64,000 bases of DNA. It comes from Planctomycetia bacterium (GTDB lineage Bacteria; Planctomycetota; Brocadiia; Brocadiales; Brocadiaceae). Under the pieces are notes generated by a model, which was given only the letters and a program-made list of their open reading frames with translations, searched no databases and was not told where the DNA came from. The position numbers and the translations under genes were made by a program. The number at the start of each line of letters is the position of its first letter. The stretch's first letter is position 1. Shown piece after piece: positions 1 through 64,000 of this stretch. Where the stretch lies: the NCBI GenBank assembly GCA_015075005.1, contig JABTVC010000002.1:1470259-1534258 (forward strand). Direction: 5' to 3'.

Positions 1-1
1 C

Positions 2-2929
2 GCGCAGAAAGACTTCGAACGGGCTACACGATTAGGCCTTAAAGGCCGCGAGGCCCAGTTGTGGATTTGGGCGACCGAGGCCATGAGTGGAATCATTCTA
101 TTTCCCGATCATGCGTTAGGGGGTGGCCCCAGAAGCCTTCGCTCGCAAGAACCGGCGGTGGTCAGTATTCCAGGTCATGTGGCTCAGGGAAGTGACGATT
201 ATTCCACCGAGTACGGCACTTTTATCGTCTATCAGCTCGCAATGGAATATCAAAAACATCGCCTGCCGGCAGACTTCGGCGGATCGGGCAACCCCAACGG
301 GACAAAAAGTCCGCAGATGCGGCAAGCTATGCTGAAAGCCGGGCAACTGTTTGCTGAGCGCAACTATCGACGACCGGAGCTAACCTCGCTGAACGTCTCA
401 CGAGCGAAGCAGACGTCCGGCCACCAGACAGGCAGCGGCACCCTGGCACATGTGGAGCGTGCACTCGCCGGGAATCCTGGTGATCCAGATGCTCAGTACC
501 AGGCTGGCAAAGCCTGGCTCGATGCCGGACACCTCGCCAGTGCTCGTCGAGCTTTCACGATCGCATTGACGCTCAGGACCGATTTCCCCGATGCCTACGT
601 GGGGCGAGCCACAGCCGCAGCAAAGCTGGGCGACGAGAAACGAATGACTGCAGATCTTGCAGTCTTTAAGAAAAGCGGCCGGCCTGCGGCACGCACATCC
701 ATGTCCGCGGTCGAAGAGGAATTAAGCAAGTACAAAGTTAAGGGCCCGGCAGAGAAACTTATGGCCGGGTTGCAGGACGCATCACGTTCCGGAAAGCCTA
801 TGGAGCAATTGACAGCCCTGGCATCGAAAGTGCACCGTGCGATGGGGGAGCAGCGGCTTCGCTATGACGAACTCTATCAAGACCGTTTGCGCGTTCTTGA
901 AGATACCGTGCGGGGCAATCCCAAGAGTCCGGACAAGCTGGTTGATCTGGCCAGGTACATCGTCGAGGAAGCCGACAACCGTGGGGAAAAAGTCGAGCCC
1001 CGCCGGGAGTTGCAAACATATCGGTTTCAGGAATCGCGTGAAAAAGAACTGGAACGGGCGATTGAACTGGCAGATCGTGCGCTGACACTTAATGCGAAGC
1101 ACGTCGGAGCCATGATGCAAAAGGCAATAGCTTTGACAGCCTTAAAGCAATACAATCAGGCCGACAAGCTGGCAGATCAGGCTTTGGATTTGGCCGGAAA
1201 CAATCCCGATGCCCTGCGGCTCTATGCAAAGTTTCGCGCAATGCGAGCCAATCAAATGTCCAGTGAGGCCTGGAGCCTCCGTCAAGAACGGTGCTCGAGT
1301 TCGTCTCACGATGAAAACCGAAGCGACGGCGTCTATCGGGTGACAACGACAACCTGCTATCCGCCCTCACAGGCCGACTTGCAGCGGGCCGCACAGCTGG
1401 ATACGCTGGCAGCCGAGTTGCGGCGCCGAGCCAAAACAGCCCTGGAGAAAGCGGCGAAAGTCACCAAAGGCACAGTGGATGGGTTCCTGATTCTCGCCGA
1501 CCTCGCCTTGTGGGAAGGAAAAACTACAGAGGCACAGGCGGCTCTCGAACAAGCCGTCAAGCTCGATCCCAAATCATTAGAGGCCCAGGATCGCCTTGTA
1601 CAGTTCTGTGCACAATCCGGGTTACAGGAGAAGGCGGAAGAGCAGCAGTTGATTGCCGCGAACCTGATTCACACGACCGCCGCGCCTCTGCTGAGATTGG
1701 CCTGGAGTAGAATGGAAAAAACCGCCTGGCAGGGAGCCAGGGGTTATCTTAGCCGAGCGATCCTGGTTGATCCAGAAGACGCCCGCATCCCTGCCTACCT
1801 CGGCGTGGTTTTCGAAGGAGAAGACAAGATAAAGGACGCTACGGCGGCTTATCGTGTGGCATTGGCCTTAGAAGAGGCGCGCCTGCAGTTGGATGAACCG
1901 TCGACGCAGAAAGACAATCCTTTAGGGCGTGACGCGCTGGATTTTGGATTGGCGATTCAGGGGCATTTTCATCTTGCCGCGTTTGCGGAGCGGACCGGAA
2001 ACCAGAGTGAGGCGCTTGGACACTATCAAGCGGTGCTTGGCTATGAACAACGGATGCAGCGCGGATTCGAATCGCGCCAGATGTTCACCGCAATGTGGCC
2101 GGATCAGAAGCCGGACAATGGAGCCGTGGTGATAGCGCCGAAGAATGCAGCGACGCTTGTCGCCGACGCACATCTTCGCGCAGGCAAAATATTATCGGCG
2201 ATGGGCAAACAAGAGGACGCCATCGGACACTTCCAGATCGCAGCCCAATACGGGCCATTGAAGATGGCCGGTATCCCTCAGATCGGCAATGCCAATGGGG
2301 ATACCAATTTCAGCGGCATCGCCGGCGCGCCGGCGTCGGAAGCTCAGTTCTATCTGGCCAAAGAATTGGTCGCGAAAGGAGATGTGCAGGGAGCCCAAAA
2401 AGTATTGTACGAGGCCGGGCGCAATCTTCCGGATCACCTGCGCAAGGATTTGAACGAACTGAACCTGGCTATGTCACGCATGGATGCGCGCCCGCCGAGT
2501 GATCCCTATGCCGGCATGAGCAAGGAAGAACATCGGTACGCTGAACTGCAAGATCAACGCAACAAAGAAGGGATGCGCCAGGCAATGAAACACCTGTCTC
2601 CCGCCACGAGTCTCGTTCCGGAACTGGTCGGTCGATGGGAGATGACGCCGGACAATAAATTTCTACCTAAAAAGATACTGACCATCGAGAACAGCTCCAA
2701 TTACACGCTGGTCTCAACGAACGACGGCTCGGCGAAACGCGGAATGATTCACATGCAGGGGGGACGAGGCAAGGGTCACGGCAGGCCCGAGCCGTCAAGC
2801 GGCCAGATGATGCTCTACGATGATACCTCAGGACAGATGGGTACCATGTGGTTCGAATTCACGGACACCAACGTGATGCAGATTACTGATCTCGACGGCA
2901 TCGTATACCAGGCGCAGCGGCAGCGGTGA
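2..2929 (+). CDS. TPR-repeat protein, 5'-truncated by the window edge
   Basis: The reading frame is open from the first bases, so the gene starts upstream of the window; a TTG at 59 is only an internal codon. About 970 codons are visible. They are dominated by tetratricopeptide-like helical pairs, for example around 460-640, 1040-1200 and 1450-1900, which usually mediate protein-protein contacts. A Ser- and Cys-containing loop lies near codon 415. The last 100 residues leave the TPR pattern and look beta-rich, beginning with a GRWEM motif that resembles the start of lipocalin-like domains (weak resemblance). The gene is visibly richer in G and C than everything downstream, which suggests transfer or a different compositional island. 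The specific function is unknown. Confidence 0.8.
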   Translation, partial: AQKDFERATRLGLKGREAQLWIWATEAMSGIILFPDHALGGGPRSLRSQEPAVVSIPGHVAQGSDDYSTEYGTFIVYQLAMEYQKHRLPADFGGSGNPNGTKSPQMRQAMLKAGQLFAERNYRRPELTSLNVSRAKQTSGHQTGSGTLAHVERALAGNPGDPDAQYQAGKAWLDAGHLASARRAFTIALTLRTDFPDAYVGRATAAAKLGDEKRMTADLAVFKKSGRPAARTSMSAVEEELSKYKVKGPAEKLMAGLQDASRSGKPMEQLTALASKVHRAMGEQRLRYDELYQDRLRVLEDTVRGNPKSPDKLVDLARYIVEEADNRGEKVEPRRELQTYRFQESREKELERAIELADRALTLNAKHVGAMMQKAIALTALKQYNQADKLADQALDLAGNNPDALRLYAKFRAMRANQMSSEAWSLRQERCSSSSHDENRSDGVYRVTTTTCYPPSQADLQRAAQLDTLAAELRRRAKTALEKAAKVTKGTVDGFLILADLALWEGKTTEAQAALEQAVKLDPKSLEAQDRLVQFCAQSGLQEKAEEQQLIAANLIHTTAAPLLRLAWSRMEKTAWQGARGYLSRAILVDPEDARIPAYLGVVFEGEDKIKDATAAYRVALALEEARLQLDEPSTQKDNPLGRDALDFGLAIQGHFHLAAFAERTGNQSEALGHYQAVLGYEQRMQRGFESRQMFTAMWPDQKPDNGAVVIAPKNAATLVADAHLRAGKILSAMGKQEDAIGHFQIAAQYGPLKMAGIPQIGNANGDTNFSGIAGAPASEAQFYLAKELVAKGDVQGAQKVLYEAGRNLPDHLRKDLNELNLAMSRMDARPPSDPYAGMSKEEHRYAELQDQRNKEGMRQAMKHLSPATSLVPELVGRWEMTPDNKFLPKKILTIENSSNYTLVSTNDGSAKRGMIHMQGGRGKGHGRPEPSSGQMMLYDDTSGQMGTMWFEFTDTNVMQITDLDGIVYQAQRQR

Positions 2930-3094
2930 GACGCGACAACTCGATTCACCATTCTTTACTGCATATTACGGAAATAGGCAACTTTGAAGAGACCTGTGCG
3001 GTAATACAGCACACCGGGACATGTGAGGGGGCGGTTGGGTAAATGTCCATTCCACCTTAATTCATTCATTGACAACGTAAAGATCGACTGCAAC

Positions 3095-3244
3095 ATGGAC
3101 AACAAACAGAATGATATACAACGTGACAGATGGTTTAAGGATGGAAAACCCATACCTCACCAGGAATTGCAAAAACTGATCGAAGAGGAGGACGAGAAGG
3201 CTCGTGAGAAAGAGCGTAAACGGCTGGCAGTCAGGTATGGGTAA
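3095..3244 (+). CDS. small charged hypothetical protein
   Basis: A 49-residue, highly charged protein starting MDNKQNDIQRDRWF and ending in a Lys/Arg/Glu-rich helix (EEEDEKAREKERKRLAVRYG). The frame stays open upstream to 3023, but the ATG at 3095 gives the cleaner start because the upstream residues look non-coding. No family is recognised. It lies between the GC-rich TPR gene and the next hypothetical gene on the same strand, with a 44-bp gap to the latter. It may be a small regulatory or DNA-binding protein, but this is not supported beyond composition. Confidence 0.4.
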   Translation: MDNKQNDIQRDRWFKDGKPIPHQELQKLIEEEDEKAREKERKRLAVRYG

Positions 3245-3288
3245 GTTGGATTTGGCGATATACTGACGAAGTACATTGGGGTATTAAA

Positions 3289-4062
3289 ATGGGATTTCTA
3301 GGTGCACCTGATGATTCACTGCCCAAAGTCAGAAACATATGGCACATGGAAGAGCGAAAAGCTCCAGCAGAAGTGGCTGTACTGGCTCAGGCCTTCCAGG
3401 GTGGTGCAATTGCCTTCGGCGCCAATCCGCAAATGAAAGAATACACTGACGTTCTGGATTTCAAGAAATTCGCAGCCCCCGCCACCTGGATGAGGGGAAC
3501 CGAAAACTCAAACATTGGCCAAAGAACTAAAATAACCTTTCAACCATCGATGCAATCTGACCTGGAGATATCCGCCTATTATCGCGGTCTTCCAATAGGC
3601 GAAAAGTCCGGGCAGGCGTTCCATGATTTGATTGCGGCCAATTCAAACTTAAACGCCCCCAGAGTTCTCTTTGCCGAAAAGCTTGACCCGGTCGGCACAA
3701 CTTTGGCGCCGAGCGCTGCAGAAGCAGAGCTTCTTAAGAGTCTTACCGATGTTATGGGAATATCGACAACGGGAGACAATCAAATAACCAATCCACACAA
3801 GCCGCCTCACCCGTACGCGCCGGCTTTTCATGTCGAAAGCGTGCAGCTCAGACCGGTTAACGGTACATCTGTGCTTGAAGTGGAAGGTGCGTTTGTCGAC
3901 GATCAGGGCAAGCCGAGGAACTACTACAAGGGTGTCTTTCTTGATTTCGATCGCACCACGGGAAGACATATCCATCAGGTTTTCTTGCAGGGTTCCGACA
4001 AAACTGCCTTTACACAGAACAACGTCTCTTACGAAGCGAGCGTCAATTCGCTTGTCTGGTGA
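3289..4062 (+). CDS. hypothetical protein, 257 aa
   Basis: A single open frame of 257 residues with an ATG preceded by a GGGG-containing stretch. There is no signal peptide and no membrane segment. The sequence alternates short beta-like segments; a C-terminal part (about 180-257) reads as a beta-rich domain with FHVESVQLRPVNGTSVLEVE and a KGVFLDFDRTTGRHIHQVFL segment. I do not recognise the family. The neighbouring small gene is on the same strand, so the pair may be co-transcribed. Confidence 0.6.
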   Translation: MGFLGAPDDSLPKVRNIWHMEERKAPAEVAVLAQAFQGGAIAFGANPQMKEYTDVLDFKKFAAPATWMRGTENSNIGQRTKITFQPSMQSDLEISAYYRGLPIGEKSGQAFHDLIAANSNLNAPRVLFAEKLDPVGTTLAPSAAEAELLKSLTDVMGISTTGDNQITNPHKPPHPYAPAFHVESVQLRPVNGTSVLEVEGAFVDDQGKPRNYYKGVFLDFDRTTGRHIHQVFLQGSDKTAFTQNNVSYEASVNSLVW

Positions 4063-4185
4063 AAGTGTCTGGCCTGGATATTCATGAATTCGGGGCAAAT
4101 TACATGTCCTCCGAAGGGCACTATTGCTTCTGCCGGAAATTAACCAGGATTAGCTTGCGCCTATAGTTTAATGGCATATGCCCTT

Positions 4186-5773
4186 TTATGCAAAGCCGCG
4201 TTCACGCTTCTTTTGGGACTTTTGCCCGGCGGGTATAACTTCAGGCACATAAACCTTCTTTTCCGTCTCCTCTTTCTTCCTGGCTTTCGGTTCGTCATCC
4301 CAACCGATTTTTTCAAGGAAATGGTCATAGTTCCCAAAAAAAAGCTGCGCATTCTCTTCGTTGAAAACGATCAACTTGGCGATGTCACGCAGGATCATTT
4401 CGCTATGTGTAACAATGATGACCGCCCCTTCGTATTCGTCGAGCTGTTCGGTGAGCTCTTCTATCGATTCCATGTCGAGGTGGTTAGTTGGTTCATCGAG
4501 GGCAGGAGGTTTGTTGGGTTGGCCAATATCTTACCCAGCAACACGCGGCTCGTTCACCGCCGGAAAGCACACTGATCTTCTTTTTCCGCCGCGTCACCGG
4601 GAAACATCATCGCGCCGGCGAGACTGCGAAGGCGCTGGTTATTGAGCGACGGGTTCGACTTGCTCAATTCATCCAGGACGTTGCATTCAAGGTTAAGCCG
4701 CTGGATGTTTGTCTGCCCAAAATGGCCTATTTTATACCGGGGTGAGTAATCATCGCACCGGTGAGTGGTTTAGCTCACCGGCGAGAAGGTTCAGCAGCGT
4801 AGATTTTCCCCTGCCGTTTTTCCCAATGATGGCGATGCGGTCCTGTGCATCCACGGAGAATGTCAGATCCTTAAACAGTACATTGTGCGGATTGCCGTCG
4901 TAGGAGAACGATAGGTTACGCGCTTCCATCACGACTTTGCCGGGACACTTTACGTGATTGAACGGAATGCCAGCATCGCATCGTGGTCAAGCTTTTCGAT
5001 ACGCTCCATCTTGTCCAGTAGCTTCAAGCGAGACTGGGCACGACCGGCTGTGCTGGCGCGCGCCATGTTGCGCGCCACAAATTCTTCGATCTCCTTTATC
5101 CGTTTTCCTGGTGGACACGGGTCTTTTCGTGAATTTCATCCTCGTGATCGAGGGTTTCGAAAAAGGTGACAGTATCCCCTTTCAGATTGCGGATCTGCCG
5201 GCGGAGTACACCCAGCGTATGGGTGGTCACTTCATCCTTAAAGCCGCGGTCGTGCGTGATGATAATGACTTCCCCCTGGAATGACCGGAGCCAACCTTTG
5301 AGCCAGCGAAGGCTAATGATGTCGAGGTAATTGGTCGGTTCGTCCAGCAAAAGCATGTGGGGGTTTTGTACCAGCAGCTTTGCCAGATTTATCCGTATCT
5401 GGTAACCGCCGGAAAAACTCTCTGGCGGTTTTTCCATATCTGGTTCGGTGAAACCCAGGCCGAACAGTATTTTTTCCGCTTTCCAGTGGTCGTATATTTC
5501 GTCTTCCGAAAGGGCGGTAGCCACCTCTTCCAGCACCGTTTTCCTGGTGAATTTAAGGTGCTGCTCAAGCGTTCCGATTTTGTACCCCTTTGGTATGCTG
5601 ATGATGCCGCTGTCGGGTCGCTCTTCCCCCAGGATGAGGCGGAAGAGAGTTGATTTGCCACTGCCGTTACGCCCAACAAAACCGACCTTTTCACGCGCGC
5701 CGATGCTCAAAGTAACGTCTCTGTATAGTACCTGTTTGCCGTAGGATTTGGTTAGGTTGCTTATTTGTATCAT
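4186..5773 (-). pseudogene. ABC-F family ATPase, several frameshifts
   Basis: Read from 5773 leftwards, the first 225 codons encode a complete first nucleotide-binding domain: Walker A GRNGSGKST near residue 35, signature SFSGGYQIR and Walker B LLLDEPTNYLD. The frame then breaks near 5096. The linker, with its ARNMARASTAGRAQSR helix typical of ABC-F proteins, is in another frame. The second domain Walker A (GKNGRGKST) is at about 4840 and LDEPTNHLD at about 4480, followed by the last 90 residues to 4186. There are no membrane segments, as expected for ABC-F proteins, which act on ribosomes. At least three indels separate the pieces. They could be sequencing errors, because the conserved motifs themselves are undamaged, or early decay. 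Confidence 0.8.
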
Positions 5774-6003
5774 TTCATTATCCGCTTTCCTTTAAAGTCA
5801 ATAACAAATAAATCGGTGTCTTTGTTTTGTTCATACTATAATAAAATAGATCGATAATTTAAACAACTAAATGCATTATTTGCATGTCGATTCTTGCTTT
5901 TCCCTGTAGTTTTGCATTACAATTGATGAAAGGTCGTTTTGCATTTTAAGCACTTTGGTTGCAGCTATGTTGCACCAGGTATTTTCACTTCCCTGTGAGC
6001 CCC

Positions 6004-9000
6004 ATGAAAGAATTTCTTAAAATCCTGAAAGAAAATAAACAATATAAGGAGATTATGCACAGCCTCCTGGCCGGGAAGGATTGTACTGTTAACGGACTTT
6101 GGGGTTCATCCGCGAACTTCCTTATCGCGGCCATTGCCGGGGAACGATTGAAGGAGAGTAAGGTAAGACCTAAATTGCTTGTGGTTGTGCCCAATAGTGA
6201 AGAAGCAGATGAGGACAGGGAAGATATCGATACCTTTTTGCAAGGTCATACCAGTCTTTTCCCGGCCATTGAAAATATATTTGCCGATGATTTTGAGGGT
6301 GACGGTGATATACAGGCACAGAGGATTCATATTCTCAATCAAATACTCCATGACGACGTTCATGTAAAGCACAATCTGGATATCATTGTAGCACCGGTTC
6401 AGGCGCTTTTACAATCCGTGCCGTCTCCACGGTTACTATCTGAAAATATCCTGAGCATCCAGCGGAACAGGGAATATCCGCTGGAAGAACTCACTGCGTG
6501 GCTGCACGATCGCCACTACCGACTAACCAGTCAGGTTGAAAATGCGGGGGAATATGCCTTACGCGGCGGTATTATTGATATTTTTCCTTTTGCCTCAGAT
6601 ACTCCTTACCGAATCGAATATTTTGGAGATGAAATTGAATCTATCCGCAAATTTAATGTTGAGTCTCAGCTTTCTGAACAAGACTTAGATACGTGCCAGA
6701 TACTTGCTGTTGATAAGATTTATACCGCAAACGCTCTTCCAGGAGAATCCGGAAAAACATCTCTCTTGACCTACCTTAGGAGAGAAACCTGGATTGTCCT
6801 TAAGGAACCTGCAAACATAGAAAACAGGGTAAAAGCGATATTGGCTAGCATCGATGCTGAAGATGGTGAGTCTGACCTTAGGAAGGTGAGTACGGACAAA
6901 CAATCCCCATTCAAAGGGTACGGGGACAAGGTTTGCCTATGTCACCCATGCGGGGAAATCTTCAGTAGCCTGAGCGACTTCAGAAAGATTGCCTTATCGA
7001 AACTGCCGGTAGTATCAAATAACGGGGATTATACATTCCATGTTCAGTCTGCAGACAATTTTCCTCAAAATATTCAGGAGATCACAGCAGAACTGGGCAA
7101 AGTCATAGAGGCCAATGCCCGTACGGTTATTATTTGCAACAATGAAGCGGAGGAACATCGGTTTCAGGAGATTATCAGTGGTTCGGATATGAAACGTGAT
7201 AATCAGGTAGAATTGCGGAAGGGACACCTGCGCAGCGGGTTTCAATTCTCTGATATACACATCGCCATCCTTGCACACCATGAAATCTTTCATCGTTACC
7301 AGCAGCGCCGTGAGTCGAAAAAGCCCATCCAGACCAGGGCAATAGACTCCTTTCTTGATCTGAAAAAGGGGAATTATGTCGTGCATGTGAGCCACGGCAT
7401 CGGACGTTATTTGGGGATGGAAACGCTGGAAGAGGAGGGATGCAAGAGGGAGTACCTTGTCCTGGAATTTGAAGAGGGGACAAAGATCTATGTGCCTGCA
7501 ACGAAGATTGAGTTGGTACAAAAGTACATCGGCAGTTCAGATCACAGACCACGACTCGATAAAATTGGTTCAAAGTCGTGGGAGATGCGGAAAAAACGTA
7601 CAGAGAATGCCGTTAAGGATGTTGCCAGTGATTTACTGCGTGTTCAGGCACTGCGGAATGCCAAGGAGGGTATTTCTTATCCGGATGATACGGAATGGCA
7701 GAGGGAATTTGAGGAGTCATTCCTCTATGAAGAGACCCCTGACCAGCTTCAGGTTATTGAAGACATCAAGCGTGACATGGAGTCGAAGATGCCCATGGAC
7801 CGTCTCATCTGTGGTGACGTTGGGTATGGCAAAACAGAGCTTGCCATGCGGGCAGCCTTCAAGTCTGTCATGTATGGAAAACAGGTGGCGGTGCTGGTAC
7901 CCACGACGATCCTTGCACAACAGCACTATGCGACTTTTTCTGAACGCATGGCCGATTATCCGGTAAAAATAGGGGTATTAAGCAGGTTTAAGACACGCAG
8001 GGAGCAGAAAGAAACCCTGGAGAAGACGGCCGCCGGTATGGTTGATATCCTCATTGGTACGCATCGTCTTTTACAGAAAGACGTCTATTTCAAAGACCTT
8101 GGTCTCGTGATTATTGACGAAGAGCAACGATTTGGAGTTGAGCATAAGGAGCGATTGAAAAGATTACGACAGATGGTGGATGTGCTCACCTTAACGGCAA
8201 CACCAATTCCCAGGACACTCCACATGTCACTCATGGGAATTAAGGATATTTCTTCACTGAACACACCGCCATTAGGCAGGCAGTCGATTCATACGCAAAT
8301 TATTCGTTTTGACCCGGAACGTATCCGGCATGCCATTATGCTGGAACTCAATCGTGACGGTCAGGTGTACTTTGTTCACAATCGGGTGTATAATATTGAA
8401 CGTATTGCCAAAAATCTATCGGCGATTGTACCTGGTGTAAGGATCATGACCGTCCATGGGCAGATGGACGAAAAACTTATGGAACAGAGGATGCGGGACT
8501 TTATTGATGGCCGTGCTGATCTCCTGGTTGCCACAACCATCATAGAATCTGGCCTGGATATTCCCAATGTCAACACAATATTTATCAATGACGCTGATAC
8601 CTTCGGACTCGCTGATCTGCATCAGTTGCGGGGGAGGGTAGGCAGATACAAACATCGTGCCTATGCCTATATCATATTACCCATCGATCGTCCTGTTACC
8701 CCGGAGGCAGAAAAGCGGGTAAAGGCCATTGAGGAATTTGCTGAATTGGGTGCGGGATTCCGGATTGCCATGCGTGACCTGGAGATCCGTGGGGCTGGAA
8801 ATATTCTGGGAACGGAGCAACATGGTCATATCGCGGCAGTAGGATACGAGATGTATTGCAGATTATTAGAATTGGCCGTGAGAAAGGCAAAGCACGAACC
8901 TGTGCATGAGCCTATAGATGTTTCCATCGATCTGAATCTGGAATCTTTTATTCCCACTACCTATATTCGGGAAGATACGTTAAAAATGGACCTCTATCGC

Positions 9001-9333
9001 AGATTGAATCGCTCCACCACCTTTAAGGAAGTAAGGGCTATTACTGAAGAAATAACAGACCGGTTTGGCAATATTCCTCATCCGGTAAGAAATCTGCTTT
9101 CTGAGAGTGAACTGAGGATTATTGCCCAACAGTCACAAATTCGTTCCATAGTACGGGTAGATGGTGTTTTAATTATCCAGGTTGCAGATTTGAAAAAAGC
9201 GGAAATAGGTTTAAAAAAACTGCAAAAATATATACGGGTTATTAACAAAGACACGTTGCATGTAAGACTTCCCGGAAAAGGAATGATGCCGGAGGATTTA
9301 CTAGACTTTTTAAAAAAAACAATTAAGATTTAG
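6004..9333 (+). CDS. mfd: transcription-repair coupling factor Mfd
   Basis: About 1109 residues from the ATG at 6004 (the frame extends upstream to a TTG at 5959), close to the usual 1150. Mfd removes RNA polymerase stalled at DNA lesions and recruits UvrA. Visible in order: a UvrB-like N-terminal module (ALRGGIIDIFPF near 200), the CarD-like RNA-polymerase-interacting domain (LKKGNYVVHVSHGIGRYLGM near 460), a RecG-like translocase with Walker A GDVGYGKTE, DEEQRFG box, TATPIPRTL and the RGRVGR motif, and the C-terminal TRCF domain. A long intergenic gap separates it from the divergent ABC-F gene. A parvulin gene follows 46 bp downstream on the same strand. Confidence 0.97.
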   Translation: MKEFLKILKENKQYKEIMHSLLAGKDCTVNGLWGSSANFLIAAIAGERLKESKVRPKLLVVVPNSEEADEDREDIDTFLQGHTSLFPAIENIFADDFEGDGDIQAQRIHILNQILHDDVHVKHNLDIIVAPVQALLQSVPSPRLLSENILSIQRNREYPLEELTAWLHDRHYRLTSQVENAGEYALRGGIIDIFPFASDTPYRIEYFGDEIESIRKFNVESQLSEQDLDTCQILAVDKIYTANALPGESGKTSLLTYLRRETWIVLKEPANIENRVKAILASIDAEDGESDLRKVSTDKQSPFKGYGDKVCLCHPCGEIFSSLSDFRKIALSKLPVVSNNGDYTFHVQSADNFPQNIQEITAELGKVIEANARTVIICNNEAEEHRFQEIISGSDMKRDNQVELRKGHLRSGFQFSDIHIAILAHHEIFHRYQQRRESKKPIQTRAIDSFLDLKKGNYVVHVSHGIGRYLGMETLEEEGCKREYLVLEFEEGTKIYVPATKIELVQKYIGSSDHRPRLDKIGSKSWEMRKKRTENAVKDVASDLLRVQALRNAKEGISYPDDTEWQREFEESFLYEETPDQLQVIEDIKRDMESKMPMDRLICGDVGYGKTELAMRAAFKSVMYGKQVAVLVPTTILAQQHYATFSERMADYPVKIGVLSRFKTRREQKETLEKTAAGMVDILIGTHRLLQKDVYFKDLGLVIIDEEQRFGVEHKERLKRLRQMVDVLTLTATPIPRTLHMSLMGIKDISSLNTPPLGRQSIHTQIIRFDPERIRHAIMLELNRDGQVYFVHNRVYNIERIAKNLSAIVPGVRIMTVHGQMDEKLMEQRMRDFIDGRADLLVATTIIESGLDIPNVNTIFINDADTFGLADLHQLRGRVGRYKHRAYAYIILPIDRPVTPEAEKRVKAIEEFAELGAGFRIAMRDLEIRGAGNILGTEQHGHIAAVGYEMYCRLLELAVRKAKHEPVHEPIDVSIDLNLESFIPTTYIREDTLKMDLYRRLNRSTTFKEVRAITEEITDRFGNIPHPVRNLLSESELRIIAQQSQIRSIVRVDGVLIIQVADLKKAEIGLKKLQKYIRVINKDTLHVRLPGKGMMPEDLLDFLKKTIKI

Positions 9334-9379
9334 CTTATACGAAACCCTGTTTCTAAAACCTTTTATTAAAGGGTGCAGA

Positions 9380-10381
9380 TTGAAAGTGTTTATACGAAAT
9401 ATCATAGGTATTTTATCGGTTATCTTTGTCGTATCTGGCGTTTCCTATGGGGATGTAGGAAATTTCAGCGAGAATAGTATTAATTCTATTAAGGCGGTCG
9501 TGGGTGACGAGATAATTACCCAGGGTGACGTTGTTAAACGTGCAGCAGTGGCCATTCACGAGGCGCAGGGGAAATATAATGAAAAGGAGTTTCTTGAGAA
9601 GGTTGACGAAATACTGAATGACACATTAGATGAATTGATTAACAGAAAGGTTCTGATTAAAGAGGCACGACGGCTGTTTGGCACGGATGAGATGCAAATG
9701 AAAGATGTAGAAAAAGACCTCGATTCTTTCATGAAGGGTGCGGTTAAGAATGTGGGTTCTTTGTCAAAATATTATGAAATTGCTGAATCTCAGGGGATAA
9801 ATCCGATTGAAAAGAAAAACGAACTGAAAGAAGATATTATGATAGACAAGATTATAAAAGATAATGTCTATAACAGGGTTAAAGTTCAACCAAAATTGTT
9901 AAAGCGCTATTATACAGAGAATATCGATGAATTCCGGCAAAAAAAAGAGGTGAGCCTCCGCCAAATCATGATTAAATTCTCTGCTCATAATAACAATAAA
10001 GAAGAAACGCTTTCCCTGACACAACAGATCATGAAGCGTCTTGAAAAAGGTGAAGATTTCTCAACCCTGGCGAAACAACATTCGGATGGTCCTCATGCAA
10101 AGAATGGCGGTCTGTTGAGTTTTGAGGAAGTTAATGAAATGAGAAAAGACCTCCGGGAAGTTGTTCATAGTTTAAAGGATAATGAACGGAGTACGATTAT
10201 AGAGTCGCCTGTTGGGTATCATATATTTAAAATGGAACTGATCAAACCTGAGAAAGTTCAGGAGTTTGAGGAAGTACAGGAAGAGATTTACAAAAAAATT
10301 TACCGTGAAGAAATTAACAGATTAAAAAGCCAGTATATAAACAGTCTGAAGGCGAGTGTCTTTGTCAAGGTTGTTAATTAA
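9380..10381 (+). CDS. SurA-like parvulin peptidyl-prolyl isomerase
   Basis: A 333-residue exported protein starting at TTG, just after an AAAGGG stretch. The first 24 residues form a signal peptide with a hydrophobic core ending near VSYG. An N-terminal SurA-like chaperone segment follows (VGDEIITQGDV, then a helical region), then a PpiC rotamase domain at about 190-290 (VSLRQIMIKF, then LAKQHSDGPHAKNGGLL and SPVGYHIFKM). Members of this family act in the periplasm on folding outer-membrane and secreted proteins. It lies 46 bp downstream of mfd, so read-through is plausible. Confidence 0.9.
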   Translation: MKVFIRNIIGILSVIFVVSGVSYGDVGNFSENSINSIKAVVGDEIITQGDVVKRAAVAIHEAQGKYNEKEFLEKVDEILNDTLDELINRKVLIKEARRLFGTDEMQMKDVEKDLDSFMKGAVKNVGSLSKYYEIAESQGINPIEKKNELKEDIMIDKIIKDNVYNRVKVQPKLLKRYYTENIDEFRQKKEVSLRQIMIKFSAHNNNKEETLSLTQQIMKRLEKGEDFSTLAKQHSDGPHAKNGGLLSFEEVNEMRKDLREVVHSLKDNERSTIIESPVGYHIFKMELIKPEKVQEFEEVQEEIYKKIYREEINRLKSQYINSLKASVFVKVVN

Positions 10382-10481
10382 TACAATACCCTTTCGTTAA
10401 ATAAAATATGAATTGAGATGCTTATGGATTAGAGAGATAATCTTTGGTTTCTTATCACGGGTTAGGGGCTAAAAAATTACT

Positions 10482-11021
10482 ATGAACAAAGAGAAGTTAT
10501 TTAAAGTTTATTCTGAAATCTATGCGACCAATTTTGGTTTCATGTCATGCATAGAGCAGTGTGACGGGAGATGTGAGCAAAAGCCGTTATCCGTGCTCTT
10601 GCCGTATGAAGATGAATTTATCTTTATACGGAGTGGTAAACACATAGCTAACGAAACGCTCACATTACCGGCCGGTACCCTCGAAATCATTGGCAATATG
10701 TGTAATTTTACCGATGGCGCGCAGTGCTTTATTCACGCACATCGTCCCATTGCCTGCCGTTTGTACCCATTTTATCCGAATTTGACCGTTGAGGGGGACT
10801 TAGAACTGCTCATGGATGAATTTTGCCCCCTAACGGAATCATTGATGAAGGACAAAACCTATGTATCGAATATCGTGTCGGCATTAAACAAGCTCGTCCC
10901 ATTAATCAACAAGGATTACTGGAAGATACTGGGGCAGATACCATCGCATCTCTGGGATGACACCTGCACAGAAAGACGTGTATGTATATTGGTAAAGGAT
11001 TTGCAACGGACAGACTCATGA
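10482..11021 (+). CDS. YkgJ-family Cys-cluster protein
   Basis: A 179-residue cytoplasmic protein with the Cys pattern of the YkgJ (UPF0153) zinc- or iron-chelating family: MSCIEQCDGRC at 21-31, CNF near 72, QCFIHAHRPIACRLYPFYP at about 80-100, and a later CPL. The family binds metal through these cysteines; its cellular role is poorly known. It stands alone between the parvulin and NHL genes on the same strand, with about 100 bp on the left and 65 bp on the right. Confidence 0.8.
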   Translation: MNKEKLFKVYSEIYATNFGFMSCIEQCDGRCEQKPLSVLLPYEDEFIFIRSGKHIANETLTLPAGTLEIIGNMCNFTDGAQCFIHAHRPIACRLYPFYPNLTVEGDLELLMDEFCPLTESLMKDKTYVSNIVSALNKLVPLINKDYWKILGQIPSHLWDDTCTERRVCILVKDLQRTDS

Positions 11022-11085
11022 TGGTTTTCAAAACGGATAGCGCAAGCGTCTCAGGGTACCTAATTTCAGAAAGGAATATATTCGT

Positions 11086-12336
11086 ATGACAAAAATGAAG
11101 ATTTTGACTGTGTGTATTGTAATCCTGATGGTGTCGGTATTCTCAGGAATGAGGGCAGATACCTCGGCATCTGGCTTGCAGAAGGAAATGTTTCTGTTCA
11201 AGTTTGGTTCATTTGGTAAAAAAAATGGAAAATTTAAAAATCCTACAGATATAGCTACGGATAGTACGAGTAACATGTACGTCGCAGATTCAAAAAATAA
11301 CCGCATACAGGTGTTTGATTCATCCGGTAGTTTCCTTCGCACGTTCGGTTTCTTCGGCAGCAAAAAAGGAGAGTTTTATTTTCCATTTAGCGTAGCAGTG
11401 GATAGCGCCGACAATGTCTGTGTTGCAGATACATACAATCACCGTATCCAGATATTCGACTCATCAGGGGTTTTTATCCGTCAGTTTGGTTCTTTTGGCA
11501 GCAGCAATAGTGAGTTTTATTATCCTCAGGGTGTCGCAACAGACAGTGAAAATAATATTTATGTTGCCGACACATATAATAACCGCATTCAGGTGTTCCG
11601 TTCATCCGGCGATTTGATGCGTACGTTTGGTTCTTCGGGTAAAGAAAAGGGGAAGTTTGATAAGCCAACGAGTGTGGCAATAGACAGTTTAGGAAACATT
11701 TACATTGCCGATACTTTCAACCATCGTATTCAGGTATTCGATTCAGCAGGTAGATTCCTCCGTGAGTTCGGCTCACAAGGCGCGGGGAATGGAGATTTTT
11801 ATTATCCATTTGGTATTGCAACAGATAGTACAGGCACTGTCTATGTTGCTGATACCTATAATTACCGCATTCAGGTATTCGATTCAGCAGGAAAGTTTCT
11901 CCGCAAGTTTGGCACTTCCGGTACGGGAAATGGGCAGTTTAATTATCCACAGGGTATAACAACCGATGGCACAGGCAAGGTTTATGTTGCCGATTCAAAC
12001 AATAACCGTATTCAGGTATTTGAAGTAAAAGCAGTTTGTGTGGCCACCGCAATGACGTCATCCCCGCCGGAGCTTACACTTGATCGAAAAGAGAGCGACA
12101 CCGTAACGATTTTGGTAACTGGTGAAGACGGTTGCCTGGCAGCTAATGATGTGGTAAAGGCAAAGGTTGATAAGAGTGGAAGGAGTCTCATAAAAATATT
12201 ACCAAAGAATAAAACGGCAAATAAAGAGGGTGAAGCCGTGTTTAAGATTAAAGCCAGGAATAAGACCGGCAGTACAACGATTACATTTACGGATGGCAGT
12301 CTGGAGACAACGCTAACTGTAACGGTTGTAGAATAA
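11086..12336 (+). CDS. secreted NHL-repeat beta-propeller protein
   Basis: 416 residues with a signal peptide of about 25 residues, preceded by an AAGGAA ribosome-binding site. Residues 40-310 hold six NHL repeats, each with the pattern G..F..P..(I/V)A.D....(I/V)YVAD..N.RIQVF...G, enough for a six-bladed propeller. The last 100 residues (from about CVATAMTSSPPELTLD) form a predicted Ig-like or invasin-like domain. NHL propellers bind proteins, peptides or polysaccharides; an extracellular or periplasmic binding role is inferred. The nucleotide sequence of the repeats is itself similar, a likely product of internal duplication. Confidence 0.9.
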   Translation: MTKMKILTVCIVILMVSVFSGMRADTSASGLQKEMFLFKFGSFGKKNGKFKNPTDIATDSTSNMYVADSKNNRIQVFDSSGSFLRTFGFFGSKKGEFYFPFSVAVDSADNVCVADTYNHRIQIFDSSGVFIRQFGSFGSSNSEFYYPQGVATDSENNIYVADTYNNRIQVFRSSGDLMRTFGSSGKEKGKFDKPTSVAIDSLGNIYIADTFNHRIQVFDSAGRFLREFGSQGAGNGDFYYPFGIATDSTGTVYVADTYNYRIQVFDSAGKFLRKFGTSGTGNGQFNYPQGITTDGTGKVYVADSNNNRIQVFEVKAVCVATAMTSSPPELTLDRKESDTVTILVTGEDGCLAANDVVKAKVDKSGRSLIKILPKNKTANKEGEAVFKIKARNKTGSTTITFTDGSLETTLTVTVVE

Positions 12337-12478
12337 GGGAATTCTATGGTTAAATCAGGCGGCAGGCAGTTTTTTCTTTGTGCGGGCTGTGACAATTTTA
12401 CTATCAGGTTGAATTTTCCTGGTTCGTCGGTCTTTGTTGTCAGGCCATAAATTCAAAATTTATTAAACTGCAAAGCAC

Positions 12479-14098
12479 ATGGGCGTGGAAGTTTTACAAA
12501 TAGCCGGAATACCCGTTTCTTTCTCCAGCGAAATTGATTTAAAAAAGATCGTTTCTGCCAATACGTTAGAGACCTACCAACTCTTCAGATTAAATCTCGA
12601 GGCGCACAAATTATCGCTCCTCCCGGCATTTGACACCTTACTTTCCCTCAACCTCTCACGCGGAATCGTCCCCTTTGAACACCAGATAAATTCCGTAAAA
12701 AAGCTCCTGGGCAGGTTCAGGGGCAGGGGAATGCTTTGCGACGAGGTGGGGTCTCGGCAAGACCATCGAGGCATCCCTTGCCATGCTCGAACTTATTACC
12801 AGGGGGTTAATCAAAATTCGGGTGCGATCAAACAAGAGGCCTTCGACCTCATTATCGTTGACGAGGCACACCACCTTAAAAATGCCAATACCGTCGGTTG
12901 GAAATTCGTCAATTCACTCAAGAAAAAGTACATCTTCCTCCTCACCGCAACCCCGGTGCAAAACAATCTCGAAGAACTATTCAACCTCGTAACGCTTGTA
13001 TATCCTGGTGAGCTTGGCACCCTGAAATCCTTCAGGAAAAACTTCATTTCCTCCGGAGACCGTCTTACGCCGAAAAACTACGAGCAGTTAAGGTCTCTCC
13101 TCGGAGAACTCATCATACGCAACCGGCGTGCAACGAGCGATGTGAAATTTACGAAAAGATACGCTAAAACCATACGCATTCAACTGAGCGAGGAGGAGGT
13201 GGCATTGTATGCATCCGTATCGGACGTGGTGAGGAATCAATATAAAGGTTCGCCTCAACAAGTCAAAATGGCACTGCGCATCCTCCAGGAAGAGATTGGG
13301 AGCATACCGCCTGCAGCCGTGTCTACCCTTGAAAGCCTCAAAGACAAGCTGCCTGAAAGCGCTCAAATCTCCCGACTTATCGAACAATGCAACCTCTTGA
13401 CCTTTTCCGAAAAGGTCAAGAGGTTGATTGACATTATTCATAGTACGCCTGACAAGGTTATCATTTTTACCAAATTCAGGGCATCGCATACCGCAATAAT
13501 GGCAGCGCTGGAAAAACACGGTATCCGGTATTCGGCCTTGCGTGGTGGGCTTACCCGGCATGAAAAAGAGAAATCCATCAAGGAGTTTCAGCACACCTCA
13601 AAGGCCCTTGTATCGACCGATGTGGGCAGTGAAGGAAGAAACCTCCAGTTCTGCAACCACATCATCAACTTCGACCTCCCCTGGAATCCCATGAAGATAG
13701 AACAGCGGATCGGAAGGATATCCCGCATCGGACAGGACAAGGAAGTACACGTCACCAACCTATCCGCAAAGGACACGATTGAAGACCATATTCTGTACCT
13801 GCTCGACGCCAAGATAAACATGTTCGAACTTGTCATCGGGGAGATTGACGTTATCCTGGGAAGGCTGGATGATGAGACGGATTTTGAGACGCTCATTATG
13901 GACGTCTGGACAAAATCCCCGGACATAAAGCAATTCGAAAACGAAATCGCCCAACTAGGCGAAGACCTGCTGGCTGCAAAGCAGAAATACTCTACGTTAA
14001 AGAACACAGAAGACAAGATATTTGGCGACCAGTTTAACACAGCTGTTGCAGAGAAGACGGCAAGGGAGGACCCCGAAGATGAGCACCGCGATTCTTGA
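12479..14098 (+). pseudogene. SNF2 (HepA-like) helicase, internal deletion and frameshifts
   Basis: The C-terminal two thirds is a recognisable superfamily 2 Swi2/Snf2 ATPase: DEAHHLKN, LTATPVQNN, and the C-lobe with VIIFTKFRASHTA, STDVGSEGRNLQF and EQRIGRISRIGQ. The N-lobe is broken. At about 12738 the text reads as CDEVG in one frame and continues as a Walker A (LGKT) only after removing one G from a GGGG run. The readable frame then continues ITRGLIK and jumps almost at once to the DEAH segment, so roughly 100 residues with motif Ia are missing. Without motif Ia and an in-frame Walker A the product cannot be an active translocase. The zinc-ribbon gene follows immediately. Confidence 0.8.
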
Positions 14099-14110
14099 AA
14101 AATTTCTTAT

Positions 14111-14914
14111 TTGTCGGGGTTTCAGATTGTCATGAAGGTAATCCAGTCCGAGTCAATGAGAACTTTTACCTTTCTGGATCACGGCAAAGACGGTGCAAAG
14201 AAGATAGAGACAAAGATTTCACCCTTTCAGCCATACAATTTCAGGATATGGACGTTTGCCTTTAAGGTGCGCGTGACAACGGATATCATCGAAGACCATT
14301 TGTACGCGGTATCCATTGATGCCCGCACGCTGAAGGTGGTCAAGAACTTCACCGAATACCTTGACAAATTCCAGCATCTCCCGCATTACGAGGAAGGCAT
14401 TCCTGACCATCACCCCCAGGATTTCCAAAGATATTATCAGTTAGCCCTTGACTGCGTGAAACAGAAGTTAACGAGCCTGATTGCCAGGAAAAAACAGGAG
14501 GCAACGGATCTGAAGCTAAAAGAGACAGAGCGCATCAAAAAATACTACGATACCCTCAATGAAGAGGTGGAAGAGGCATTGGAAAGGAAGGCAGGAGACC
14601 ACGAAGCCGTGCTAGAAATCCAGTCAAAACAAAGGGCCATACTCATGCAGAGGCAATCGGCCCTGGGCGACATAGAATTCCGGTACAAAATGAGCGCAGG
14701 CATGTCCCTGGTATCCGTACTGGTTACCAACTACCCTTGCTACGTCTCAAAGGCAAGTGTGTCCTCAACCATGCAACCGTCCGGGTACGACATCATCTGT
14801 AACCCCCTCTTCAAGCGTTTCGAGCCGTTGATTTGCCCAACCTGTAAAAACCAGAGCTACGCCCTGAACTTCCTCTGCACGGGCATTCGGTGCCAGAACT
14901 GCTTCAAAAATTAA
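14111..14914 (+). CDS. coiled-coil zinc-ribbon protein, helicase partner
   Basis: About 267 residues. The N-terminal 110 are a mixed alpha/beta region, 120-190 is a charged coiled coil (LIARKKQEATDLK onward), and the C-terminus is a zinc ribbon with CPTC and CQNC pairs. An ATG at 14079, overlapping the helicase 3' end, starts another frame (MSTAILEKFLICRGF) that joins this one if a single base in a GGGG run is shifted, so the true start may be 14079. The overlap suggests a two-gene operon. I do not recognise a named family. The last 267 bp are repeated at 24327. Confidence 0.6.
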   Translation: MSGFQIVMKVIQSESMRTFTFLDHGKDGAKKIETKISPFQPYNFRIWTFAFKVRVTTDIIEDHLYAVSIDARTLKVVKNFTEYLDKFQHLPHYEEGIPDHHPQDFQRYYQLALDCVKQKLTSLIARKKQEATDLKLKETERIKKYYDTLNEEVEEALERKAGDHEAVLEIQSKQRAILMQRQSALGDIEFRYKMSAGMSLVSVLVTNYPCYVSKASVSSTMQPSGYDIICNPLFKRFEPLICPTCKNQSYALNFLCTGIRCQNCFKN

Positions 14915-15219
14915 ACCTTTCCTTTTTGCAGCCAATACGCCTAATTGGAAGGGGAAAAGTATGCAGAGGACGATACTAACTTCCGGCAATATTCATTGAC
15001 TTGAAATAAAAGGGCGGTACTTTTGTAGAGCCCTGCCATTCTGCCTTATTGCCGATTGCTACTATGTTATTAAATTCTTCAAAAACGTTTCCCGCAATCA
15101 TGCAGTCCTTTACCCTGCCCACAATTTCACCATTCTCAATGAGGTAGCCGAGATCAACGTTTACGGAGAATTCTCCTGCCAGGATGTTGCTCTGACCGCC
15201 CCCGAGTACCTGATCCACC
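14648..15219. repeat. direct repeat copy A (572 bp)
   Basis: This segment matches 24327-24898 in the same orientation, beginning at CAGAGGCAATCGG and ending at CTGATCCACC. It covers the 3' end of the zinc-ribbon gene and the 3' end of a tldE-like gene on the minus strand. The right half is almost identical between copies apart from a few indels; the left half carries about a dozen substitutions. Both gene ends read cleanly in this copy but not in copy B. The two copies bracket a 9.1-kb block. Confidence 0.9.
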
Positions 15220-15230
15220 CTTACATTCAT
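14976..15230 (-). pseudogene. tldE/pmbA 3' fragment
   Basis: About 80 codons corresponding to the C-terminus of a TldE/PmbA protein: VDQVLGGGQSNILAGEFSVN, then DLGYLIENGEIVGRVKDCM and a final FKSMNIAGS. The remainder of the gene is absent here; the homology ends at 15219, next to an ISL3 transposase fragment. It shows how the C-terminus of the nearly complete tldE at 24655-25962 should read, which reveals small indels in that copy. Confidence 0.85.
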
Positions 15231-15244
15231 GCAGTAAAAAGCAT

Positions 15245-15763
15245 GTGCCGCATGTCAAGATAGTCTTTGACCTGTTTCATGTAGTATCAGGTTTGGTAAA
15301 GTTATTGACGAGGTACGAAATGCTGAATACCAAAAAGCGTCGAAAGAGAACAAGGACGTCTTCAAAGGGTTCAAAATATCTTTTGTTAAAAACAAACGAA
15401 ATATTCGCAGGAAAACACCAGGAACATCTCAAACAGCTCTTGTCACTCAATGAAACAATAAATACCGTTCTGATTCTTAAAGACAAACTCAAACATATTT
15501 GACTTATACCTCACGGACGTGGGCGAGAAAGCCATTGACGAATGGTACTCTTAGCGAAAACGGTAAACCATTCTGTTGTGCATAAGTTTGCGAACATGCT
15601 TATGAAACACAGCTATGGAATCTTGAATCACTGTGACTATAAAATTCATACGAGTAAACTCGAAGGGGTTAATAATAAGATCAAGGTTATCAAAAGAAAA
15701 GCTTATGGATTTCATGACGAACGGTACTTTTCATTAAAAATTATACAAGCTTTTGCAAACTAA
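15245..15763 (+). pseudogene. ISL3-family transposase C-terminal fragment
   Basis: Three frames together spell the C-terminal part of an ISL3 (IS204/IS1001/IS1165) DDE transposase: HVKIVFDLFHVVSG, then EHLKQLLSLNETIN, then LAKTVNHSVVHKFANMLMKH and SKLEGVNNKIKVIKRKAYG. The end GFHDERYFSLKI followed by a stop is characteristic of this family. The N-terminal half is missing and there are at least two frameshifts, so it cannot transpose. It starts within about 25 bp of the end of repeat copy A and probably marks a recombination endpoint. Confidence 0.8.
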
Positions 15764-16071
15764 TTTGGAGAAGAACCAAATATTTGTTGAACAGGATGAG
15801 GATAGACAGGAAAACTGATCAATCATGTTTGAATGACTGGGAAAGAAGTTCCAACGATATATCATCGAATACCTCATACGCGAACACAAGCACGCCGTGC
15901 TGAGCCGGGTAAGGATGGGTTAAGCGGATAGAATCCATCAATGCCTTTTCTTGTTGGTTGTGCTTCGCCCAACCTCTAATTGACACCTCGAACTTCTCAA
16001 GAAGAATAGAAACAAGGTATCTACAGACCCATCGGACCGAAAGACCCAGGAACTGCTTGAAAATCATTGCA
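15764..16071. other. unassigned stretch with one short minus-strand frame
   Basis: This gap holds a minus-strand frame at 15819-16067 (82 codons, with the segment THPYPAQHGVLVFAYEVFDD). It has a plausible amino-acid composition but no recognised family. It may be the remnant of an adjacent mobile or restriction gene. No promoter, RNA or repeat is evident. Confidence 0.3.
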
Positions 16072-16205
16072 CAAAAAACATATCAATCCTCGAACCGTTA
16101 AAAACCAGAATTAAAGCAACGGATGAATTAATAAATGAAATTGTGTATAGGCTGTATGGATTAGCGGAAGAAATTAAGGTTGTTAAAGGCGTGGTATCTT
16201 GGTGA
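16072..16205 (+). pseudogene. restriction-modification enzyme C-terminal remnant
   Basis: About 43 codons reading NISILEPLKTRIKATDELIN, then EIVYRLYGLAEEIKVVKG, ending in a stop. The TDELI..IVY.LYGL.EEEI..V.G pattern is the usual C-terminal tail of Eco57I/type IIG and PglX-like methyltransferase-restriction proteins. The catalytic part is absent. I assign it to that group by this tail alone. Confidence 0.5.
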
Positions 16206-16318
16206 AGTCTATTATAATTATCAAAATCAGGTATAATTGTAGCAATTCTGTGATAAAATTTATCCAATAAATAGAGTCTGGCAATATAACAATATTATTG
16301 AAGCAGGGGTGACGAAAA

Positions 16319-16452
16319 ATGACGGTAAAAGAACTGATAAAAGGAGATCGATAAACCCCCGGAAAATCTTCTCTCAGAAGTTTTTGACTTTATCCAATTT
16401 TAGAAAGTAAAGAGAAAAAATATCCTTATAAAAGCTTCTCAGGATTTATCCG
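16319..16452 (+). pseudogene. DUF2281-like antitoxin remnant
   Basis: ATG followed by MTVKELIK, then (after one-base shifts) PENLLSEVFDFIQF and LESKEKKY. This is the pattern of DUF2281 proteins (MTVKELLKEIEKLPEDLLEEVLDFIEFL), often found next to PIN-domain toxins. Two or more indels break the frame. No toxin gene follows. Confidence 0.5.
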
Positions 16453-17080
16453 CTTCAGCATTTCAAAAATTTGGGATAACGAAGAGGATACAATATATGA
16501 CAACCTATAATAAAGGGATATTGTCGTTGTCCCTTTCCCTTTAGCGATCAAGATAACTTTCAGGAGCATTCCCGATTTTTGTAACCGTTTATGTGATTGG
16601 GGCAAAACAACACTGTCAGGGGTTAATACTGCTGTACGTTTCATTAAAACATGGCAGAAGTCACAAAAACCGAGGAATGTGCCCGGAACAACCCCACACA
16701 AGGGCATGAAAGCTGCAAGGGATGTGACAAGCCTGTCCACCGCTGGCGGGGGATTAAGGGGGTGGAATTGCCTGCGTAGGGATCTGGGAGGCTTATAACA
16801 TGAATAGTCATAACTTTTTCTTCTCATTTTCCTACGCTCTGCGTGGAAATGCATGTTACGAAATAGGATAAAATTGTCCTTTGGCTGTCTGCTGGAGCGT
16901 GGGAAAGAGGGCAAATTTGTTTTTATAATAAAGGGTAGTTGAATTGATGGAGAAATCCGGTCCACCCCTGCACCCCTGCCCCCCGCCAGCGGGGGACATA
17001 GTTTGAAATCAGGATTTAAGAATAAAATGTTACTGTAGTGATAAGCATATTGAATATATCCGATTCCAAAAATTATTTAA
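16453..17080. other. non-coding stretch with GC-rich inverted repeats
   Basis: No supported gene in 630 bp. It contains a GC-rich palindrome at 16980-16995 (CCCCCGC, CA, GCGGGGG) and a related inverted GCTGGCGGGGG at about 16741-16751. A run at 16616-16740 has the look of decayed coding DNA but no readable family. Presumably a graveyard of insertions between the mobile remnants and the efflux cluster. Confidence 0.4.
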
Positions 17081-17092
17081 TTGAGTGTTTTA

Positions 17093-18082
17093 ATGAAAGT
17101 CAAAAAGAAAATAGCGCTATTGATGCTGTTACCAATTGTAATAGGGATTGTAATTTATTGGTACACTGAGAGCTGGGTGGGCAGGGTTAAGGACGAAATT
17201 GACGTGTCGGGGAATATTGAGGTTACTGATGTTGCTGTGAGTTTTAGAATCTCTGGCTGGGTCGAAGAACGACTGGTTGATGAGGGAGAAACAGTTAGTG
17301 CTGGTCAGATAATTGCCAGATTGAGAGTACTGAATTAGCACAGGAAGTTTTACTTTACAGAGCAGAAGTAAATGCTGCCAGGGCCGCCTTCGAAGAGCTG
17401 GAAACCGGTTACAGAACTGAGGAATAGAGGAGGAGGAAGCGGTAGTCAGAAGCAAAGGGTTGATTTAGGCCGACTCAGCGCTGATTATAAACGTCAGGAA
17501 AAGCTATATGAAGGGAAAATAATTTCTACACGTGATTTTGAAGCTGTAAAAGCGGATTACGATGCGGCAGAAGCAAGGTATCGTGAGGTTAATAAAACTC
17601 GTACTCTTTGAGAAAGGGCCTCGCAAGGAAAAATTGATAAGGCAAGGGCAGATCTGCAGCGGCCAGAGCGGCACTGAGATTGGCGAAAACACGGCTGGGA
17701 TACACAACCATTAAATCATCGATTCCCGGTATTGTCCTGTCCAAAAACGTAGAACCGGGTGAATACGTATCTCCCGGCACACCTGTTGTAATCATTGGCA
17801 ACCTGAATGATATCTGGCTTAGGGCATATATAAACGAGACAGATCTGGGAAGGATTAAAGTTGGTCAAAAAGTACACATCACAACGGATACATATCCTGA
17901 AAAGATTTATGAAGGCCATGTTTCCTTCATAGCTTCAGAGGCTGAGTTTACCCAAGAACGTCCAAACAAAAGAAGAACGGGTAAAACTCGTTTATCGCAT
18001 TAAAATAGAGGTTTATAATCCGGAAATGGAACTCAAGCCAGGCATGCCTGCGGATGGAAAAATACTGTTGAAAACAGAATAA
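17093..18082 (+). pseudogene. HlyD-type membrane fusion protein (YbhG-like), frameshifted
   Basis: From the ATG at 17093 the first 80 codons give a membrane anchor and the first biotinyl-lipoyl-like half (VSFRISGWVEERLVDEGETV). The frame breaks after IIARL, resumes as a coiled-coil hairpin in other frames (SADYKRQEKLYEGKIISTRD), and ends with the second barrel part (GYTTIKSSIPGIVLSKNVEP, then AYINETDLGRIKVGQKVHIT) and ELKPGMPADGKI. At least four indels. It is the adaptor of an efflux ABC system whose ATPases and permeases follow in the order ybhG-ybhF-ybhS-ybhR. Confidence 0.8.
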
Positions 18083-18087
18083 GAAAT

Positions 18088-19010
18088 ATGATTATTGATA
18101 CCATAAGAACTGAAAATTTAACAAAATTGTTTAATAATCTGAAAGCCGTAGACAATCTTACACTAAAAGTTGCCGAAGGAGAAATATTTGGGCTTGTAGG
18201 TCCTGATGGTGCAGGAAAAACCACTGTTATGCGACTTCTCACATCTATCATGGACCCAACTTCTGGCGCTGCATGGATTGCCGGAAACATACAGTAAAAA
18301 GATGCCGAATTGATTAAAGAAGAGATTGGTTATATGAGTCAGAGGTTTGGTCTATACCCGACCTCTCAGTAATAGAAAACATAAATTTCTATGCAGATAT
18401 ATACAGTGTTCCTCGAAGGAAGGAAGGAAAAAATTGAAGAACTTCTGAATTCAGCAATCTCACGCCGTTTAGGAAACGACTCGCCGGTAACCTTTCGGGT
18501 GGCATGAAACAAAAAGCTTGGACTCTGTGCACTTATTCATACACCCAAAGTTCTCTTCTGGATGAACCTACAAATGGCGTAGATCTGTTGTCACGCCGTG
18601 ATTTCTGGAGAATTCTGTACCAGCTTTTGAGAAAAATGTAACCATCTTTGTGTCCACGGCCTACCTGGATGAGGCGGAAAGATGCACAAGGATAGGACTT
18701 ATTCACAAAGGAAAGCTGCTTAGTATCGTGCATTCCCCGCAGAAGTGAAAAATTGATGCACAGGTCAGTAATTGAGATCCGCACTTCTGATTCCAGGAAA
18801 GCCCGTCTCCTGTTGCGTGAAAAGTTAAAAGCAGATTCAGTCGGCCTTTTCGGAGACAAAATACACATAGTGACAAAAAATCCTGATACGGACACAAAGG
18901 AAACAGAAAAAATATTAAACACTGCCGGAGTAAGAATCAAAGGTATCCGTACCATTGAACCATCACTTGAGGATGTCTTTGTCTCTGTCCTTGCCAGCCA
19001 AAATGAGTAA
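18088..19010 (+). pseudogene. ABC transporter ATPase (first YbhF-like half), frameshifted
   Basis: The start follows the HlyD stop by 5 bp. Walker A appears as GPDGAGKTT, preceded by IFGLVG; the frame stops at 18297. Later frames give Q-loop residues (GYMSQRFGLYP), a partial signature region near 18500 (NLSGGMKQK), Walker B-like LDEPTNGVD with a preceding indel, and a C-terminal regulatory part ending SLEDVFVSVL. At least four indels make it non-functional as read. The second ATPase overlaps its end by 8 bp. Confidence 0.8.
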
Positions 19011-20004
19011 AGTAATGGATATGAACGCCATTGATGATAAAAAAGCTGTAGTTGTAGTGGGTCTTGAGAGGCGTTTCGGTGATTTCCTGGCCGTAGATAG
19101 CATTAGTTTTGAGGTTTTCAAAGGAGAGATTTTCGGATTCATTGGGCCTAACGGAGCAGGCAAGTCTACAACGATACGTATGCTATGTGGAATCCTTGCC
19201 CCGACCGGAGGAAGCGGTACAGTTGGCGGGTTTGACATACGTACCGAGCCGGAAAAGATCAAAGAAAACATCGGATATATGAGCCAGAAGTTTTCTCTTT
19301 ATGAAGATCTAACCGTAGAGGAAAACATTGATTTCTACAGTGGAATCTATTGTATACCCGCAGAGAAGAAAAAAAGAAGAAAAGAATGGATTATTGATAT
19401 GGCAGGGCTTAAGGATCACCGCCATTCTCAAACAGCTATCTTGTCAGGAGGCTGGAAGCAGAGGTTGGCACTGGGTTGTGCTATCTTGCACGAGCCTTCG
19501 ATAATCTTTCTTGATGAACCCACCTCCGGAGTAGACCCGATAAGCCGCCGCCAGTTCTGGGACCTGATATATGAACTATCAGGTAGTGGCGTTACGATAT
19601 TCGTGACAACTCACTATATGGATGAAGCCGAATATTGCGACAGAATAGGGCTGATCTACAGGGGGAAACTGATTGCCATAGGATCTCCGGAATATCTTAA
19701 GACCGAACTCATGAAAGAGGATATCCTGGAAGTGGCATGTGACAGGTCACAGGATGCAATGGATCAAATTGGCGGACTACCGGATATAAAAGAAGTGACC
19801 CTGTTCGGAAACGGGCTTCATGTTGTAACCGGTAATGCGGCATCAGCAGAAAAATCAATTCGTAACCTGCTTGCCGGGCAAAATTATGTAGTGACGAGTA
19901 TTGAGAAAGTCGTTCCGTCCATGGAAGACGTGTTTATTTCACTCATAGAAGCTACGATCGTGAGCATCAAAGAGGGATCAAAGATGGGGTTTGAACCGGA
20001 TTAA
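19003..20004 (+). CDS. ABC transporter ATPase (second YbhF-like half), intact
   Basis: A complete ATPase of 333 residues from the ATG at 19003. Motifs: Walker A GPNGAGKST, Q-loop YMSQKFSLYEDL, signature with the slight variant LSGGWKQR, Walker B IIFLDEPTSGVD, and the switch His in VTTHYMDEAEYC. The C-terminus ends with the usual SMEDVFISLIE. It is the only intact gene of the five-gene efflux cluster, overlapping both neighbours. In E. coli the two ATPase halves are fused as YbhF; here they are separate. It should energise drug or cation export with the downstream permeases, if these were intact. Confidence 0.9.
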   Translation: MSKVMDMNAIDDKKAVVVVGLERRFGDFLAVDSISFEVFKGEIFGFIGPNGAGKSTTIRMLCGILAPTGGSGTVGGFDIRTEPEKIKENIGYMSQKFSLYEDLTVEENIDFYSGIYCIPAEKKKRRKEWIIDMAGLKDHRHSQTAILSGGWKQRLALGCAILHEPSIIFLDEPTSGVDPISRRQFWDLIYELSGSGVTIFVTTHYMDEAEYCDRIGLIYRGKLIAIGSPEYLKTELMKEDILEVACDRSQDAMDQIGGLPDIKEVTLFGNGLHVVTGNAASAEKSIRNLLAGQNYVVTSIEKVVPSMEDVFISLIEATIVSIKEGSKMGFEPD

Positions 20005-21223
20005 ACGCCTGGGGATTTTTATTTTATTGGCCAGTTTTGCAGGTGGTCGCAGGAGTAAGATTCCGTTTAGTAAATACGGAAAAGAACACGATGAAGCTAA
20101 ACAGGTTTGGGCTATTTCCGTAAAGAGTTTTACATATTATACGCGATCCGCGAAGTCTGGGATGGCTATCGCTATTCAATGATTTTGTTAGTGCTTTCGG
20201 ATATGCACTTACTCTTGATGTTGACAGTGTACCGATAGTTGTTTGGGACCAGAACGAATCTGAGATGAGCAGGAGTTTATAAGCCGGTTCACAGGTTCCC
20301 CGTTACTTTTCGCTCAAAGCCCAGGTAAGCAATTACCGTGATATCGAAAGGGCGATAGATTCAGGTAAGGCTTTCGCAGCTCTTATTATACCTACAGATT
20401 TTGATAGGAGAATCAACTCGGGACGTAGGGTTTCCACAGCTAATAGTGGACGGAAGCGACTCAAACACAGCGACTATTACAATTGGGTATGTCGATACTG
20501 TTGCCTTTAACTATTCCAGTGACCTCGTTATCAGACAGATTGAGCGCATCGGCGGATCACACGGGATTAGCAACCCTGTGGACCTTAGGCCCAGGGCATG
20601 GTTTAATGCCGACCTTGAATCAAAGAATTCCATTGTGCCTGGCCTTATCGCAGTGATCATGATGGTAATTGCAGCGCTTCTCACCTCTCTGACCGTTGCA
20701 CGTGAATGGGAGCGGGGAACAATGGAACAGCTTATATCAACGCCTGTCAGTGGAAGCGAACTCATATTCGGTAAGCTATTTCCTTATTTCGCTATTGGAA
20801 TGTTTGATGTTCTGATCGCAGTTCTCATGGGAGAATTTTTGTTTCAGTACCACTTCGTGGCAGTGCGGGACTTCTCTTTGCTATGGCAGCCATATTCCTT
20901 ACCGGTGCACTTTCGTTGGGTATAGTGATAAGCATTCTGGCAAGAACACAGCTTCTGGCCAGTCAGCTTGCCATGGTAGTAACGTTTCTTCCGTCATTTC
21001 TTTTGTCCGGCTTTGTGTATGCAATTGACAATATGCCACAGGCTATACAGGTAATGACATACTTCATTCCCGCAACGTATTTTGTGACGCTGCTTAAAGG
21101 TATCTATCTCAAAGGAGTAGGGCTGAGGTTTTAATCTTTGAAGCGGTTTTGCTGACATTGTTTGGTATCGTAATGGTCATCCTCGCCAATGTTGGTTTCA
21201 ACAAAAACTTGAATAAAAGGTAA
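19991..21223 (+). pseudogene. ABC-2 permease (YbhS-like), frameshifted
   Basis: Begins LNRIKRLGIF overlapping the ATPase stop, then loses frame near 20040-20180. Readable blocks: VPIVVWDQNESEMSRSL and FSLKAQVSNYRDIERAIDSG (about 20230-20370), the extracytoplasmic domain and first membrane segments at 20401-20925 (VPGLIAVIMMVIAALLTSLT, then EWERGTMEQLISTPVSGSE), and further membrane segments at 20883-21134 (VTFLPSFLLSGFVYAIDNMP). Ends NVGFNKNLNKR at 21223. At least four indels and one in-frame stop. The PVSGSE element is typical of ABC-2 type membrane subunits. Confidence 0.8.
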
Positions 21224-21245
21224 CTCTTTAGTCTAATTGTCCTTT

Positions 21246-21272
21246 GTAGTGCGACGAGGTTCGTCGCACTAC
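21246..21272. repeat. perfect 12-bp inverted repeat
   Basis: GTAGTGCGACGA, a GGT loop, then TCGTCGCACTAC: a perfect 12-bp stem. It lies directly after the first permease and 4 bp before a second hairpin. It resembles REP/MITE-like intergenic palindromes more than a terminator, since no T-run follows. Confidence 0.85.
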
Positions 21273-21275
21273 ATG

Positions 21276-21304
21276 GTAGAGACAGGTTTCAAACCTGTCT
21301 CTAC
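21276..21304. repeat. perfect 13-14-bp inverted repeat
   Basis: GTAGAGACAGGTTT, a single centre base, then AAACCTGTCTCTAC. Together with the hairpin 4 bp upstream it forms a tandem pair of GTAG-ending palindromes, between the two ABC-2 permease genes. The shared GTAG..CTAC ends suggest that both belong to one family of interspersed elements. Confidence 0.85.
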
Positions 21305-21431
21305 TTAGATATTTCAAGTGAGGAACGAGCAGCAACCGTTTATGACAAATGCTTCGCCCCCTACACTTCCACTATACGGAAAGCAGCGTTATTATTGGAA
21401 TTTTTCAAAAACTAAAGTGTTACAATAAAAA

Positions 21432-22559
21432 GTGATAGAACGTATAAGACAAATCCTTATTAAAGAATTTATCCAGATGTTTCGGGACAAGAAGATGATG
21501 GGAATAATTTTTATCATGCCGGTACTCCAGACACTTGTGTTCGGATATGCTGTTACGACAGACGTCAGGAATATTACCACAGCAGTTTATGACCTTGACA
21601 ATACTGTAGTCAGCCGTGAACTCACGGCACGTTTTGTCCAATCAGGCTATTTCAAGGTAATCGAATATGTAAACAATGAAATGCGTGTACGGGAACTTGT
21701 TGACCGTGGTAAGGTAAGGGCGGTAATTCATATGAATGCTGGCTTTGCAGGAATTTAAGGGCAGGCAGGTCTGTTCAATTGCAGTTAATTGTAGATGGAA
21801 CCGATTCAAATGCTGCCGGAGTAATATTTGATTACAGCGCAAAGATTGTTGCGCAGTTTTCAAAAGATTCTTATAACCCGCCTTACTCTGGTCAAAGGCG
21901 CTTATCAAATGCCCGCTGGGGTTGATATGCAAACGCGTGCATGGTTCAATGAAAACCTCGAGAGCAGAAATTTTATGTACCCGGAGTAATTGCAATCATT
22001 GTCATGCTTATTACCCTGATGCTGACCAGTATGGCCGTTGTCCGGGAAAAAGAGATAGGGACTATTGAACAGATCATGGTTACCCCAATAAGACAAATTG
22101 AATTTATCCTGGTAAAACTGTGCCTTTTGCACTTATAGGATTTGCAGATGTGATACTGATTACTGTGATAGGTGTTTTCTGGTTTGAAGTGCCTATCAGA
22201 GGCAACCTGTTTCTTCTTTTCTTTGCTACGGCTTTGTATATCATGACTACGCTTGGCATCGGACTATTCATTTCAACAGTAAGCCAGACACAGCAACAGG
22301 CAATGATGAGTACCTTCTTCTTTATTTTCCTGCAGTATTACTTTCCGGATTTATGTTTCAATAGCAAATATGCCCAGGGCAATCCAGTGGCTTACCTATT
22401 CTACTGAATCCTCTCCGGTATTTCCTGGAAATTATTCGCGGAATCTTTCTTAAAGGAATCGGGACAGAAATTCTCTGGCCTCAAATGCTTGCCCTTATGG
22501 TTATGGGGATATTGACTCTTTGGTTTGCTTCCCGGAGATTTCAGAAAACCATGACATAG
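21432..22559 (+). pseudogene. ABC-2 permease (YbhR-like), frameshifted
   Basis: The first 105 codons are open: RQILIKEFIQMFRDKK, the first membrane segment FIMPVLQTLVFGYAV and then the extracytoplasmic domain. After 21758 the frame changes several times. Later blocks include LQLIVDGTDSNAAG, a membrane stretch (VIAIIVMLITLMLTSMAVV) with EKEIGTIEQIMVTPI, and LIGFADVILITVIGVFWFEV, ending RRFQKTMT. The order of parts is that of YbhR/YhiP-like membrane subunits. At least four indels. Confidence 0.8.
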
Positions 22560-22650
22560 TGATAGCTAAAAGCATCGTAACGCTTTAGTTTTGAAAAACG
22601 TATTGCCGATAAATTCCGTGGAAGCAACCTGTTTGTAGCAGGATAGGATG

Positions 22651-23900
22651 CTATTGTACAAAAGAACCCCTGAATCCCAATGTCATTAAGTTAAGAATTA
22701 TTGTAACACGAACCAAACTATTCTCCTTCACACGCTCTTCCGTGGCCTCATAATGAGCTTGCAATATCGTCTTCCAATCTACATACTCATTGTCAAGGAA
22801 TCGGTATGCAGCCTTAGTCGCACTGACTGAACCGCACGCCTGCGGAATGTTTGCCAAAGGTTTGTCATAAAACATACCTGTCATTTCTAAAAGTCTTGAT
22901 GTCAATCGTGCATCGCCCAATTTTGTTCCTCCAAGTTCCGCCTCTATCCAATCCCGAGGCTCTTTTTGTGCCACTCTTTGGCGAACATGTACTTTGCCAT
23001 CGGCACAACAACACGACACCGCCTGCCATTTCTTTTGCAACGGCATAACATAAACGTCTTTGACCGTTGCCCCTGTTCCTTTTCGTCCTCGACCTTCCGT
23101 GCCTCCAACATACTTCCAGTTAGCTGCCCGATAACAGCTTCCGGAAAACCGTCCTCGTTCCACATAGGTTTCTAAAAGTACAGGACGATATTTATACACT
23201 CTTTCCCAATCATCAACCAAACGTGTTTGGCATTTTGCCAATACATGCGATGCCAAACATTTTACTCTTACCGTAGGCGCTATTAAATACCGACTGTTAT
23301 TGATAACAAACGTATGATTCCGCTTACGTGCTTCCTCCGTCCATCCTATCCACTGTCGCGACTTTCCACCCGTCTGGCACAGGCACTATAACTTAGCCCT
23401 CCCTATCCATCCGTAATATTCACTGCGTACAAGATACCGAAGTTGCGCCCCGCATAGGGGCTCCACTTCCAAGATAATGATGCGCTTCTAACATGCTACG
23501 CCAAAGTTTCAGAATGGAATCTCGTTGTAACCCGTATAATCTCTACGTCCCCCCAACTCCGCTAGCTCGCATGACACTTCCGCAACCGGAGGCGCCTCCG
23601 CAGGTTTATTGACTTTTGAAATGCATAATGCTTGTTAACCTTTGGAAGATTGATCTCTTTACGACGATCCAATTCCAACAACGCCTTGCGACAACTCATC
23701 TCTTGCAAACGGCCCGCTTGATTCCTCCAGTCCATCCATTCGCATACCCGACGTGACAGTTTACGACGCGATAGGCAGGTTCCTTTTGATAGTTTCTGAT
23801 AAACGCTTTATTACATCATCTGAAAATATTCGACCTCCTAAACCGTCTGGGAATTCTATTTGCTATTGACTCGCGTTGAACAAGCTTTTAAGGATTTGAA
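22651..23900 (-). pseudogene. DUF4338 (DruA-like) plus Tn5-N transposase, decayed
   Basis: Read right to left: a DUF4338 N-terminus (IFSDDVIKRLSETIKRN, LSRRVCEWMDWRNQAGRLQE and MSCRKALLELDRRKEINLPK), then SRQWIGWTEEARKRNHTFVI, LASHVLAKCQTRLVDDWERV and GSCYRAANWKYVGGTEGRGR, followed by a Tn5-transposase N-terminal domain (IEAELGGTKLGDARL, then CGSVSATKAAYRFLDNEYVD). The frame is broken in several places and the catalytic DDE part after ERVKENSLV is missing. DUF4338 is known from the anti-phage protein DruA; here it is linked to a transposase DNA-binding domain, an architecture seen in planctomycete IS4-like elements as I remember them. Confidence 0.7.
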
Positions 23901-24032
23901 AGGGACTCTTTCTATCCGCCCCATCTGACGCCATTTTGAAAAATTGTCGAACATTCAAATGATTGATGTTCATTAAAGAATTACGGGAAAAATTTGTTGT
24001 TGATGAGTAATGGAGTTTCTACAGGAGGTATT

Positions 24033-24257
24033 ATGATGAAGGTAAAAGTCACTTCTAAAGGCCAAGTAACTATTCCCAAAGAAATCAGGGATAAACTTGG
24101 TATTCGGCCGGGAGAAGGCTTAGCCTTTGAAGAAAAAATGGCGTATTCTATATTAAAAATCTTTGAAAAAATCTCCTTTCGATAAGTGGGTTGGCAGGTT
24201 AAAAAATATAAAGGGCAAAGAACTGATGAAATAATTAAGGATATGAGAGGAACGTGA
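24033..24257 (+). pseudogene. AbrB/VapB-type antitoxin, frameshifted
   Basis: The start is preceded by a strong ACAGGAGG site. MMKVKVTSKGQVTIPKEIRD, then KLGIRPGEGLAFEE is a classic SpoVT-AbrB DNA-binding domain. After this the frame is disturbed in an A-run (GAAAAAATGG); restoring it gives FDKWVGRLKNIKG and then a C-terminus ending IKDMRGT. The stop overlaps the next start by 4 bp (GTGA), the usual toxin-antitoxin arrangement. Confidence 0.7.
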
Positions 24258-24322
24258 TAACCGCAGTAGACACCAATAATGCAATAAACCGATACTGTTC
24301 TCTTTCCACCGATTTAATATAA
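24254..24322 (+). pseudogene. VapC-type PIN toxin, truncated after about 8 codons
   Basis: GTG start overlapping the antitoxin stop, reading VITAVDTN, the first beta strand and first catalytic Asp of a PIN-domain nuclease. The similarity stops there, and the segment ends next to repeat copy B at 24327. The toxin was therefore cut off by the event that placed copy B here. Confidence 0.55.
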
Positions 24323-24326
24323 CAAA

Positions 24327-24594
24327 CAGAGGCAATCGGCCCTGGGCGACATAGCATTCCGATACAAAATGAGCGCAGACATGTCTCTGGTGTCCGTGCT
24401 GGTTACCAACTACCCTTGTTACGTATCAAAGGCAAGCGTGCCTCAACTATGCAACCATACAGGTACGACATCATCTGGGAACCCACCTCTTCAAGCGTTT
24501 CGAGCCGTTGATTTGCCCAACCTGTAAAAACCAGAGCTACGCCCTGAACTTCCTCTGCACGGGCATTCGCGTGCCAGAACTGCTTCAAAATTAA
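24327..24594 (+). pseudogene. 3' fragment of the zinc-ribbon helicase-partner gene
   Basis: Corresponds to the last 267 bp of the gene at 14111-14914, including the zinc-ribbon codons for CPTC. It carries substitutions and indels (for example at the position matching SSTMQPSGYD), so neither frame nor Cys spacing is kept. No 5' portion is present. Confidence 0.8.
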
Positions 24595-24898
24595 ACCTTT
24601 CCTTTTGCAGCCAATACGCCTAATTGGAAGGGGAAAAGTATGCAGAGGACGATACTAACTTCCGGCAATATTCATTGACTTGAAATAAAAGGGCGGTACT
24701 TTTGTAGAGCCCTGCCATTCTGCCTTATATTGCCGATTGCTACTATGTTATTAAATTCTTCAAAACGTTTCCCGCAATCATGCAGTCCTTTACCCTGCCC
24801 ACAATTTCACCATTCTCAATGAGGTAGCCGAGATCAACGTTTACGGAGAATTCTCCTGCCAGGATGTTGCTCTGACCGCCCCGAGTACCTGATCCACC
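24327..24898. repeat. direct repeat copy B (572 bp)
   Basis: The partner of the segment at 14648-15219, same orientation. This copy is joined to the main body of tldE on its right and to the VapBC remnant on its left. It has indels relative to copy A: one C fewer in the CCCCC run near 24880, one A fewer near 24764, and an extra AT near 24727. Confidence 0.9.
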
Positions 24899-25962
24899 AG
24901 CACGCCATATTTGACATCTTTTATCATTGCTTCAAAAGTCATATTGCCAGGTTCAACCACAATATTTGAATTACCCGGAGAAGGCTGGGAAGAAAAACTC
25001 CTGCTTCCATTTCCGGTAGACGTCAATTTCATTATTCCTGCCGTTTGCAAGTCAAAGAGATAATTTTTCAAGATACCCCGTTCAAATAACGGCGTACACT
25101 GGGACGGAACACCCTCTCCATCCCAATGATAGCTGGAATCTGCCATATCAATCGTAGCATCGTCATACATACTGACCCGCTCATCGATAATCTTTTCTCC
25201 CAATCTATTGGTCAGGGGTGAGGCACCCTTTTGAACCAGTTTGCCATTGCAACCAGTTTCAAAGGTTGCAAGCAAGTTCCCCATAGCCTTTGCCGTAACC
25301 ACCACAGGATAAGCCCCCGTTTTTAGTTTTAGTTCCTTGTGTGCAAGTTTCAGGTCTTTCAATGCCTTGTCAACATGTTTATTGAGATTGGTAACAAGAC
25401 CCTTCGAGCTTTCCCCTTCGCCGATACAGAGCAAACTTTGTCCTTTAACCTCTAATATCTCTATCCCGATACCAAATGATGTAGAATCGATGGAAATATC
25501 CAGTCCTTTTGAATTGATGAGCCTTCGCGACCCATGCCCTTTCCCCATGCTGACACTACATTCGTAACTGGAATTTACCGACAATGCCTTCTCTATGGCC
25601 TCTTTCCCGATGTCTACACATTTGTGAATAGGATAGTCTACGACACCCTGATCAAAGATGGCAACTTTTGGAAAGTTCTTTTTGGGAGGGAATTCAAAGG
25701 CAGCAACCTGGCCAAACCTTGCACTCTCTATGGCATTATCAACCAGTTTCTCTGGTTTTCTGAAATCGGTGGTACTGGAGAACCCGATCCTCCCATCTTT
25801 AATTACACGGAGTCCGATTCCCCGTATCGATTTTGTATTTACATATTTTAGCTTATTATTTTCAAAACTCACCGACCGTGCCTCGCCTTCGTCATAAAGA
25901 ACCTCTACGGAAAGGGTCTGTTTTAAAGCCATTTCTAAAACCTTTTCTTCAATTTTATTCAT
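24655..25962 (-). CDS. tldE: TldE/PmbA metalloprotease subunit, 3' end frameshifted
   Basis: Reads cleanly from the ATG at 25962 for about 360 codons, then runs into an early stop at 24841 because one C is missing near 24880 relative to repeat copy A. With copy A as guide the gene would end at 24655, giving about 436 residues, normal for PmbA/TldE. TldE forms the TldD-TldE complex that degrades unfolded or modified peptides; TldE itself lacks the HExxxH zinc motif, as here. Other marks: SSTDFRKP, then GVPSQCTPLFERGILKNYLF and STGNGSRSF. Encoded 16 bp after pilU on the same strand. The frameshift could be real or a sequencing error, since it lies in a C-run. Confidence 0.85.
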
Positions 25963-25978
25963 CGATTAAACCTCTTTT

Positions 25979-27106
25979 TTATTGCTTTAATGTAAAACTC
26001 GCGGCTTTGTCTTCTTTCACTTCGCCTATCCCTTCTGCTTTCATACGTAAACGCACATCATTAGCGCTGTCTGCATAAGCAAGGGCATTTTCATAACTAA
26101 TCCTGCCTTCTTTACACAGGTCAAATAACGACTGATCAAAGGTTAGCATGCCTTCCTGTGTCCCTTTTGACATCGCTTCTTTTAATCCTTCAATCTGCTT
26201 CTTGAGTATAAGGTCTCTGATCCGGGGCGTATCAAGCAATATTTCGAAGGTTGCCAGTCGCTTTCCGTCTTTGGCCGGCACCAACCGTTGCGAAATGATA
26301 GAACGCAGATTCAGCGAAAGCAAAAGATACATTTGCTCGTGCCGCTCCGTAGGGAAAAAATTTATGATCCGTTCTATTGCCTGATTGGCATTGTTTGCGT
26401 GGAGCGTTCCTAAGCAGAGATGTCCCGTCTCGGCAAAGGTAATGGCTAATCCCATGGTTTTTGTATCACGAATCTCACCAACGAGGATAACGTCGGGCGC
26501 CTGCCGCAGGGTGTTTTTTAATGCATCACCAAAAGATAAAGTATCTAAGCCAACCTCTCTTTGCGTAATAATGGATTTCTTGTGCTGATGCACAAACTCT
26601 ATAGGATCTTCTACCGTAATAATGTGTCCTGAGTTATTGGTATTTCTGTAATCAATTATTGCTGCAAGGGTAGTTGATTTTCCTGATCCTGTTGCACCAA
26701 CAACAAGCACCAGTCCCCTTTTTGTCATTGCTACATCCTTAAAAATCCGAGGAAGGTTTAATTCATCAATGGTTTGGATGTTGATTTTTATCTGCCGAAT
26801 AACAATGCCAATATTCCTTTGCTGAAAGAAGATATTTACCCGAAAACGGCCCAGTTCCGGATAATACAAGGCAAGATTCATCTCCATCTTTTCATAAAAA
26901 TCTTTTCTCTGTTTCTCTGTCATACACTTTCCAGCCAGCATACGGGTATCTACTGCGGTTAGATTTTTTGTTTTAAGAGGGGTATTGATACCCTCTTTGC
27001 GGTAGACAGGCGGAAGACCAACGGTAATATAAATGTCCGATGCATCGAGGCGAACCATTTCTTGTAAGAATTCTGTAATTTCCATATGTACGGGCGCAGA
27101 TGACAT
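25979..27106 (-). CDS. pilU: PilU-like type IV pilus retraction ATPase
   Basis: 375 residues: an N-terminal PAS-like domain (LDASDIYITVGLPPVYRKEG), then a RecA-like ATPase with Walker A GATGSGKSTT, Asp box ITVEDPIEFV, Walker B VILVGEIRD and His box ETGHLCLGTLHANN. The motif before the C-terminus reads RIRDLILKK instead of the PilT AIRNLIRE form, which points to PilU. PilU works with PilT in pilus retraction at the inner membrane. It is in a minus-strand cluster tldD-pilT-pilU-tldE. Confidence 0.9.
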   Translation of the reverse strand: MSSAPVHMEITEFLQEMVRLDASDIYITVGLPPVYRKEGINTPLKTKNLTAVDTRMLAGKCMTEKQRKDFYEKMEMNLALYYPELGRFRVNIFFQQRNIGIVIRQIKINIQTIDELNLPRIFKDVAMTKRGLVLVVGATGSGKSTTLAAIIDYRNTNNSGHIITVEDPIEFVHQHKKSIITQREVGLDTLSFGDALKNTLRQAPDVILVGEIRDTKTMGLAITFAETGHLCLGTLHANNANQAIERIINFFPTERHEQMYLLLSLNLRSIISQRLVPAKDGKRLATFEILLDTPRIRDLILKKQIEGLKEAMSKGTQEGMLTFDQSLFDLCKEGRISYENALAYADSANDVRLRMKAEGIGEVKEDKAASFTLKQ

Positions 27107-27266
27107 AGTATCACTCTCTAGACCTAAATCCTTTTGTATTATTATTTTCGATCAACTTATCGCCTATTCACTATCCAAGGAGTTTTTCGTACTATCTATA
27201 AAGGTATATTCGGCAGCCATTTCAACCCACGAGATATTCATTGACGTCACATTTCTTGATTACGGC

Positions 27267-28316
27267 TTATTTAAGACCACTCAGAACACTCGGACTGCTC
27301 ACCAGATTTCCGATTGCCTCTTTGGTAACCAGATCTTTCTGACAGAGTTCAATCATAGCTTGATCCATGGTCTGCATGCCATGTTGCCGTCCTGTTTGTA
27401 ACGATGATGGAATTTGGGCAACCTTATTCTCTCTGATGAGATTTCTTACTGCAGGTGTACCGATCATGATCTCTATTGCCGCAACACGTCCCTTCCCATC
27501 CTTTCGTTTTATGAGCTGCTGGGTAAGTACTGCCTGTATAGACTCAGAAAACATCGCGCGCACCTGTTCCTGCTGTTCCGGTGGAAACACATCAATTACC
27601 CTGTCAACTGTCTTGGGCGCACTGGATGTATGTAAGGTACCAAATACCAGATGACCCGTCTCTGCCGCTGTAAGCGCCAGGGAAATAGTTTCCAGGTCTC
27701 TCATCTCACCTACAAGAATAACATCAGGGTCTTCACGCAAGGCTGATCGCAAGGCATTGGCAAAACTGTGGGTATGCGGTCCCAACTCCCTTTGATTGAT
27801 GAGGCAATTCTTAGACTGGTGTACAAATTCAATAGGGTCTTCAACCGTGAGGATATGACATTTTTCTTCACGATTAATAAGGTCAATCATTGCCGCCAGT
27901 GTGGTTGATTTACCACTGCCCGTAGGTCCAGTTACCAGTATAAGTCCTTTGCTTTTTTTCGTTAACTCGCCCACAATCTTTGGCATATTCAGTTGTTCCA
28001 GGGTTGGAATAGCCGTGGGGATAGTCCTGAATACGATAGATTCCCCCCTGCGCTGCAAAAAGGCGTTTACCCTGAATCTGCCGGTATCACCTAGCGCAAT
28101 AGCAAAATCCAACTCGTGATGTTCCTCGTACGTTTTCCGCTGCTGGTCGTTGAGAATACCGTAGAGTAGCGTGTGCACTGCTTCTTTAGTCAGCAACGGA
28201 ACGTCGATCTTTCTTATATCCCCGTCAATGCGGATCATGGGGGGTTCCCCTGAGCTTATATGTATGTCCGATGCATTTTCTTTTTTAGCAAATGCGAGAA
28301 GTTCCAGGATTTCCAC
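27267..28316 (-). CDS. pilT: PilT-like type IV pilus retraction ATPase
   Basis: 349 residues with Walker A GPTGSGKSTT, Asp box LTVEDPIEFV, Walker B VILVGEMRD, His box ETGHLVFGTLHTSS, and the retraction-specific motif AVRNLIREN near 300. Hexameric ATPase depolymerising the pilus for twitching motility. Its start directly abuts the tldD stop, and 160 bp separate its end from pilU. No pilin or assembly gene is in the window. Confidence 0.93.
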   Translation of the reverse strand: MEILELLAFAKKENASDIHISSGEPPMIRIDGDIRKIDVPLLTKEAVHTLLYGILNDQQRKTYEEHHELDFAIALGDTGRFRVNAFLQRRGESIVFRTIPTAIPTLEQLNMPKIVGELTKKSKGLILVTGPTGSGKSTTLAAMIDLINREEKCHILTVEDPIEFVHQSKNCLINQRELGPHTHSFANALRSALREDPDVILVGEMRDLETISLALTAAETGHLVFGTLHTSSAPKTVDRVIDVFPPEQQEQVRAMFSESIQAVLTQQLIKRKDGKGRVAAIEIMIGTPAVRNLIRENKVAQIPSSLQTGRQHGMQTMDQAMIELCQKDLVTKEAIGNLVSSPSVLSGLK

Positions 28317-29678
28317 TTATCTTCCTCCGATAATGACATTTTGTATACGGATGTGTGGGCCCCCGTCACTAACACGCAGCGGCGACTGTCCACCCTTGCC
28401 GCATCCTCCCAGGCCTCCGTGAATGTGAAGATCATTCCCAATTGCATCGATATTCATAAGCGTCTCAAACACGTTTCCCGTGAGTACAACATCCCGTACC
28501 TTTTCCTGCAACTTCCCGTTTCGTATCATATAAGCCTCCTCCGCGCTGAAGGTAAACATTTCCATATTTGTCTGTCCACCCAGGGCGCCAATGGCGTAAA
28601 TACCGTTATCTACTTCTGAGAGCATTTTCTGAAAGGTATAATTGCGGGGCTCCACATAGGTATTCGTCATGCGTACGATGGGCGTATGGGTATAACTTAT
28701 CGCACGTGCATTTCCTGTTGGTTTTTCATGCATCTTTGCCGCAGTTTCTCTCGAATGGAGACGGCTCGTCAAAATGCCGTCTTTAATAAGATAGGTTTTT
28801 TGTGTTGGGGTACCTTCGTTGTCGTACTTATTGTACCCTGCTTCTCCAACCAGAGAGCCATCATCTACAATGGAAAGGGCATCGATCCCGAATCGTTTTC
28901 CCATGACCATGACTTCCCGCAGCTTTTTGTTTTCATAAATAAAATCAGCCTCGCTGAGGTGTCCGAATGCCTCATGCACAAAGACACCACAAAGTTTAGG
29001 ATCAGCAATAACGGTATATTTCCCCCCAGATACTGACTTTGCTGTGAGCAGGTCAACCGCACGTTTCGTTATTTCTTCGCATTTTTGTTCCATATGCTGG
29101 ACATTGCCAAAACCACGCAAATCACCAACTGAATCATACGCCTGTTGCACATTCATTCCGTCCCTTGCCATAGCAAGGAGTGAAATGCCGCAAAAAATGG
29201 TTTCCTGGAGAATAAAACTGCCGTCCGTATTGGCAAAGTATACCATTCCATGAGAATCGAGATACCGCACACTGGAGGTTTGTATCTGCTTCGAAGAAAG
29301 GATTAAGTTGTTGTATCTATTACACATGGACTGTTTGTCCGTTAATGAAATATCTGCCGGATCAATCTCTGCCGATGTTTTTACGTGGTCATGTATTACC
29401 GGTATCGGAGCAATCTGACTTTGCTCTGTCCCAACGAATCGTGCCTGTTCACAGGCCATTTCCACGTATCGCGGAAGGTTTGTAATATCATTGAAGGCAA
29501 CAAATCCCCAGCCGCCATGAATCAGTGCCCTTACACATCCCCCAAAGGTGTTGTTTTTACCGATGCTTTCGAGTTCTTTTCCCACATAGCTAATTCCTGT
29601 GCTAACGCCTTCCTGCACTCTAATTTCTACATAATCTGCCTTTGCTGATTTTAGGGCATTTTTTAACACTTTTTCCAT
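28317..29678 (-). CDS. tldD: TldD family zinc metalloprotease
   Basis: 453 residues, normal length for TldD. The HExxxH zinc motif is present as HEAFGH near residue 238. Other conserved parts: GFGNVQHMEQK, SGGKYTVIADPKLCGVFVHE and LGGCGKGGQSPLRV near the C-terminus. Together with TldE it cleaves peptides. The stop overlaps the pilT start region and ligA precedes it by 5 bp, so tldD is translated within a minus-strand operon beginning at ligA. The coupling of tldD/tldE to two pilus ATPases is unusual. Confidence 0.93.
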   Translation of the reverse strand: MEKVLKNALKSAKADYVEIRVQEGVSTGISYVGKELESIGKNNTFGGCVRALIHGGWGFVAFNDITNLPRYVEMACEQARFVGTEQSQIAPIPVIHDHVKTSAEIDPADISLTDKQSMCNRYNNLILSSKQIQTSSVRYLDSHGMVYFANTDGSFILQETIFCGISLLAMARDGMNVQQAYDSVGDLRGFGNVQHMEQKCEEITKRAVDLLTAKSVSGGKYTVIADPKLCGVFVHEAFGHLSEADFIYENKKLREVMVMGKRFGIDALSIVDDGSLVGEAGYNKYDNEGTPTQKTYLIKDGILTSRLHSRETAAKMHEKPTGNARAISYTHTPIVRMTNTYVEPRNYTFQKMLSEVDNGIYAIGALGGQTNMEMFTFSAEEAYMIRNGKLQEKVRDVVLTGNVFETLMNIDAIGNDLHIHGGLGGCGKGGQSPLRVSDGGPHIRIQNVIIGGR

Positions 29679-29683
29679 TTGGG

Positions 29684-31759
<2,076 letters not shown>

Positions 31760-31783
31760 TTATGTTTTAAGGATATAAATCGC

Positions 31784-31810
31784 TTGACTTTATAGTATAA
31801 GTAGTATAAA
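31784..31810 (+). promoter_or_regulatory. candidate sigma-70-type promoter for the SPOR gene
   Basis: TTGACT at 31784 and TATAAA at 31805 with a 15-bp spacer, 89 bp before the ATG at 31899. The short spacer makes it weak. It lies in the divergent region between ligA and the SPOR-domain gene. Confidence 0.35.
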
Positions 31811-31898
31811 ATCCCGACAGTGCGTTTTCTGTGGATAACTCTCATGATAATAAAATCTTACCGATTCAGTAAATCACCCCGGCAGGAGTTGAACATTT

Positions 31899-32720
31899 AT
31901 GACCAAAGGAAGTGATTCAAGGGAGTTTTTTGAGATATTTAAACCACCACAGAAGGTAGAAACTATTGAAAAAGGCGAGGGTAAATCTCAGACAGAATCT
32001 GCGGAGGCAAGCAATCAGCCAAAACCATTTGTCCCGGATGATAACCCTGCTCTTAAATCAACCACAACATCGGACCCGCTGGGGTGGATAAAAAAAACAA
32101 GCGCAGAAGAACCCGCTATAAGGGAAAAATCAAAAGACCAAAAACCTGTCTTTGCTTCGTCAAAAGAAGAACGGTCTTTCCGCAAAGACGAGGTGATATT
32201 ACGACAAGAGACCTTAATTATTGGCGCTATTGCGGCAACTTTTTTATCAATCGCATGTTTTTTTATTGGACACAAAGTTGGGTACAATAAAGGTGTAGTG
32301 AGCCGGGCAGAAGAATGGTTGGAAACATTAGAACAACACGATACAAAACAGTCTGCATTTAAACAGCAAAAACCTGCGGAGATTCCGCAAAAAACGATAA
32401 CCAAGTCTGTCTCCGTAAAACCGGAAAAACAAATTGAACAACCAAAGCCGGTTATTAAAGATAAATGGACATTACGCGTAGTTTCTTATAAAAACACCAA
32501 AGAAGATCTTGCGAAGGCTAAAGACATAGCAAAAACAATTCAGAGCATGTTGGGGTATGATGCATTTATTGTTAATACGGGTAAGGAAATTTTCATCTGT
32601 GTAGGGGAATATGAAGAAGCAGACAATGCCGGCTTAATCAGTGCTCAAAAAGCACTGGCTGCGTTTAAATATGAAAATAAAAAACCATTTGAAGGGTGTT
32701 ATCCTGTACGTATGAGATAG
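31899..32720 (+). CDS. SPOR-domain membrane protein
   Basis: 273 residues. The cytoplasmic N-terminus is low-complexity and charged, a single membrane helix lies near 110-125 (IIGAIAATFLSIACFFIG), and a Lys/Pro/Gln-rich linker leads to a C-terminal SPOR-like domain (WTLRVVSYKNTKEDLAKAKD, then DAFIVNTGKEIFICVGEY). SPOR domains bind denuded peptidoglycan. The start has a GGCAGGAG site 11 bp upstream. The small basic protein gene follows after 16 bp. Confidence 0.75.
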   Translation: MTKGSDSREFFEIFKPPQKVETIEKGEGKSQTESAEASNQPKPFVPDDNPALKSTTTSDPLGWIKKTSAEEPAIREKSKDQKPVFASSKEERSFRKDEVILRQETLIIGAIAATFLSIACFFIGHKVGYNKGVVSRAEEWLETLEQHDTKQSAFKQQKPAEIPQKTITKSVSVKPEKQIEQPKPVIKDKWTLRVVSYKNTKEDLAKAKDIAKTIQSMLGYDAFIVNTGKEIFICVGEYEEADNAGLISAQKALAAFKYENKKPFEGCYPVRMR

Positions 32721-32736
32721 ATTTTTAGGAGGAATC

Positions 32737-33021
32737 ATGAGTATTGATAAAAGTTTAAAAACGAAGGGTAAGTTGGTGAGACCCAGAAACGTATTTACAA
32801 GGACAGAGCGCATCAAACTACTTAAGGGCGAGGGGAAATGGGATACAACGATGTCAGTCTTTGGTATTCCCAAGGTAAAAACCGTTAAGCTCAAACTGAA
32901 AACGAAGTCAGAGAAAAAGGCTGCTGTGACAGAAAAAACTGCCGGAGCTGCACCAGCAGCGGGAGCGCCTTCTGAAGCCATCACATCCGCTTCTGCGGTC
33001 AAGGGAAAGACCAAGAAATAA
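32737..33021 (+). CDS. PVC small basic protein with Ala-rich tail
   Basis: 94 residues. MSIDKSLKTKGKLVRPRNVF, then RTERIKLLKGEGKW and SVFGIPKVK match the PVC-superphylum small basic protein family (TIGR04137 as I recall it), which usually has about 60-70 residues. Here the tail is extended with a Lys/Ala-rich part. The role is unknown; its basic nature suggests RNA or ribosome binding. A good SD (TAGGAGG) precedes the ATG. The stop overlaps the start of the aminotransferase gene (TAATG). Confidence 0.8.
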   Translation: MSIDKSLKTKGKLVRPRNVFTRTERIKLLKGEGKWDTTMSVFGIPKVKTVKLKLKTKSEKKAAVTEKTAGAAPAAGAPSEAITSASAVKGKTKK

Positions 33022-34124
33022 TGATTGCCTGCAGGATGTCAAAACTTGACTCCTCTGGAATTCGAAAGGTCTTTGATCTGGCGCAAAAAATGCAAAATCC
33101 GGTGAACCTTAGCATAGGTCAACCGGATTTTGACGTTCCCGAGGAGATTAAAACTGAGGCCATTCAAGCTATTAAAGACGGTACAAATAAATATACCGTC
33201 ACACAAGGGATAACTGAACTCCGCGATGGATTACTCAAACGGCTTCAGAAGGAACGCGGAGTGAATGCCGAAAGTATTATGATCACATCGGGAGTCTCAG
33301 GGGCATTGACACTAGCCTTCATGGTGCTGGTCGATCCCGAAGATGAGGTGCTCATTCCAGATCCCGCATTTGTGAGTTACAAACATTTAACTAATTTTTG
33401 CGGCGGAAAAGCCGTTTTTGTTGATACCTACCCAGACTTTAAATTAACAGCGGCACGCATCCAACCTCATATCACAAAAAAAACCAAAATACTTATTATC
33501 AACAGCCCTGCCAACCCAACGGGAGCAATGTGTAGTTCCGAGGAACTAAAGGAAGTTGCAGAACTGGCAAGAAAATACCGCCTCCTTATTATTTCAGACG
33601 AGATATATCACGACTATGATTACAATCAAAAATTTGACAGTGTTGGCAGGTACTATGAAAAGACTTTAGTTCTGGATGGTTTCTCCAAGTCATTCGCCAT
33701 GACAGGCTGGCGAATGGGTTATGCGGCTGGACCATTCAGTATTATTAGTGAAATGATCAAGCTGCAACAATACACCTTTGTCTGCGCCCCTTCTTTTGCT
33801 CAGTATGCACTCTCGCGTTCATTAGGAACAGATGTGAGTAAACATATTGCCAGCTATCAAAAGAAAAGGGATTTGATGTATGACGGACTAAAGGACACAT
33901 TCCCATTGGTAAAACCAGGAGGGGCGTTTTACCTTTTCCCTCAGGTACCCTGGGGTACCGATGAAGAGTTTGTAACGGCAGCCATTCAGAAAAATCTCTT
34001 AATAATTCCCGGCAGTGTCTTTTCTGAGCGTCACACCCACTTCCGCATCTCTTACGCCGCCACAGATGAGACCATTAAGCGTGGCATAGATATCCTTAAT
34101 GACCTTGCTGAACAAAAACTTTAA
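33021..34124 (+). CDS. class I/II PLP aminotransferase
   Basis: 367 residues, fold type I. Conserved features: SIGQPDFDVPEEI, NSPANPTGAMCS, SDEIYHDY, and the PLP Lys in DGFSKSFAMTGWRMGY. The similarity is to aspartate/alanine-type aminotransferases of the AspC/PatA group; the exact amino acid cannot be decided from the sequence. It overlaps the stop of the small basic protein gene by one base, indicating translational coupling. Confidence 0.92.
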   Translation: MIACRMSKLDSSGIRKVFDLAQKMQNPVNLSIGQPDFDVPEEIKTEAIQAIKDGTNKYTVTQGITELRDGLLKRLQKERGVNAESIMITSGVSGALTLAFMVLVDPEDEVLIPDPAFVSYKHLTNFCGGKAVFVDTYPDFKLTAARIQPHITKKTKILIINSPANPTGAMCSSEELKEVAELARKYRLLIISDEIYHDYDYNQKFDSVGRYYEKTLVLDGFSKSFAMTGWRMGYAAGPFSIISEMIKLQQYTFVCAPSFAQYALSRSLGTDVSKHIASYQKKRDLMYDGLKDTFPLVKPGGAFYLFPQVPWGTDEEFVTAAIQKNLLIIPGSVFSERHTHFRISYAATDETIKRGIDILNDLAEQKL

Positions 34125-34861
34125 AACCGTATTGCAACCAAGGGAGTCTACCGACATGAATTAATTAATATAGAAAAATACTGCACAGGACATTTTACAT
34201 GGTTTTCTGTCATACAAAATGTCTCGATTTGATAAAGACTGGGATATACGGGCAATGGGATTTTTTTATAAGCAGTGCAGATTTCACTGTCCATGCTGTC
34301 GGTCACAAATTCATTACAGATTATAGCCTTCTTACTCATAAATTTCCTTTTGAGATTCCTTGCTGTAAAGATATTTCTTAAAAATCATTTTCGGCAATAC
34401 GGCTGTCTTTTGTCAGGGGCAGAGATGTAGTGCAATATGCCTATACAAAAGACCCTTTACTTTGCTGAATTTAAACTTGTTTAATACAATATCAAAAAAA
34501 ATGCCATGAATTAAAAAAATAGTTTAATTGTACTATTTAGTAGTAACTACTTAAACAGTAAATAGTTATCATTATGTGATAACCTAAATGAGATATCCAT
34601 ATGGAATGAAACACGTGTGACATGTCACAAAAGTGTGTCGGCACATAGGTGTCACATGTCACATTATGTGGTAGGCGAACGATACAAAACACAAGGAATA
34701 TTATTGTGATTACAGGTATATTACTTTGAAGAAATGAGAGGTAGTATTGTATTTTCTTTGCTAAAACGATCAAATAGTGTATCACGTTTGAGGGCATACA
34801 TCGTAATACCCAAACGATGACAACAGATTGCTAAACAAGTTTATCACCATTATATTACTTG
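34125..34861. other. intergenic region with operator-like palindromes
   Basis: No supported gene between the convergent aminotransferase and thioredoxin-like genes. It is AT-rich except for the palindrome pair at 34616-34663. Short frames here have no family. Confidence 0.5.
34616..34663. promoter_or_regulatory. pair of TGTGACATGTCACA-type palindromes
   Basis: TGTGACATGTCACA at 34616-34629 is a perfect 14-bp palindrome. A related TGTCACATGTCACA is at 34650-34663, so the centres are 34 bp apart (near three helical turns). The half-site TGTGA resembles that of the CRP/FNR superfamily, but the spacer is 4 bp, as in FNR-like sites, and not the 6 bp of CRP. The genes on either side end here, so no target gene is obvious. 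Confidence 0.45.
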
Positions 34862-35350
34862 CTATTTCCTCATCAATGCACTTATCTCGTCATCAAAATC
34901 TTTTTCTGATACATAGCCGATGTGTCTGCTGGCCACCTTGCCATTTTTTCCATAAACGATGGTGGTTGGATAGGCCCTCAGATCATGTGCCTCAGCAATA
35001 TCATCCCCGCCAAGATACACGGGATAGTTAATGCCCGTTTTTTTAATGAACGGAGGAACTACTTCCGGCCCATTCTCATCAAACGCAATACCGATAATCT
35101 CTACACCATTGGTTTTGTATTTATTGTAAAGATTAATGAAGCCCGGTATTTCTTTCCTGCAGGGTGGACACCACGTTGCCCACAGGTCTACAATCACCAC
35201 CTTGCCTTTATTACTTTCAAGCAAAGAGTTTAACTCGTCAAGTTTTATCCTGCGAACCTGGTCTCCCGCGCAGGCAATCAAATGACCCAGGCATAGTACC
35301 GCAGCAAACAAAGCAAGAAACCCCATGTAGCTAAATATTTTTTTATTCAT
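34862..35350 (-). CDS. TlpA/ResA-like thioredoxin lipoprotein
   Basis: From the ATG at 35350 about 162 residues (a possible earlier start at 35362). A signal sequence ends in LIAC, a lipobox, so it is probably anchored outside the inner membrane. Thioredoxin fold with the WCPPC active site (LWATWCPPCRKEIP), GVEIIGIAFDENG and a cis-Pro region (AYPTTIVYGKNG). Members reduce disulfides in apocytochromes or supply electrons to periplasmic proteins. Stands alone on the minus strand. Confidence 0.88.
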   Translation of the reverse strand: MNKKIFSYMGFLALFAAVLCLGHLIACAGDQVRRIKLDELNSLLESNKGKVVIVDLWATWCPPCRKEIPGFINLYNKYKTNGVEIIGIAFDENGPEVVPPFIKKTGINYPVYLGGDDIAEAHDLRAYPTTIVYGKNGKVASRHIGYVSEKDFDDEISALMRK

Positions 35351-35433
35351 GATGAGCTCCATTCCATGAAAATTTTACTTGCAGGATAGTCGCAACAAAA
35401 AAATTAATCGGACTCTAAATTTTATATAGTAAC

Positions 35434-38031
35434 TTATTCACCGGCGGTAAAAACCATCTTTCCAGTTTCCATATCCACCCTGATCGTTGTGCCCTCCGCA
35501 AACTTCCCTTCCAAAATCTCCATAGAGAGTGGATTTTCTATCATCTGCTGTATCGTACGCTTTAACGGTCTGGCGCCAAAGTGTGGGTCAAAACCCTCCT
35601 GCACCAACTGTTCTTTTACCTTGTCCGCAACCACTAAACGATAGTTATTTTTTGACAACCGCTTCTGGAGATCTTTCAACTGTATCTCAGCAACCTGTCC
35701 TATCATCTCCTTTGATAGCCCGTGGAATATGATCGTTTCGTCGATACGGTTAAGAAACTCAGGCCTGAATGCCTCTTTCAAGGCCTGCTTCACTTGTCTT
35801 CTCAATTCTTCCTCATTTTCCGGACCCGTAAGGTCTTGTATCCACTGGCTTGCAATGTTTGAGGTCATTGCGATGATAGTATTTTTAAAGTCCACCGTTC
35901 GGCCATGTCCATCGGTTAATCTGCCATCGTCAAAGACCTGCAGTAAGATATTAAATACGTCACGATGTGCCTTTTCTACCTCATCGAATAAAATTACGGA
36001 ATACGGTCTTCTGCGAATCGCCTCGGTCAGACGTCCGCCCTCTTCATATCCAATATACCCGGGCGGCGCTCCAATGAGCCGTGCCACGGAGTGTTGTTCC
36101 ATGAACTCTGACATGTCGATGCGCACCATCGCATTTTCACTATCAAACAAAAAGGCTGCAAGGGCCTTGCAAAGTTCCGTTTTTCCGACTCCCGTAGGTC
36201 CGAGAAATAAAAAAGTCCCTATTGGACGGTTTGTGTCCTGAAGCCCGGCGCGGGCGCGACGGATGGCATTTGAAACAGCCCGGATGGCCTCATCCTGACC
36301 AATGACCCTTTCCCTGAGCCGATCTTCCATCTTCAGGAGTTTTTCCTTTTCCCCTTCCAGCATGCGCGTCACAGGAATTCCGGTCCACTTGGATACAACC
36401 ATGGCTATATCATCTTCATCGACCTCTTCATTCAGGAGCGATTTGCTCTTTTGTAATTCCTGCAATTCCTGATGCTTTTCTTTGAGTTTTTGTTCACACT
36501 CACGGACAACTCCGTAGCGTATCTCGGCAACCTTCCCTAAATTTCCTTCCCTTTGCGCCGACTGCTCATCAATGCGGGAACGTTCGACCCTGGCGTTAAT
36601 TTCTTGTATCTCTTTGATGACCTTCTTCTCGTTTTCCCATTGGGCACGGAGGGCGCCCGATTCTTCTTTTAAATCCGACAACTGCCTGTCGATCTTCTCC
36701 GTGCGTTGTTTTGATGCAGTGTCTTTTTCTTTTTTTAGTGCCTCTTTCTCGATCTCCAGCTGCATAATCTTACGTTCAATCTCGTCGAGTTCAACAGGCA
36801 TACTATCGATCTCTATTCTTAGCTTCGATGCTGCCTCGTCAATCAAGTCAATGGCTTTGTCAGGTAAAAACCGGTCTGAAATATATCGCTGGGAAAGTGT
36901 GGCTGCAGCGACGATCGCAGAGTCTTTAATGCGCACCCCATGGTGCAATTCATATCGTTCCTTCAAGCCCCTCAGGATTGCAATGGAATCCTCTACGGAG
37001 GGTTCGCCTACATAAACTGGCTGAAATCGTCTCTCTAATGCGGCATCCTTTTCGATGTGCTTTCGGTATTCATCCAGGGTAGTAGCACCCACACAGCGCA
37101 ATTCACCGCGGGCAAGCGCCGGCTTCAGCAAATTGGATGCATCCACTGCACCTTCAGCCGCACCAGCCCCTACTACTGTATGTAATTCATCAATAAAGAG
37201 GATAATTTGACCTTCTTTTTCACCCACTTCTTTGAGTACTGCCTTAAGACGGTCTTCAAACTCACCCCGGTATTTTGTCCCAGCAATCAGGGCGCCCATG
37301 TCTAAAGACATCACCCGCTTATTTTTCAGGCTTTCAGGCACGTCACCATTGACAATACGCTGGGCCAGACCTTCCACGATGGCCGTCTTTCCTACCCCGG
37401 GTTCGCCGATGAGGACGGGGTTATTCTTCGTCCTTCGGGATAAAACCTGTATCACTCGTCTTATCTCATCATCACGCCCAATAACAGGATCGAGCTTTCC
37501 CTTCCTTGCCAATTCCACCAGGTCTTTGCTGTAGCGCTCGAGCGCCTGATACTTTTCTTCAGGATTTTGATCTGTAACCCGATGGCTACCCCGGACATCT
37601 TTCAGCGCCGCGTGGATGCTTTCTTTGGTAACACCCGCCTCGACGAGTATTCTCCCGGCTGAAACATTTCGTTGCCCGGCCAGCGCCAGCAGCAGGTGTT
37701 CCGTGCTTACAAACTCATCTTTCAGTTTACCTGCCTCTTCCCAGGCAAGATTAAAGGTATCCCGAAGTTCCGCACTCACATAGGCCAGACCGGGAGCTCC
37801 CGATCCGCTTACTTGCGGCAATTTATTGATAGCTGCCATCGTTTTGTCGAGAATGACGTTCGTATCAATACCTAATTTTTTTAGAAGAGGAACGACAATG
37901 CCCTGTTCCTGAGTCAAAAGGACTTCCAGCATATGGACAGCCAATATTTGTTGTTGTCGCTTGGATTCCGCTAATTCCTGGGCTTCCTGCACCGCTTCTT
38001 GTGCCTTGATGGTAAATTTATCAAATCTCAT
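35434..38031 (-). CDS. clpB: ClpB disaggregase chaperone
   Basis: 865 residues from the ATG at 38031 ([15 protein letters not shown]). N-terminal Clp_N repeat pair, first AAA+ domain with GEPGVGKT and FIDELHT, a coiled-coil M domain at about 400-530, and a second AAA+ domain with [20 protein letters not shown] and the C-terminal [11 protein letters not shown]. It dissolves aggregates with DnaK. The long M domain and absence of a ClpP-binding loop distinguish it from ClpA/ClpC. No CIRCE-like inverted repeat was recognised upstream. Confidence 0.97.
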
Positions 38032-38166
38032 AGTTTTACTTTTTAAATAAAATTCCTCACGCGTACACTGATGTAAATATTTACGCCAGAAAACCACACG
38101 GACATCAAATAAATAACTTTACAGCTTTTACACCCCTGTGGTAAGAAAAAGTTATTGAGGGTCGGT

Positions 38167-38964
38167 TTATGCTTGTATCTGCAATACGTCTGACATACTA
38201 TACATCCCTGGTGGCTTTTTTGCTATAAACTTTGCCGCACGTATGGCGCCTCGCACAAACGAATCACGGGTGTGCGCTTTATGGGTAATCTCTATGCGTT
38301 CTCCCAAACTGCCGAAGATAACCGTATGGTCACCGATAACGTCTCCACTACGAACCGCGTGGATACCGATCTGATTCGTGGGCCGGTCACCGGTAATCCC
38401 ATTTCTGCCATAAATAACGTCTTTATCCATCTCTCGGTCTGTTGCTTCGCATATCTTCTCGGCGAGTCGCAGGGCTGTGCCACTGGGTGCATCCTTCTTA
38501 AACCGGTGGTGTGTTTCTATAATTTCTATGTCAAATTCCTTTCCCACCATCTTTGATGCCTGTGCAACGAGATTAAACAGGGTATTGACTCCGACACTCA
38601 TATTAGGAGAGATCAAACAAGCGATCTGTCCGGAAAGGTGCTGTATTTTTTCATGCTGCTGGGCGTTCAATCCTGTCGTACCAATAACAAGGGCAATATT
38701 TTTTCTTGCACAATATTCGGCTATAGCTATCGCAGATTCTGGTGATGAAAAATCAATTAAGACATCCGCATGTGTATTCATTGCCATGGTAATTTTAATG
38801 CCCGTTTCTCCGCCGCCGCTAACCGAGCCAACATCTTTACCTATCGACTGGTGACCTGGTCTTTCCAATGCTGCTACCAGTTTTAACTCAGGATCTTCAA
38901 CGACAAGGGCTGAAATCCTGGCCCCCATCCGTCCAGAGACACCATTTACCGCAACCTCAATCAT
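38167..38964 (-). CDS. dapB: 4-hydroxy-tetrahydrodipicolinate reductase
   Basis: 265 residues from the ATG at 38964 (MIEVAVNGVSGRMG), with an NAD(P)-binding GxxGRMG, the catalytic block ETHHRFKKDAPSGTALRLAE, and GRNGITGDR. It makes tetrahydrodipicolinate for lysine and diaminopimelate synthesis. Its start follows the stop of the rhomboid gene by 4 bp on the minus strand, so both are probably in one operon. Confidence 0.95.
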   Translation of the reverse strand: MIEVAVNGVSGRMGARISALVVEDPELKLVAALERPGHQSIGKDVGSVSGGGETGIKITMAMNTHADVLIDFSSPESAIAIAEYCARKNIALVIGTTGLNAQQHEKIQHLSGQIACLISPNMSVGVNTLFNLVAQASKMVGKEFDIEIIETHHRFKKDAPSGTALRLAEKICEATDREMDKDVIYGRNGITGDRPTNQIGIHAVRSGDVIGDHTVIFGSLGERIEITHKAHTRDSFVRGAIRAAKFIAKKPPGMYSMSDVLQIQA

Positions 38965-38968
38965 CCTC

Positions 38969-39844
38969 TTACCTCTTTTTATACTTCTTACTGGCATTCT
39001 TAAGAAAACTACGTTCCCGCCGTGTCAAATTTCTCAGACCATCCCGATTCACCTTATCCAGGATTTCATCTACCTTGGCGCGCAGATCATGATCTTTCGT
39101 CAGCTCTTTTTCTTGTTGATGAATCTGCCACTTTTTCAGGAGGTTTACAACCCGAAACGAATATCGGACAAATAAAAACCCGTAAACAAGGCCGCCCAAA
39201 TGAGCAAAGTGCGCAATATTGCCACCCTTGGGAACAATACAGTTAAATATCGTAATACCGGCAAAGATCATAACCAGATACTTTGCCTTCATAGGAAAGA
39301 AATAAAAAATGACTGTAGCGTTAGGAAAATACATGGCAAATGCCACTTCAATGGCGAAGATGGCACCGGAAGCCCCCATGATAGGGGTCCATGGAGTAAA
39401 TACACAACAACATATCCCCGCAAAGATACCTGCCGTAAAGTAAAGCGTTAAAAATTGCCGCACGCCGAGTGCCCGCTCAACTTCACTACCAAACATCCAA
39501 AGGCCCAGGAGATTAAATATCAAGTGCCACGGATCCGTTGTACTATGCAAGAACATATAGGTAAAGAATTGCCATACCCATACATGCCCTATCGCATCGG
39601 GCGGATAAAGCCAGAACAACTTTGTGAATTTATCGGAGGCGGGATAATGCCACGGATACGCCAATGCATTTCCTGCGTGTTCATCCGTTAAGGTGTTCAT
39701 TACCTGATTCGACCATTGTAAACTCACTGTCGAAAATAACAATTGTAGCAGAAACACGCTTACGTTTGCAATAATCAGCAGCATGATTACGCGTGTCCAC
39801 TTGCTCCCGATATTTATACCGAAGAAGAGTCTGTTATTGTGCAT
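38969..39844 (-). CDS. rhomboid-family membrane protease
   Basis: 291 residues, six or so membrane helices. The catalytic Ser is in GASGAIF (about residue 150) and the His in FAHLGGLVYG (about 230); a WHLIFNLLGLWMFG helix (about 108) carries the conserved His and Asn of the oxyanion side. The charged C-terminus ends in a short basic coil. Catalytic residues are all present, so active intramembrane proteolysis is expected. It precedes dapB. Confidence 0.92.
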   Translation of the reverse strand: MHNNRLFFGINIGSKWTRVIMLLIIANVSVFLLQLLFSTVSLQWSNQVMNTLTDEHAGNALAYPWHYPASDKFTKLFWLYPPDAIGHVWVWQFFTYMFLHSTTDPWHLIFNLLGLWMFGSEVERALGVRQFLTLYFTAGIFAGICCCVFTPWTPIMGASGAIFAIEVAFAMYFPNATVIFYFFPMKAKYLVMIFAGITIFNCIVPKGGNIAHFAHLGGLVYGFLFVRYSFRVVNLLKKWQIHQQEKELTKDHDLRAKVDEILDKVNRDGLRNLTRRERSFLKNASKKYKKR

Positions 39845-40004
39845 GTTTGAAACTATCTGACCACACGAAATGTCTGGAAAATTCTACTCTTTCAATACTG
39901 AGTAAGTCACAAAATTTAGTACAGGTTATACTAATCCTTTACCGTTAAAAGTCAAGAACGTTTTAGGTTTACGGCTCGTTCGGGTTAAGGATGTGTTAAG
40001 GCAT

Positions 40005-41599
40005 TTATCTGGAAAACAATTTTCTGAAAACAAACATGCCGCTGATAAACAGGACAATATCTGCTCCCCACAAGGCAGGAACAAGAGGCACGACCGCATT
40101 TTCCGCCATTACAATTCCCGTTACCACCAGCGGATAGTAAAGAAACAGGATTACCAGAAAGCTAGCGCCAAATCCAATTATCAGATGTCCGCTGCGCAGC
40201 ATAATCCCAAGTGGGACACCAATAATGATAAAAGTTATACAGGATAATGCCTGCGACAACCTCTTGTGTATGGAAATATCATTTTTTCGTCGTATCTTTT
40301 CATTCTTGGCAATATGTTCCACGCCCTCAATGTCTCCGATATTTTTAATCAAAATATCCCGCTGACTATCTATCTCAGAGATGGATTGGGAAAAAGAGGC
40401 GATTTTTTTGGTTTCGTCAGCCTGCACCGCCGCTGCCGCTGCAACATTGCGCTCGATACCATAAATCCTTTGCTTTTCTCTTTCGATCGATTCTTTGATT
40501 TGCATAATTTTTTTATCCCTATCTTCACTCGTTAATTTCCCAGCCTTCGTTTCTCTCTTTACCCGAATTAAATTTTCATTAACAACAAGGATATAATTTT
40601 TGGCTATCTTACTCTCGTTTTCCAATCCCTCTATCTTTGATTTCTGTCTGGCCAGGTTTTCATTTGACCGCTTCAGTTCCATGGTGAGATCGTCACGCTT
40701 CCTGGATAAATTACTCAATTTCTGACGATAAGCGGGAAGTTCTTTGATTAACATATCATCGGTCTTTTTTGAATCTAATGGCATTCTCACGTTTTTTGCG
40801 AGTTCCTTGTCAATTTCCCTGTTGGACCGGTAGAGTTGAAATATCGTCATATATTTTGCAGAAGATTCCCGTTTCTTTTCGCTCAAAGAAATCTCGAATG
40901 TCGTTTCATTAAACACACCCAAACGAGGTATCTCATCCAATTTTTTGTAATTTGGCTTGAGGAATTCCCCCCGGTGTAACGTGAGCAGTATCTTATTGGC
41001 CGCCTCATCCATTTTAATTGTTCCCTCTTCGGCCAGGATAACATTCGTCACATAGTCATCTGCATACTCAATTACCGCTATGTCTTTATTAATGGTATCT
41101 TCCACGCTTCCTATATAAATCTGGTACGGACGCAGGTCTATCTTTTTCTGAAATGTAGCCAGACGTCCGGCCAGGAGGTTATTTATTGCGCGTTCCTGGA
41201 GCAATATTATTTTATAACAAGACCGCGGTAAAACTTCCGATGATAAAGCCAATGTTATTAAGCTAAAGAGGCCTCCAATAACTAAAACAGGGGTAATTAT
41301 TTTCATCAGGTGTATACCGCACGTCTGGATAGCGACAATTTCATGATCAGCACTCATACGTCCATACGTCATCAGCCGTAGCGGTAAGGATTGCTGAGGG
41401 ATAGAATAAGGGTGGCCTGAATAAAGAGGTGGGGAATAAGTGCCCTAAGGGTGATGATATCGAGACCTTTATGTAACAGTTGAATAGCAAACCCCAAGAA
41501 CATCAGGAATTCAAAACATACGAGTGATGGCAAAAACATCCTGAACCAATCTCTCATAAGATAACGTTCTAATATTTTGTTAACTAATAAATTAGGCAT
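40005..41599 (-). CDS. LptF/LptG-type permease with coiled-coil insertion, one frameshift
   Basis: The N-terminal 75 codons (41599-41372) and the rest (from about 41390 to 40005) are in different frames. One extra C in the TCCC run near 41398 would join them as a block reading LPLRLMTYGRMSADHEIVA, the typical LptF/LptG element after the second membrane helix. C-terminal membrane helices end the protein. LptFG drives LPS export with LptB. The family has about 360 residues; here roughly 530, because about 150 residues of Lys/Glu-rich coiled coil (ELPAYRQKLSNLSRKRDDLT onward) lie in the periplasmic part. The single indel in a C-run may be a sequencing error. Confidence 0.8.
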
Positions 41600-41659
41600 T
41601 TTAGGGTTTTCTCGTAGTATAAAGTTGTTAGAAAATATGGCTTGCCAGCCTGCACGTGA

Positions 41660-43132
41660 TTATCCTAAGAATCTCCTTATCTTCCCTGCTGCGACCACAT
41701 TTTCCATAATGGTATCTTTTTTCCCGGATGTAATAGATTGGACGATTTGGGATGTACATTCACTATGCAACAGGTTCTCGGTATACCTTACCATGCTTAT
41801 TACCTTCTCGATATCCTTTGCAATCTTGGGGGATATTAGCTTTTTGACATCCCCATTGTAATACGATGCTGCCAATGAAAGATTTTCAAGGAATGACGGA
41901 TACGCAGTCTTAAGAAACACTAAATCTTTTTCAGTTAAATAATGCAATCCCAGCAGCTCCGGAGGCAGTCCGACCGAATAGAGGGAGGCACAAAAAGAAA
42001 TCACCCGGGGCAAGACAATCCCTTCAATGTTTCTTGAATAACCGAAAAGTCCAATATGAAGTTTACGCATCCTTCGTTTAGGAACAAATCTGGCTATCTC
42101 GTTAATCAACGGAGCAAGCTCTTTTATTTGTTCCCGGTAAGCGGATGTCCCTCTTTCCGTAATATCCAAAGCCGTTTCTTCATCAATAATAACCGGAACA
42201 TCTCTCGTATGGTTATTAATCTTCTGAATGGCATCTCTCGCCTGTTCCTCATCATAATCGTATTTGAATGCCGACTGAATTGTAAAGGTTTGAACGCTAG
42301 GGTATTCTTTCAGACATTCATCCACGCTGAATGGTGACAGATTACCACGAAAGAGATTCGAACCCAATCCCAGGATGGGATATATCGGAATCTTGATCCT
42401 TTCCTGTAATGCGTGCAACCTCTGTAAAGCAATTTTGACAACCAATATGGCCGGTAGCATACCATAGTTCAATGCAGGATCTGAACGGCCAAGGAATACC
42501 CTTTGATGCAACAATTTTTTGTCCTTAAGATAATTCTGCACCATCGTGTCTGCAGAGAGCATGTAAGGAATATCCTCGAACAAGGGAATAACTTCTATAG
42601 TCTCTGGTTTAAACTCACCAATCCATTCCTTTATCGTAATATCATTCTCAAAACACCGTCTGTGCTGTTTCCCTACGACAAAATCACGGTAATAATAATA
42701 TACACGATTAATTGCCTCCGTACTCGTAGTCATGGGAAGGATAACTTCAAAGATGGGTGGTATATTATCGTCTCCGTAAAACTGGTGTGCGGTATCGTAC
42801 GAACGTGGTGCACTCTCCAAAGTTTCCAAAAGAATCTTTGCCTCGCTTTTTTCTACCATGGGATTGGGTACTCGTAAGGTAATGAAGTAATCCTTTCCAA
42901 GCCGGTATTTTTTGAAATAATGGTCATAACGAGAAAGCAGTTTCTTAATAACAAACTCATCGACTTCTTTTCCTTCACAGTCCCACATTTGTTCGTCACA
43001 GCGGAGGTGTGAAAAGACATAATATGCCTCTTTTATTTCATCTTCACCCAAAAAGCACGTTCCCTCAGTAAAAAATGGCATAGTTACATTATCGGGGTGT
43101 TGGGTACTCATCGTTCGTGATATTTTTCTCAT
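41660..43132 (-). CDS. ppcA: archaeal-type phosphoenolpyruvate carboxylase
   Basis: 491 residues from the ATG at 43132, preceded by GAGGTTACAG. The start MRKISRTMSTQHPDN and blocks CDEQMWDCEGKEVDEFVIKK, PIFEVILPMTTS, LGRSDPALNYGM, LGLGSNLFRGNLSP and FTIQSAFKYDYD are those of the short archaeal-type PEPC (PpcA, PF14010), not the 900-residue bacterial enzyme. It makes oxaloacetate from PEP and bicarbonate to refill the TCA cycle or fix CO2. It is complete. The neighbouring lptF-like gene is on the same strand. Confidence 0.93.
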   Translation of the reverse strand: MRKISRTMSTQHPDNVTMPFFTEGTCFLGEDEIKEAYYVFSHLRCDEQMWDCEGKEVDEFVIKKLLSRYDHYFKKYRLGKDYFITLRVPNPMVEKSEAKILLETLESAPRSYDTAHQFYGDDNIPPIFEVILPMTTSTEAINRVYYYYRDFVVGKQHRRCFENDITIKEWIGEFKPETIEVIPLFEDIPYMLSADTMVQNYLKDKKLLHQRVFLGRSDPALNYGMLPAILVVKIALQRLHALQERIKIPIYPILGLGSNLFRGNLSPFSVDECLKEYPSVQTFTIQSAFKYDYDEEQARDAIQKINNHTRDVPVIIDEETALDITERGTSAYREQIKELAPLINEIARFVPKRRMRKLHIGLFGYSRNIEGIVLPRVISFCASLYSVGLPPELLGLHYLTEKDLVFLKTAYPSFLENLSLAASYYNGDVKKLISPKIAKDIEKVISMVRYTENLLHSECTSQIVQSITSGKKDTIMENVVAAGKIRRFLG

Positions 43133-43335
43133 ATCTGTAACCTCATGCACAAAGAAGCCTTCACATTCCGTATTTGTTCTAAAACATTATATTATATTAA
43201 AAAAACTCTTAATTTCATTAAATTATTTTTATCAGACATAATTCTATTTCTTACTTTCCTTATTCTTAAAATAGTTTTATAATAATGATTTGTAATATTA
43301 TTCTATAAAATATCTTTTTTGTGATAAGTTTTTTT

Positions 43336-43382
43336 ACCTCCCCGTCATCCCATCCTTGTGAAGGAAAGGGTGACAGGGAGGT
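43336..43382. repeat. imperfect inverted repeat before greA
   Basis: ACCTCCCCGTCATCC on the left pairs with GGGTGACAGGGAGGT on the right with two mismatches and a 17-bp loop. It sits in the AT-rich divergent region between ppcA and greA. It could be a small mobile element remnant; its position upstream of greA makes a terminator unlikely. Confidence 0.5.
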
Positions 43383-43463
43383 TTATCTGGTTGCGGCGTA
43401 GCCCGCCATAATTTACTATATGGGATTCTGATTTTCCCGTTGCAATATATGAGGAGAATGTGC

Positions 43464-45686
43464 ATGTCCAATGAATGTGTGATAAATACAAATAAACCCA
43501 CCATGAACGAACTGATATCATTTGTTAATACAGAGCAGTATGACAAACTGGAAGAAGCATGGCTCGGAATTGTTGAATCTAACAACAAAAACCTGCAAAC
43601 GTTGTTTGAGGTAGTTGACCTCCTGGCAAAGCGGGAAGAAAAAAAACGTGCCCATGATTTTCTCATAATGCTGGCGCCTCACTACAAACAAAGAGGCCAC
43701 TATCTGGACGTTTTAGAGATATTAAAAAAGGTATTAGAATATAATCCTAAAGAAAAGGGGCTGGCAAAGGAGATTGCTGAATGTTATTTATGCATTTATA
43801 AAGATAGACCCTACGCGAAGGATCTCATTGAAAAAACGTGCATAGAGACGACCACCGATATCCGGGGCGCTATAAAAAAATTAGGAAAGTACTTTTATCT
43901 CGACCGAGACGATTACGTCTACCATAAAAGTTGGGGCGTAGGCCAGGTCTTCTCTGTTGACACACAAGGTGAAAAAGTAAATATTAATTTTGAAAAAAAG
44001 AGCAACCATAGCGTTGCTATGGATATTGCCCCTGCTATATTACAGAAACTGGACAAGGATGATTTATTGGTAATGATCTACGCCCAAAAAGACGTACTCA
44101 ATAAAATGATTGAAGAAAACCCCGTTGATTTGATTAAATTGACCTTGAAATATTTCAAAGGAAAGGCATCCGTTTCTCATATAAAGAATCGGCTTATATC
44201 AGGAGTTATACCGCCAGAGGCCTGGATCAAGTGGTGGACAAACACAAAAAAACTGCTTAAAAAAGACCCTTGTATAAGACTTACCGACGGTACCCCTACC
44301 ACATCCTTCCTGGAATTTCGCGCCGCTCCCATGTCACACCACCAAGAAATACTCGAAAAATTAAGCCAAACCAAAGATATTATCAAAAAGATAGCAATCA
44401 CCAAGAGCTATATTTCAGAAATGAAAAATACAGAGATAAGTAAAGAAACCCTCTGTGAAATTGCAAACCTATTCAAGAATGAGTCCGATCACTTATGTGG
44501 AACAAACCCTTCTTTGGCTACGGAGTGTTTTTTACTCCTCGATGAGGTGCAAGGCGTTCTCAAAGAAGAACCCGGAAAATACAGAACTGAGATTGAAACA
44601 CTGATCAACACACATAAAATTCTTCCAGAACTCGTTGAAAACATGGATATATTGGAGTACAAGAAATATGTCCTTGATTTAATAAAAAAGATGAAATCAG
44701 AAAGTTGGCAAGAGGAATTTGTTTCCCTTTTTTTTGCTAACAGCGGCAACCTGTGGGAATTTATCATCAGGGAACTTGTTGCAGAAAACAAGGGTCATGC
44801 TATCGAAGAGATAGCATTAAAGCTGTTTAATCACTTCAACGCATATCCGGAACACTATATCTGGTTTTGTAAAAATGGTATGTATGGCAAATACTCAGCA
44901 CTTTATAAAAATATTGATCCGGCTACTATGTTTAATCGGCTCATTGAATTATTGGACAATCTCTGCTTTAAGATTCAAAAAGGGCGCGATGGAGATTTTA
45001 AGACCATCGTCAATAAAATAAAAAAACTCTTAGAGGACAAAGGCACGGATTACGCTATAAATACCCTGAATGACGCCAATGCAGAAAGTATCTTTACTGT
45101 CGTTTCCAGTAGCAAAGGACTGGAGGATTGGTTCAAGGTTTCTATCGAGAGCGTAATTCAGGATCGTTATCCCGATTTATTCGAAAAACCAGGGCTCCCC
45201 AAGCTCGACGAAAGTAAAATCTATGTTACAAAAGAAGGCTACGAAAGAAGAAAGAGGGAATTCGATCATCTCATGAATGTGGAATTTCCAGAAAACGCGC
45301 GTGATCTTGGAGAGGCTATCAGCCGGGGTGACTTACGTGAAAATGCAGAGTACAAGGCGGCACGGGAAAAACAAGCAATGCTGGTAGAAAAGGCAGAACG
45401 CGTTAAGGCCGAGATACAGAGGGCGGTTATCATTGACCCCCACTCCGTTCACTCCGACATTGTGGCTCCCGGCACAAAAGTTACCCTCAGACACCAGGGA
45501 AAAACAGAAATAGAGGTCTATACCATATTGGGTCCCTGGGATATTGATATCGAAAAAGGCATTATCTCTTACCTGTCACCGATTGGAAAAGGACTGCTCG
45601 AGAAAAAAGCGGGGGAAACGACAATTATTAAGCTTCCCGAAGGTGAATCTACGTATGAAATCATTAAAATTGAGAAGGTACTATAA
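43464..45686 (+). CDS. greA: GreA with long N-terminal extension
   Basis: 740 residues from the ATG at 43464, which has GAGGAG 7 bp upstream. Only the last 160 residues are GreA: a coiled-coil finger (YVTKEGYERRKREFDHLM, then EAISRGDLRENAEYKAAREK, with the acidic tip) followed by the FKBP-like domain (SPIGKGLLEKKAGETT). GreA rescues backtracked RNA polymerase. The N-terminal 570 residues are helical and TPR-like, with a beta segment at about 155-200 (VYHKSWGVGQVFSVDTQG) that resembles a small CarD/SH3-like module. Chlamydial GreA has a similar giant N-terminus, so this is a PVC trait. Confidence 0.88.
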   Translation: MSNECVINTNKPTMNELISFVNTEQYDKLEEAWLGIVESNNKNLQTLFEVVDLLAKREEKKRAHDFLIMLAPHYKQRGHYLDVLEILKKVLEYNPKEKGLAKEIAECYLCIYKDRPYAKDLIEKTCIETTTDIRGAIKKLGKYFYLDRDDYVYHKSWGVGQVFSVDTQGEKVNINFEKKSNHSVAMDIAPAILQKLDKDDLLVMIYAQKDVLNKMIEENPVDLIKLTLKYFKGKASVSHIKNRLISGVIPPEAWIKWWTNTKKLLKKDPCIRLTDGTPTTSFLEFRAAPMSHHQEILEKLSQTKDIIKKIAITKSYISEMKNTEISKETLCEIANLFKNESDHLCGTNPSLATECFLLLDEVQGVLKEEPGKYRTEIETLINTHKILPELVENMDILEYKKYVLDLIKKMKSESWQEEFVSLFFANSGNLWEFIIRELVAENKGHAIEEIALKLFNHFNAYPEHYIWFCKNGMYGKYSALYKNIDPATMFNRLIELLDNLCFKIQKGRDGDFKTIVNKIKKLLEDKGTDYAINTLNDANAESIFTVVSSSKGLEDWFKVSIESVIQDRYPDLFEKPGLPKLDESKIYVTKEGYERRKREFDHLMNVEFPENARDLGEAISRGDLRENAEYKAAREKQAMLVEKAERVKAEIQRAVIIDPHSVHSDIVAPGTKVTLRHQGKTEIEVYTILGPWDIDIEKGIISYLSPIGKGLLEKKAGETTIIKLPEGESTYEIIKIEKVL

Positions 45687-45780
45687 AGATATTTCCCATT
45701 GAAAGTTTACTTCATGAAACGACGGAGAAACGCCCCCATCCTGTCGTTTTCAGAATTGGAAAATATCTCCTTATGCTTCT

Positions 45781-46608
45781 TTAAAAGCCCTCATGCAAAA
45801 AGAGCTGTTCTTGCTCGGCGTCCCACAAACGCCAGCGGCTATAAATCTTCTTTAATTCCCCCGACCTTAAGAGTTTCCCGATGATTTTGTTTATCTCCTC
45901 GGCCAGAGATGTATCTTCCTTTCGAAGAGCAATGCCGTAATACCCTTTACCCACAGGATTGCCCACCATGTGCAATTGCGGATTTGGCATGGTGTAGTAT
46001 GCAGCAATGGGTGAATCCACAAAAACTGCATCAATGCGGTTTGACAAAAGTTCTTTAAAAGGCTCCACCTGTCCGCTATAGATACTCACAGCAACATCCC
46101 CCATTTCTTCCAGCAGCCGTTTTGCCTCGGTATTGTACAAGGTACCAACCTTCTTGCCCTTCAAATCTTCCAGGCAATGTATGCGGTTGTCAGAGGCACG
46201 AACCACAATTTGCTCGGCATACACATAGTATGGTCGGGTAAACAATACGGATTGTCCTTTATCCGGTGTGATTTCTATGCCGTTCAGTGCGATATCAAAA
46301 TCCCCACGTTGGAGGGAAAGCAGGATGCTGTCCCATGCGTTCTGAAAATACTGCACCTTTACTCCCAGTTCCCTGGCAATGGCAGCAACGAGCTCAACCT
46401 CAAAACCCCTGTGCTTTGAGGGGTGCGCAGGATCATGAAACACATAAGGAGCCCCGCCTTCTGCATCAAATCCCCAGGTTAACACTCCCGAGGTCTTTAT
46501 TTTTTCAAGGGTGTCTTGGTATGCAAATGCATGAATTGTTGACAAAAATATTCCCAAAAACCCCATCTGTAATATTGCCATACTCCGGATGATAAAATGC
46601 TTATATTT
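45781..46608 (-). CDS. amino-acid ABC transporter substrate-binding protein
   Basis: 275 residues from the ATG at 46608 with a signal peptide ending near HAFA. Type II periplasmic-binding fold of the HisJ/GlnH group: GVLTWGFDAEGGAPYVF, GFEVELVAAIARELG, DIALNGIEITPDKG, and LEDLKGKKVGTLYNTEA. No permease or ATPase is next to it, so its transporter must be encoded elsewhere, or it serves another sensor. No membrane domain. Confidence 0.85.
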   Translation of the reverse strand, partial: KYKHFIIRSMAILQMGFLGIFLSTIHAFAYQDTLEKIKTSGVLTWGFDAEGGAPYVFHDPAHPSKHRGFEVELVAAIARELGVKVQYFQNAWDSILLSLQRGDFDIALNGIEITPDKGQSVLFTRPYYVYAEQIVVRASDNRIHCLEDLKGKKVGTLYNTEAKRLLEEMGDVAVSIYSGQVEPFKELLSNRIDAVFVDSPIAAYYTMPNPQLHMVGNPVGKGYYGIALRKEDTSLAEEINKIIGKLLRSGELKKIYSRWRLWDAEQEQLFLHEGF

Positions 46609-46657
46609 CATAATGTATGAATATAAGTCATTCACGAAATCTTCTCAAGATAAATCC

Positions 46658-46687
46658 TTGACAATATAAACGAATTTAAGTTATAAT
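46658..46687 (+). promoter_or_regulatory. consensus sigma-70 promoter upstream of the RRM gene
   Basis: TTGACA at 46658-46663 and TATAAT at 46682-46687 with an 18-bp spacer, both perfect. It points right, away from the minus-strand substrate-binding gene. The first supported gene downstream is the RRM protein at 47079, so a leader of about 385 nt is implied. Confidence 0.6.
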
Positions 46688-47078
46688 GGTCTTTTTAAAG
46701 TACTAAAAAAATAAATTCTTCACGCAAAATGGTTCTTGCGGAATATCGTTACCTTCCTATTATAGAGTCCTCAATTACATACAAAGATCAAATAAGTTCA
46801 GGCTGCCTGCCGTATCGCCAAAAGAAACATTGCAAAGCAAAACAACATCGACCTTACAATTCAGCCACAGGGTATTGCCTGGTGATCATGTTCATACTCT
46901 CCGCTGGATTACAGGTAAACACATGGGGAAAATTAAAACGAAATGGAAAACATCAACAAGAGTTAGGCGAAATTATGGTATAAATTTTCTGATAGTTCAC
47001 TCTGCCCTAACCCTCACTCCCACGGCGGAGGAGGAATGAACTGCTACTAATGTATGTCAAGACCAGAAGGAGGTCAAA
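46688..47078 (+). other. probable long 5' leader of the RRM gene
   Basis: About 390 bp with no convincing gene. A frame at 46729-46983 has no recognisable family and poor composition. If the promoter at 46658 is the active one, this is an untranslated leader. The stretch ends with an AGAAGGAGG site 6 bp from the RRM start. Confidence 0.4.
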
Positions 47079-47372
47079 ATGAATATTTTTGCCGGTAATT
47101 TGTCACACGATGTCACAGAAGAGGATTTGCAACAGGCCTTTGAAGCTTTCGGACAGGTAAAATCAGTCAAGGTCATAAAGGACCTATTCAGTGGCACATC
47201 CAAGGGATTCGCATTCGTGGAGATGCCCGCCAAAGCTGAAGCGCAATCTGCAATCAACGGCCTGAACGGCAAGGAGTTAAAGGGACGGGCGCTTAACGTT
47301 AATGAAGCTCGCCCTCGCCCGGAGGGAGGCAGAGGTGGTGGAAGGTCAGGTGGAGGTGGACGGCGTTTCTAA
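47079..47372 (+). CDS. glycine-rich RRM RNA-binding protein
   Basis: 97 residues: one RNA recognition motif with RNP2 (IFAGNLS) and RNP1 (KGFAFVEM), then a Gly/Arg-rich tail (GGRGGGRSGGGGRRF). Such proteins are often cold-induced RNA chaperones in bacteria. A strong AGAAGGAGG site precedes the ATG. The DEAD-box helicase gene follows, which fits a shared role in RNA remodelling. A hairpin follows the stop. Confidence 0.93.
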   Translation: MNIFAGNLSHDVTEEDLQQAFEAFGQVKSVKVIKDLFSGTSKGFAFVEMPAKAEAQSAINGLNGKELKGRALNVNEARPRPEGGRGGGRSGGGGRRF

Positions 47373-47391
47373 ATGAGTTAATTTTTTAAGA

Positions 47392-47434
47392 ACAGTCGTA
47401 CGTTGTAAGTTGAAAACTTACAACGTACGACTGT
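47392..47434. terminator. perfect 20-bp hairpin after the RRM gene
   Basis: ACAGTCGTACGTTGTAAGTT, a GAA loop, then its exact complement, ending 62 bp after the RRM stop and followed by GTTTTA. Perfect symmetry of 20 bp is unusual for a terminator and is also compatible with a MITE-like element serving as one. Confidence 0.6.
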
Positions 47435-47589
47435 GTTTTATCGGTCTGAGGCTTTGCCTCTCCAGGCACATATCAATAATATTTTGACATTTTTAGCAAA
47501 AAACGTAGCGCTGATCCCTTGTGGTCGGCCAATGGCGGGGGATAAACCACCCGCGCTACGCATTTCGACTCATTCGGCATAGGGATTTT

Positions 47590-49164
47590 ATGGAAAAATT
47601 AAAAAATTTTAAAATACTGGGATTATCAGAGAATACATTACATGCATTGGAAAAAAAAGGCTTTGAAGAGCCTACCCCAATTCAGCAAAAGACTATCCCG
47701 ATTCTCTTAAAAGGGGAAGTGGATATTGTCGGTCAGGCTCAGACAGGAACGGGAAAAACAGCTGCATTTGGGCTCCCCATACTTGAAAGGATAAAAGAAA
47801 AATCAAAGACTGTTCAGGCCCTTATCCTCGTTCCAACCAGAGAGTTGGCTATCCAGGTCTCAGAAGAGTTAAATTCTTATAAAGGGAAAAAACTGCTGCA
47901 GATAGCACCAATCTACGGAGGCCAGTCAATAGAAGAACAGTTTAGAAGATTGAAAAAAGGGGTTGATGTCGTGGTAGGGACTCCCGGAAGGATATTGGAT
48001 CATCTTAAGAGAAAAAGTTTAAAACTGGAAAACATAGCCTATTTAGTCCTTGATGAAGCTGATGAAATGTTAAATATGGGATTCATTGACGATGTGGAAG
48101 AGATTATAAAAAATACCGGTTCACAGAAAAGAATGATGCTTTTTTCTGCTACCATGCCTGAAAAAATAATAAGTATAGCCAAAAAGTACATGAGAACCTA
48201 TGAAATGCTCGGGGTAAAAAAAGAGCAGATTACTACAAATTTGACAGATCAGATATATTTTGAAGTAGCACATGCAGACAAATTTGATGCGTTATGCAGG
48301 ATCATCGATTTCGAACACGAATTCTACGGCCTGATATTTTGCAGGACGAAGATTGACGTAGACAGTGTTGCAAACAAGCTTATGGAAAGAGGGTATGATG
48401 CCGAGGCATTGCATGGAGATATAGCTCAACACCAGAGGGAAATAATATTAAACAAATTCCGAAAGCAAAGGATTAACATGCTGGTAGCTACGGATGTTGC
48501 TGCCCGAGGCATAGATATTCATAACCTAACACATGTAATAAATTACTCTTTACCTCAAGATCCTGAATCTTATATACACAGGATAGGAAGAACGGGTAGG
48601 GCTGGTAAGGAGGGGACTGCTATAACTTTTGTCACACCCGATGAATACAGAAGACTTGTTTTTATTAAAAAGTTTGCAAAAACTGATATCCGGAAAGAAA
48701 AACTGCCAAAGATTGAAGATATAATAAATCAAAAAAAGGCACGGATCAAAATACAGCTGGCAAAAATCATTAAGGCGGAAGATACGAGTGACTATATAAA
48801 ATTTGCACAGGAAATGCTGAAAGAAACCGAGGCAGAAAAGGTAGTGGCCGCCCTTTTAAAACATACTTTTCAAGATGAACTGGATGCCAGCAATTATAAT
48901 GAAATCAAAGATGTTTCCATCGATAAGAAAGGGACAACAAGGCTCTTTGTGGCGCTGGGGAAAATTGATGACTTAACTCCTAAAAAGTTAACTACTTTTA
49001 TAAAACAGGAAGCCAAAGTTCACAGCGAAAAAATAAAAGATATTCAGATATTTGATAAATTTTCTTTTATAACAGTCTCTTTTGAAGAAGCAGAAATAAT
49101 ACTGAATATTTTTAAGAAGAAAAAAGGCGCAAGAAGACCCATGGTCGTAAGGGCCAAAAGATAA
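47590..49164 (+). CDS. deaD: DEAD-box RNA helicase (DeaD/CsdA type)
   Basis: 525 residues from the ATG at 47590. Q motif FEEPTPIQQ, motif I AQTGTGKT, PTRELA, DEAD, SATMPEK, and HRIGRTGRAG are intact. The C-terminal 80 residues (from TRLFVALGKIDDLTP) are a DbpA-like RNA-binding domain. It unwinds structured RNA in ribosome assembly or mRNA decay, often at low temperature. It follows the RRM gene. Confidence 0.95.
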   Translation: MEKLKNFKILGLSENTLHALEKKGFEEPTPIQQKTIPILLKGEVDIVGQAQTGTGKTAAFGLPILERIKEKSKTVQALILVPTRELAIQVSEELNSYKGKKLLQIAPIYGGQSIEEQFRRLKKGVDVVVGTPGRILDHLKRKSLKLENIAYLVLDEADEMLNMGFIDDVEEIIKNTGSQKRMMLFSATMPEKIISIAKKYMRTYEMLGVKKEQITTNLTDQIYFEVAHADKFDALCRIIDFEHEFYGLIFCRTKIDVDSVANKLMERGYDAEALHGDIAQHQREIILNKFRKQRINMLVATDVAARGIDIHNLTHVINYSLPQDPESYIHRIGRTGRAGKEGTAITFVTPDEYRRLVFIKKFAKTDIRKEKLPKIEDIINQKKARIKIQLAKIIKAEDTSDYIKFAQEMLKETEAEKVVAALLKHTFQDELDASNYNEIKDVSIDKKGTTRLFVALGKIDDLTPKKLTTFIKQEAKVHSEKIKDIQIFDKFSFITVSFEEAEIILNIFKKKKGARRPMVVRAKR

Positions 49165-49202
49165 AGTGCTACGGTCAAAACCTTGCGTAAAGATTCACAC
49201 AG

Positions 49203-50906
49203 CTATCTACCCTCCTGCGCTGATTTCAATTTGCTGTAGATATCAAATTCCGATTCTGCCTCAACGTCCAAGCCTTTTTCCTGGTAAAGCAGCCCTAATT
49301 TTTTATGGACATCAATATCATCCATATTGATGTCCAGGATTTTTTTATAGACATCAATGGCATCATCCTGCTTACCGATCTTTTGATACGTGATCCCCAG
49401 ATTGTAATAGGCATTCACAAAGTTGGGATCGATTTCTACCGCCCTTTCCCAGAAAGGGATGGCAGTGGTATGCATATTTTTCTTCGCATAGGCATTGCCC
49501 AATTCATACTGGATCTCTGCATCATTGGGATACATTTCAACGATCTTTTCCCGGGTATGTATGGCTTTGTCTGTTAAACCCTGTATATCATAGGCTTCCG
49601 CAAGACTTGTCAGGGCATCGTAATCGCTTGGATTAATCTCAATAAGTTTGTTCCACAGGGAAATGGCCTTATCCAGCTTGTTTTGATTAAAAAATGCCAC
49701 ACCCAGGTTAAAGCAGGCATCCGTATTTTTAGGATCAAGCTCAAGAGTCTTTTTCCAGGCACTCATTGATTTGTCGTGCCTGCCTTCCGCTGCATAGAGC
49801 TCGCCACAGTGGTAATATGCCTCTGCATAACCAGGTTTAACCTCGATGGCCTTCCTGAATACTGACAAGGCCTCTTCCGGCATGTTATTTTCCGTATAAA
49901 CCTCACCAAGTTTTAAATACGCCTCAGCGATTTTTGGATTAAGCTTTATTGCTTTTTCCAGCGAAGCTACTGCTTCTTCCGACCTGCCTTCCGCGCTATA
50001 AATCAGACCAAGGTTATAGTGCGCTTCCGCATGTGTTGGCTCTAATTCCAGCACCTTTTCAAAAGCATCCGATGCCTCACTGAGGTCGCCCTTTGCAAAG
50101 AGTGCAATTCCCAGGTTATTAAAGGCCTCGGTATAATTCCTGTTCAGTTGAATGGCGGCTTTGTGTTCACCAATTGACTTTTCAAGATTGCCCTGTTCGT
50201 AATACACGATGCCGAGATAATTGCGGGCATCGGCATCCTTAGGATTTAAATCAGCAGCATGTTTAAATTCATGCATAGCCTTATCCATGAAATTTTTTTT
50301 GTAATACGCCAGTCCCAGCATGAAATGAACATCAGCATCTTTTGGATCAATTTTGACTGCCGTTTTCAGACAGGCAATACATTCATCCATCATATGGTTA
50401 TCAAAATAAAGGAGCGCTAAATTGTAGTTTAGCTCTGCTGCAGAGGGATTTAATTCAAGGCCTTCTTTAAATGCTGAGAGAGACTCCGTAAAAGCGTTCT
50501 TTTTTTTATATGCCAGACCAAGATCGTTGTATGCATCAGCCATTTCAGCCGTTTGATTTGGTTTATAGAAGGATATGGCTGCAAGCAACTCGGCAATGGC
50601 CTCATTCAGTTTATTATTTTCATAATAAGCCTTTCCCAAATAATGATGCAATTCGCCATCGTTGGGTATTCCTTCAGAAGCGAGCTTCAATTCCTCCAGG
50701 GCATCTTCAATCATTCCTTTTTTGAAGCAAGAAATGCCCAGGGTCTTGTGCTGTTCTGGTGTGGTTGCATCACTGATCTTACCAGTAACCGAATCGGGAT
50801 ATCCCCTTTTCGACCTCTTTTCTCCCTTGACATAAGAGGGAGTTCGGCATGCTACCGGTACAGTAATCAGTAATACAATTAGCCAGAATTGGTTTTTCAT
50901 ACTCAT
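49203..50906 (-). CDS. TPR-repeat lipoprotein
   Basis: 567 residues with a signal sequence and lipobox (PVAC at about 17-20), so probably a lipid-anchored envelope protein. From residue 50 to the end it is made of about 14 tetratricopeptide repeats in a very regular 34-residue pattern (for example DAHVNLG-like ADAYNDLGLAYKKK, AEAHYNLGLIYSAEGR and VNAYYNLGITYQKIGKQDDA). It likely scaffolds an envelope complex; the partner is unknown. Confidence 0.9.
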   Translation of the reverse strand: MSMKNQFWLIVLLITVPVACRTPSYVKGEKRSKRGYPDSVTGKISDATTPEQHKTLGISCFKKGMIEDALEELKLASEGIPNDGELHHYLGKAYYENNKLNEAIAELLAAISFYKPNQTAEMADAYNDLGLAYKKKNAFTESLSAFKEGLELNPSAAELNYNLALLYFDNHMMDECIACLKTAVKIDPKDADVHFMLGLAYYKKNFMDKAMHEFKHAADLNPKDADARNYLGIVYYEQGNLEKSIGEHKAAIQLNRNYTEAFNNLGIALFAKGDLSEASDAFEKVLELEPTHAEAHYNLGLIYSAEGRSEEAVASLEKAIKLNPKIAEAYLKLGEVYTENNMPEEALSVFRKAIEVKPGYAEAYYHCGELYAAEGRHDKSMSAWKKTLELDPKNTDACFNLGVAFFNQNKLDKAISLWNKLIEINPSDYDALTSLAEAYDIQGLTDKAIHTREKIVEMYPNDAEIQYELGNAYAKKNMHTTAIPFWERAVEIDPNFVNAYYNLGITYQKIGKQDDAIDVYKKILDINMDDIDVHKKLGLLYQEKGLDVEAESEFDIYSKLKSAQEGR

Positions 50907-50960
50907 GGTATTATAATGCTCCTATAATTTCGCACAATAGCAACGTTTATACCTTTTTTC

Positions 50961-51794
50961 TCACATGATGCTTAGCCTGATACCATTATCCTCAATGGTA
51001 ATCAGTCTTTTTTTGTAAAGGGCACCTACCGCCTTTTTGTATGTTTTCTTGCTGACGCCGAACAACGTATAAATAGTTTCCGGGGCACTTTTATCTGTTA
51101 CTGAAATGAACCCGCCTTGCTCTTTCAGGGCGGTAATAATTGCTTCCGTTACGTCATCGACTTTTTCATAGCCGGGTTTTTGCAGGCAAAGGTCTATTTT
51201 ATCATCACCCCGTATTTTTCTGATGAACCCTTTTATTTTCTGCCCTCTCTTTAATGACTGAAACACCTCGTTAAAATAGAGTACCCCCCAATGCGAACCA
51301 TTTACAATGGCCTTATAACCAATATCGGTCTGGTTGCAAATGAACAATTCCACTTCCTGTCCCTCCTGCAGGCCATCAGGATTTTTGTCAAGATACTTAT
51401 CCAGTTTCGAAGATGCTGCGATGCGATTACTGTTATCGAGATACACCCTGACGATATACGATTTTCCTTCTTTCATTGTGGGGTTTTGTTCACAATAAGG
51501 CACCAGCAGATCTTTTGGTAAACCCCAGTCAAGGAATGCCCCAACAGGAGTAACCGAAACAACCTTGAGCAAGGCAAAGTCGCCGACCATGGCGTAAGGA
51601 TGTTCAGTTGTGGCAATAACACGATCTTCGGAATCAAGGTAGATAAAAACCTTAAGAATATCGCCAGCCTTGCACTTTTTGGGAACATACCGCTGCGGCA
51701 GTAGTATTTCACCCAGCCCTCCACCGTCAAGATAAACCCCGAAATCAACTTCCTTGACGACCGTTAGTTCGTTCACTATACCTATCTCTGCCAT
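50961..51794 (-). CDS. CvfB-like S1 RNA-binding protein
   Basis: 277 residues in the order of the CvfB/YitL family: three S1-like OB folds (VDFGVYLDGGGLGEILLP, VTPVGAFLDWGLPKDLLVPY and a third around GYKAIVNGSHWGVLYFNEVF) and a C-terminal winged helix (KKTYKKAVGALYKKRLITIE). CvfB affects virulence and RNA turnover in Firmicutes; here a general RNA-binding role is inferred. It directly precedes the TPR lipoprotein gene on the minus strand, with 54 bp between. Confidence 0.9.
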   Translation of the reverse strand: MAEIGIVNELTVVKEVDFGVYLDGGGLGEILLPQRYVPKKCKAGDILKVFIYLDSEDRVIATTEHPYAMVGDFALLKVVSVTPVGAFLDWGLPKDLLVPYCEQNPTMKEGKSYIVRVYLDNSNRIAASSKLDKYLDKNPDGLQEGQEVELFICNQTDIGYKAIVNGSHWGVLYFNEVFQSLKRGQKIKGFIRKIRGDDKIDLCLQKPGYEKVDDVTEAIITALKEQGGFISVTDKSAPETIYTLFGVSKKTYKKAVGALYKKRLITIEDNGIRLSIM

Positions 51795-52036
51795 GCTTAT
51801 CTCTTCCTATCCAGACCTGACTTCATCATTTTCATCAATGCCTTAATTATACTTCTGCTCTGGATTTTTGACAACCTCCAATAATTTCATACCAGTCGTT
51901 CCCATTTCTCTTTCTTTTACTTTTGCAGCAATAAATGTAAAAAAGATTGCAATTTACTTCACTTTTGCTCTACTATCATGCTTAATGCAGAGCAATTTCC
52001 TGCCATCCTTAAAAAACCTTTAACAGGAGAAATACA

Positions 52037-52309
52037 ATGAGTAACGACGCGCCAGAGGACTTTATGACTCCGGATTATCTTAAGCGGGCGCTTAAGACGT
52101 TCAGGAAACGTCTCAGACTAACGCGGCTTGACGCCGAATCCAAACTCGGCAGTGGTGCACTCAGTGGTGGAAAAAATTCCGGTATTGTAGCCATTCGTCC
52201 GCCAGACAGTTATCCTCAGGAGGTGTGGAAAGAGCTCGTAAAACTGGGTAAGCTCCGGTATGAGGGAGATGGCCTCTACGAGTTAACCGATGACCTAAGC
52301 CCCGGCTGA
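52037..52309 (+). CDS. conserved hypothetical protein, 90 aa
   Basis: A small protein with an ACAGGAG ribosome-binding site. The segments TPDYLKRALKTFRKRLRLTR, then GSGALSGGKNSGIVAIRPP and QEVWKELVKLGKLR look conserved and are familiar to me from planctomycetes and other bacteria as an uncharacterised family. It may be a winged-helix-like protein. It is the last intact gene before the decayed cas locus. Confidence 0.65.
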   Translation: MSNDAPEDFMTPDYLKRALKTFRKRLRLTRLDAESKLGSGALSGGKNSGIVAIRPPDSYPQEVWKELVKLGKLRYEGDGLYELTDDLSPG

Positions 52310-52688
52310 TTGTTAGCGTAGGTTTATTATAGCCGAAAGAAAAGCACATAAGCACAAAATTCGTGAGTCAACCCTGTCAGGGCTTTAAACCCTCACAGGG
52401 TTAATATTATTCATAATTTTTGCCAAAAGTGTAAAAATAATTTTGTGAAGATACTAACGATAGATTTAATCCTATTCAATGAAAGCGTTATGAATCCCGT
52501 AGGGACGAAATGATTATAGACGATAACTTTTTGTAAGTTTTCTACCTCCCTTTCTTCCCCTCCTTATTTTGTATTGATTTGTTCCTGTAAAGTGCTATCA
52601 TACTCAGCCAGCTGCCCTTGAAAAGGATTTTCCTGTCTATTTCCTGCAATCCAGAAACAAGGCATGACAAGTTTGGGTGACATTAATT
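52310..52688. other. intergenic stretch before cas6
   Basis: Holds a strong hairpin at 52370-52402 and an ATCCCGTAGGGACGAAAT stretch near 52493, a type of sequence I associate with interspersed bacterial repeats. From about 52600 the text looks like decayed coding DNA but no family is readable. Confidence 0.4.
52370..52402. terminator. hairpin AACCCTGT...ACAGGGTT
   Basis: AACCCTGT, C, AGGG, a CTTTAAA loop, CCCT, C, ACAGGGTT: a 12-bp stem with one internal mismatch. It lies 60 bp after the 90-residue gene, in the right place for its terminator, though the following T-run is short. Confidence 0.5.
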
Positions 52689-53820
52689 ATGAGGATAAAA
52701 TAACCCTCTCGGCAGGTAAATCCGGCATCATCGACTTCAACTACCAACACAGATACAGGCTATTATCTATGATTCCTATACAGGTCAAACCCTGACTATG
52801 CACACTGGCTTCATCAGCAGGGCTTCGTTTATAAAATGACAAGCGATTCAAGTTCTTTGTCTTTTCTGGTATACTATTCAACGGCCCGATCAAAATTATC
52901 CGTTCGAACAAAACAAACCATTCAAATACTGTAGCTAACCAAGATAACCTGCAAGCATCTCGCCTCCTTGTAAAGGAGGGGAGGTTAATATCTCATAAAA
53001 TTCAACGGGATCCCGAACAGCTATCAAACAATTTTGGCAGCTCAAATGGATTCTCATTCAAATCTTCCCAGGGCAGCCCCTTTACCCTCTCCTTTCAGAT
53101 CGCATCCCCGGTTGATAAATTCATTCAGTACGTAATTGAGGGTATATTCCATGAAGGAAACGAGATAGTCCTTGGACGGCAAAAACTCAATATCCATCGG
53201 ATAGAAACCCTCCCGGATCCTTTAAGCAGCTTAAACGGTTTAAACGGTTTAAACGGTTTAAACGGCTTAAACGGCTTAAACGGCTTAAACGGCTTAAACG
53301 GCTTAAACGGCTTAAACGGCTTAAACGGCTTAAACGGCTTAAACGGCTTAAACGGCTTAAACGGCTTAAACGGCCCAAACAGCAAACAGCTTGAACGGCG
53401 AACGGTTTGAACGGCTTTACCAGCTTAAACGGCTTATTATTGAAACCCTTAGAATCCCCATCTTTATCAAAAGCCCATGCCTCCAGGTCAACAAGACATC
53501 TACCTGTTTCCGGGAGACGAAGGTTACGAAGAGCTCCTGAATCAAAACCTTATGCATAAGTACGAGACGCTCTACGGCAAACCTTTTGAAGGTGAACCGT
53601 TGAAATTCAGTTTCCACGATATCAAAGGAAAATCCGTGAAGCAATTTACCGTCTTCAGGAAAGGATTGGACGGCAGTACAAAGCCTGTTAACATAAAGGG
53701 ACACTGCAACCATTTACCGTAACTGGCCCAGGAGAATTGATCAGTATCGGCCTGGAATGCGGCTTTGGACAGAACAACAGTATGGGATGTGGGTATGTAG
53801 AAGTTAACAGAGATGGATAG
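52689..53820 (+). pseudogene. cas6: cas6 crRNA endonuclease, interrupted by a 9-bp repeat tract
   Basis: Conserved Cas6 parts in order across several frames: MRIK, then GIIDFNYQHRYRLLSMI, YRSNPDYAHWLHQQGFVYK, KRFKFFVFSGILF (all N-terminal), SPFTLSFQIASPVDKFIQYV, then FHEGNEIVLGRQKLNIHRIE. After PDP (about 53220) the frame runs straight into a Gly-Leu-Asn repeat at 53228. The second half resumes with ETLRIPIFIKSP, LNQNLMHKYETLYGKPFEGE and a Gly-rich C-terminus (GPGELISIGLECGFGQNNSM), the classic Cas6 ending. Cas6 would cut pre-crRNA. At least four indels, so it is not translatable as one protein. Confidence 0.85.
53228..53380. repeat. nonamer tract 1, inside cas6 (17 units)
   Basis: Seventeen contiguous 9-bp units: one AGCTTAAAC, three GGTTTAAAC, twelve identical GGCTTAAAC (53264-53371), and one GGCCCAAAC. 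Degenerate units continue to about 53434. In the cas6 frame each unit reads Gly-Leu-Asn; the minus strand is also open, as Pro-Phe-Lys and Arg-Leu-Ser repeats. The 9-bp length keeps the frame regardless of copy number. The tract separates the two ferredoxin-like halves of Cas6. Confidence 0.95.
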
Positions 53821-53890
53821 GATGCTTTTGTATGCATAATTAATTATATGAGGTAATATGAGATTAGATAAAGGACAGATTGACGAGTGC

Positions 53891-53953
53891 CGGTTTAAAC
53901 GGTTTCATCAGATCAAGCGGTTTAAACTGCTTAAACCATTTTTAACCGGCTTA
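53891..53953. repeat. nonamer tract 2, short
   Basis: Five or more units in 9-bp phase, such as GGTTTAAAC, GGTTTCATC, GGTTTAAAC and TGCTTAAAC, partly diverged. It lies between cas6 and the four-helix-bundle gene, ending about 7 bp before that gene's GAAAGGAGG site. Confidence 0.8.
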
Positions 53954-53974
53954 ATTTTCTGAAAGGAGGCAGAC

Positions 53975-54404
53975 ATGTACTTCGAAGACCTTGAAGTTTG
54001 GAAGTCAGTAAGAGAACTAACAAACAAGATTTACGGGATTACAAAAGACGGTACCTTCTCAAAAGACTACGGTCTCAGAGACCAGATCCGGCGTGCATCT
54101 GTCTCCATCATGTCTAACATAGCCGAAGGCTATGAAAGGCGGCAACCAGGAACTCATCCAGTTTTTATCAATTGCTAAAGGTTCTTGTGGTGAGGTACGA
54201 TGCCAGTTGTATATAGCAGGAGATCAGAACTATATTGACCAGAATGAATTAAAACCCCTCATTGAACAATGCAAGCGTATCTCAATAATGATTAATAACT
54301 TCATGGAGCATCTGAAAGGCAGCAGGTACAAAGGATCAAAGTACAAGATGCCGGAGCGAAAGAGCGTGAAAGAGACACTGGATGAAATCGCCAGAAGAAA
54401 ATGA
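53975..54404 (+). pseudogene. four-helix-bundle (S23/bAvd-like) protein, one frameshift
   Basis: Starts [20 protein letters not shown] with a GAAAGGAGG site. The frame breaks near 54140 with one extra base (GGCGGC); corrected, it reads [20 protein letters not shown], then GSCGEVRCQLYIAGD, the signature of the 23S rRNA intervening-sequence protein family (four-helix bundle, related to the Avd accessory protein of diversity-generating retroelements). The family is linked to intervening rRNA sequences and to nucleic-acid binding; its role outside these settings is unknown. It lies inside the cas locus between two nonamer tracts. Confidence 0.8.
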
Positions 54405-54414
54405 ATGCAAAGAA

Positions 54415-54768
54415 CGACGAAACCGGTGAAACCGTTCAAACAGCTTGAACGGTTTCACCGGTTTGAACTATTTGATCGGTTTCGCCGGCTTAAACGGTTT
54501 GAACGGCTGATCAGTTTTCCCGGTTTAAACGGCTTAAACCGTTTCGCCTGTTTGATCGGCTTGAACAGTTTCCTCGGTTTAAACAGTTTGAACTGCTTTT
54601 TCTGCTTGAACGGCTTAAACGGCTTGATCGGTTTTTCCGTCTTAAACGGCTTAAACTGTTTCGGCTGTTTGATCGGCTTGAACGGTTTCCTCGGTTTAAA
54701 CAGTTTGAACTGCTTTTTCTGTTTGAACGGCTTAAACGGTTTTATCTGTTTGAACGTTTATTTTAACC
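54415..54768. repeat. nonamer tract 3, about 39 diverged units
   Basis: Continuous 9-bp phase with consensus NGYTTNNNC: GGCTTAAAC, GGTTTGAAC, TGTTTGATC, AGTTTCCTC, TGCTTTTTC and so on. A higher-order repeat is visible: the block beginning TGTTTGATCGGCTTGAAC at 54549 recurs at 54666, a shift of 117 bp (13 units). The plus strand stays open throughout (GLNGLNRFACLIGLN). It abuts the ribosome-binding site of a short cas8-like start. Confidence 0.9.
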
Positions 54769-54778
54769 GGAGGTAATC

Positions 54779-54835
54779 ATGCCATTATTCAACTGGACAG
54801 GGAATCCGTGTGTGGATGCGGGGAAGGGATTATAA
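54779..54835 (+). pseudogene. 18-codon cas8-like start
   Basis: ATG with an excellent CCGGAGG site, reading MPLFNWTGNPCVDAGKGL and then a stop. WTGNPxVDAG is the N-terminal motif I associate with Cas8 proteins of the Cst1/type I-B kind. The rest of cas8 is missing; cas10d begins 5 bp after the stop. It suggests that a I-B effector gene was replaced after its first codons. Based on a short motif only. Confidence 0.4.
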
Positions 54836-54839
54836 AACT

Positions 54840-57764
54840 ATGATACATGCAAAAATTAGAGGTTATTTTAATTCAGAGCTTTTTAATACAGTTACTGGAG
54901 AATATTTTAAGAGTTTCCTTGATGAATTTATTAAGCAATATGTACTGGTTAGTGCGAAAGGTTCGAGTGGACGTCAGTTTCAAACAGGAAGTAGCATATT
55001 TGACAAAGTTGTAAATCAATACGATATGCCTTATCACATTCATATTATCAATGGGTTATTGCCTGCTCTAAAACTGCTTGAGGAGAGATTTAAAAAGGAA
55101 GGGTGGCTTGAGCAGAAAGAAGCACCGTTATTCCTGCGCTGTTTTGTCATTGGATTCACATTGCATGATGTTAATAAGCTGACTGGCATTGATGAATTAA
55201 ATGAGAGCGTCGAGCAGTCTCTTGTTTCACTATGTGAAGGACTAAAACTTGAACGGTTTTTCCCTGAATGGAGATATTGGATTGAAGAAATTAAATTTCT
55301 TGCTCTTGGCACTGAATACCGAACAAAAATCTTTGCTCACCAAAAAACTATACAGGAACAAGATTTTTTCAATACAGTATTGGCTGAACATTGCCATCTT
55401 GCCGATTCCATAGCTTCGATAGATAGCTTTTCCTCTGTTGCCGACTTTTATGAACAACTATCTAAAAAGCAATTGAACGGCAAGGGGTTGAGTGATTTGT
55501 GGCAGCTTTCCTTCGTAGAAGTTCAAGAGAATCTTTTTACACTCCTTTCTCAGAAACTATTGCTTGCTGCAAAATCTCTTATTGGGGATGAACGGCAGCA
55601 GACAATTTTATTTAGTTTAAGAAATGGTTTTGTATTTATCGGACAACCCTTGACTACAACTGAAATTAATAAAATAAAGATTGATTTCAAAAGCGACCTG
55701 TCTGATGTTGTAAAGTCCTCACTACTCGACTTTCAAGCATGCAAATTCGGTTTTTTAGAAAGCCTCAGCGAAGAAGATGACTCAGAAAATAAGTACCATG
55801 AGCAGATAAGAAATTCCCTTGAAAAAATACTGAGAGCTGGCTTTGCTAATAACGGGTCTGGAAGCGAGAAGATTAAACCGTTTTCAATAACCAATTATGC
55901 AGCACCTCTTTCAGAAGAAAGCAGCAAACCAAAAGCGGAAGAGGAAATAAAAAGCCTTGAAAAGTTGATTGATGAAAATGAGTTGCCTTTGACGGTCTTT
56001 CCTCAAAAGGCAAAGGATGGAACTGTTCTGAATTACTTTTTGCGGTTTAGTAAAGAATGGGAGGAGGTCAGCGAATCAGACAGGAAATTTCTGACTCTTT
56101 ATGTCTTAGAAAAAATGAAAATACTTTCGTCAAAGATTTTTGCTAAATGGAAACCCAAAGACTCTTATCCTGAATATTCAACTGCAACAGAACGATCTGT
56201 TATAGCTTTAATGAATGTTAACAAGCTATGCAATGTGGCGGAAATTGACGGCAAAACCATTAATGATACTTTAGAAACCGCTTGGAGTGAGATTATTAGA
56301 ACACTGGCGACATCATCACTTGTTAAAACTGTGGATACACAGGAGCTTGATGACTTTGCTGACTTTTATATTTCAGGCAACTTTGCGCGTGACATTGAAA
56401 AAATAGTCGGCCTTATTGAAGAAATTCCTGAAAAAGCTGATATGTGCCTTTTTACTGGGCGTAAAGCAATGACAAAATATGGTGCAGAAAGGGCTTTTGG
56501 AATCTCTGCTCTCAACTTTAGTAATAGGTCTATAAATACATTAAAAAGTAAGGATAATCAAATATCTTCACTTTTTTTTCAAGAAAATGAATTGCGCTTA
56601 AAAGAATTACCACGGGGGTTCTATACGAAAAAACTTAAACCAGAAGATAAAAATAAGTTTGAAAGGCAGATGTTTTTGAATGCCTCCGATGCAAACGCTG
56701 CAATCTATTATGATTTCGGAGAATATTTTGTTGATGTCTCAAGTTGCCAGTTGCTGGATGTCCTGAGTAAAGCATTTTCGTACGACTGTCGGGATGTAAA
56801 CGGCTTGACGCTTATTTTTGATAGCCTTGCATACGATTTTAACCTTTACGGAATGAATTTCAATCGTATCGGCGAGGACGTGGAGTCCAATTTTTACTTC
56901 ATTCACCAGATGCTTAAGCTGATACAAAAAACAGGCTTCAGGATTTTTGTGTCAGGTATATTGACGCCATACCATTCTCATAAGGAGATGTTTGTCTTTG
57001 AGAACTGTCTGCCCTTTGCAAAAAGGCTTGGATGGGACAGGATTCGGATTGACCAGATTGAAAGCAGATTGCAGGAGATGAATCTTCTTTTATCGCTTAA
57101 TAAAAAGAGATTAGTCAGTAATGTCTTAAATTATGCAGAAGACAGGCAATCTATATTTACGGCTTTTGCGTTGCTGGATGATGACAATAAGGCAAAGGCA
57201 CGAAACGCTATGCTTAAATTTATAAATTTAAACAAGGAGGTGTTAAAAATGAGTGTAATGAATGAACTGGCACAGATTGCCATTGAAATGGTAAGGCCAA
57301 AGTCAGGCAGTACTTCTCAGGAAAGCTGGATAATCCGGGATGCCCTGAAGGTGCTGAAAGACTGCCATAAGGAGGGAAGGGATAAAGAAACGGCAATAGA
57401 GCAAATTGCCGGAGATTTAAGAAAAACCCTGAAAAGCAGGGATGGTGCCGTCCTGTCAAAATGCGAGCCTTTTGCAAAAGCCCTTTATGAACGGTTGTTT
57501 GAGCAGGAATGGAAAAAACATTTTCCCCAGCCGGGAAGGCTTCGCAATTGGGTAAACCAATTTGCCTTTCTTTATTCTGATAAAGGATATATGGAAAGCA
57601 GGAAATCAAAAATTAAAGGCATTATAAAGAAGCTGAAGGAGGAGGGGAAAGACATTTCAGAAGACACCGTGATCCAGCTTCTTGTTGCTGAAAATAAAAA
57701 TCTTGAGAAATATGCAGGTGATTACCGTGAAGTATTTCAGGCAGTAGTTTCGGAAATTAAATAA
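54840..57764 (+). CDS. cas10d: Cas10d (Csc3), type I-D large subunit with HD domain
   Basis: 974 residues from the ATG at 54840, 8 bp after GGGAAGGGA (the frame extends to 54810). N-terminal HD nuclease: His near 65 (HIHIINGLLP), HD pair in GFTLHDVNKLTG near 110, and EHCHLADSIAS near 180. The large remainder has a diverged palm-like domain and a helical C-terminus (VMNELAQIAIEMV). In type I-D the HD nuclease sits on Cas10d and the helicase on a separate Cas3', as seen here. It is the target-binding large subunit of the effector complex. The frame is complete. Confidence 0.85.
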   Translation: MIHAKIRGYFNSELFNTVTGEYFKSFLDEFIKQYVLVSAKGSSGRQFQTGSSIFDKVVNQYDMPYHIHIINGLLPALKLLEERFKKEGWLEQKEAPLFLRCFVIGFTLHDVNKLTGIDELNESVEQSLVSLCEGLKLERFFPEWRYWIEEIKFLALGTEYRTKIFAHQKTIQEQDFFNTVLAEHCHLADSIASIDSFSSVADFYEQLSKKQLNGKGLSDLWQLSFVEVQENLFTLLSQKLLLAAKSLIGDERQQTILFSLRNGFVFIGQPLTTTEINKIKIDFKSDLSDVVKSSLLDFQACKFGFLESLSEEDDSENKYHEQIRNSLEKILRAGFANNGSGSEKIKPFSITNYAAPLSEESSKPKAEEEIKSLEKLIDENELPLTVFPQKAKDGTVLNYFLRFSKEWEEVSESDRKFLTLYVLEKMKILSSKIFAKWKPKDSYPEYSTATERSVIALMNVNKLCNVAEIDGKTINDTLETAWSEIIRTLATSSLVKTVDTQELDDFADFYISGNFARDIEKIVGLIEEIPEKADMCLFTGRKAMTKYGAERAFGISALNFSNRSINTLKSKDNQISSLFFQENELRLKELPRGFYTKKLKPEDKNKFERQMFLNASDANAAIYYDFGEYFVDVSSCQLLDVLSKAFSYDCRDVNGLTLIFDSLAYDFNLYGMNFNRIGEDVESNFYFIHQMLKLIQKTGFRIFVSGILTPYHSHKEMFVFENCLPFAKRLGWDRIRIDQIESRLQEMNLLLSLNKKRLVSNVLNYAEDRQSIFTAFALLDDDNKAKARNAMLKFINLNKEVLKMSVMNELAQIAIEMVRPKSGSTSQESWIIRDALKVLKDCHKEGRDKETAIEQIAGDLRKTLKSRDGAVLSKCEPFAKALYERLFEQEWKKHFPQPGRLRNWVNQFAFLYSDKGYMESRKSKIKGIIKKLKEEGKDISEDTVIQLLVAENKNLEKYAGDYREVFQAVVSEIK

Positions 57765-57787
57765 AATCAAAAGAGGAGGATAGAAAC

Positions 57788-58837
57788 ATGGCAGCAATTA
57801 AAGAACTTTATAAGTTTATTGACGAGAAATGGTTTGTGAGTGATTTAAAGGAAAACCATATTGGGCATCTTAAACTTGCCTTGGTCAGAGAGGTTGTGAA
57901 CCCCCTCATTATCAGAAGCACCGACATGGAGGCGACAATCACATTGGTAACCGCTGACGGACGGGAGCTTGTTGAAATCCCTCCGAGGAAGTTAAAGAGC
58001 AGGGAAAAACTACTTGGCCTGATGCTGTGCAGAGAATTCGGGGTTGTAGATGAAAAAGTCCGTTACAATGTATTTGATGGTGCCGAGATGTTGAATAATC
58101 CAAACTCTGCACTTTTTGGAGATACATCCACGAAATCTGGTGATACGGCGGGGCTTACGAGCAGGGCAATTTACGACTGGGCATATTCGCTAAGAGACGT
58201 AAAAGATATAACCGAGAAGCTGCAACACAATGCCTTAAGCGAAGCGGGGACGATGATTGATGAAGCGACTGGTGAAATGCGGCAAAGCCTTTATTCAACG
58301 GAATATATATTGCCGGGAACTCTCTTCCCTCATTTTATAACCGTTGATAACATTACCCCTGAACTTTTTATTCATCTTCTTTCCAGTGTTCTTAACCAAC
58401 ACCGTTATGGAGCACAAACAACTACAAACGCCAACAATATGATAAACCATCTAGTTGCTATTGGTTTTGCAGATTTTGAGAAACCGATTAACAGCTACAC
58501 AATTTCAAAGGCATGGAATGCAGATACAAAAAAAGATGTGCCAACATTGGACTCCGTAAACACATTTGTCAATGAGCAAATGAAAAACCACTACACTGAA
58601 GATGGCTTGGTAAAAAACCTCGCTGATATCGTGAAATGGGTTGATGGTCTTTGGAAAGAAAATGATAAACCTTTGCTTAAAGAGATTTATACTGCTGCCC
58701 AAACAGGTGTTGATACATATTTGAAGAAAATCAAAATGGTTAAAGAATCTTCGGGTGATAAGAAGCAGAAAGGGGCAAAAAAGGTAAAAGAAACAAAAGC
58801 GGGGGGCGCCAATGAAAATACAACCCCTGAGAGTTAA
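57788..58837 (+). CDS. csc2: Csc2 (Cas7d), type I-D backbone protein
   Basis: 349 residues, with AGAGGAGG before the ATG. RAMP-fold backbone subunit that binds the crRNA spacer in multiple copies. Csc2-typical parts: LALVREVVNPLIIRSTDMEA, LCREFGVVDEKVRYN, GLTSRAIYDWAYSLRD, and YILPGTLFPHFITVDNITPE, with RYGAQTTTNANN near 215. A Lys/Gly/Ala-rich tail overlaps csc1 by 26 bp. Twenty-three bp follow cas10d. Confidence 0.9.
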   Translation: MAAIKELYKFIDEKWFVSDLKENHIGHLKLALVREVVNPLIIRSTDMEATITLVTADGRELVEIPPRKLKSREKLLGLMLCREFGVVDEKVRYNVFDGAEMLNNPNSALFGDTSTKSGDTAGLTSRAIYDWAYSLRDVKDITEKLQHNALSEAGTMIDEATGEMRQSLYSTEYILPGTLFPHFITVDNITPELFIHLLSSVLNQHRYGAQTTTNANNMINHLVAIGFADFEKPINSYTISKAWNADTKKDVPTLDSVNTFVNEQMKNHYTEDGLVKNLADIVKWVDGLWKENDKPLLKEIYTAAQTGVDTYLKKIKMVKESSGDKKQKGAKKVKETKAGGANENTTPES

Positions 58838-59468
58838 ACTTCTCTCACCCATGTTTAATTATTGCAGGGTAACCACTGGCGGCGCCATAACAAGCGACTT
58901 TATCGGCGATATTGCCTTAACCTATGCAATTAACAGGGTTAGGAAAGACAGGAATTTTTACGAGGAGTTCCGAAGAAAACCGTATTATGAGGAATTGAGA
59001 GGACTTGATTATTATGTTAGCATGGGAAAGCCTGTCAAGTATGAGATGACAGGGATATATACCAGAAATACTCTTTTTAATGTGGATGGTTTTCCTGATA
59101 TGTCCATCATTGGTAAAGAGGGACTTGCAAGAAAAGGACTGTTTAAAAACTATTTCAAGGTGCAGGGGATTCAACCGGAGGGGGAGTTTTCTACCTGTCT
59201 GATCTGTAAAGACTCATTCACCCTTGATTTACCCTTTACAATCCGTTTAGGAACAGGCAGGGAATGTATGGCAATCCTTGATAGGGATGACAAATTTGAT
59301 GGCAATCTTTGGCTGAATGCTTTTACCCTAAAAACAGTGTTTGGTAATTTGCAGACAACTATTAAATCACTTAAGTCATATTTGTTTGAATATAAACTTG
59401 AAAACTACATCCTGATGAAAAACATTTCTACAGAACAGGTCAGAGTGATTTTTGACGGCATATTCTAA
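58812..59468 (+). CDS. csc1: Csc1 (Cas5d-like), type I-D subunit
   Basis: 218 residues overlapping csc2 by 26 bp. Csc1 is the Cas5-type RAMP protein that caps the 5' end of the crRNA. It starts MKIQPLRVKLLSPMFNYCRV, with TTGGAITSDFIGDIALTYAI and FIRLGTGRECMA-type segments; a CLICKD pair of cysteines is near 128. Complete. The TAATG overlap with cas3' suggests translational coupling. Confidence 0.88.
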   Translation: MKIQPLRVKLLSPMFNYCRVTTGGAITSDFIGDIALTYAINRVRKDRNFYEEFRRKPYYEELRGLDYYVSMGKPVKYEMTGIYTRNTLFNVDGFPDMSIIGKEGLARKGLFKNYFKVQGIQPEGEFSTCLICKDSFTLDLPFTIRLGTGRECMAILDRDDKFDGNLWLNAFTLKTVFGNLQTTIKSLKSYLFEYKLENYILMKNISTEQVRVIFDGIF

Positions 59469-61382
59469 TGACGGATAGCGTTTCTCTAAAAATATTGCCC
59501 CAGTTTGTGGATACAGTGGACGAGCAGTTTGAAGGTCGCCGTTTGCACAAAATCCAGCAGGCGCTTTTGAACTATGAAGATATACCTGAATTCACAGTAA
59601 TAAGCGCCAAAAACAGGAAATGGAAGTTTTGCCTTCCCGCTTCCTATAATCCAACACAAAACATCAGGCAGTTCTTTTAGTAAACGCAGGTGCATCATTG
59701 TATCTCCGACAAATGCCTTGATTGATGATATGGAAAAAGAATACGCCAAAGCTTTTCCATCGCTTCAGATTAGCAAGCTTAACAGAAAGAAGCTGGATGA
59801 CCTCAACGCAAAAGGTCCTGATAGATGGAATGCCCTTATTCAGGTAATCACAGACAACGAAATTATTATCACTAATCCTGATTTGCTCAATTTTGCCCTC
59901 TTTGGCGGTTATTACAGGCACAAAGGGCAAAAAGAGATAAGCGAAATCTTTGCCAGAATAGACTACTTTGTATTTGATGAATATCATTTGTATGATGAAG
60001 AGCAGATTGCCAATATAATTTCATGGATTGCAGTAAAAAAGGCTCTGATTGCAAAGCCGGTTAAATTTATTTTTGCCTCAGCAACCCCTGAAAAAGGATT
60101 GCTTGAAATATTACGAACCCAAGGCTTTAATCCTGCTGATATCATAGAATTCATATCTGACAAGGCAACTTCATCGAGCCGGAAAATTCATGGTCAAATA
60201 GAGGTCACATTTTTGAAAGGTGCTACGCCACTTCAATATCTCATCTCGAATGCTGAAACCATTAAACAGTGGATTAAAGACGGAGAAAGAATATTAGTTG
60301 TATTCGATAGAATGACGGAACTCCGAATGGCAAAACCAGAGATAGAAAAGCAATTTCATGATGTGGTAATCGCAGAAGTATCCGTCTACTATACAAAATC
60401 TGAAATCAAGGAAGCGCCTGGCAATGCCGGCTTGATACTTGGCACTAATAAAATCGAGGTTGGTGTCAATCTGGATGTGTCCATTTGTCTTATGCAGACA
60501 GGCAAATACTTTGCTAACTTTATCCAACGATTCGGGCGCATCGCAAGACAGGGAAAAGACGGCAAGGCAATAATTTTTCTTGATAACAAAATAAAGGAAA
60601 TAGAAAAGGCGTTTACTGGGAAAGAAACACTGTCATATTATGACTTTATCGAACAATGTCGAAATATTGAGCTTTTGTCAGACCGAAAATTTTATTCTGA
60701 AAAAATTCCACAGTATCTTGGGGCATATTATTTTATCATTGCCACAAATATAAAAGACTATGCGACACAGAAACTATTTAGAGAGACCGTTAATATTGAT
60801 GGTCAAGCAGGATTTATGCTGGGTTTAATGAGAAAAATAGATAAAGGAATTAGGCGCCTTGAATATATAAATTCTGCCTGTGGAAAGAAATTTAATATTG
60901 ACATTGAAAACTGGAAAGAATGGTGGAAGATATTTACTGGAACCTTTAAATATTTCAGGGCTTCCATGCCAGATATCTTAGTTCGAGATTTAACCTGTAA
61001 TAAGGATAATCAGATTACTCGATACTCTTTAGAGTGGATATTGGAAAACAGAGAAATTGTAAGAGAGGAATCTATCAATGGTGAGCGATGCCTTGTGGTA
61101 TCAGGTTTTTTGGAAGGGAAGCAGGAGTTACAATACTATGTAGAATCGCTTCCTGTTTATAAATTGAACGAAGGGAATCTTTATTTGCAACAGAAAGAGA
61201 AGTATTCTCTGAAAGAAGCCTTCGAAAAACGGCTTGTAGAGATTGCGAAAATGTATAAAGGGCAAAACCAGTTTGTATTGGCTGCAAGACAATTAATTGG
61301 TGAAGTTGAAAAATTGAAGCCTATAGTTACCCATAAGCGCTTATTTGTTTCTGATGTTCAGTGTTATTCAAATTTTTTGTGA
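59468..61382 (+). pseudogene. cas3': Cas3' helicase, frameshifted at Walker A
   Basis: Superfamily 2 helicase without an HD domain, as in type I-D. The first frame stops at 59680; the second opens from about 59600. The text at 59613-59650 reads SAKNRKWKF in the first frame and PKTGNGSFAFPLPI in the other; a working Walker A would need TGNGKS, so both a frameshift and the loss of the Lys codon are seen at motif I. The rest is intact: CIIVSPTNALIDD, DEYHLYDEEQ, FASATPEK, and QRFGRIARQGKDG. It would unwind DNA for the Cas10d nuclease. As read, ATP binding is lost. Confidence 0.8.
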
Positions 61383-62299
61383 TCCGCAAAAATAAGTTTT
61401 TTTATTTATGGTACACTCTACGGGTTCAGGTTTACAACCAGAACCCCCTGATTCTATGCGAATAATTGGTACGTCTCACCGATGAGGATGATTAAATGAC
61501 AACGAACCAACGAATCTTCTCTATACAAAAGTTGAAGACGAGGGGTTTAGCCACGAATGGACATGAAGAAAAACGAATTTCACTTAACATGGATGGACAG
61601 GATGAACATGATTAAAATATCCTGCTTATCCCGTAAATTCTGTCAAAAATAATTTGGAGACACTGAAATAGGAAAAAGTATTGAACGAAGTATATTAGAT
61701 AGTACAATGTATATACATAATTTTACGTTAAGAAAATTCGAGGTTGCTATACAGTCACTAAGTTATCAGGATTTTCTTTGATGCATGGTGTCTTAGTGGC
61801 ATTAAAAAAATTTACAAAATGCTACATTTCAGGAGTAATATGCTTAAAAATCTGGTCACACACAGTAACAGCGCAGCATTAATTATTGATAAACCTATGC
61901 AAATCCTCAAAGGTTGATATGAATACACCACTTGAAATCACCACTGACAGGAAAAATCTTATTATTTCTCAGTTCATGACAAGGATAGAGATAAAAGTTT
62001 AGAGCAGCTTTAGTAAAAAAAATAAATAAAAACACGAAAAAACCCAGAAAGCTGGCTGAATGATGAAAGATATCCTTTTCTGATACCTTGAAGTCATTGA
62101 TATACATAGCAATCAGATGATATTATATGGAGGATTGCCGGGATAGAGGGTTATAAACCTCTTATCTTCAACTATTGCAATGCCCCACGCATTCTCAGGA
62201 AACTCTACGATGCAGCTGTACCTTTCAACAGGAAAAGCTTAACAAAGTGAGTTCGCCAAGTATATTGAAAAAAATTGAAAGAATGAATGGATATAAATA
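61383..62299. other. non-coding gap between cas3' and cas4
   Basis: About 900 bp with no readable gene. Near 61593-61650 it has an AACATGGATGGACAGGATGA and TATCCTGCTTATCC arrangement, a dispersed intergenic type I have seen in other genomes. No CRISPR repeats are visible. Around 62130-62230 a frame reads GYKPLIFNYCNAPRILRKLY and may be decayed coding DNA. Confidence 0.4.
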
Positions 62300-62804
62300 A
62301 TGAACACTACAGAACAAACATCTATCCGCTTGCAGCACTTAGATTAACTATTACTTCCACAATTAGAAGAAGCTCTGGTATTTTACTAAAAATATTGAAA
62401 TGGAGCACAACAGCGATGATGGTCTACCTCAGTAAGCTGATCCACGAGACATCATTACGAACAGGAGAATAAGGAGATTGAGATTGATGGCTGATCAAGA
62501 TTGATTTCATCAACAAGGACAGGGTCATCCAAATATGAAGAAGTCGGACAAAGGTGGAAGAGCCGCATATCAGCCGAAAAGTATTACCTCTGGTATCTGA
62601 AACAGAAGGGCGTAGAAGGTATTACCGGTAAAATTAATTATCAAAGCTCAGAAAGACCCTGGACGTGTTTTGGAGCAGGAGATGATGAGAAGATTCATGC
62701 AATAGTAAACGACATCAAAGTGCTTGTGGAAGCCGAATTACCTCCGCCGATACAAAGGATGAAGATGTGCAAGAATTGCAGTTATAGGGATATACTGGGT
62801 GTAA
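62300..62804 (+). pseudogene. cas4: cas4 exonuclease, decayed
   Basis: Pieces in three frames: INYYF and LWYFTKNIEMEHN near 62350-62400, VYLSKLIHETSLRT, KEIEIDG and IDFINKDRV, and KYYLWYLKQKGVEGITGKIN, then GDDEKIHAIVNDIKVLVEAE, LPPPIQRMKMCKNCSY. Length matches Cas4 (about 168 codons). Conserved positions are damaged by substitution as well as indels: the first iron-sulfur Cys codon (before the KKLW block) is AAT followed by TAG, and the last Cys, expected before Trp, reads TAC. Cas4 trims prespacers during adaptation. Cannot be functional. Confidence 0.8.
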
Positions 62805-62817
62805 TAAAGAACAATCT

Positions 62818-63036
62818 AAGCCGATTAAGCCGTTCAAACTATTTAAACCGATATAGTTTTCGGCTAACGGTTGAAACGACCTTCTTGAAATTGAAACTGC
62901 TTGAACAGTTGAAACTGCTGTGAACAGTTGAAACTACTTGAACATTGAAGGAAACTTGAACAGCTGAAACTGCTTAAACGGTTGAAACTGCTTAAACGGT
63001 TGAAACTGCTTAAACGGCTTAAACTATTTTTAAACC
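62818..63036. repeat. nonamer tract 4, between cas4 and cas1
   Basis: Diverged units such as GGTTGAAAC, TGCTTAAAC and GGCTTAAAC, clearest at 62960-63025, where an 18-bp unit (TGCTTAAACGGTTGAAAC) is repeated. Upstream parts (62820-62900) are more degenerate. It fills the whole gap between the cas4 stop and the cas1 ATG and has the same orientation as tracts 1-3. Confidence 0.85.
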
Positions 63037-63037
63037 T

Positions 63038-63999
63038 ATGAAACAGAACTATTACATCTTTAACAACGGCCGCCTGAAACGACAGGAAAATACCATCTTC
63101 TTTGAAAAGGAAGACGGTTCTAAGGTCATAATACCATTGAGAACACAGAAGCCCTCTATGCCTTCGGTGAGATTGACTTCAATGAAACTCTTTAATTATC
63201 TTGACAGAAAGGCATACCAGTGCATGTATTCAACTACTATGGTTATTATTCCGGTAGCTACTATCCATGGGAATAGCAAACTCCAGGTTGGTGAAGCAGG
63301 TGAACCACTATACGAGCCGTCAGAGAATTATCCTGCAGGGGCGTTTATTGAAACAGCAGTTTCAATATCTGAAGAACCTGAGATATATGGCAACAGGGAA
63401 GGAGTGGATGAATATATCAGCACGATTGAAGGTTTCAGGTCACAAGTCGAAAAAACAGAGGTCGTGGAGAGTTGATGGGAATAGAAGCGAAACATCCAAA
63501 ATACGTATTACAAATTTACCATTATTGACCAGGAGATAGCATTTGAACGCAGGGTGAAGCAGCCTCCGGACAATGCCGGTTAACCTGCAATCTCATATCT
63601 AAACTCGATGGTCTATACGACATGTCTGGGTGAGAAATATACCATACAAGATTAAATCCCTGATCTCTTATCTCCATGAACCGGGCGAACAGGTTTTCCT
63701 GAGCCTCGACCTGGCGGAGGTTTTAAGCCTATTTTCAGCGACAGAACCATATTTACGATACTGAACCGGCAGCAGATTAAAAGGATTTTATGACAGAGGT
63801 TAATTGCTGTTATCTTAACAGAAGGAGAAAGACAGTTATAAAAAGAATATGATATGAGAAGAAAGACAATTATCAGCCATAATGAAAACTGAGAGACAGG
63901 TCTCTTACCGGTATCTTATAAAGATTGGAATATTACAAATTGGTCAAACACCTGATTGGCGAGCAAAGTGAAATCCGTCGATTGAAGATCTGGTGGTGA
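63038..63999 (+). pseudogene. cas1: cas1 integrase, decayed but full length
   Basis: All parts of Cas1 are present in shifting frames: MKQNYYIFNNGRLKRQENTI, ENTEALYAFGEIDFNETL, HVFNYYGYYSGSYYPWE, LVKQVNHYTSRQRI, then KNLRYMATGKEW and GIEAKH (Glu, 63484), YLHEPGE (His, 63675), SLDLAEVF (second acidic position, about 63700), DRTIFTILNRQQIK, CCYLNRRRK, VSYRYLIK, and the KIWW ending with a TGA stop at 63997. The catalytic codons survive but at least seven indels or stops separate them. Cas1 integrates spacers with Cas2, which would lie just beyond the window. Confidence 0.85.
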
Positions 64000-64000
64000 A

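Follow-up and report, generated by a model that had tools for sequence, protein, structure and literature searches.

A predicted coiled-coil arm in the LptF-type permease of the planctomycete class Brocadiia

The Lpt machine is known mainly from gammaproteobacteria, whose LptF lacks the part described here, and in known LptB2FG both the movement of TM4 and the periplasmic jellyroll are part of lipid extraction. Like the LptF of LptB2FG (PF03739; E. coli; PDB 6mit, 5x5y, 8frl, 9dok), the permease analysed here has six predicted TM helices, a jellyroll between TM3 and TM4, and the glutamate of the coupling helix; unlike E. coli LptF, it has about 177 extra residues running from the jellyroll to TM4 as a predicted coiled-coil hairpin. 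LptF of Planctomycetia type (Gemmataceae, Planctomycetaceae and others) has at the same site a linker less than half as long with a weaker heptad signal, and Phycisphaerae-type LptF a linker that is equally long, without heptad period and of other content. Antiparallel coiled-coil hairpins attached to an export machine are familiar from the periplasmic adaptor proteins. There the likeness is one of shape rather than of shown homology, and the arm described here lies within the permease itself. A coiled coil of fixed reach also occurs elsewhere in lipopolysaccharide biogenesis, in the WbdD ruler of O-antigen length (PMC6286764, accessible portion); unlike WbdD, which is another protein and a trimer, the LptF arm shows no length co-variation.

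The hosts are bacteria with a long-disputed envelope and are drivers of nitrogen loss. One survey (Speth et al. 2012, PMC3422733) reported that every planctomycete genome it examined, that of Kuenenia among them, has LptD; its text nowhere uses the terms LptA, LptC, coiled or permease. The Lpt system of Planctomycetes has been called largely reduced (PMC8871954, in the excerpt available), and fused and divergent genes may lie partly behind that call. Among the open-access papers that our literature searches listed, we found no description of such an LptF arm or of an LptC-LptA fusion.

In the window, by which we mean the whole 64,000-nucleotide stretch of DNA analysed, the minus strand carries an lptF-type permease gene at 41599-40005. 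The main frame (41372..40005, minus strand, 455 aa) matches PF03739 LptF_LptG with E 5e-41 in two separate stretches and passes the curated cut-off of that profile (141.3 bits vs 27.9); in the genome search these stretches correspond to profile positions 69-256 and 258-353, with a large unmatched part of the protein between them. The first 75 codons (41599 to about 41375) lie in a different frame from the main frame, which is without TM1, and several frame changes fall inside about 60 bp (window 41372-41430), the rest of the gene being intact. Among relatives, lptF is one open frame in all 20 long copies fetched: 17 measure 522-541 aa and the remaining three 549, 578 and 686 aa. The window main frame aligns without gaps to that of the intact relative L057, with 402 of 455 residues identical (88%), and the parts of the gene were placed largely by mapping the L057 model onto the window:

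41375..41599, minus strand: N-terminal part of lptF (TM1 and start of TM2) in the other frame; frame analysis and alignment with intact relatives
40005..41372, minus strand: main frame of lptF, coupling helix to C-terminus, 455 aa; profile match and L057 alignment
40881..41141, minus strand: periplasmic jellyroll strands (L057 residues 154-240); L057 model mapped onto the window
40761..40880, minus strand: connector with a short helix (L057 241-280); model, pLDDT 52 and 56 at its two ends
40551..40760, minus strand: predicted arm helix 1 (L057 281-350); model and heptad period across relatives
40530..40550, minus strand: predicted arm turn (L057 351-357), variable in length between relatives; model and alignments
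40266..40529, minus strand: predicted arm helix 2 (L057 358-445), continuous with TM4 in the model; model
40566..40655, minus strand: conserved distal patch of arm helix 1 (L057 316-345); conservation profile
40446..40520, minus strand: conserved distal patch of arm helix 2 (L057 361-385); conservation profile
40008..40265, minus strand: TM4 to TM6; L057 model and alignment
38969..39844, minus strand: rhomboid gene downstream of lptF, candidate partner; PF01694 match, present in 31 of 35 loci

A PF03739 search of the genome returned one long LptF-type gene and one other LptF/LptG gene of ordinary length. Profiles place the long copy on the LptF side (TIGR04407, 8e-38, vs 8.5e-15 for LptG) and reverse the order for the other copy. 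Because the TIGR04407 equivalog cut-off of 230 bits was missed by both L057 (130 bits) and the window frame (102.6), we file the gene as LptF-type within PF03739 and not as that equivalog; the ordinary-length copy, on the LptG side by profile, is also below the NCBIfam equivalog cut-off. Six LptG rows separate from the LptF rows with SH-aLRT 99 in a tree in which E. coli LptF is long-branched and E. coli LptG absent. In the L057 model six TM helices are predicted and the jellyroll falls between TM3 and TM4, and when the whole model was compared with known structures (VIA-align) the top scores went to LptG chains (6mjp_G: Z 24.1, rmsd 9.5, 337 aligned), with LptF chains close behind (5x5y_F: Z 22.8, rmsd 7.1, 332 aligned). 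At the position of E. coli LptF E84, the glutamate of the coupling helix, all 33 Brocadiales-type rows and the window have Glu; the available part of PMC5082905 describes E84 as crucial for LPS transport. Judged from these sequence features, the long gene probably encodes the LptF-type half of an LptB2FG lipopolysaccharide exporter.

Measured between fixed landmarks, the end of the jellyroll and the start of TM4, the linker is 41 residues long in E. coli LptF and 218 in L056 and L057, the intact relatives closest to the window copy, which leaves about 177 extra residues; the original prediction was right that residues had been added here and counted them low, at about 150. Brocadiales-type linkers span 216-235 residues (sd 6.5, 39 rows), and the same linker in LptG is 43-45 residues in the six measurable copies of nine, E. 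coli LptG being among the three unmeasurable. In the window, 39% of the insert residues are charged. AlphaFold models were made for L057 and L095. The AlphaFold2 model of L057, built from 42 sequences with mean pLDDT 80 and pTM 0.58, has one helix spanning 281-350, a turn (351-357) and a second helix, 358-468, that runs into TM4, so that the arm is predicted to be an antiparallel coiled-coil hairpin continuous with TM4. In blocks of ten residues the pLDDT of the two arm helices is 76-93, falling to 55 at the turn, and a rise of 0.15 nm per residue gives the helices lengths of about 10 and 13 nm; given the pTM of 0.58, it is uncertain which way the arm points with respect to the jellyroll. Averaged over 33 Brocadiales-type rows, the hydrophobicity spectrum has its peak at 3.50 residues in helix 1 and at 3.45 in helix 2. 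For L057 alone the spectral peak was reached by 142 of 500 shuffles in helix 1 and 270 of 500 in helix 2, and the heptad claim therefore rests on the set of relatives, L057 by itself not exceeding shuffles. The long, charged coiled coil proposed for the periplasmic part of this permease is thus borne out: it is conserved, absent from E. coli LptF and modelled as a hairpin apart from the jellyroll. A comparison of the arm alone with known structures (VIA-align) returned generic helical hairpins at Z 12-13 and was uninformative. We gave no weight to the weak library matches of the arm to tropomyosin, SMC, myosin, PI3K p85 and an enterotoxin family, which we regard as non-specific resemblance between coiled coils or helices.

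LptF/LptG genes are present in all 59 relatives searched, and an LptF match covering at least part of the arm was found in 69 of 75 genomes of the class; the hairpin, predicted to be separate from the standard jellyroll, is thus not absent from relatives. Five of the others (G011, G017, G024, G045 and G074; 67-86% complete) gave no LptF-type match, and G054 gave an N-terminal fragment only. Among the named members of the arm class are Brocadia, Kuenenia, Jettenia, Loosdrechtia and Scalindua. In eight rows drawn from other families of this class the linker measures 223-298 residues and shows the same heptad period; one sequence labelled 'Brocadiia' at NCBI (L100) has a linker of 67 and is placed elsewhere in the tree. 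Beyond the class, linkers are 85-94 residues in Planctomycetia-type LptF (21 rows), 119-156 in five rows of Calditrichota, Neomarinimicrobiota and Zixibacteria type, and 53 in the one Verrucomicrobiota row. The Calditrichota LptF model has the same predicted layout in shorter form, with helices at 261-294 and 332-407 and a disordered tip between them. The heptad ratio is 1.20 in Planctomycetia-type LptF vs 2.53 in the Brocadiia arm, where the period is 3.50 in Brocadiales-type and other Brocadiia rows alike. Long LptF/LptG proteins also occur in Bacteroidota. One genome of the family, G018, has two long LptF copies (L040 and L041), one with a 686-aa open frame.

Phycisphaerae-type LptF has linkers of 204-265 residues at the same site (12 rows: L098, L115, L125, L126, L132, L167, L185, L194, L201, L204, L221 and L222), ten of which were aligned for the conservation comparison. 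These inserts have no heptad period, more proline and glycine (P+G 11.5% vs 3.8%) and more beta-prone residues, and by content they appear to differ from the Brocadiia arm. In arm-free trees of 128 rows, for which Brocadiales-type rows were thinned and eleven named rows and rows without measurable linker were left out, linkers of at least 180 residues fall into two pure groups. The Brocadiia arm group has SH-aLRT 93 in the 128-row tree (23 rows) and 94 in a 108-row tree (22 rows) from which six long-branched and fourteen further rows had been dropped; the Phycisphaerae-type long-linker group reaches SH-aLRT 100 with all 108 rows labelled and long branches removed. An AU test on the 108-row set did not reject the Brocadiia and Phycisphaerae-type long LptF as one group (p 0.404), and long linker length may have had a single origin in the two. 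The linker survey, the trees and the insert content rule out the arm as a general planctomycete trait: the coiled-coil arm is neither an oddity of one genome nor planctomycete-wide, and among the phyla surveyed it is found in one class only. The survey of planctomycete LptF lengths called for at the outset thus found the arm across one class, with Planctomycetia-type linkers of about 90 residues and Phycisphaerae-type linkers that are long without heptads; the tie once drawn to the planctomycete envelope generally is not supported in that form, and a few other phyla have shorter inserts.

Over the arm, dN/dS is 0.33 against L057 and 0.39 against L056, values from which we read purifying selection; on this and the class-wide conservation we rejected a chance or neutral insert. 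Across 33 Brocadiales-type rows, the near-tip parts of the two helices reach 2.78 and 2.89 bits of conservation, compared with 2.04 and 2.17 for the stalk, 1.98 for the turn region and 3.1-3.3 for the core. A difference this large between distal part and stalk arose in two of 164 circular shifts, and its direction is shared by all three subgroups, the limits of the distal patch having been picked after the conservation profile was seen. In the eight rows from other families of the class there is no distal conservation peak. These profiles suggest that, within the order, the distal patch may be a docking site on a variable stalk. Of the roles originally proposed for the coiled coil, the binding of an extra partner is favoured by the distal conservation, though the partner itself is putative. 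For an arm that would span the periplasm, the modelled length is about 10-13 nm.

The genome of the window also has LpxC, LptD and the LptG-type gene by profile searches, and a 660-aa protein that consists of an LptC domain followed by three LptA-type stretches (L152:3048-5030). LptC-LptA fusions of about 660 aa occur across the order (L144-L151, L153-L157), with three LptA stretches in those scanned. The fusion gene stands behind two genes with SIS/CBS and HAD domains, which we take to be kdsD and kdsC. An LptC match was found in 54 of 59 relatives, and 53 of the 56 matches listed are frames of 615-808 aa. LptA-type domains were matched in 26 of 29 genomes searched, all of the listed matches lying in fusion frames or in LptD-sized frames (757-974 aa, taken as LptD by size). 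No separate LptA-sized frame exceeded the threshold in the 29 genomes, where a divergent LptA could fall below it, and the one short LptA-type frame, of 267 aa in G007, adjoins the other piece of that genome's split fusion. Because LptA-type matches are confined to fusion or LptD-sized frames, the bridge in the sampled relatives seems, from sequence, to be one polypeptide.

The arm and the fusion are nevertheless separate traits, since fusions also occur outside the class with armless LptF. Of the 14 loci fetched there, eight were scanned; the LptC protein has an LptA-type domain above cut-off in five and just below it in three, and all eight genomes have armless LptF with linkers of 49-96 residues. 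In other Planctomycetota with armless LptF, such fusions measure 793-1115 aa (L249, L252, L254, L255 and L257). Two Calditrichota-type genomes and one Neomarinimicrobiota genome, all with mid-length LptF inserts, have LptC frames of ordinary size, and with fusions beside armless LptF on one side and mid-length inserts beside ordinary LptC on the other we rejected a strict pairing of arm and fusion. Across 43 genomes of the order with both frames judged whole, the lengths of LptF and of the LptC-LptA fusion do not co-vary (Spearman 0.17, p 0.29), which leaves unsupported the proposal that the coiled coil measures distance as a ruler.

The window lptF sits between a PEP carboxylase gene and a rhomboid gene (PF01694). 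Six of the 41 loci have too little sequence; in 31 of the remaining 35, lptF is followed downstream by a relative of this rhomboid, and all 31 are of Brocadiaceae or Scalindua type (among L054-L088). It was not found downstream in L089, L092, L093 or L117, each with at least 3.5 kb of sequence and each arm-bearing; because of these four loci, the rhomboid tracks the anammox lineages and not the arm as such. From its position it is a second candidate partner of the arm.

We tentatively favour, at somewhat less than an even chance, the reading that the arm is a rigid strut whose distal part docks on a partner, likeliest the LptC-LptA bridge. The stalk would fix a reach of about 9-13 nm above the membrane, the conserved distal part would dock on the one-polypeptide bridge, and the arm would either keep the bridge erect above the transporter or transmit TM4 movement to it. 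In an upright arm, the helix 2 patch would lie some 9-13 nm from the membrane, which is roughly level with the first LptA modules, judging by the usual module size. Being continuous with TM4 in the model, the arm is positioned either to transmit movement to whatever is bound at its tip or to brace it. We rank the LptC-LptA chain as the leading candidate partner, with confidence no more than moderate, because LptC of E. coli reportedly interacts with LptF and not with LptG (as cited in PMC10353723) and because some LptF mutants survive the lack of LptC (PMC9972910). Since arm and fusion are not strictly coupled, the partner, like the docking and the mechanical role, is something we infer. A two-rail bridge, in which lipid would move on the chain of LptC and three LptA modules with the 10-13 nm arm alongside, its distal end clamping the second or third module and TM4 movement pushing or gating the bridge, seems to us doubtful. 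The arm and the one-piece LptC-LptA together suggest that lipopolysaccharide export here is built differently from the textbook machine, and a class-wide arm joined to TM4 is a natural test of how permease and periplasmic bridge hold together.

The distal patch implies some partner, and the same observation would fit an arm that docks elsewhere, on the downstream rhomboid, peptidoglycan, an outer membrane protein or another inner membrane complex, thereby regulating or positioning the exporter. The lack of strict coupling between arm and fused bridge outside the class points this way, as does the rhomboid gene, which, rather than any lpt gene, is the conserved neighbour of lptF in the anammox lineages; for peptidoglycan, Kuenenia has a thin layer of it beneath the outer membrane (PMC4432595, accessible portion). 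Against docking elsewhere, the rhomboid was not found downstream of the four arm-bearing lptF genes named above, and the PEP carboxylase, DapB and ClpB neighbours in the window indicate no envelope partner; we consider it rather unlikely. Still less probable, in our judgement, is that the arm is the passive expansion of a pre-existing short helical hairpin between jellyroll and TM4, without any partner. The gradient of linker length from 41 residues (E. coli) through about 90 (Planctomycetia-type) and 119-156 (five rows) to more than 200 (the class) speaks for such growth, as does the shorter hairpin with disordered tip in the Calditrichota model; the narrow length range, the purifying selection and the conserved distal part are, however, unlike a neutral spacer.

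Two further readings concern the gene itself and not the strut. The window copy could be a decaying pseudogene, silent on function here, given its several frame changes near the start and a genome with no second long copy. Over the whole remaining 455-codon frame, however, dN/dS is 0.19 against L057 and 0.26 against L056, and this, together with the open frames of relatives and the clustering of the changes in about 60 bp, makes decay less likely than a local fault in sequencing or assembly; we regard a pseudogene as very unlikely. That the protein moves another lipid, outside LPS export, gains something from the missed TIGR04407 cut-off (130 of 230 bits) and from a substrate that sequence cannot reveal; a genome with one LptF-type and one LptG-type gene, LpxC, LptD and an LptC-LptA protein argues against it, and we give it hardly any credence.

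Directly upstream of lptF in the window (41660-43150) is a PEPcase_2 gene (PF14010, E 4e-189), presumably an archaeal-type PEP carboxylase. In Scalindua sediminis, an ABC exporter (ABC_membrane and ABC_tran; L075:3918-5804), which we assume to be MsbA-like, stands divergent beside lptF.

Follow-up and report, generated by a model that had tools for sequence, protein, structure and literature searches.

A nine-base-pair repeat carried in frame by cas6 genes of Brocadiaceae: a probable tolerated linker of variable length

The common picture of Cas6 is of a compact, conserved enzyme. The genome studied here is of Brocadia type, its nearest named relative being Candidatus Brocadia sp. BIN37. In the window, the whole 64,000-nucleotide stretch of this Brocadiaceae genome, a cas6 gene carries an in-frame tract of 9-bp units between its two domains, and intact cas6 genes of other Brocadiaceae carry such a tract at the same site. 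Judging from sequence comparison, the tract probably belongs to a 9-bp minisatellite family of Brocadiales, RGYTTRAAC, and would be a linker seeded from nearby arrays, safe for the reading frame, tolerated by Cas6, and kept soft by selection.

The tract occupies the inter-domain site B of the gene (53228-53380, plus strand, as are all genes of the window described below). It consists of AGCTTAAAC, 15 copies of GGYTTAAAC, and GGCCCAAAC, read as SLN-(GLN)15-GPN with the upstream Cas6 frame maintained. The first-pass annotation had counted 17 Gly-Leu-Asn units entering the frame without a shift; the frame stands, and the count becomes 15 GLN units, with an SLN before them and a GPN after. Toward its 3′ end (53381-53439) the tract becomes degenerate, and units of 7 bp there shift the frame. 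TRF reported an array of period 9 at 53229-53436, with 23.6 copies and 88% matches, and a 9-mer scanner delimited an array at 53219-53439 with a score of 315; run on six Markov resamples of 64 kb each, generated from the window, the scanner returned zero arrays, even at its lowest threshold. The span first given for the repeat, 53041-53434, covers a real tract, but its start falls inside cas6, which extends from ~52689 to ~53820.

The N-terminal part of the gene (52689-52920) runs from the start codon to loop A, a second variable site (52921-53052) that is occupied here by the interspersed repeat CCTCCTTGTAAAGGAGGGGAGGTT and in relatives by GLN units. The remaining N-terminal domain (53053-53227) shares the frame of the tract and ends in ETLPDPLS, and the C-terminal domain (53440-53820) contains the glycine-rich motif GFGQNNSMGCG. 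Similarity to Cas6 on the left of the tract, which would have told against the first-pass reading had it proved spurious, amounts to 60% identity to an intact Cas6 across 187 aa (E 3e-57) and is joined by profile matches; on the right, identity reaches 83% (E 3e-44). Pieces of the window gene matched model positions 30-77 and 102-156 of TIGR01877, and matched PF01881 with E-values of 5e-8 and 9e-6. According to the description of the C-terminal motif GhGxxxxxGhG in PMC3936711, a Lys or Arg is expected among the x positions; the window motif fits the glycine pattern and lacks the Lys/Arg.

The tract had also been placed at a linker between the Cas6 halves, and domain boundaries agree. In the L055 protein, whose gene seemingly starts with GTG, the N-terminal domain PF21350 covers 14-129 and the C-terminal domain PF01881 covers 179-294, with the tract in between; in the alignment to the solved Cas6 5yi6, site B corresponds to the short link after the LPIP segment of 5yi6. 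AlphaFold2 on three rows gave a pLDDT of 32 and was set aside as evidence, so loop exposure is argued from domain boundaries and homology, by which sites A and B presumably lie at exposed junctions.

Compared with L041, the core of the window cas6 contains seven frame-breaking indels, all of them 1-nt deletions (four in the N-terminal part and three in the C-terminal domain) and nearly all in homopolymers, and two 7-bp units at the degenerate tract end add further frame shifts. No indel interrupts the csc2 alignment, and Cas10d and csc1 have open frames. In the CRISPR repeats just past the window end, the full alignment shows 38 bases deleted versus 6 inserted, concentrated mid-array; this array of ~106 repeats (L157:2213-8903) starts ~1 kb beyond the window, and its middle copies carry the deletion-biased variants. 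The deletion pattern shared by cas6 and the CRISPR repeats may possibly reflect local long-read consensus error. Because nearly all of the 1-nt deletions fall in homopolymers and the adjoining CRISPR array has the same deletion bias, the earlier statement that indels now break the gene is doubtful.

Cas6 relatives were searched in 75 genomes of the class, and the close ones were found in Brocadiaceae; none turned up when viral contigs were scanned. Eighteen relatives, read from DNA, are full-length or nearly so as open frames. The Cas6 of L041 scores 93 bits against TIGR01877 (cut-off 58.65) and 78 bits against PF01881. Ten of these 18 intact Cas6, all from other Brocadiaceae and some from closed genomes, have 5-12 in-phase units at site B, the number varying between species, where a unit is defined as lying within two mismatches of RGYTTRAAC. 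Most of the ten also hold units at the second loop. Every unit detected at sites A and B is in phase 0 (Gly-Leu-Asn), and L049 and L050, close relatives within one genus, differ at site B by one 9-bp unit, bearing out the proposal that unit change is harmless to the frame. Since intact tract-bearing cas6 occurs in at least six genera, the repeat is not limited to dead copies, and the view that the gene was once active with a variable linker gains support.

Among the 18 aligned proteins the Cas6 core is highly conserved. Four places account for all sizeable length variation: sites A (8-54 aa) and B (10-46 aa), the C-terminal tail, and, in two of the proteins, a smaller site C. Core dN/dS between tract-bearing genes is 0.06-0.15, by which measure the core is evolving under purifying selection. 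The tree requires two to four changes of tract state, with tract-free genes nested among tract-bearing ones. Loops A and B in L043, L046, and the window also host other interspersed repeats (the AAATCCGAAATC type and the CCTTGTAAAGGAGG type), in frame where the gene is intact. L038, the other Cas6-like gene of the window genome, was considered as a tract-free paralogue and rejected, as it belongs to the PF10040 family.

For nine species, we compared the cas6 units with those of the array downstream of the neighboring S23 gene (described below). In all nine, residues that are bulky or hydrophobic, the usual Leu position aside, were rarer inside cas6 (Wilcoxon p 0.002); p-values of this kind are overstated because units and species, sharing ancestry and duplication, are non-independent, and weight is placed on the 9/9 paired result alone, itself not fully independent. 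Leu was replaced by Ser in 30/132 cas6 units versus 3/171 intergenic units, and by Phe in 5/132 versus 24/171; changes of Asn to Ile, Lys, or Tyr numbered 2 in cas6 and 48 in intergenic units, and stops 0 and 7, respectively. The cas6 units thus lean toward small polar residues, as a soft linker would lead one to expect, and an older age of the intergenic arrays is insufficient on its own because the direction of change differs. Taken at the level of sequence, the intact relatives indicate that the Gly-Leu-Asn loops are translated and under selection.

Downstream of cas6 in the window lies an S23/23S_rRNA_IVP four-helix-bundle gene (53975-54404; PF05635, TIGR02436), frameshifted here and belonging to the clade that bears arrays. 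It is bracketed by 9-mer arrays at 53893-53937 (9-mer scanner) and 54416-54756 (TRF and scanner). PF05635 matched the window S23 pieces with 67 and 50 bits and the L041 S23 with 130 bits, over the cut-off. A type I-B cas8b1/cst1-like start relic (54779-54828, MPLFNWTGNP..) follows, for which L082 offers an intact start for comparison. Next come a 984-aa open type I-D Cas10d-like protein (54810-57764; 85% identical to the L041 protein), assigned by position and relatives, the family models giving no match; csc2 (cas7; 57788-58837) and csc1 (cas5; 58812-59468), both from profile search; and a type I-D cas3′ helicase with one 2-nt deletion (59468-61382). The C-terminal half of cas4 (62501-62923) runs into 9-mers, an array (62814-63036, TRF and scanner) lies between cas4 and cas1, and cas1 (63038-63475) keeps the Cas1 frame only for its first ~35 aa. 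Relics of the cas8b1/cst1-like start (MPLFNWTGNP) also occur at L041:3787 and 4683, after arrays and upstream of cas10d. The relics that follow arrays look as if effector operons had been swapped at arrays.

The same order, a cas6 of the tract group, then S23 with 9-mer arrays, then effectors of varied subtype, recurs at ten other Brocadiaceae loci, where the effectors are of type I-D (L041), I-B of the Csh2 type (L072), I-B of the Cst type (L082), or DevR/Csa2-like (L087, L073). Five more S23 genes of the array clade, from another family of the order, have arrays too. Arrays accompany 16/16 S23 genes of this clade (support 100/98) versus 0/14 other S23 relatives (p 7e-9). The S23 genes of the clade are found either flanked by cas6 and the effectors or next to nuo-like genes, as at L137 and L141, where cas6 is not in view, and not in a 23S rRNA gene. 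S23 has been reported in 23S rRNA intervening sequences (PMC4990558). Tracts are present in 10/11 cas6 adjoining S23 versus 1/8 other cas6. L043 has S23 and arrays adjacent, yet its site B has zero GLN units and its site A two weak ones, and L048 has a cas6 tract without S23. Among 392 genomes of the phylum, a 27-base pattern was confined to this order, and in 33 Brocadiaceae genomes a cas6-S23 locus contains or adjoins 9 of the ~24 strict arrays. RNA folding found arrays to be strongly structured, with z down to -9 beside S23, and some flanking arrays to lie above -2. Three generalizations were rejected: arrays do not adorn all S23 genes (six others in the window genome have none), arrays elsewhere in the genome are not always beside S23 (some lie far from any), and inverted arrays do not frame S23 as one hairpin, orientation being inconsistent between loci.

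The tract is not particular to the window cas6: its 9-mers recur at loop A of Cas6, within an effector gene and phage genes, and in the S23-tied intergenic arrays. The effector protein in L084 and L087 has LER-phase units at one position (L076 has a similar stretch), and GLN units occupy a different loop in the distant Cas6 of L150. In the G015 prophage, recognized by terminase and portal genes, arrays fill most gene gaps and in-frame units occur in two genes. In-frame capture recurs, and its main recipient in the examined loci is Cas6. The prophage (L100:3450-16081) has eleven 9-mer arrays in a tailed-phage cluster, those folded being strongly structured as RNA, and its in-frame arrays lie in a portal fusion gene and a protease-like gene. 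Separately, a dispersed intergenic element (L090, L093, L096, L102, L105, L106) has shared flanks enclosing a 9-mer array, GATCA-GGGG-GCAAAGT .. 9-mers .. CAGCCTTACTGC-GAAGATGTTTT, and a long array (L139:768-984, G048) lies between apparent nuoH and nuoI, names that rest on sequence resemblance.

The reading that we consider probable is as follows. Arrays of the 9-bp repeat, bracketing an S23 gene that separates cas6 from the CRISPR effectors, would have supplied units that spread into the cas6 frame, with the inter-domain linker (site B) and the N-terminal-domain loop (site A) as likely entry points. Slippage or unequal exchange would then add and remove units, slippage being the presumed engine. 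The frame survives such gain and loss because the unit equals three codons (Gly-Leu-Asn), and frame-safe unit change leads loop length to differ among species, the Cas6 core remaining conserved. The tract would be a flexible linker that Cas6 tolerates, not a functional part that has been tuned.

That it is, instead, an adaptive length-tunable linker, whose copy number sets inter-domain distance or flexibility and is selected, for example, when the effector subtype or CRISPR repeat changes, appears unlikely. Retention at one site by six or more genera, selection favoring soft residues in the cas6 units, and an effector operon behind cas6 that varies by species (I-D, I-B, DevR/Csa2-like) would fit this idea; yet tract-free close relatives (L051, L062-L064) keep a conserved Cas6, lengths vary without an evident pattern, and loops A and B take in unrelated repeats as well. 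A broader notion, that S23 together with its arrays constitutes an element of the CRISPR locus at the level of DNA or RNA and that the repeat doubles as an evolvable Cas6 linker tying Cas6 shape to effector swapping, is distinctly unlikely. We regard as improbable that arrays and S23 make up one functional element, a protein with its binding or processing sites, comparable to the intervening sequence of 23S rRNA that encodes S23 and is removed by RNase III, in which the cas6 tracts would be part of its working and not a by-product. The strict clade-level linkage across two families, the strong RNA structure next to S23, and the known occurrence of S23 in rRNA intervening sequences are compatible with such an element, but arrays also lie far from S23 and in genomes without the clade, and some flanking arrays are little structured. 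A late insertion of junk into a dead cas6 of the window genome only, for which the seven frame-breaking deletions might be cited, is extremely improbable and is refuted for the family by the intact, conserved tract-bearing genes of other species and genera, and the window deletions resemble consensus errors.

Several known systems come close to what is described here. Proteins of the Cas6 family (TIGR01877, PF01881/PF21350; nearest solved structure 5yi6) are alike in both domains, in the glycine-rich C-terminal motif, and in type I cas position, but solved relatives have a short linker whereas tract genes have variable in-frame loops, up to ~46 aa at B. Intragenic VNTRs or minisatellites with whole-codon units take similar frame-keeping steps in copy number; here the repeat sits inside a CRISPR RNA nuclease, and the family also makes intergenic arrays around one gene clade. 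A Rickettsia palindromic element is a ~100-bp palindrome, whereas the cas6 unit is 9 bp. Such elements and PARCELs (PMC2996958) are likewise repeat DNA entering open reading frames in frame, tolerated or co-opted, but the PARCEL is a 75-bp repeat encoding 25 amphipathic residues, whereas the unit here has 9 bp and three residues, and membrane proteins are not involved. A 2013 paper (PMC3936711) already described 23S_rRNA_IVP genes as neighbors of cas6 and cas4, a co-occurrence like the one seen here; the S23 passage of that paper makes no mention of 9-bp arrays around S23 or of in-frame copies in cas6, and the literature searched likewise contained no mention of 9-bp arrays or repeat tracts in Cas6.

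One bacterial family therefore offers a natural linker-length series in a guide-RNA nuclease, carried by intact genes and open to bench experiments. In-frame capture of a repeat can be traced there against intergenic copies of the same 9-bp repeat, and a strict tie of one S23 clade to 9-bp arrays is brought to light.
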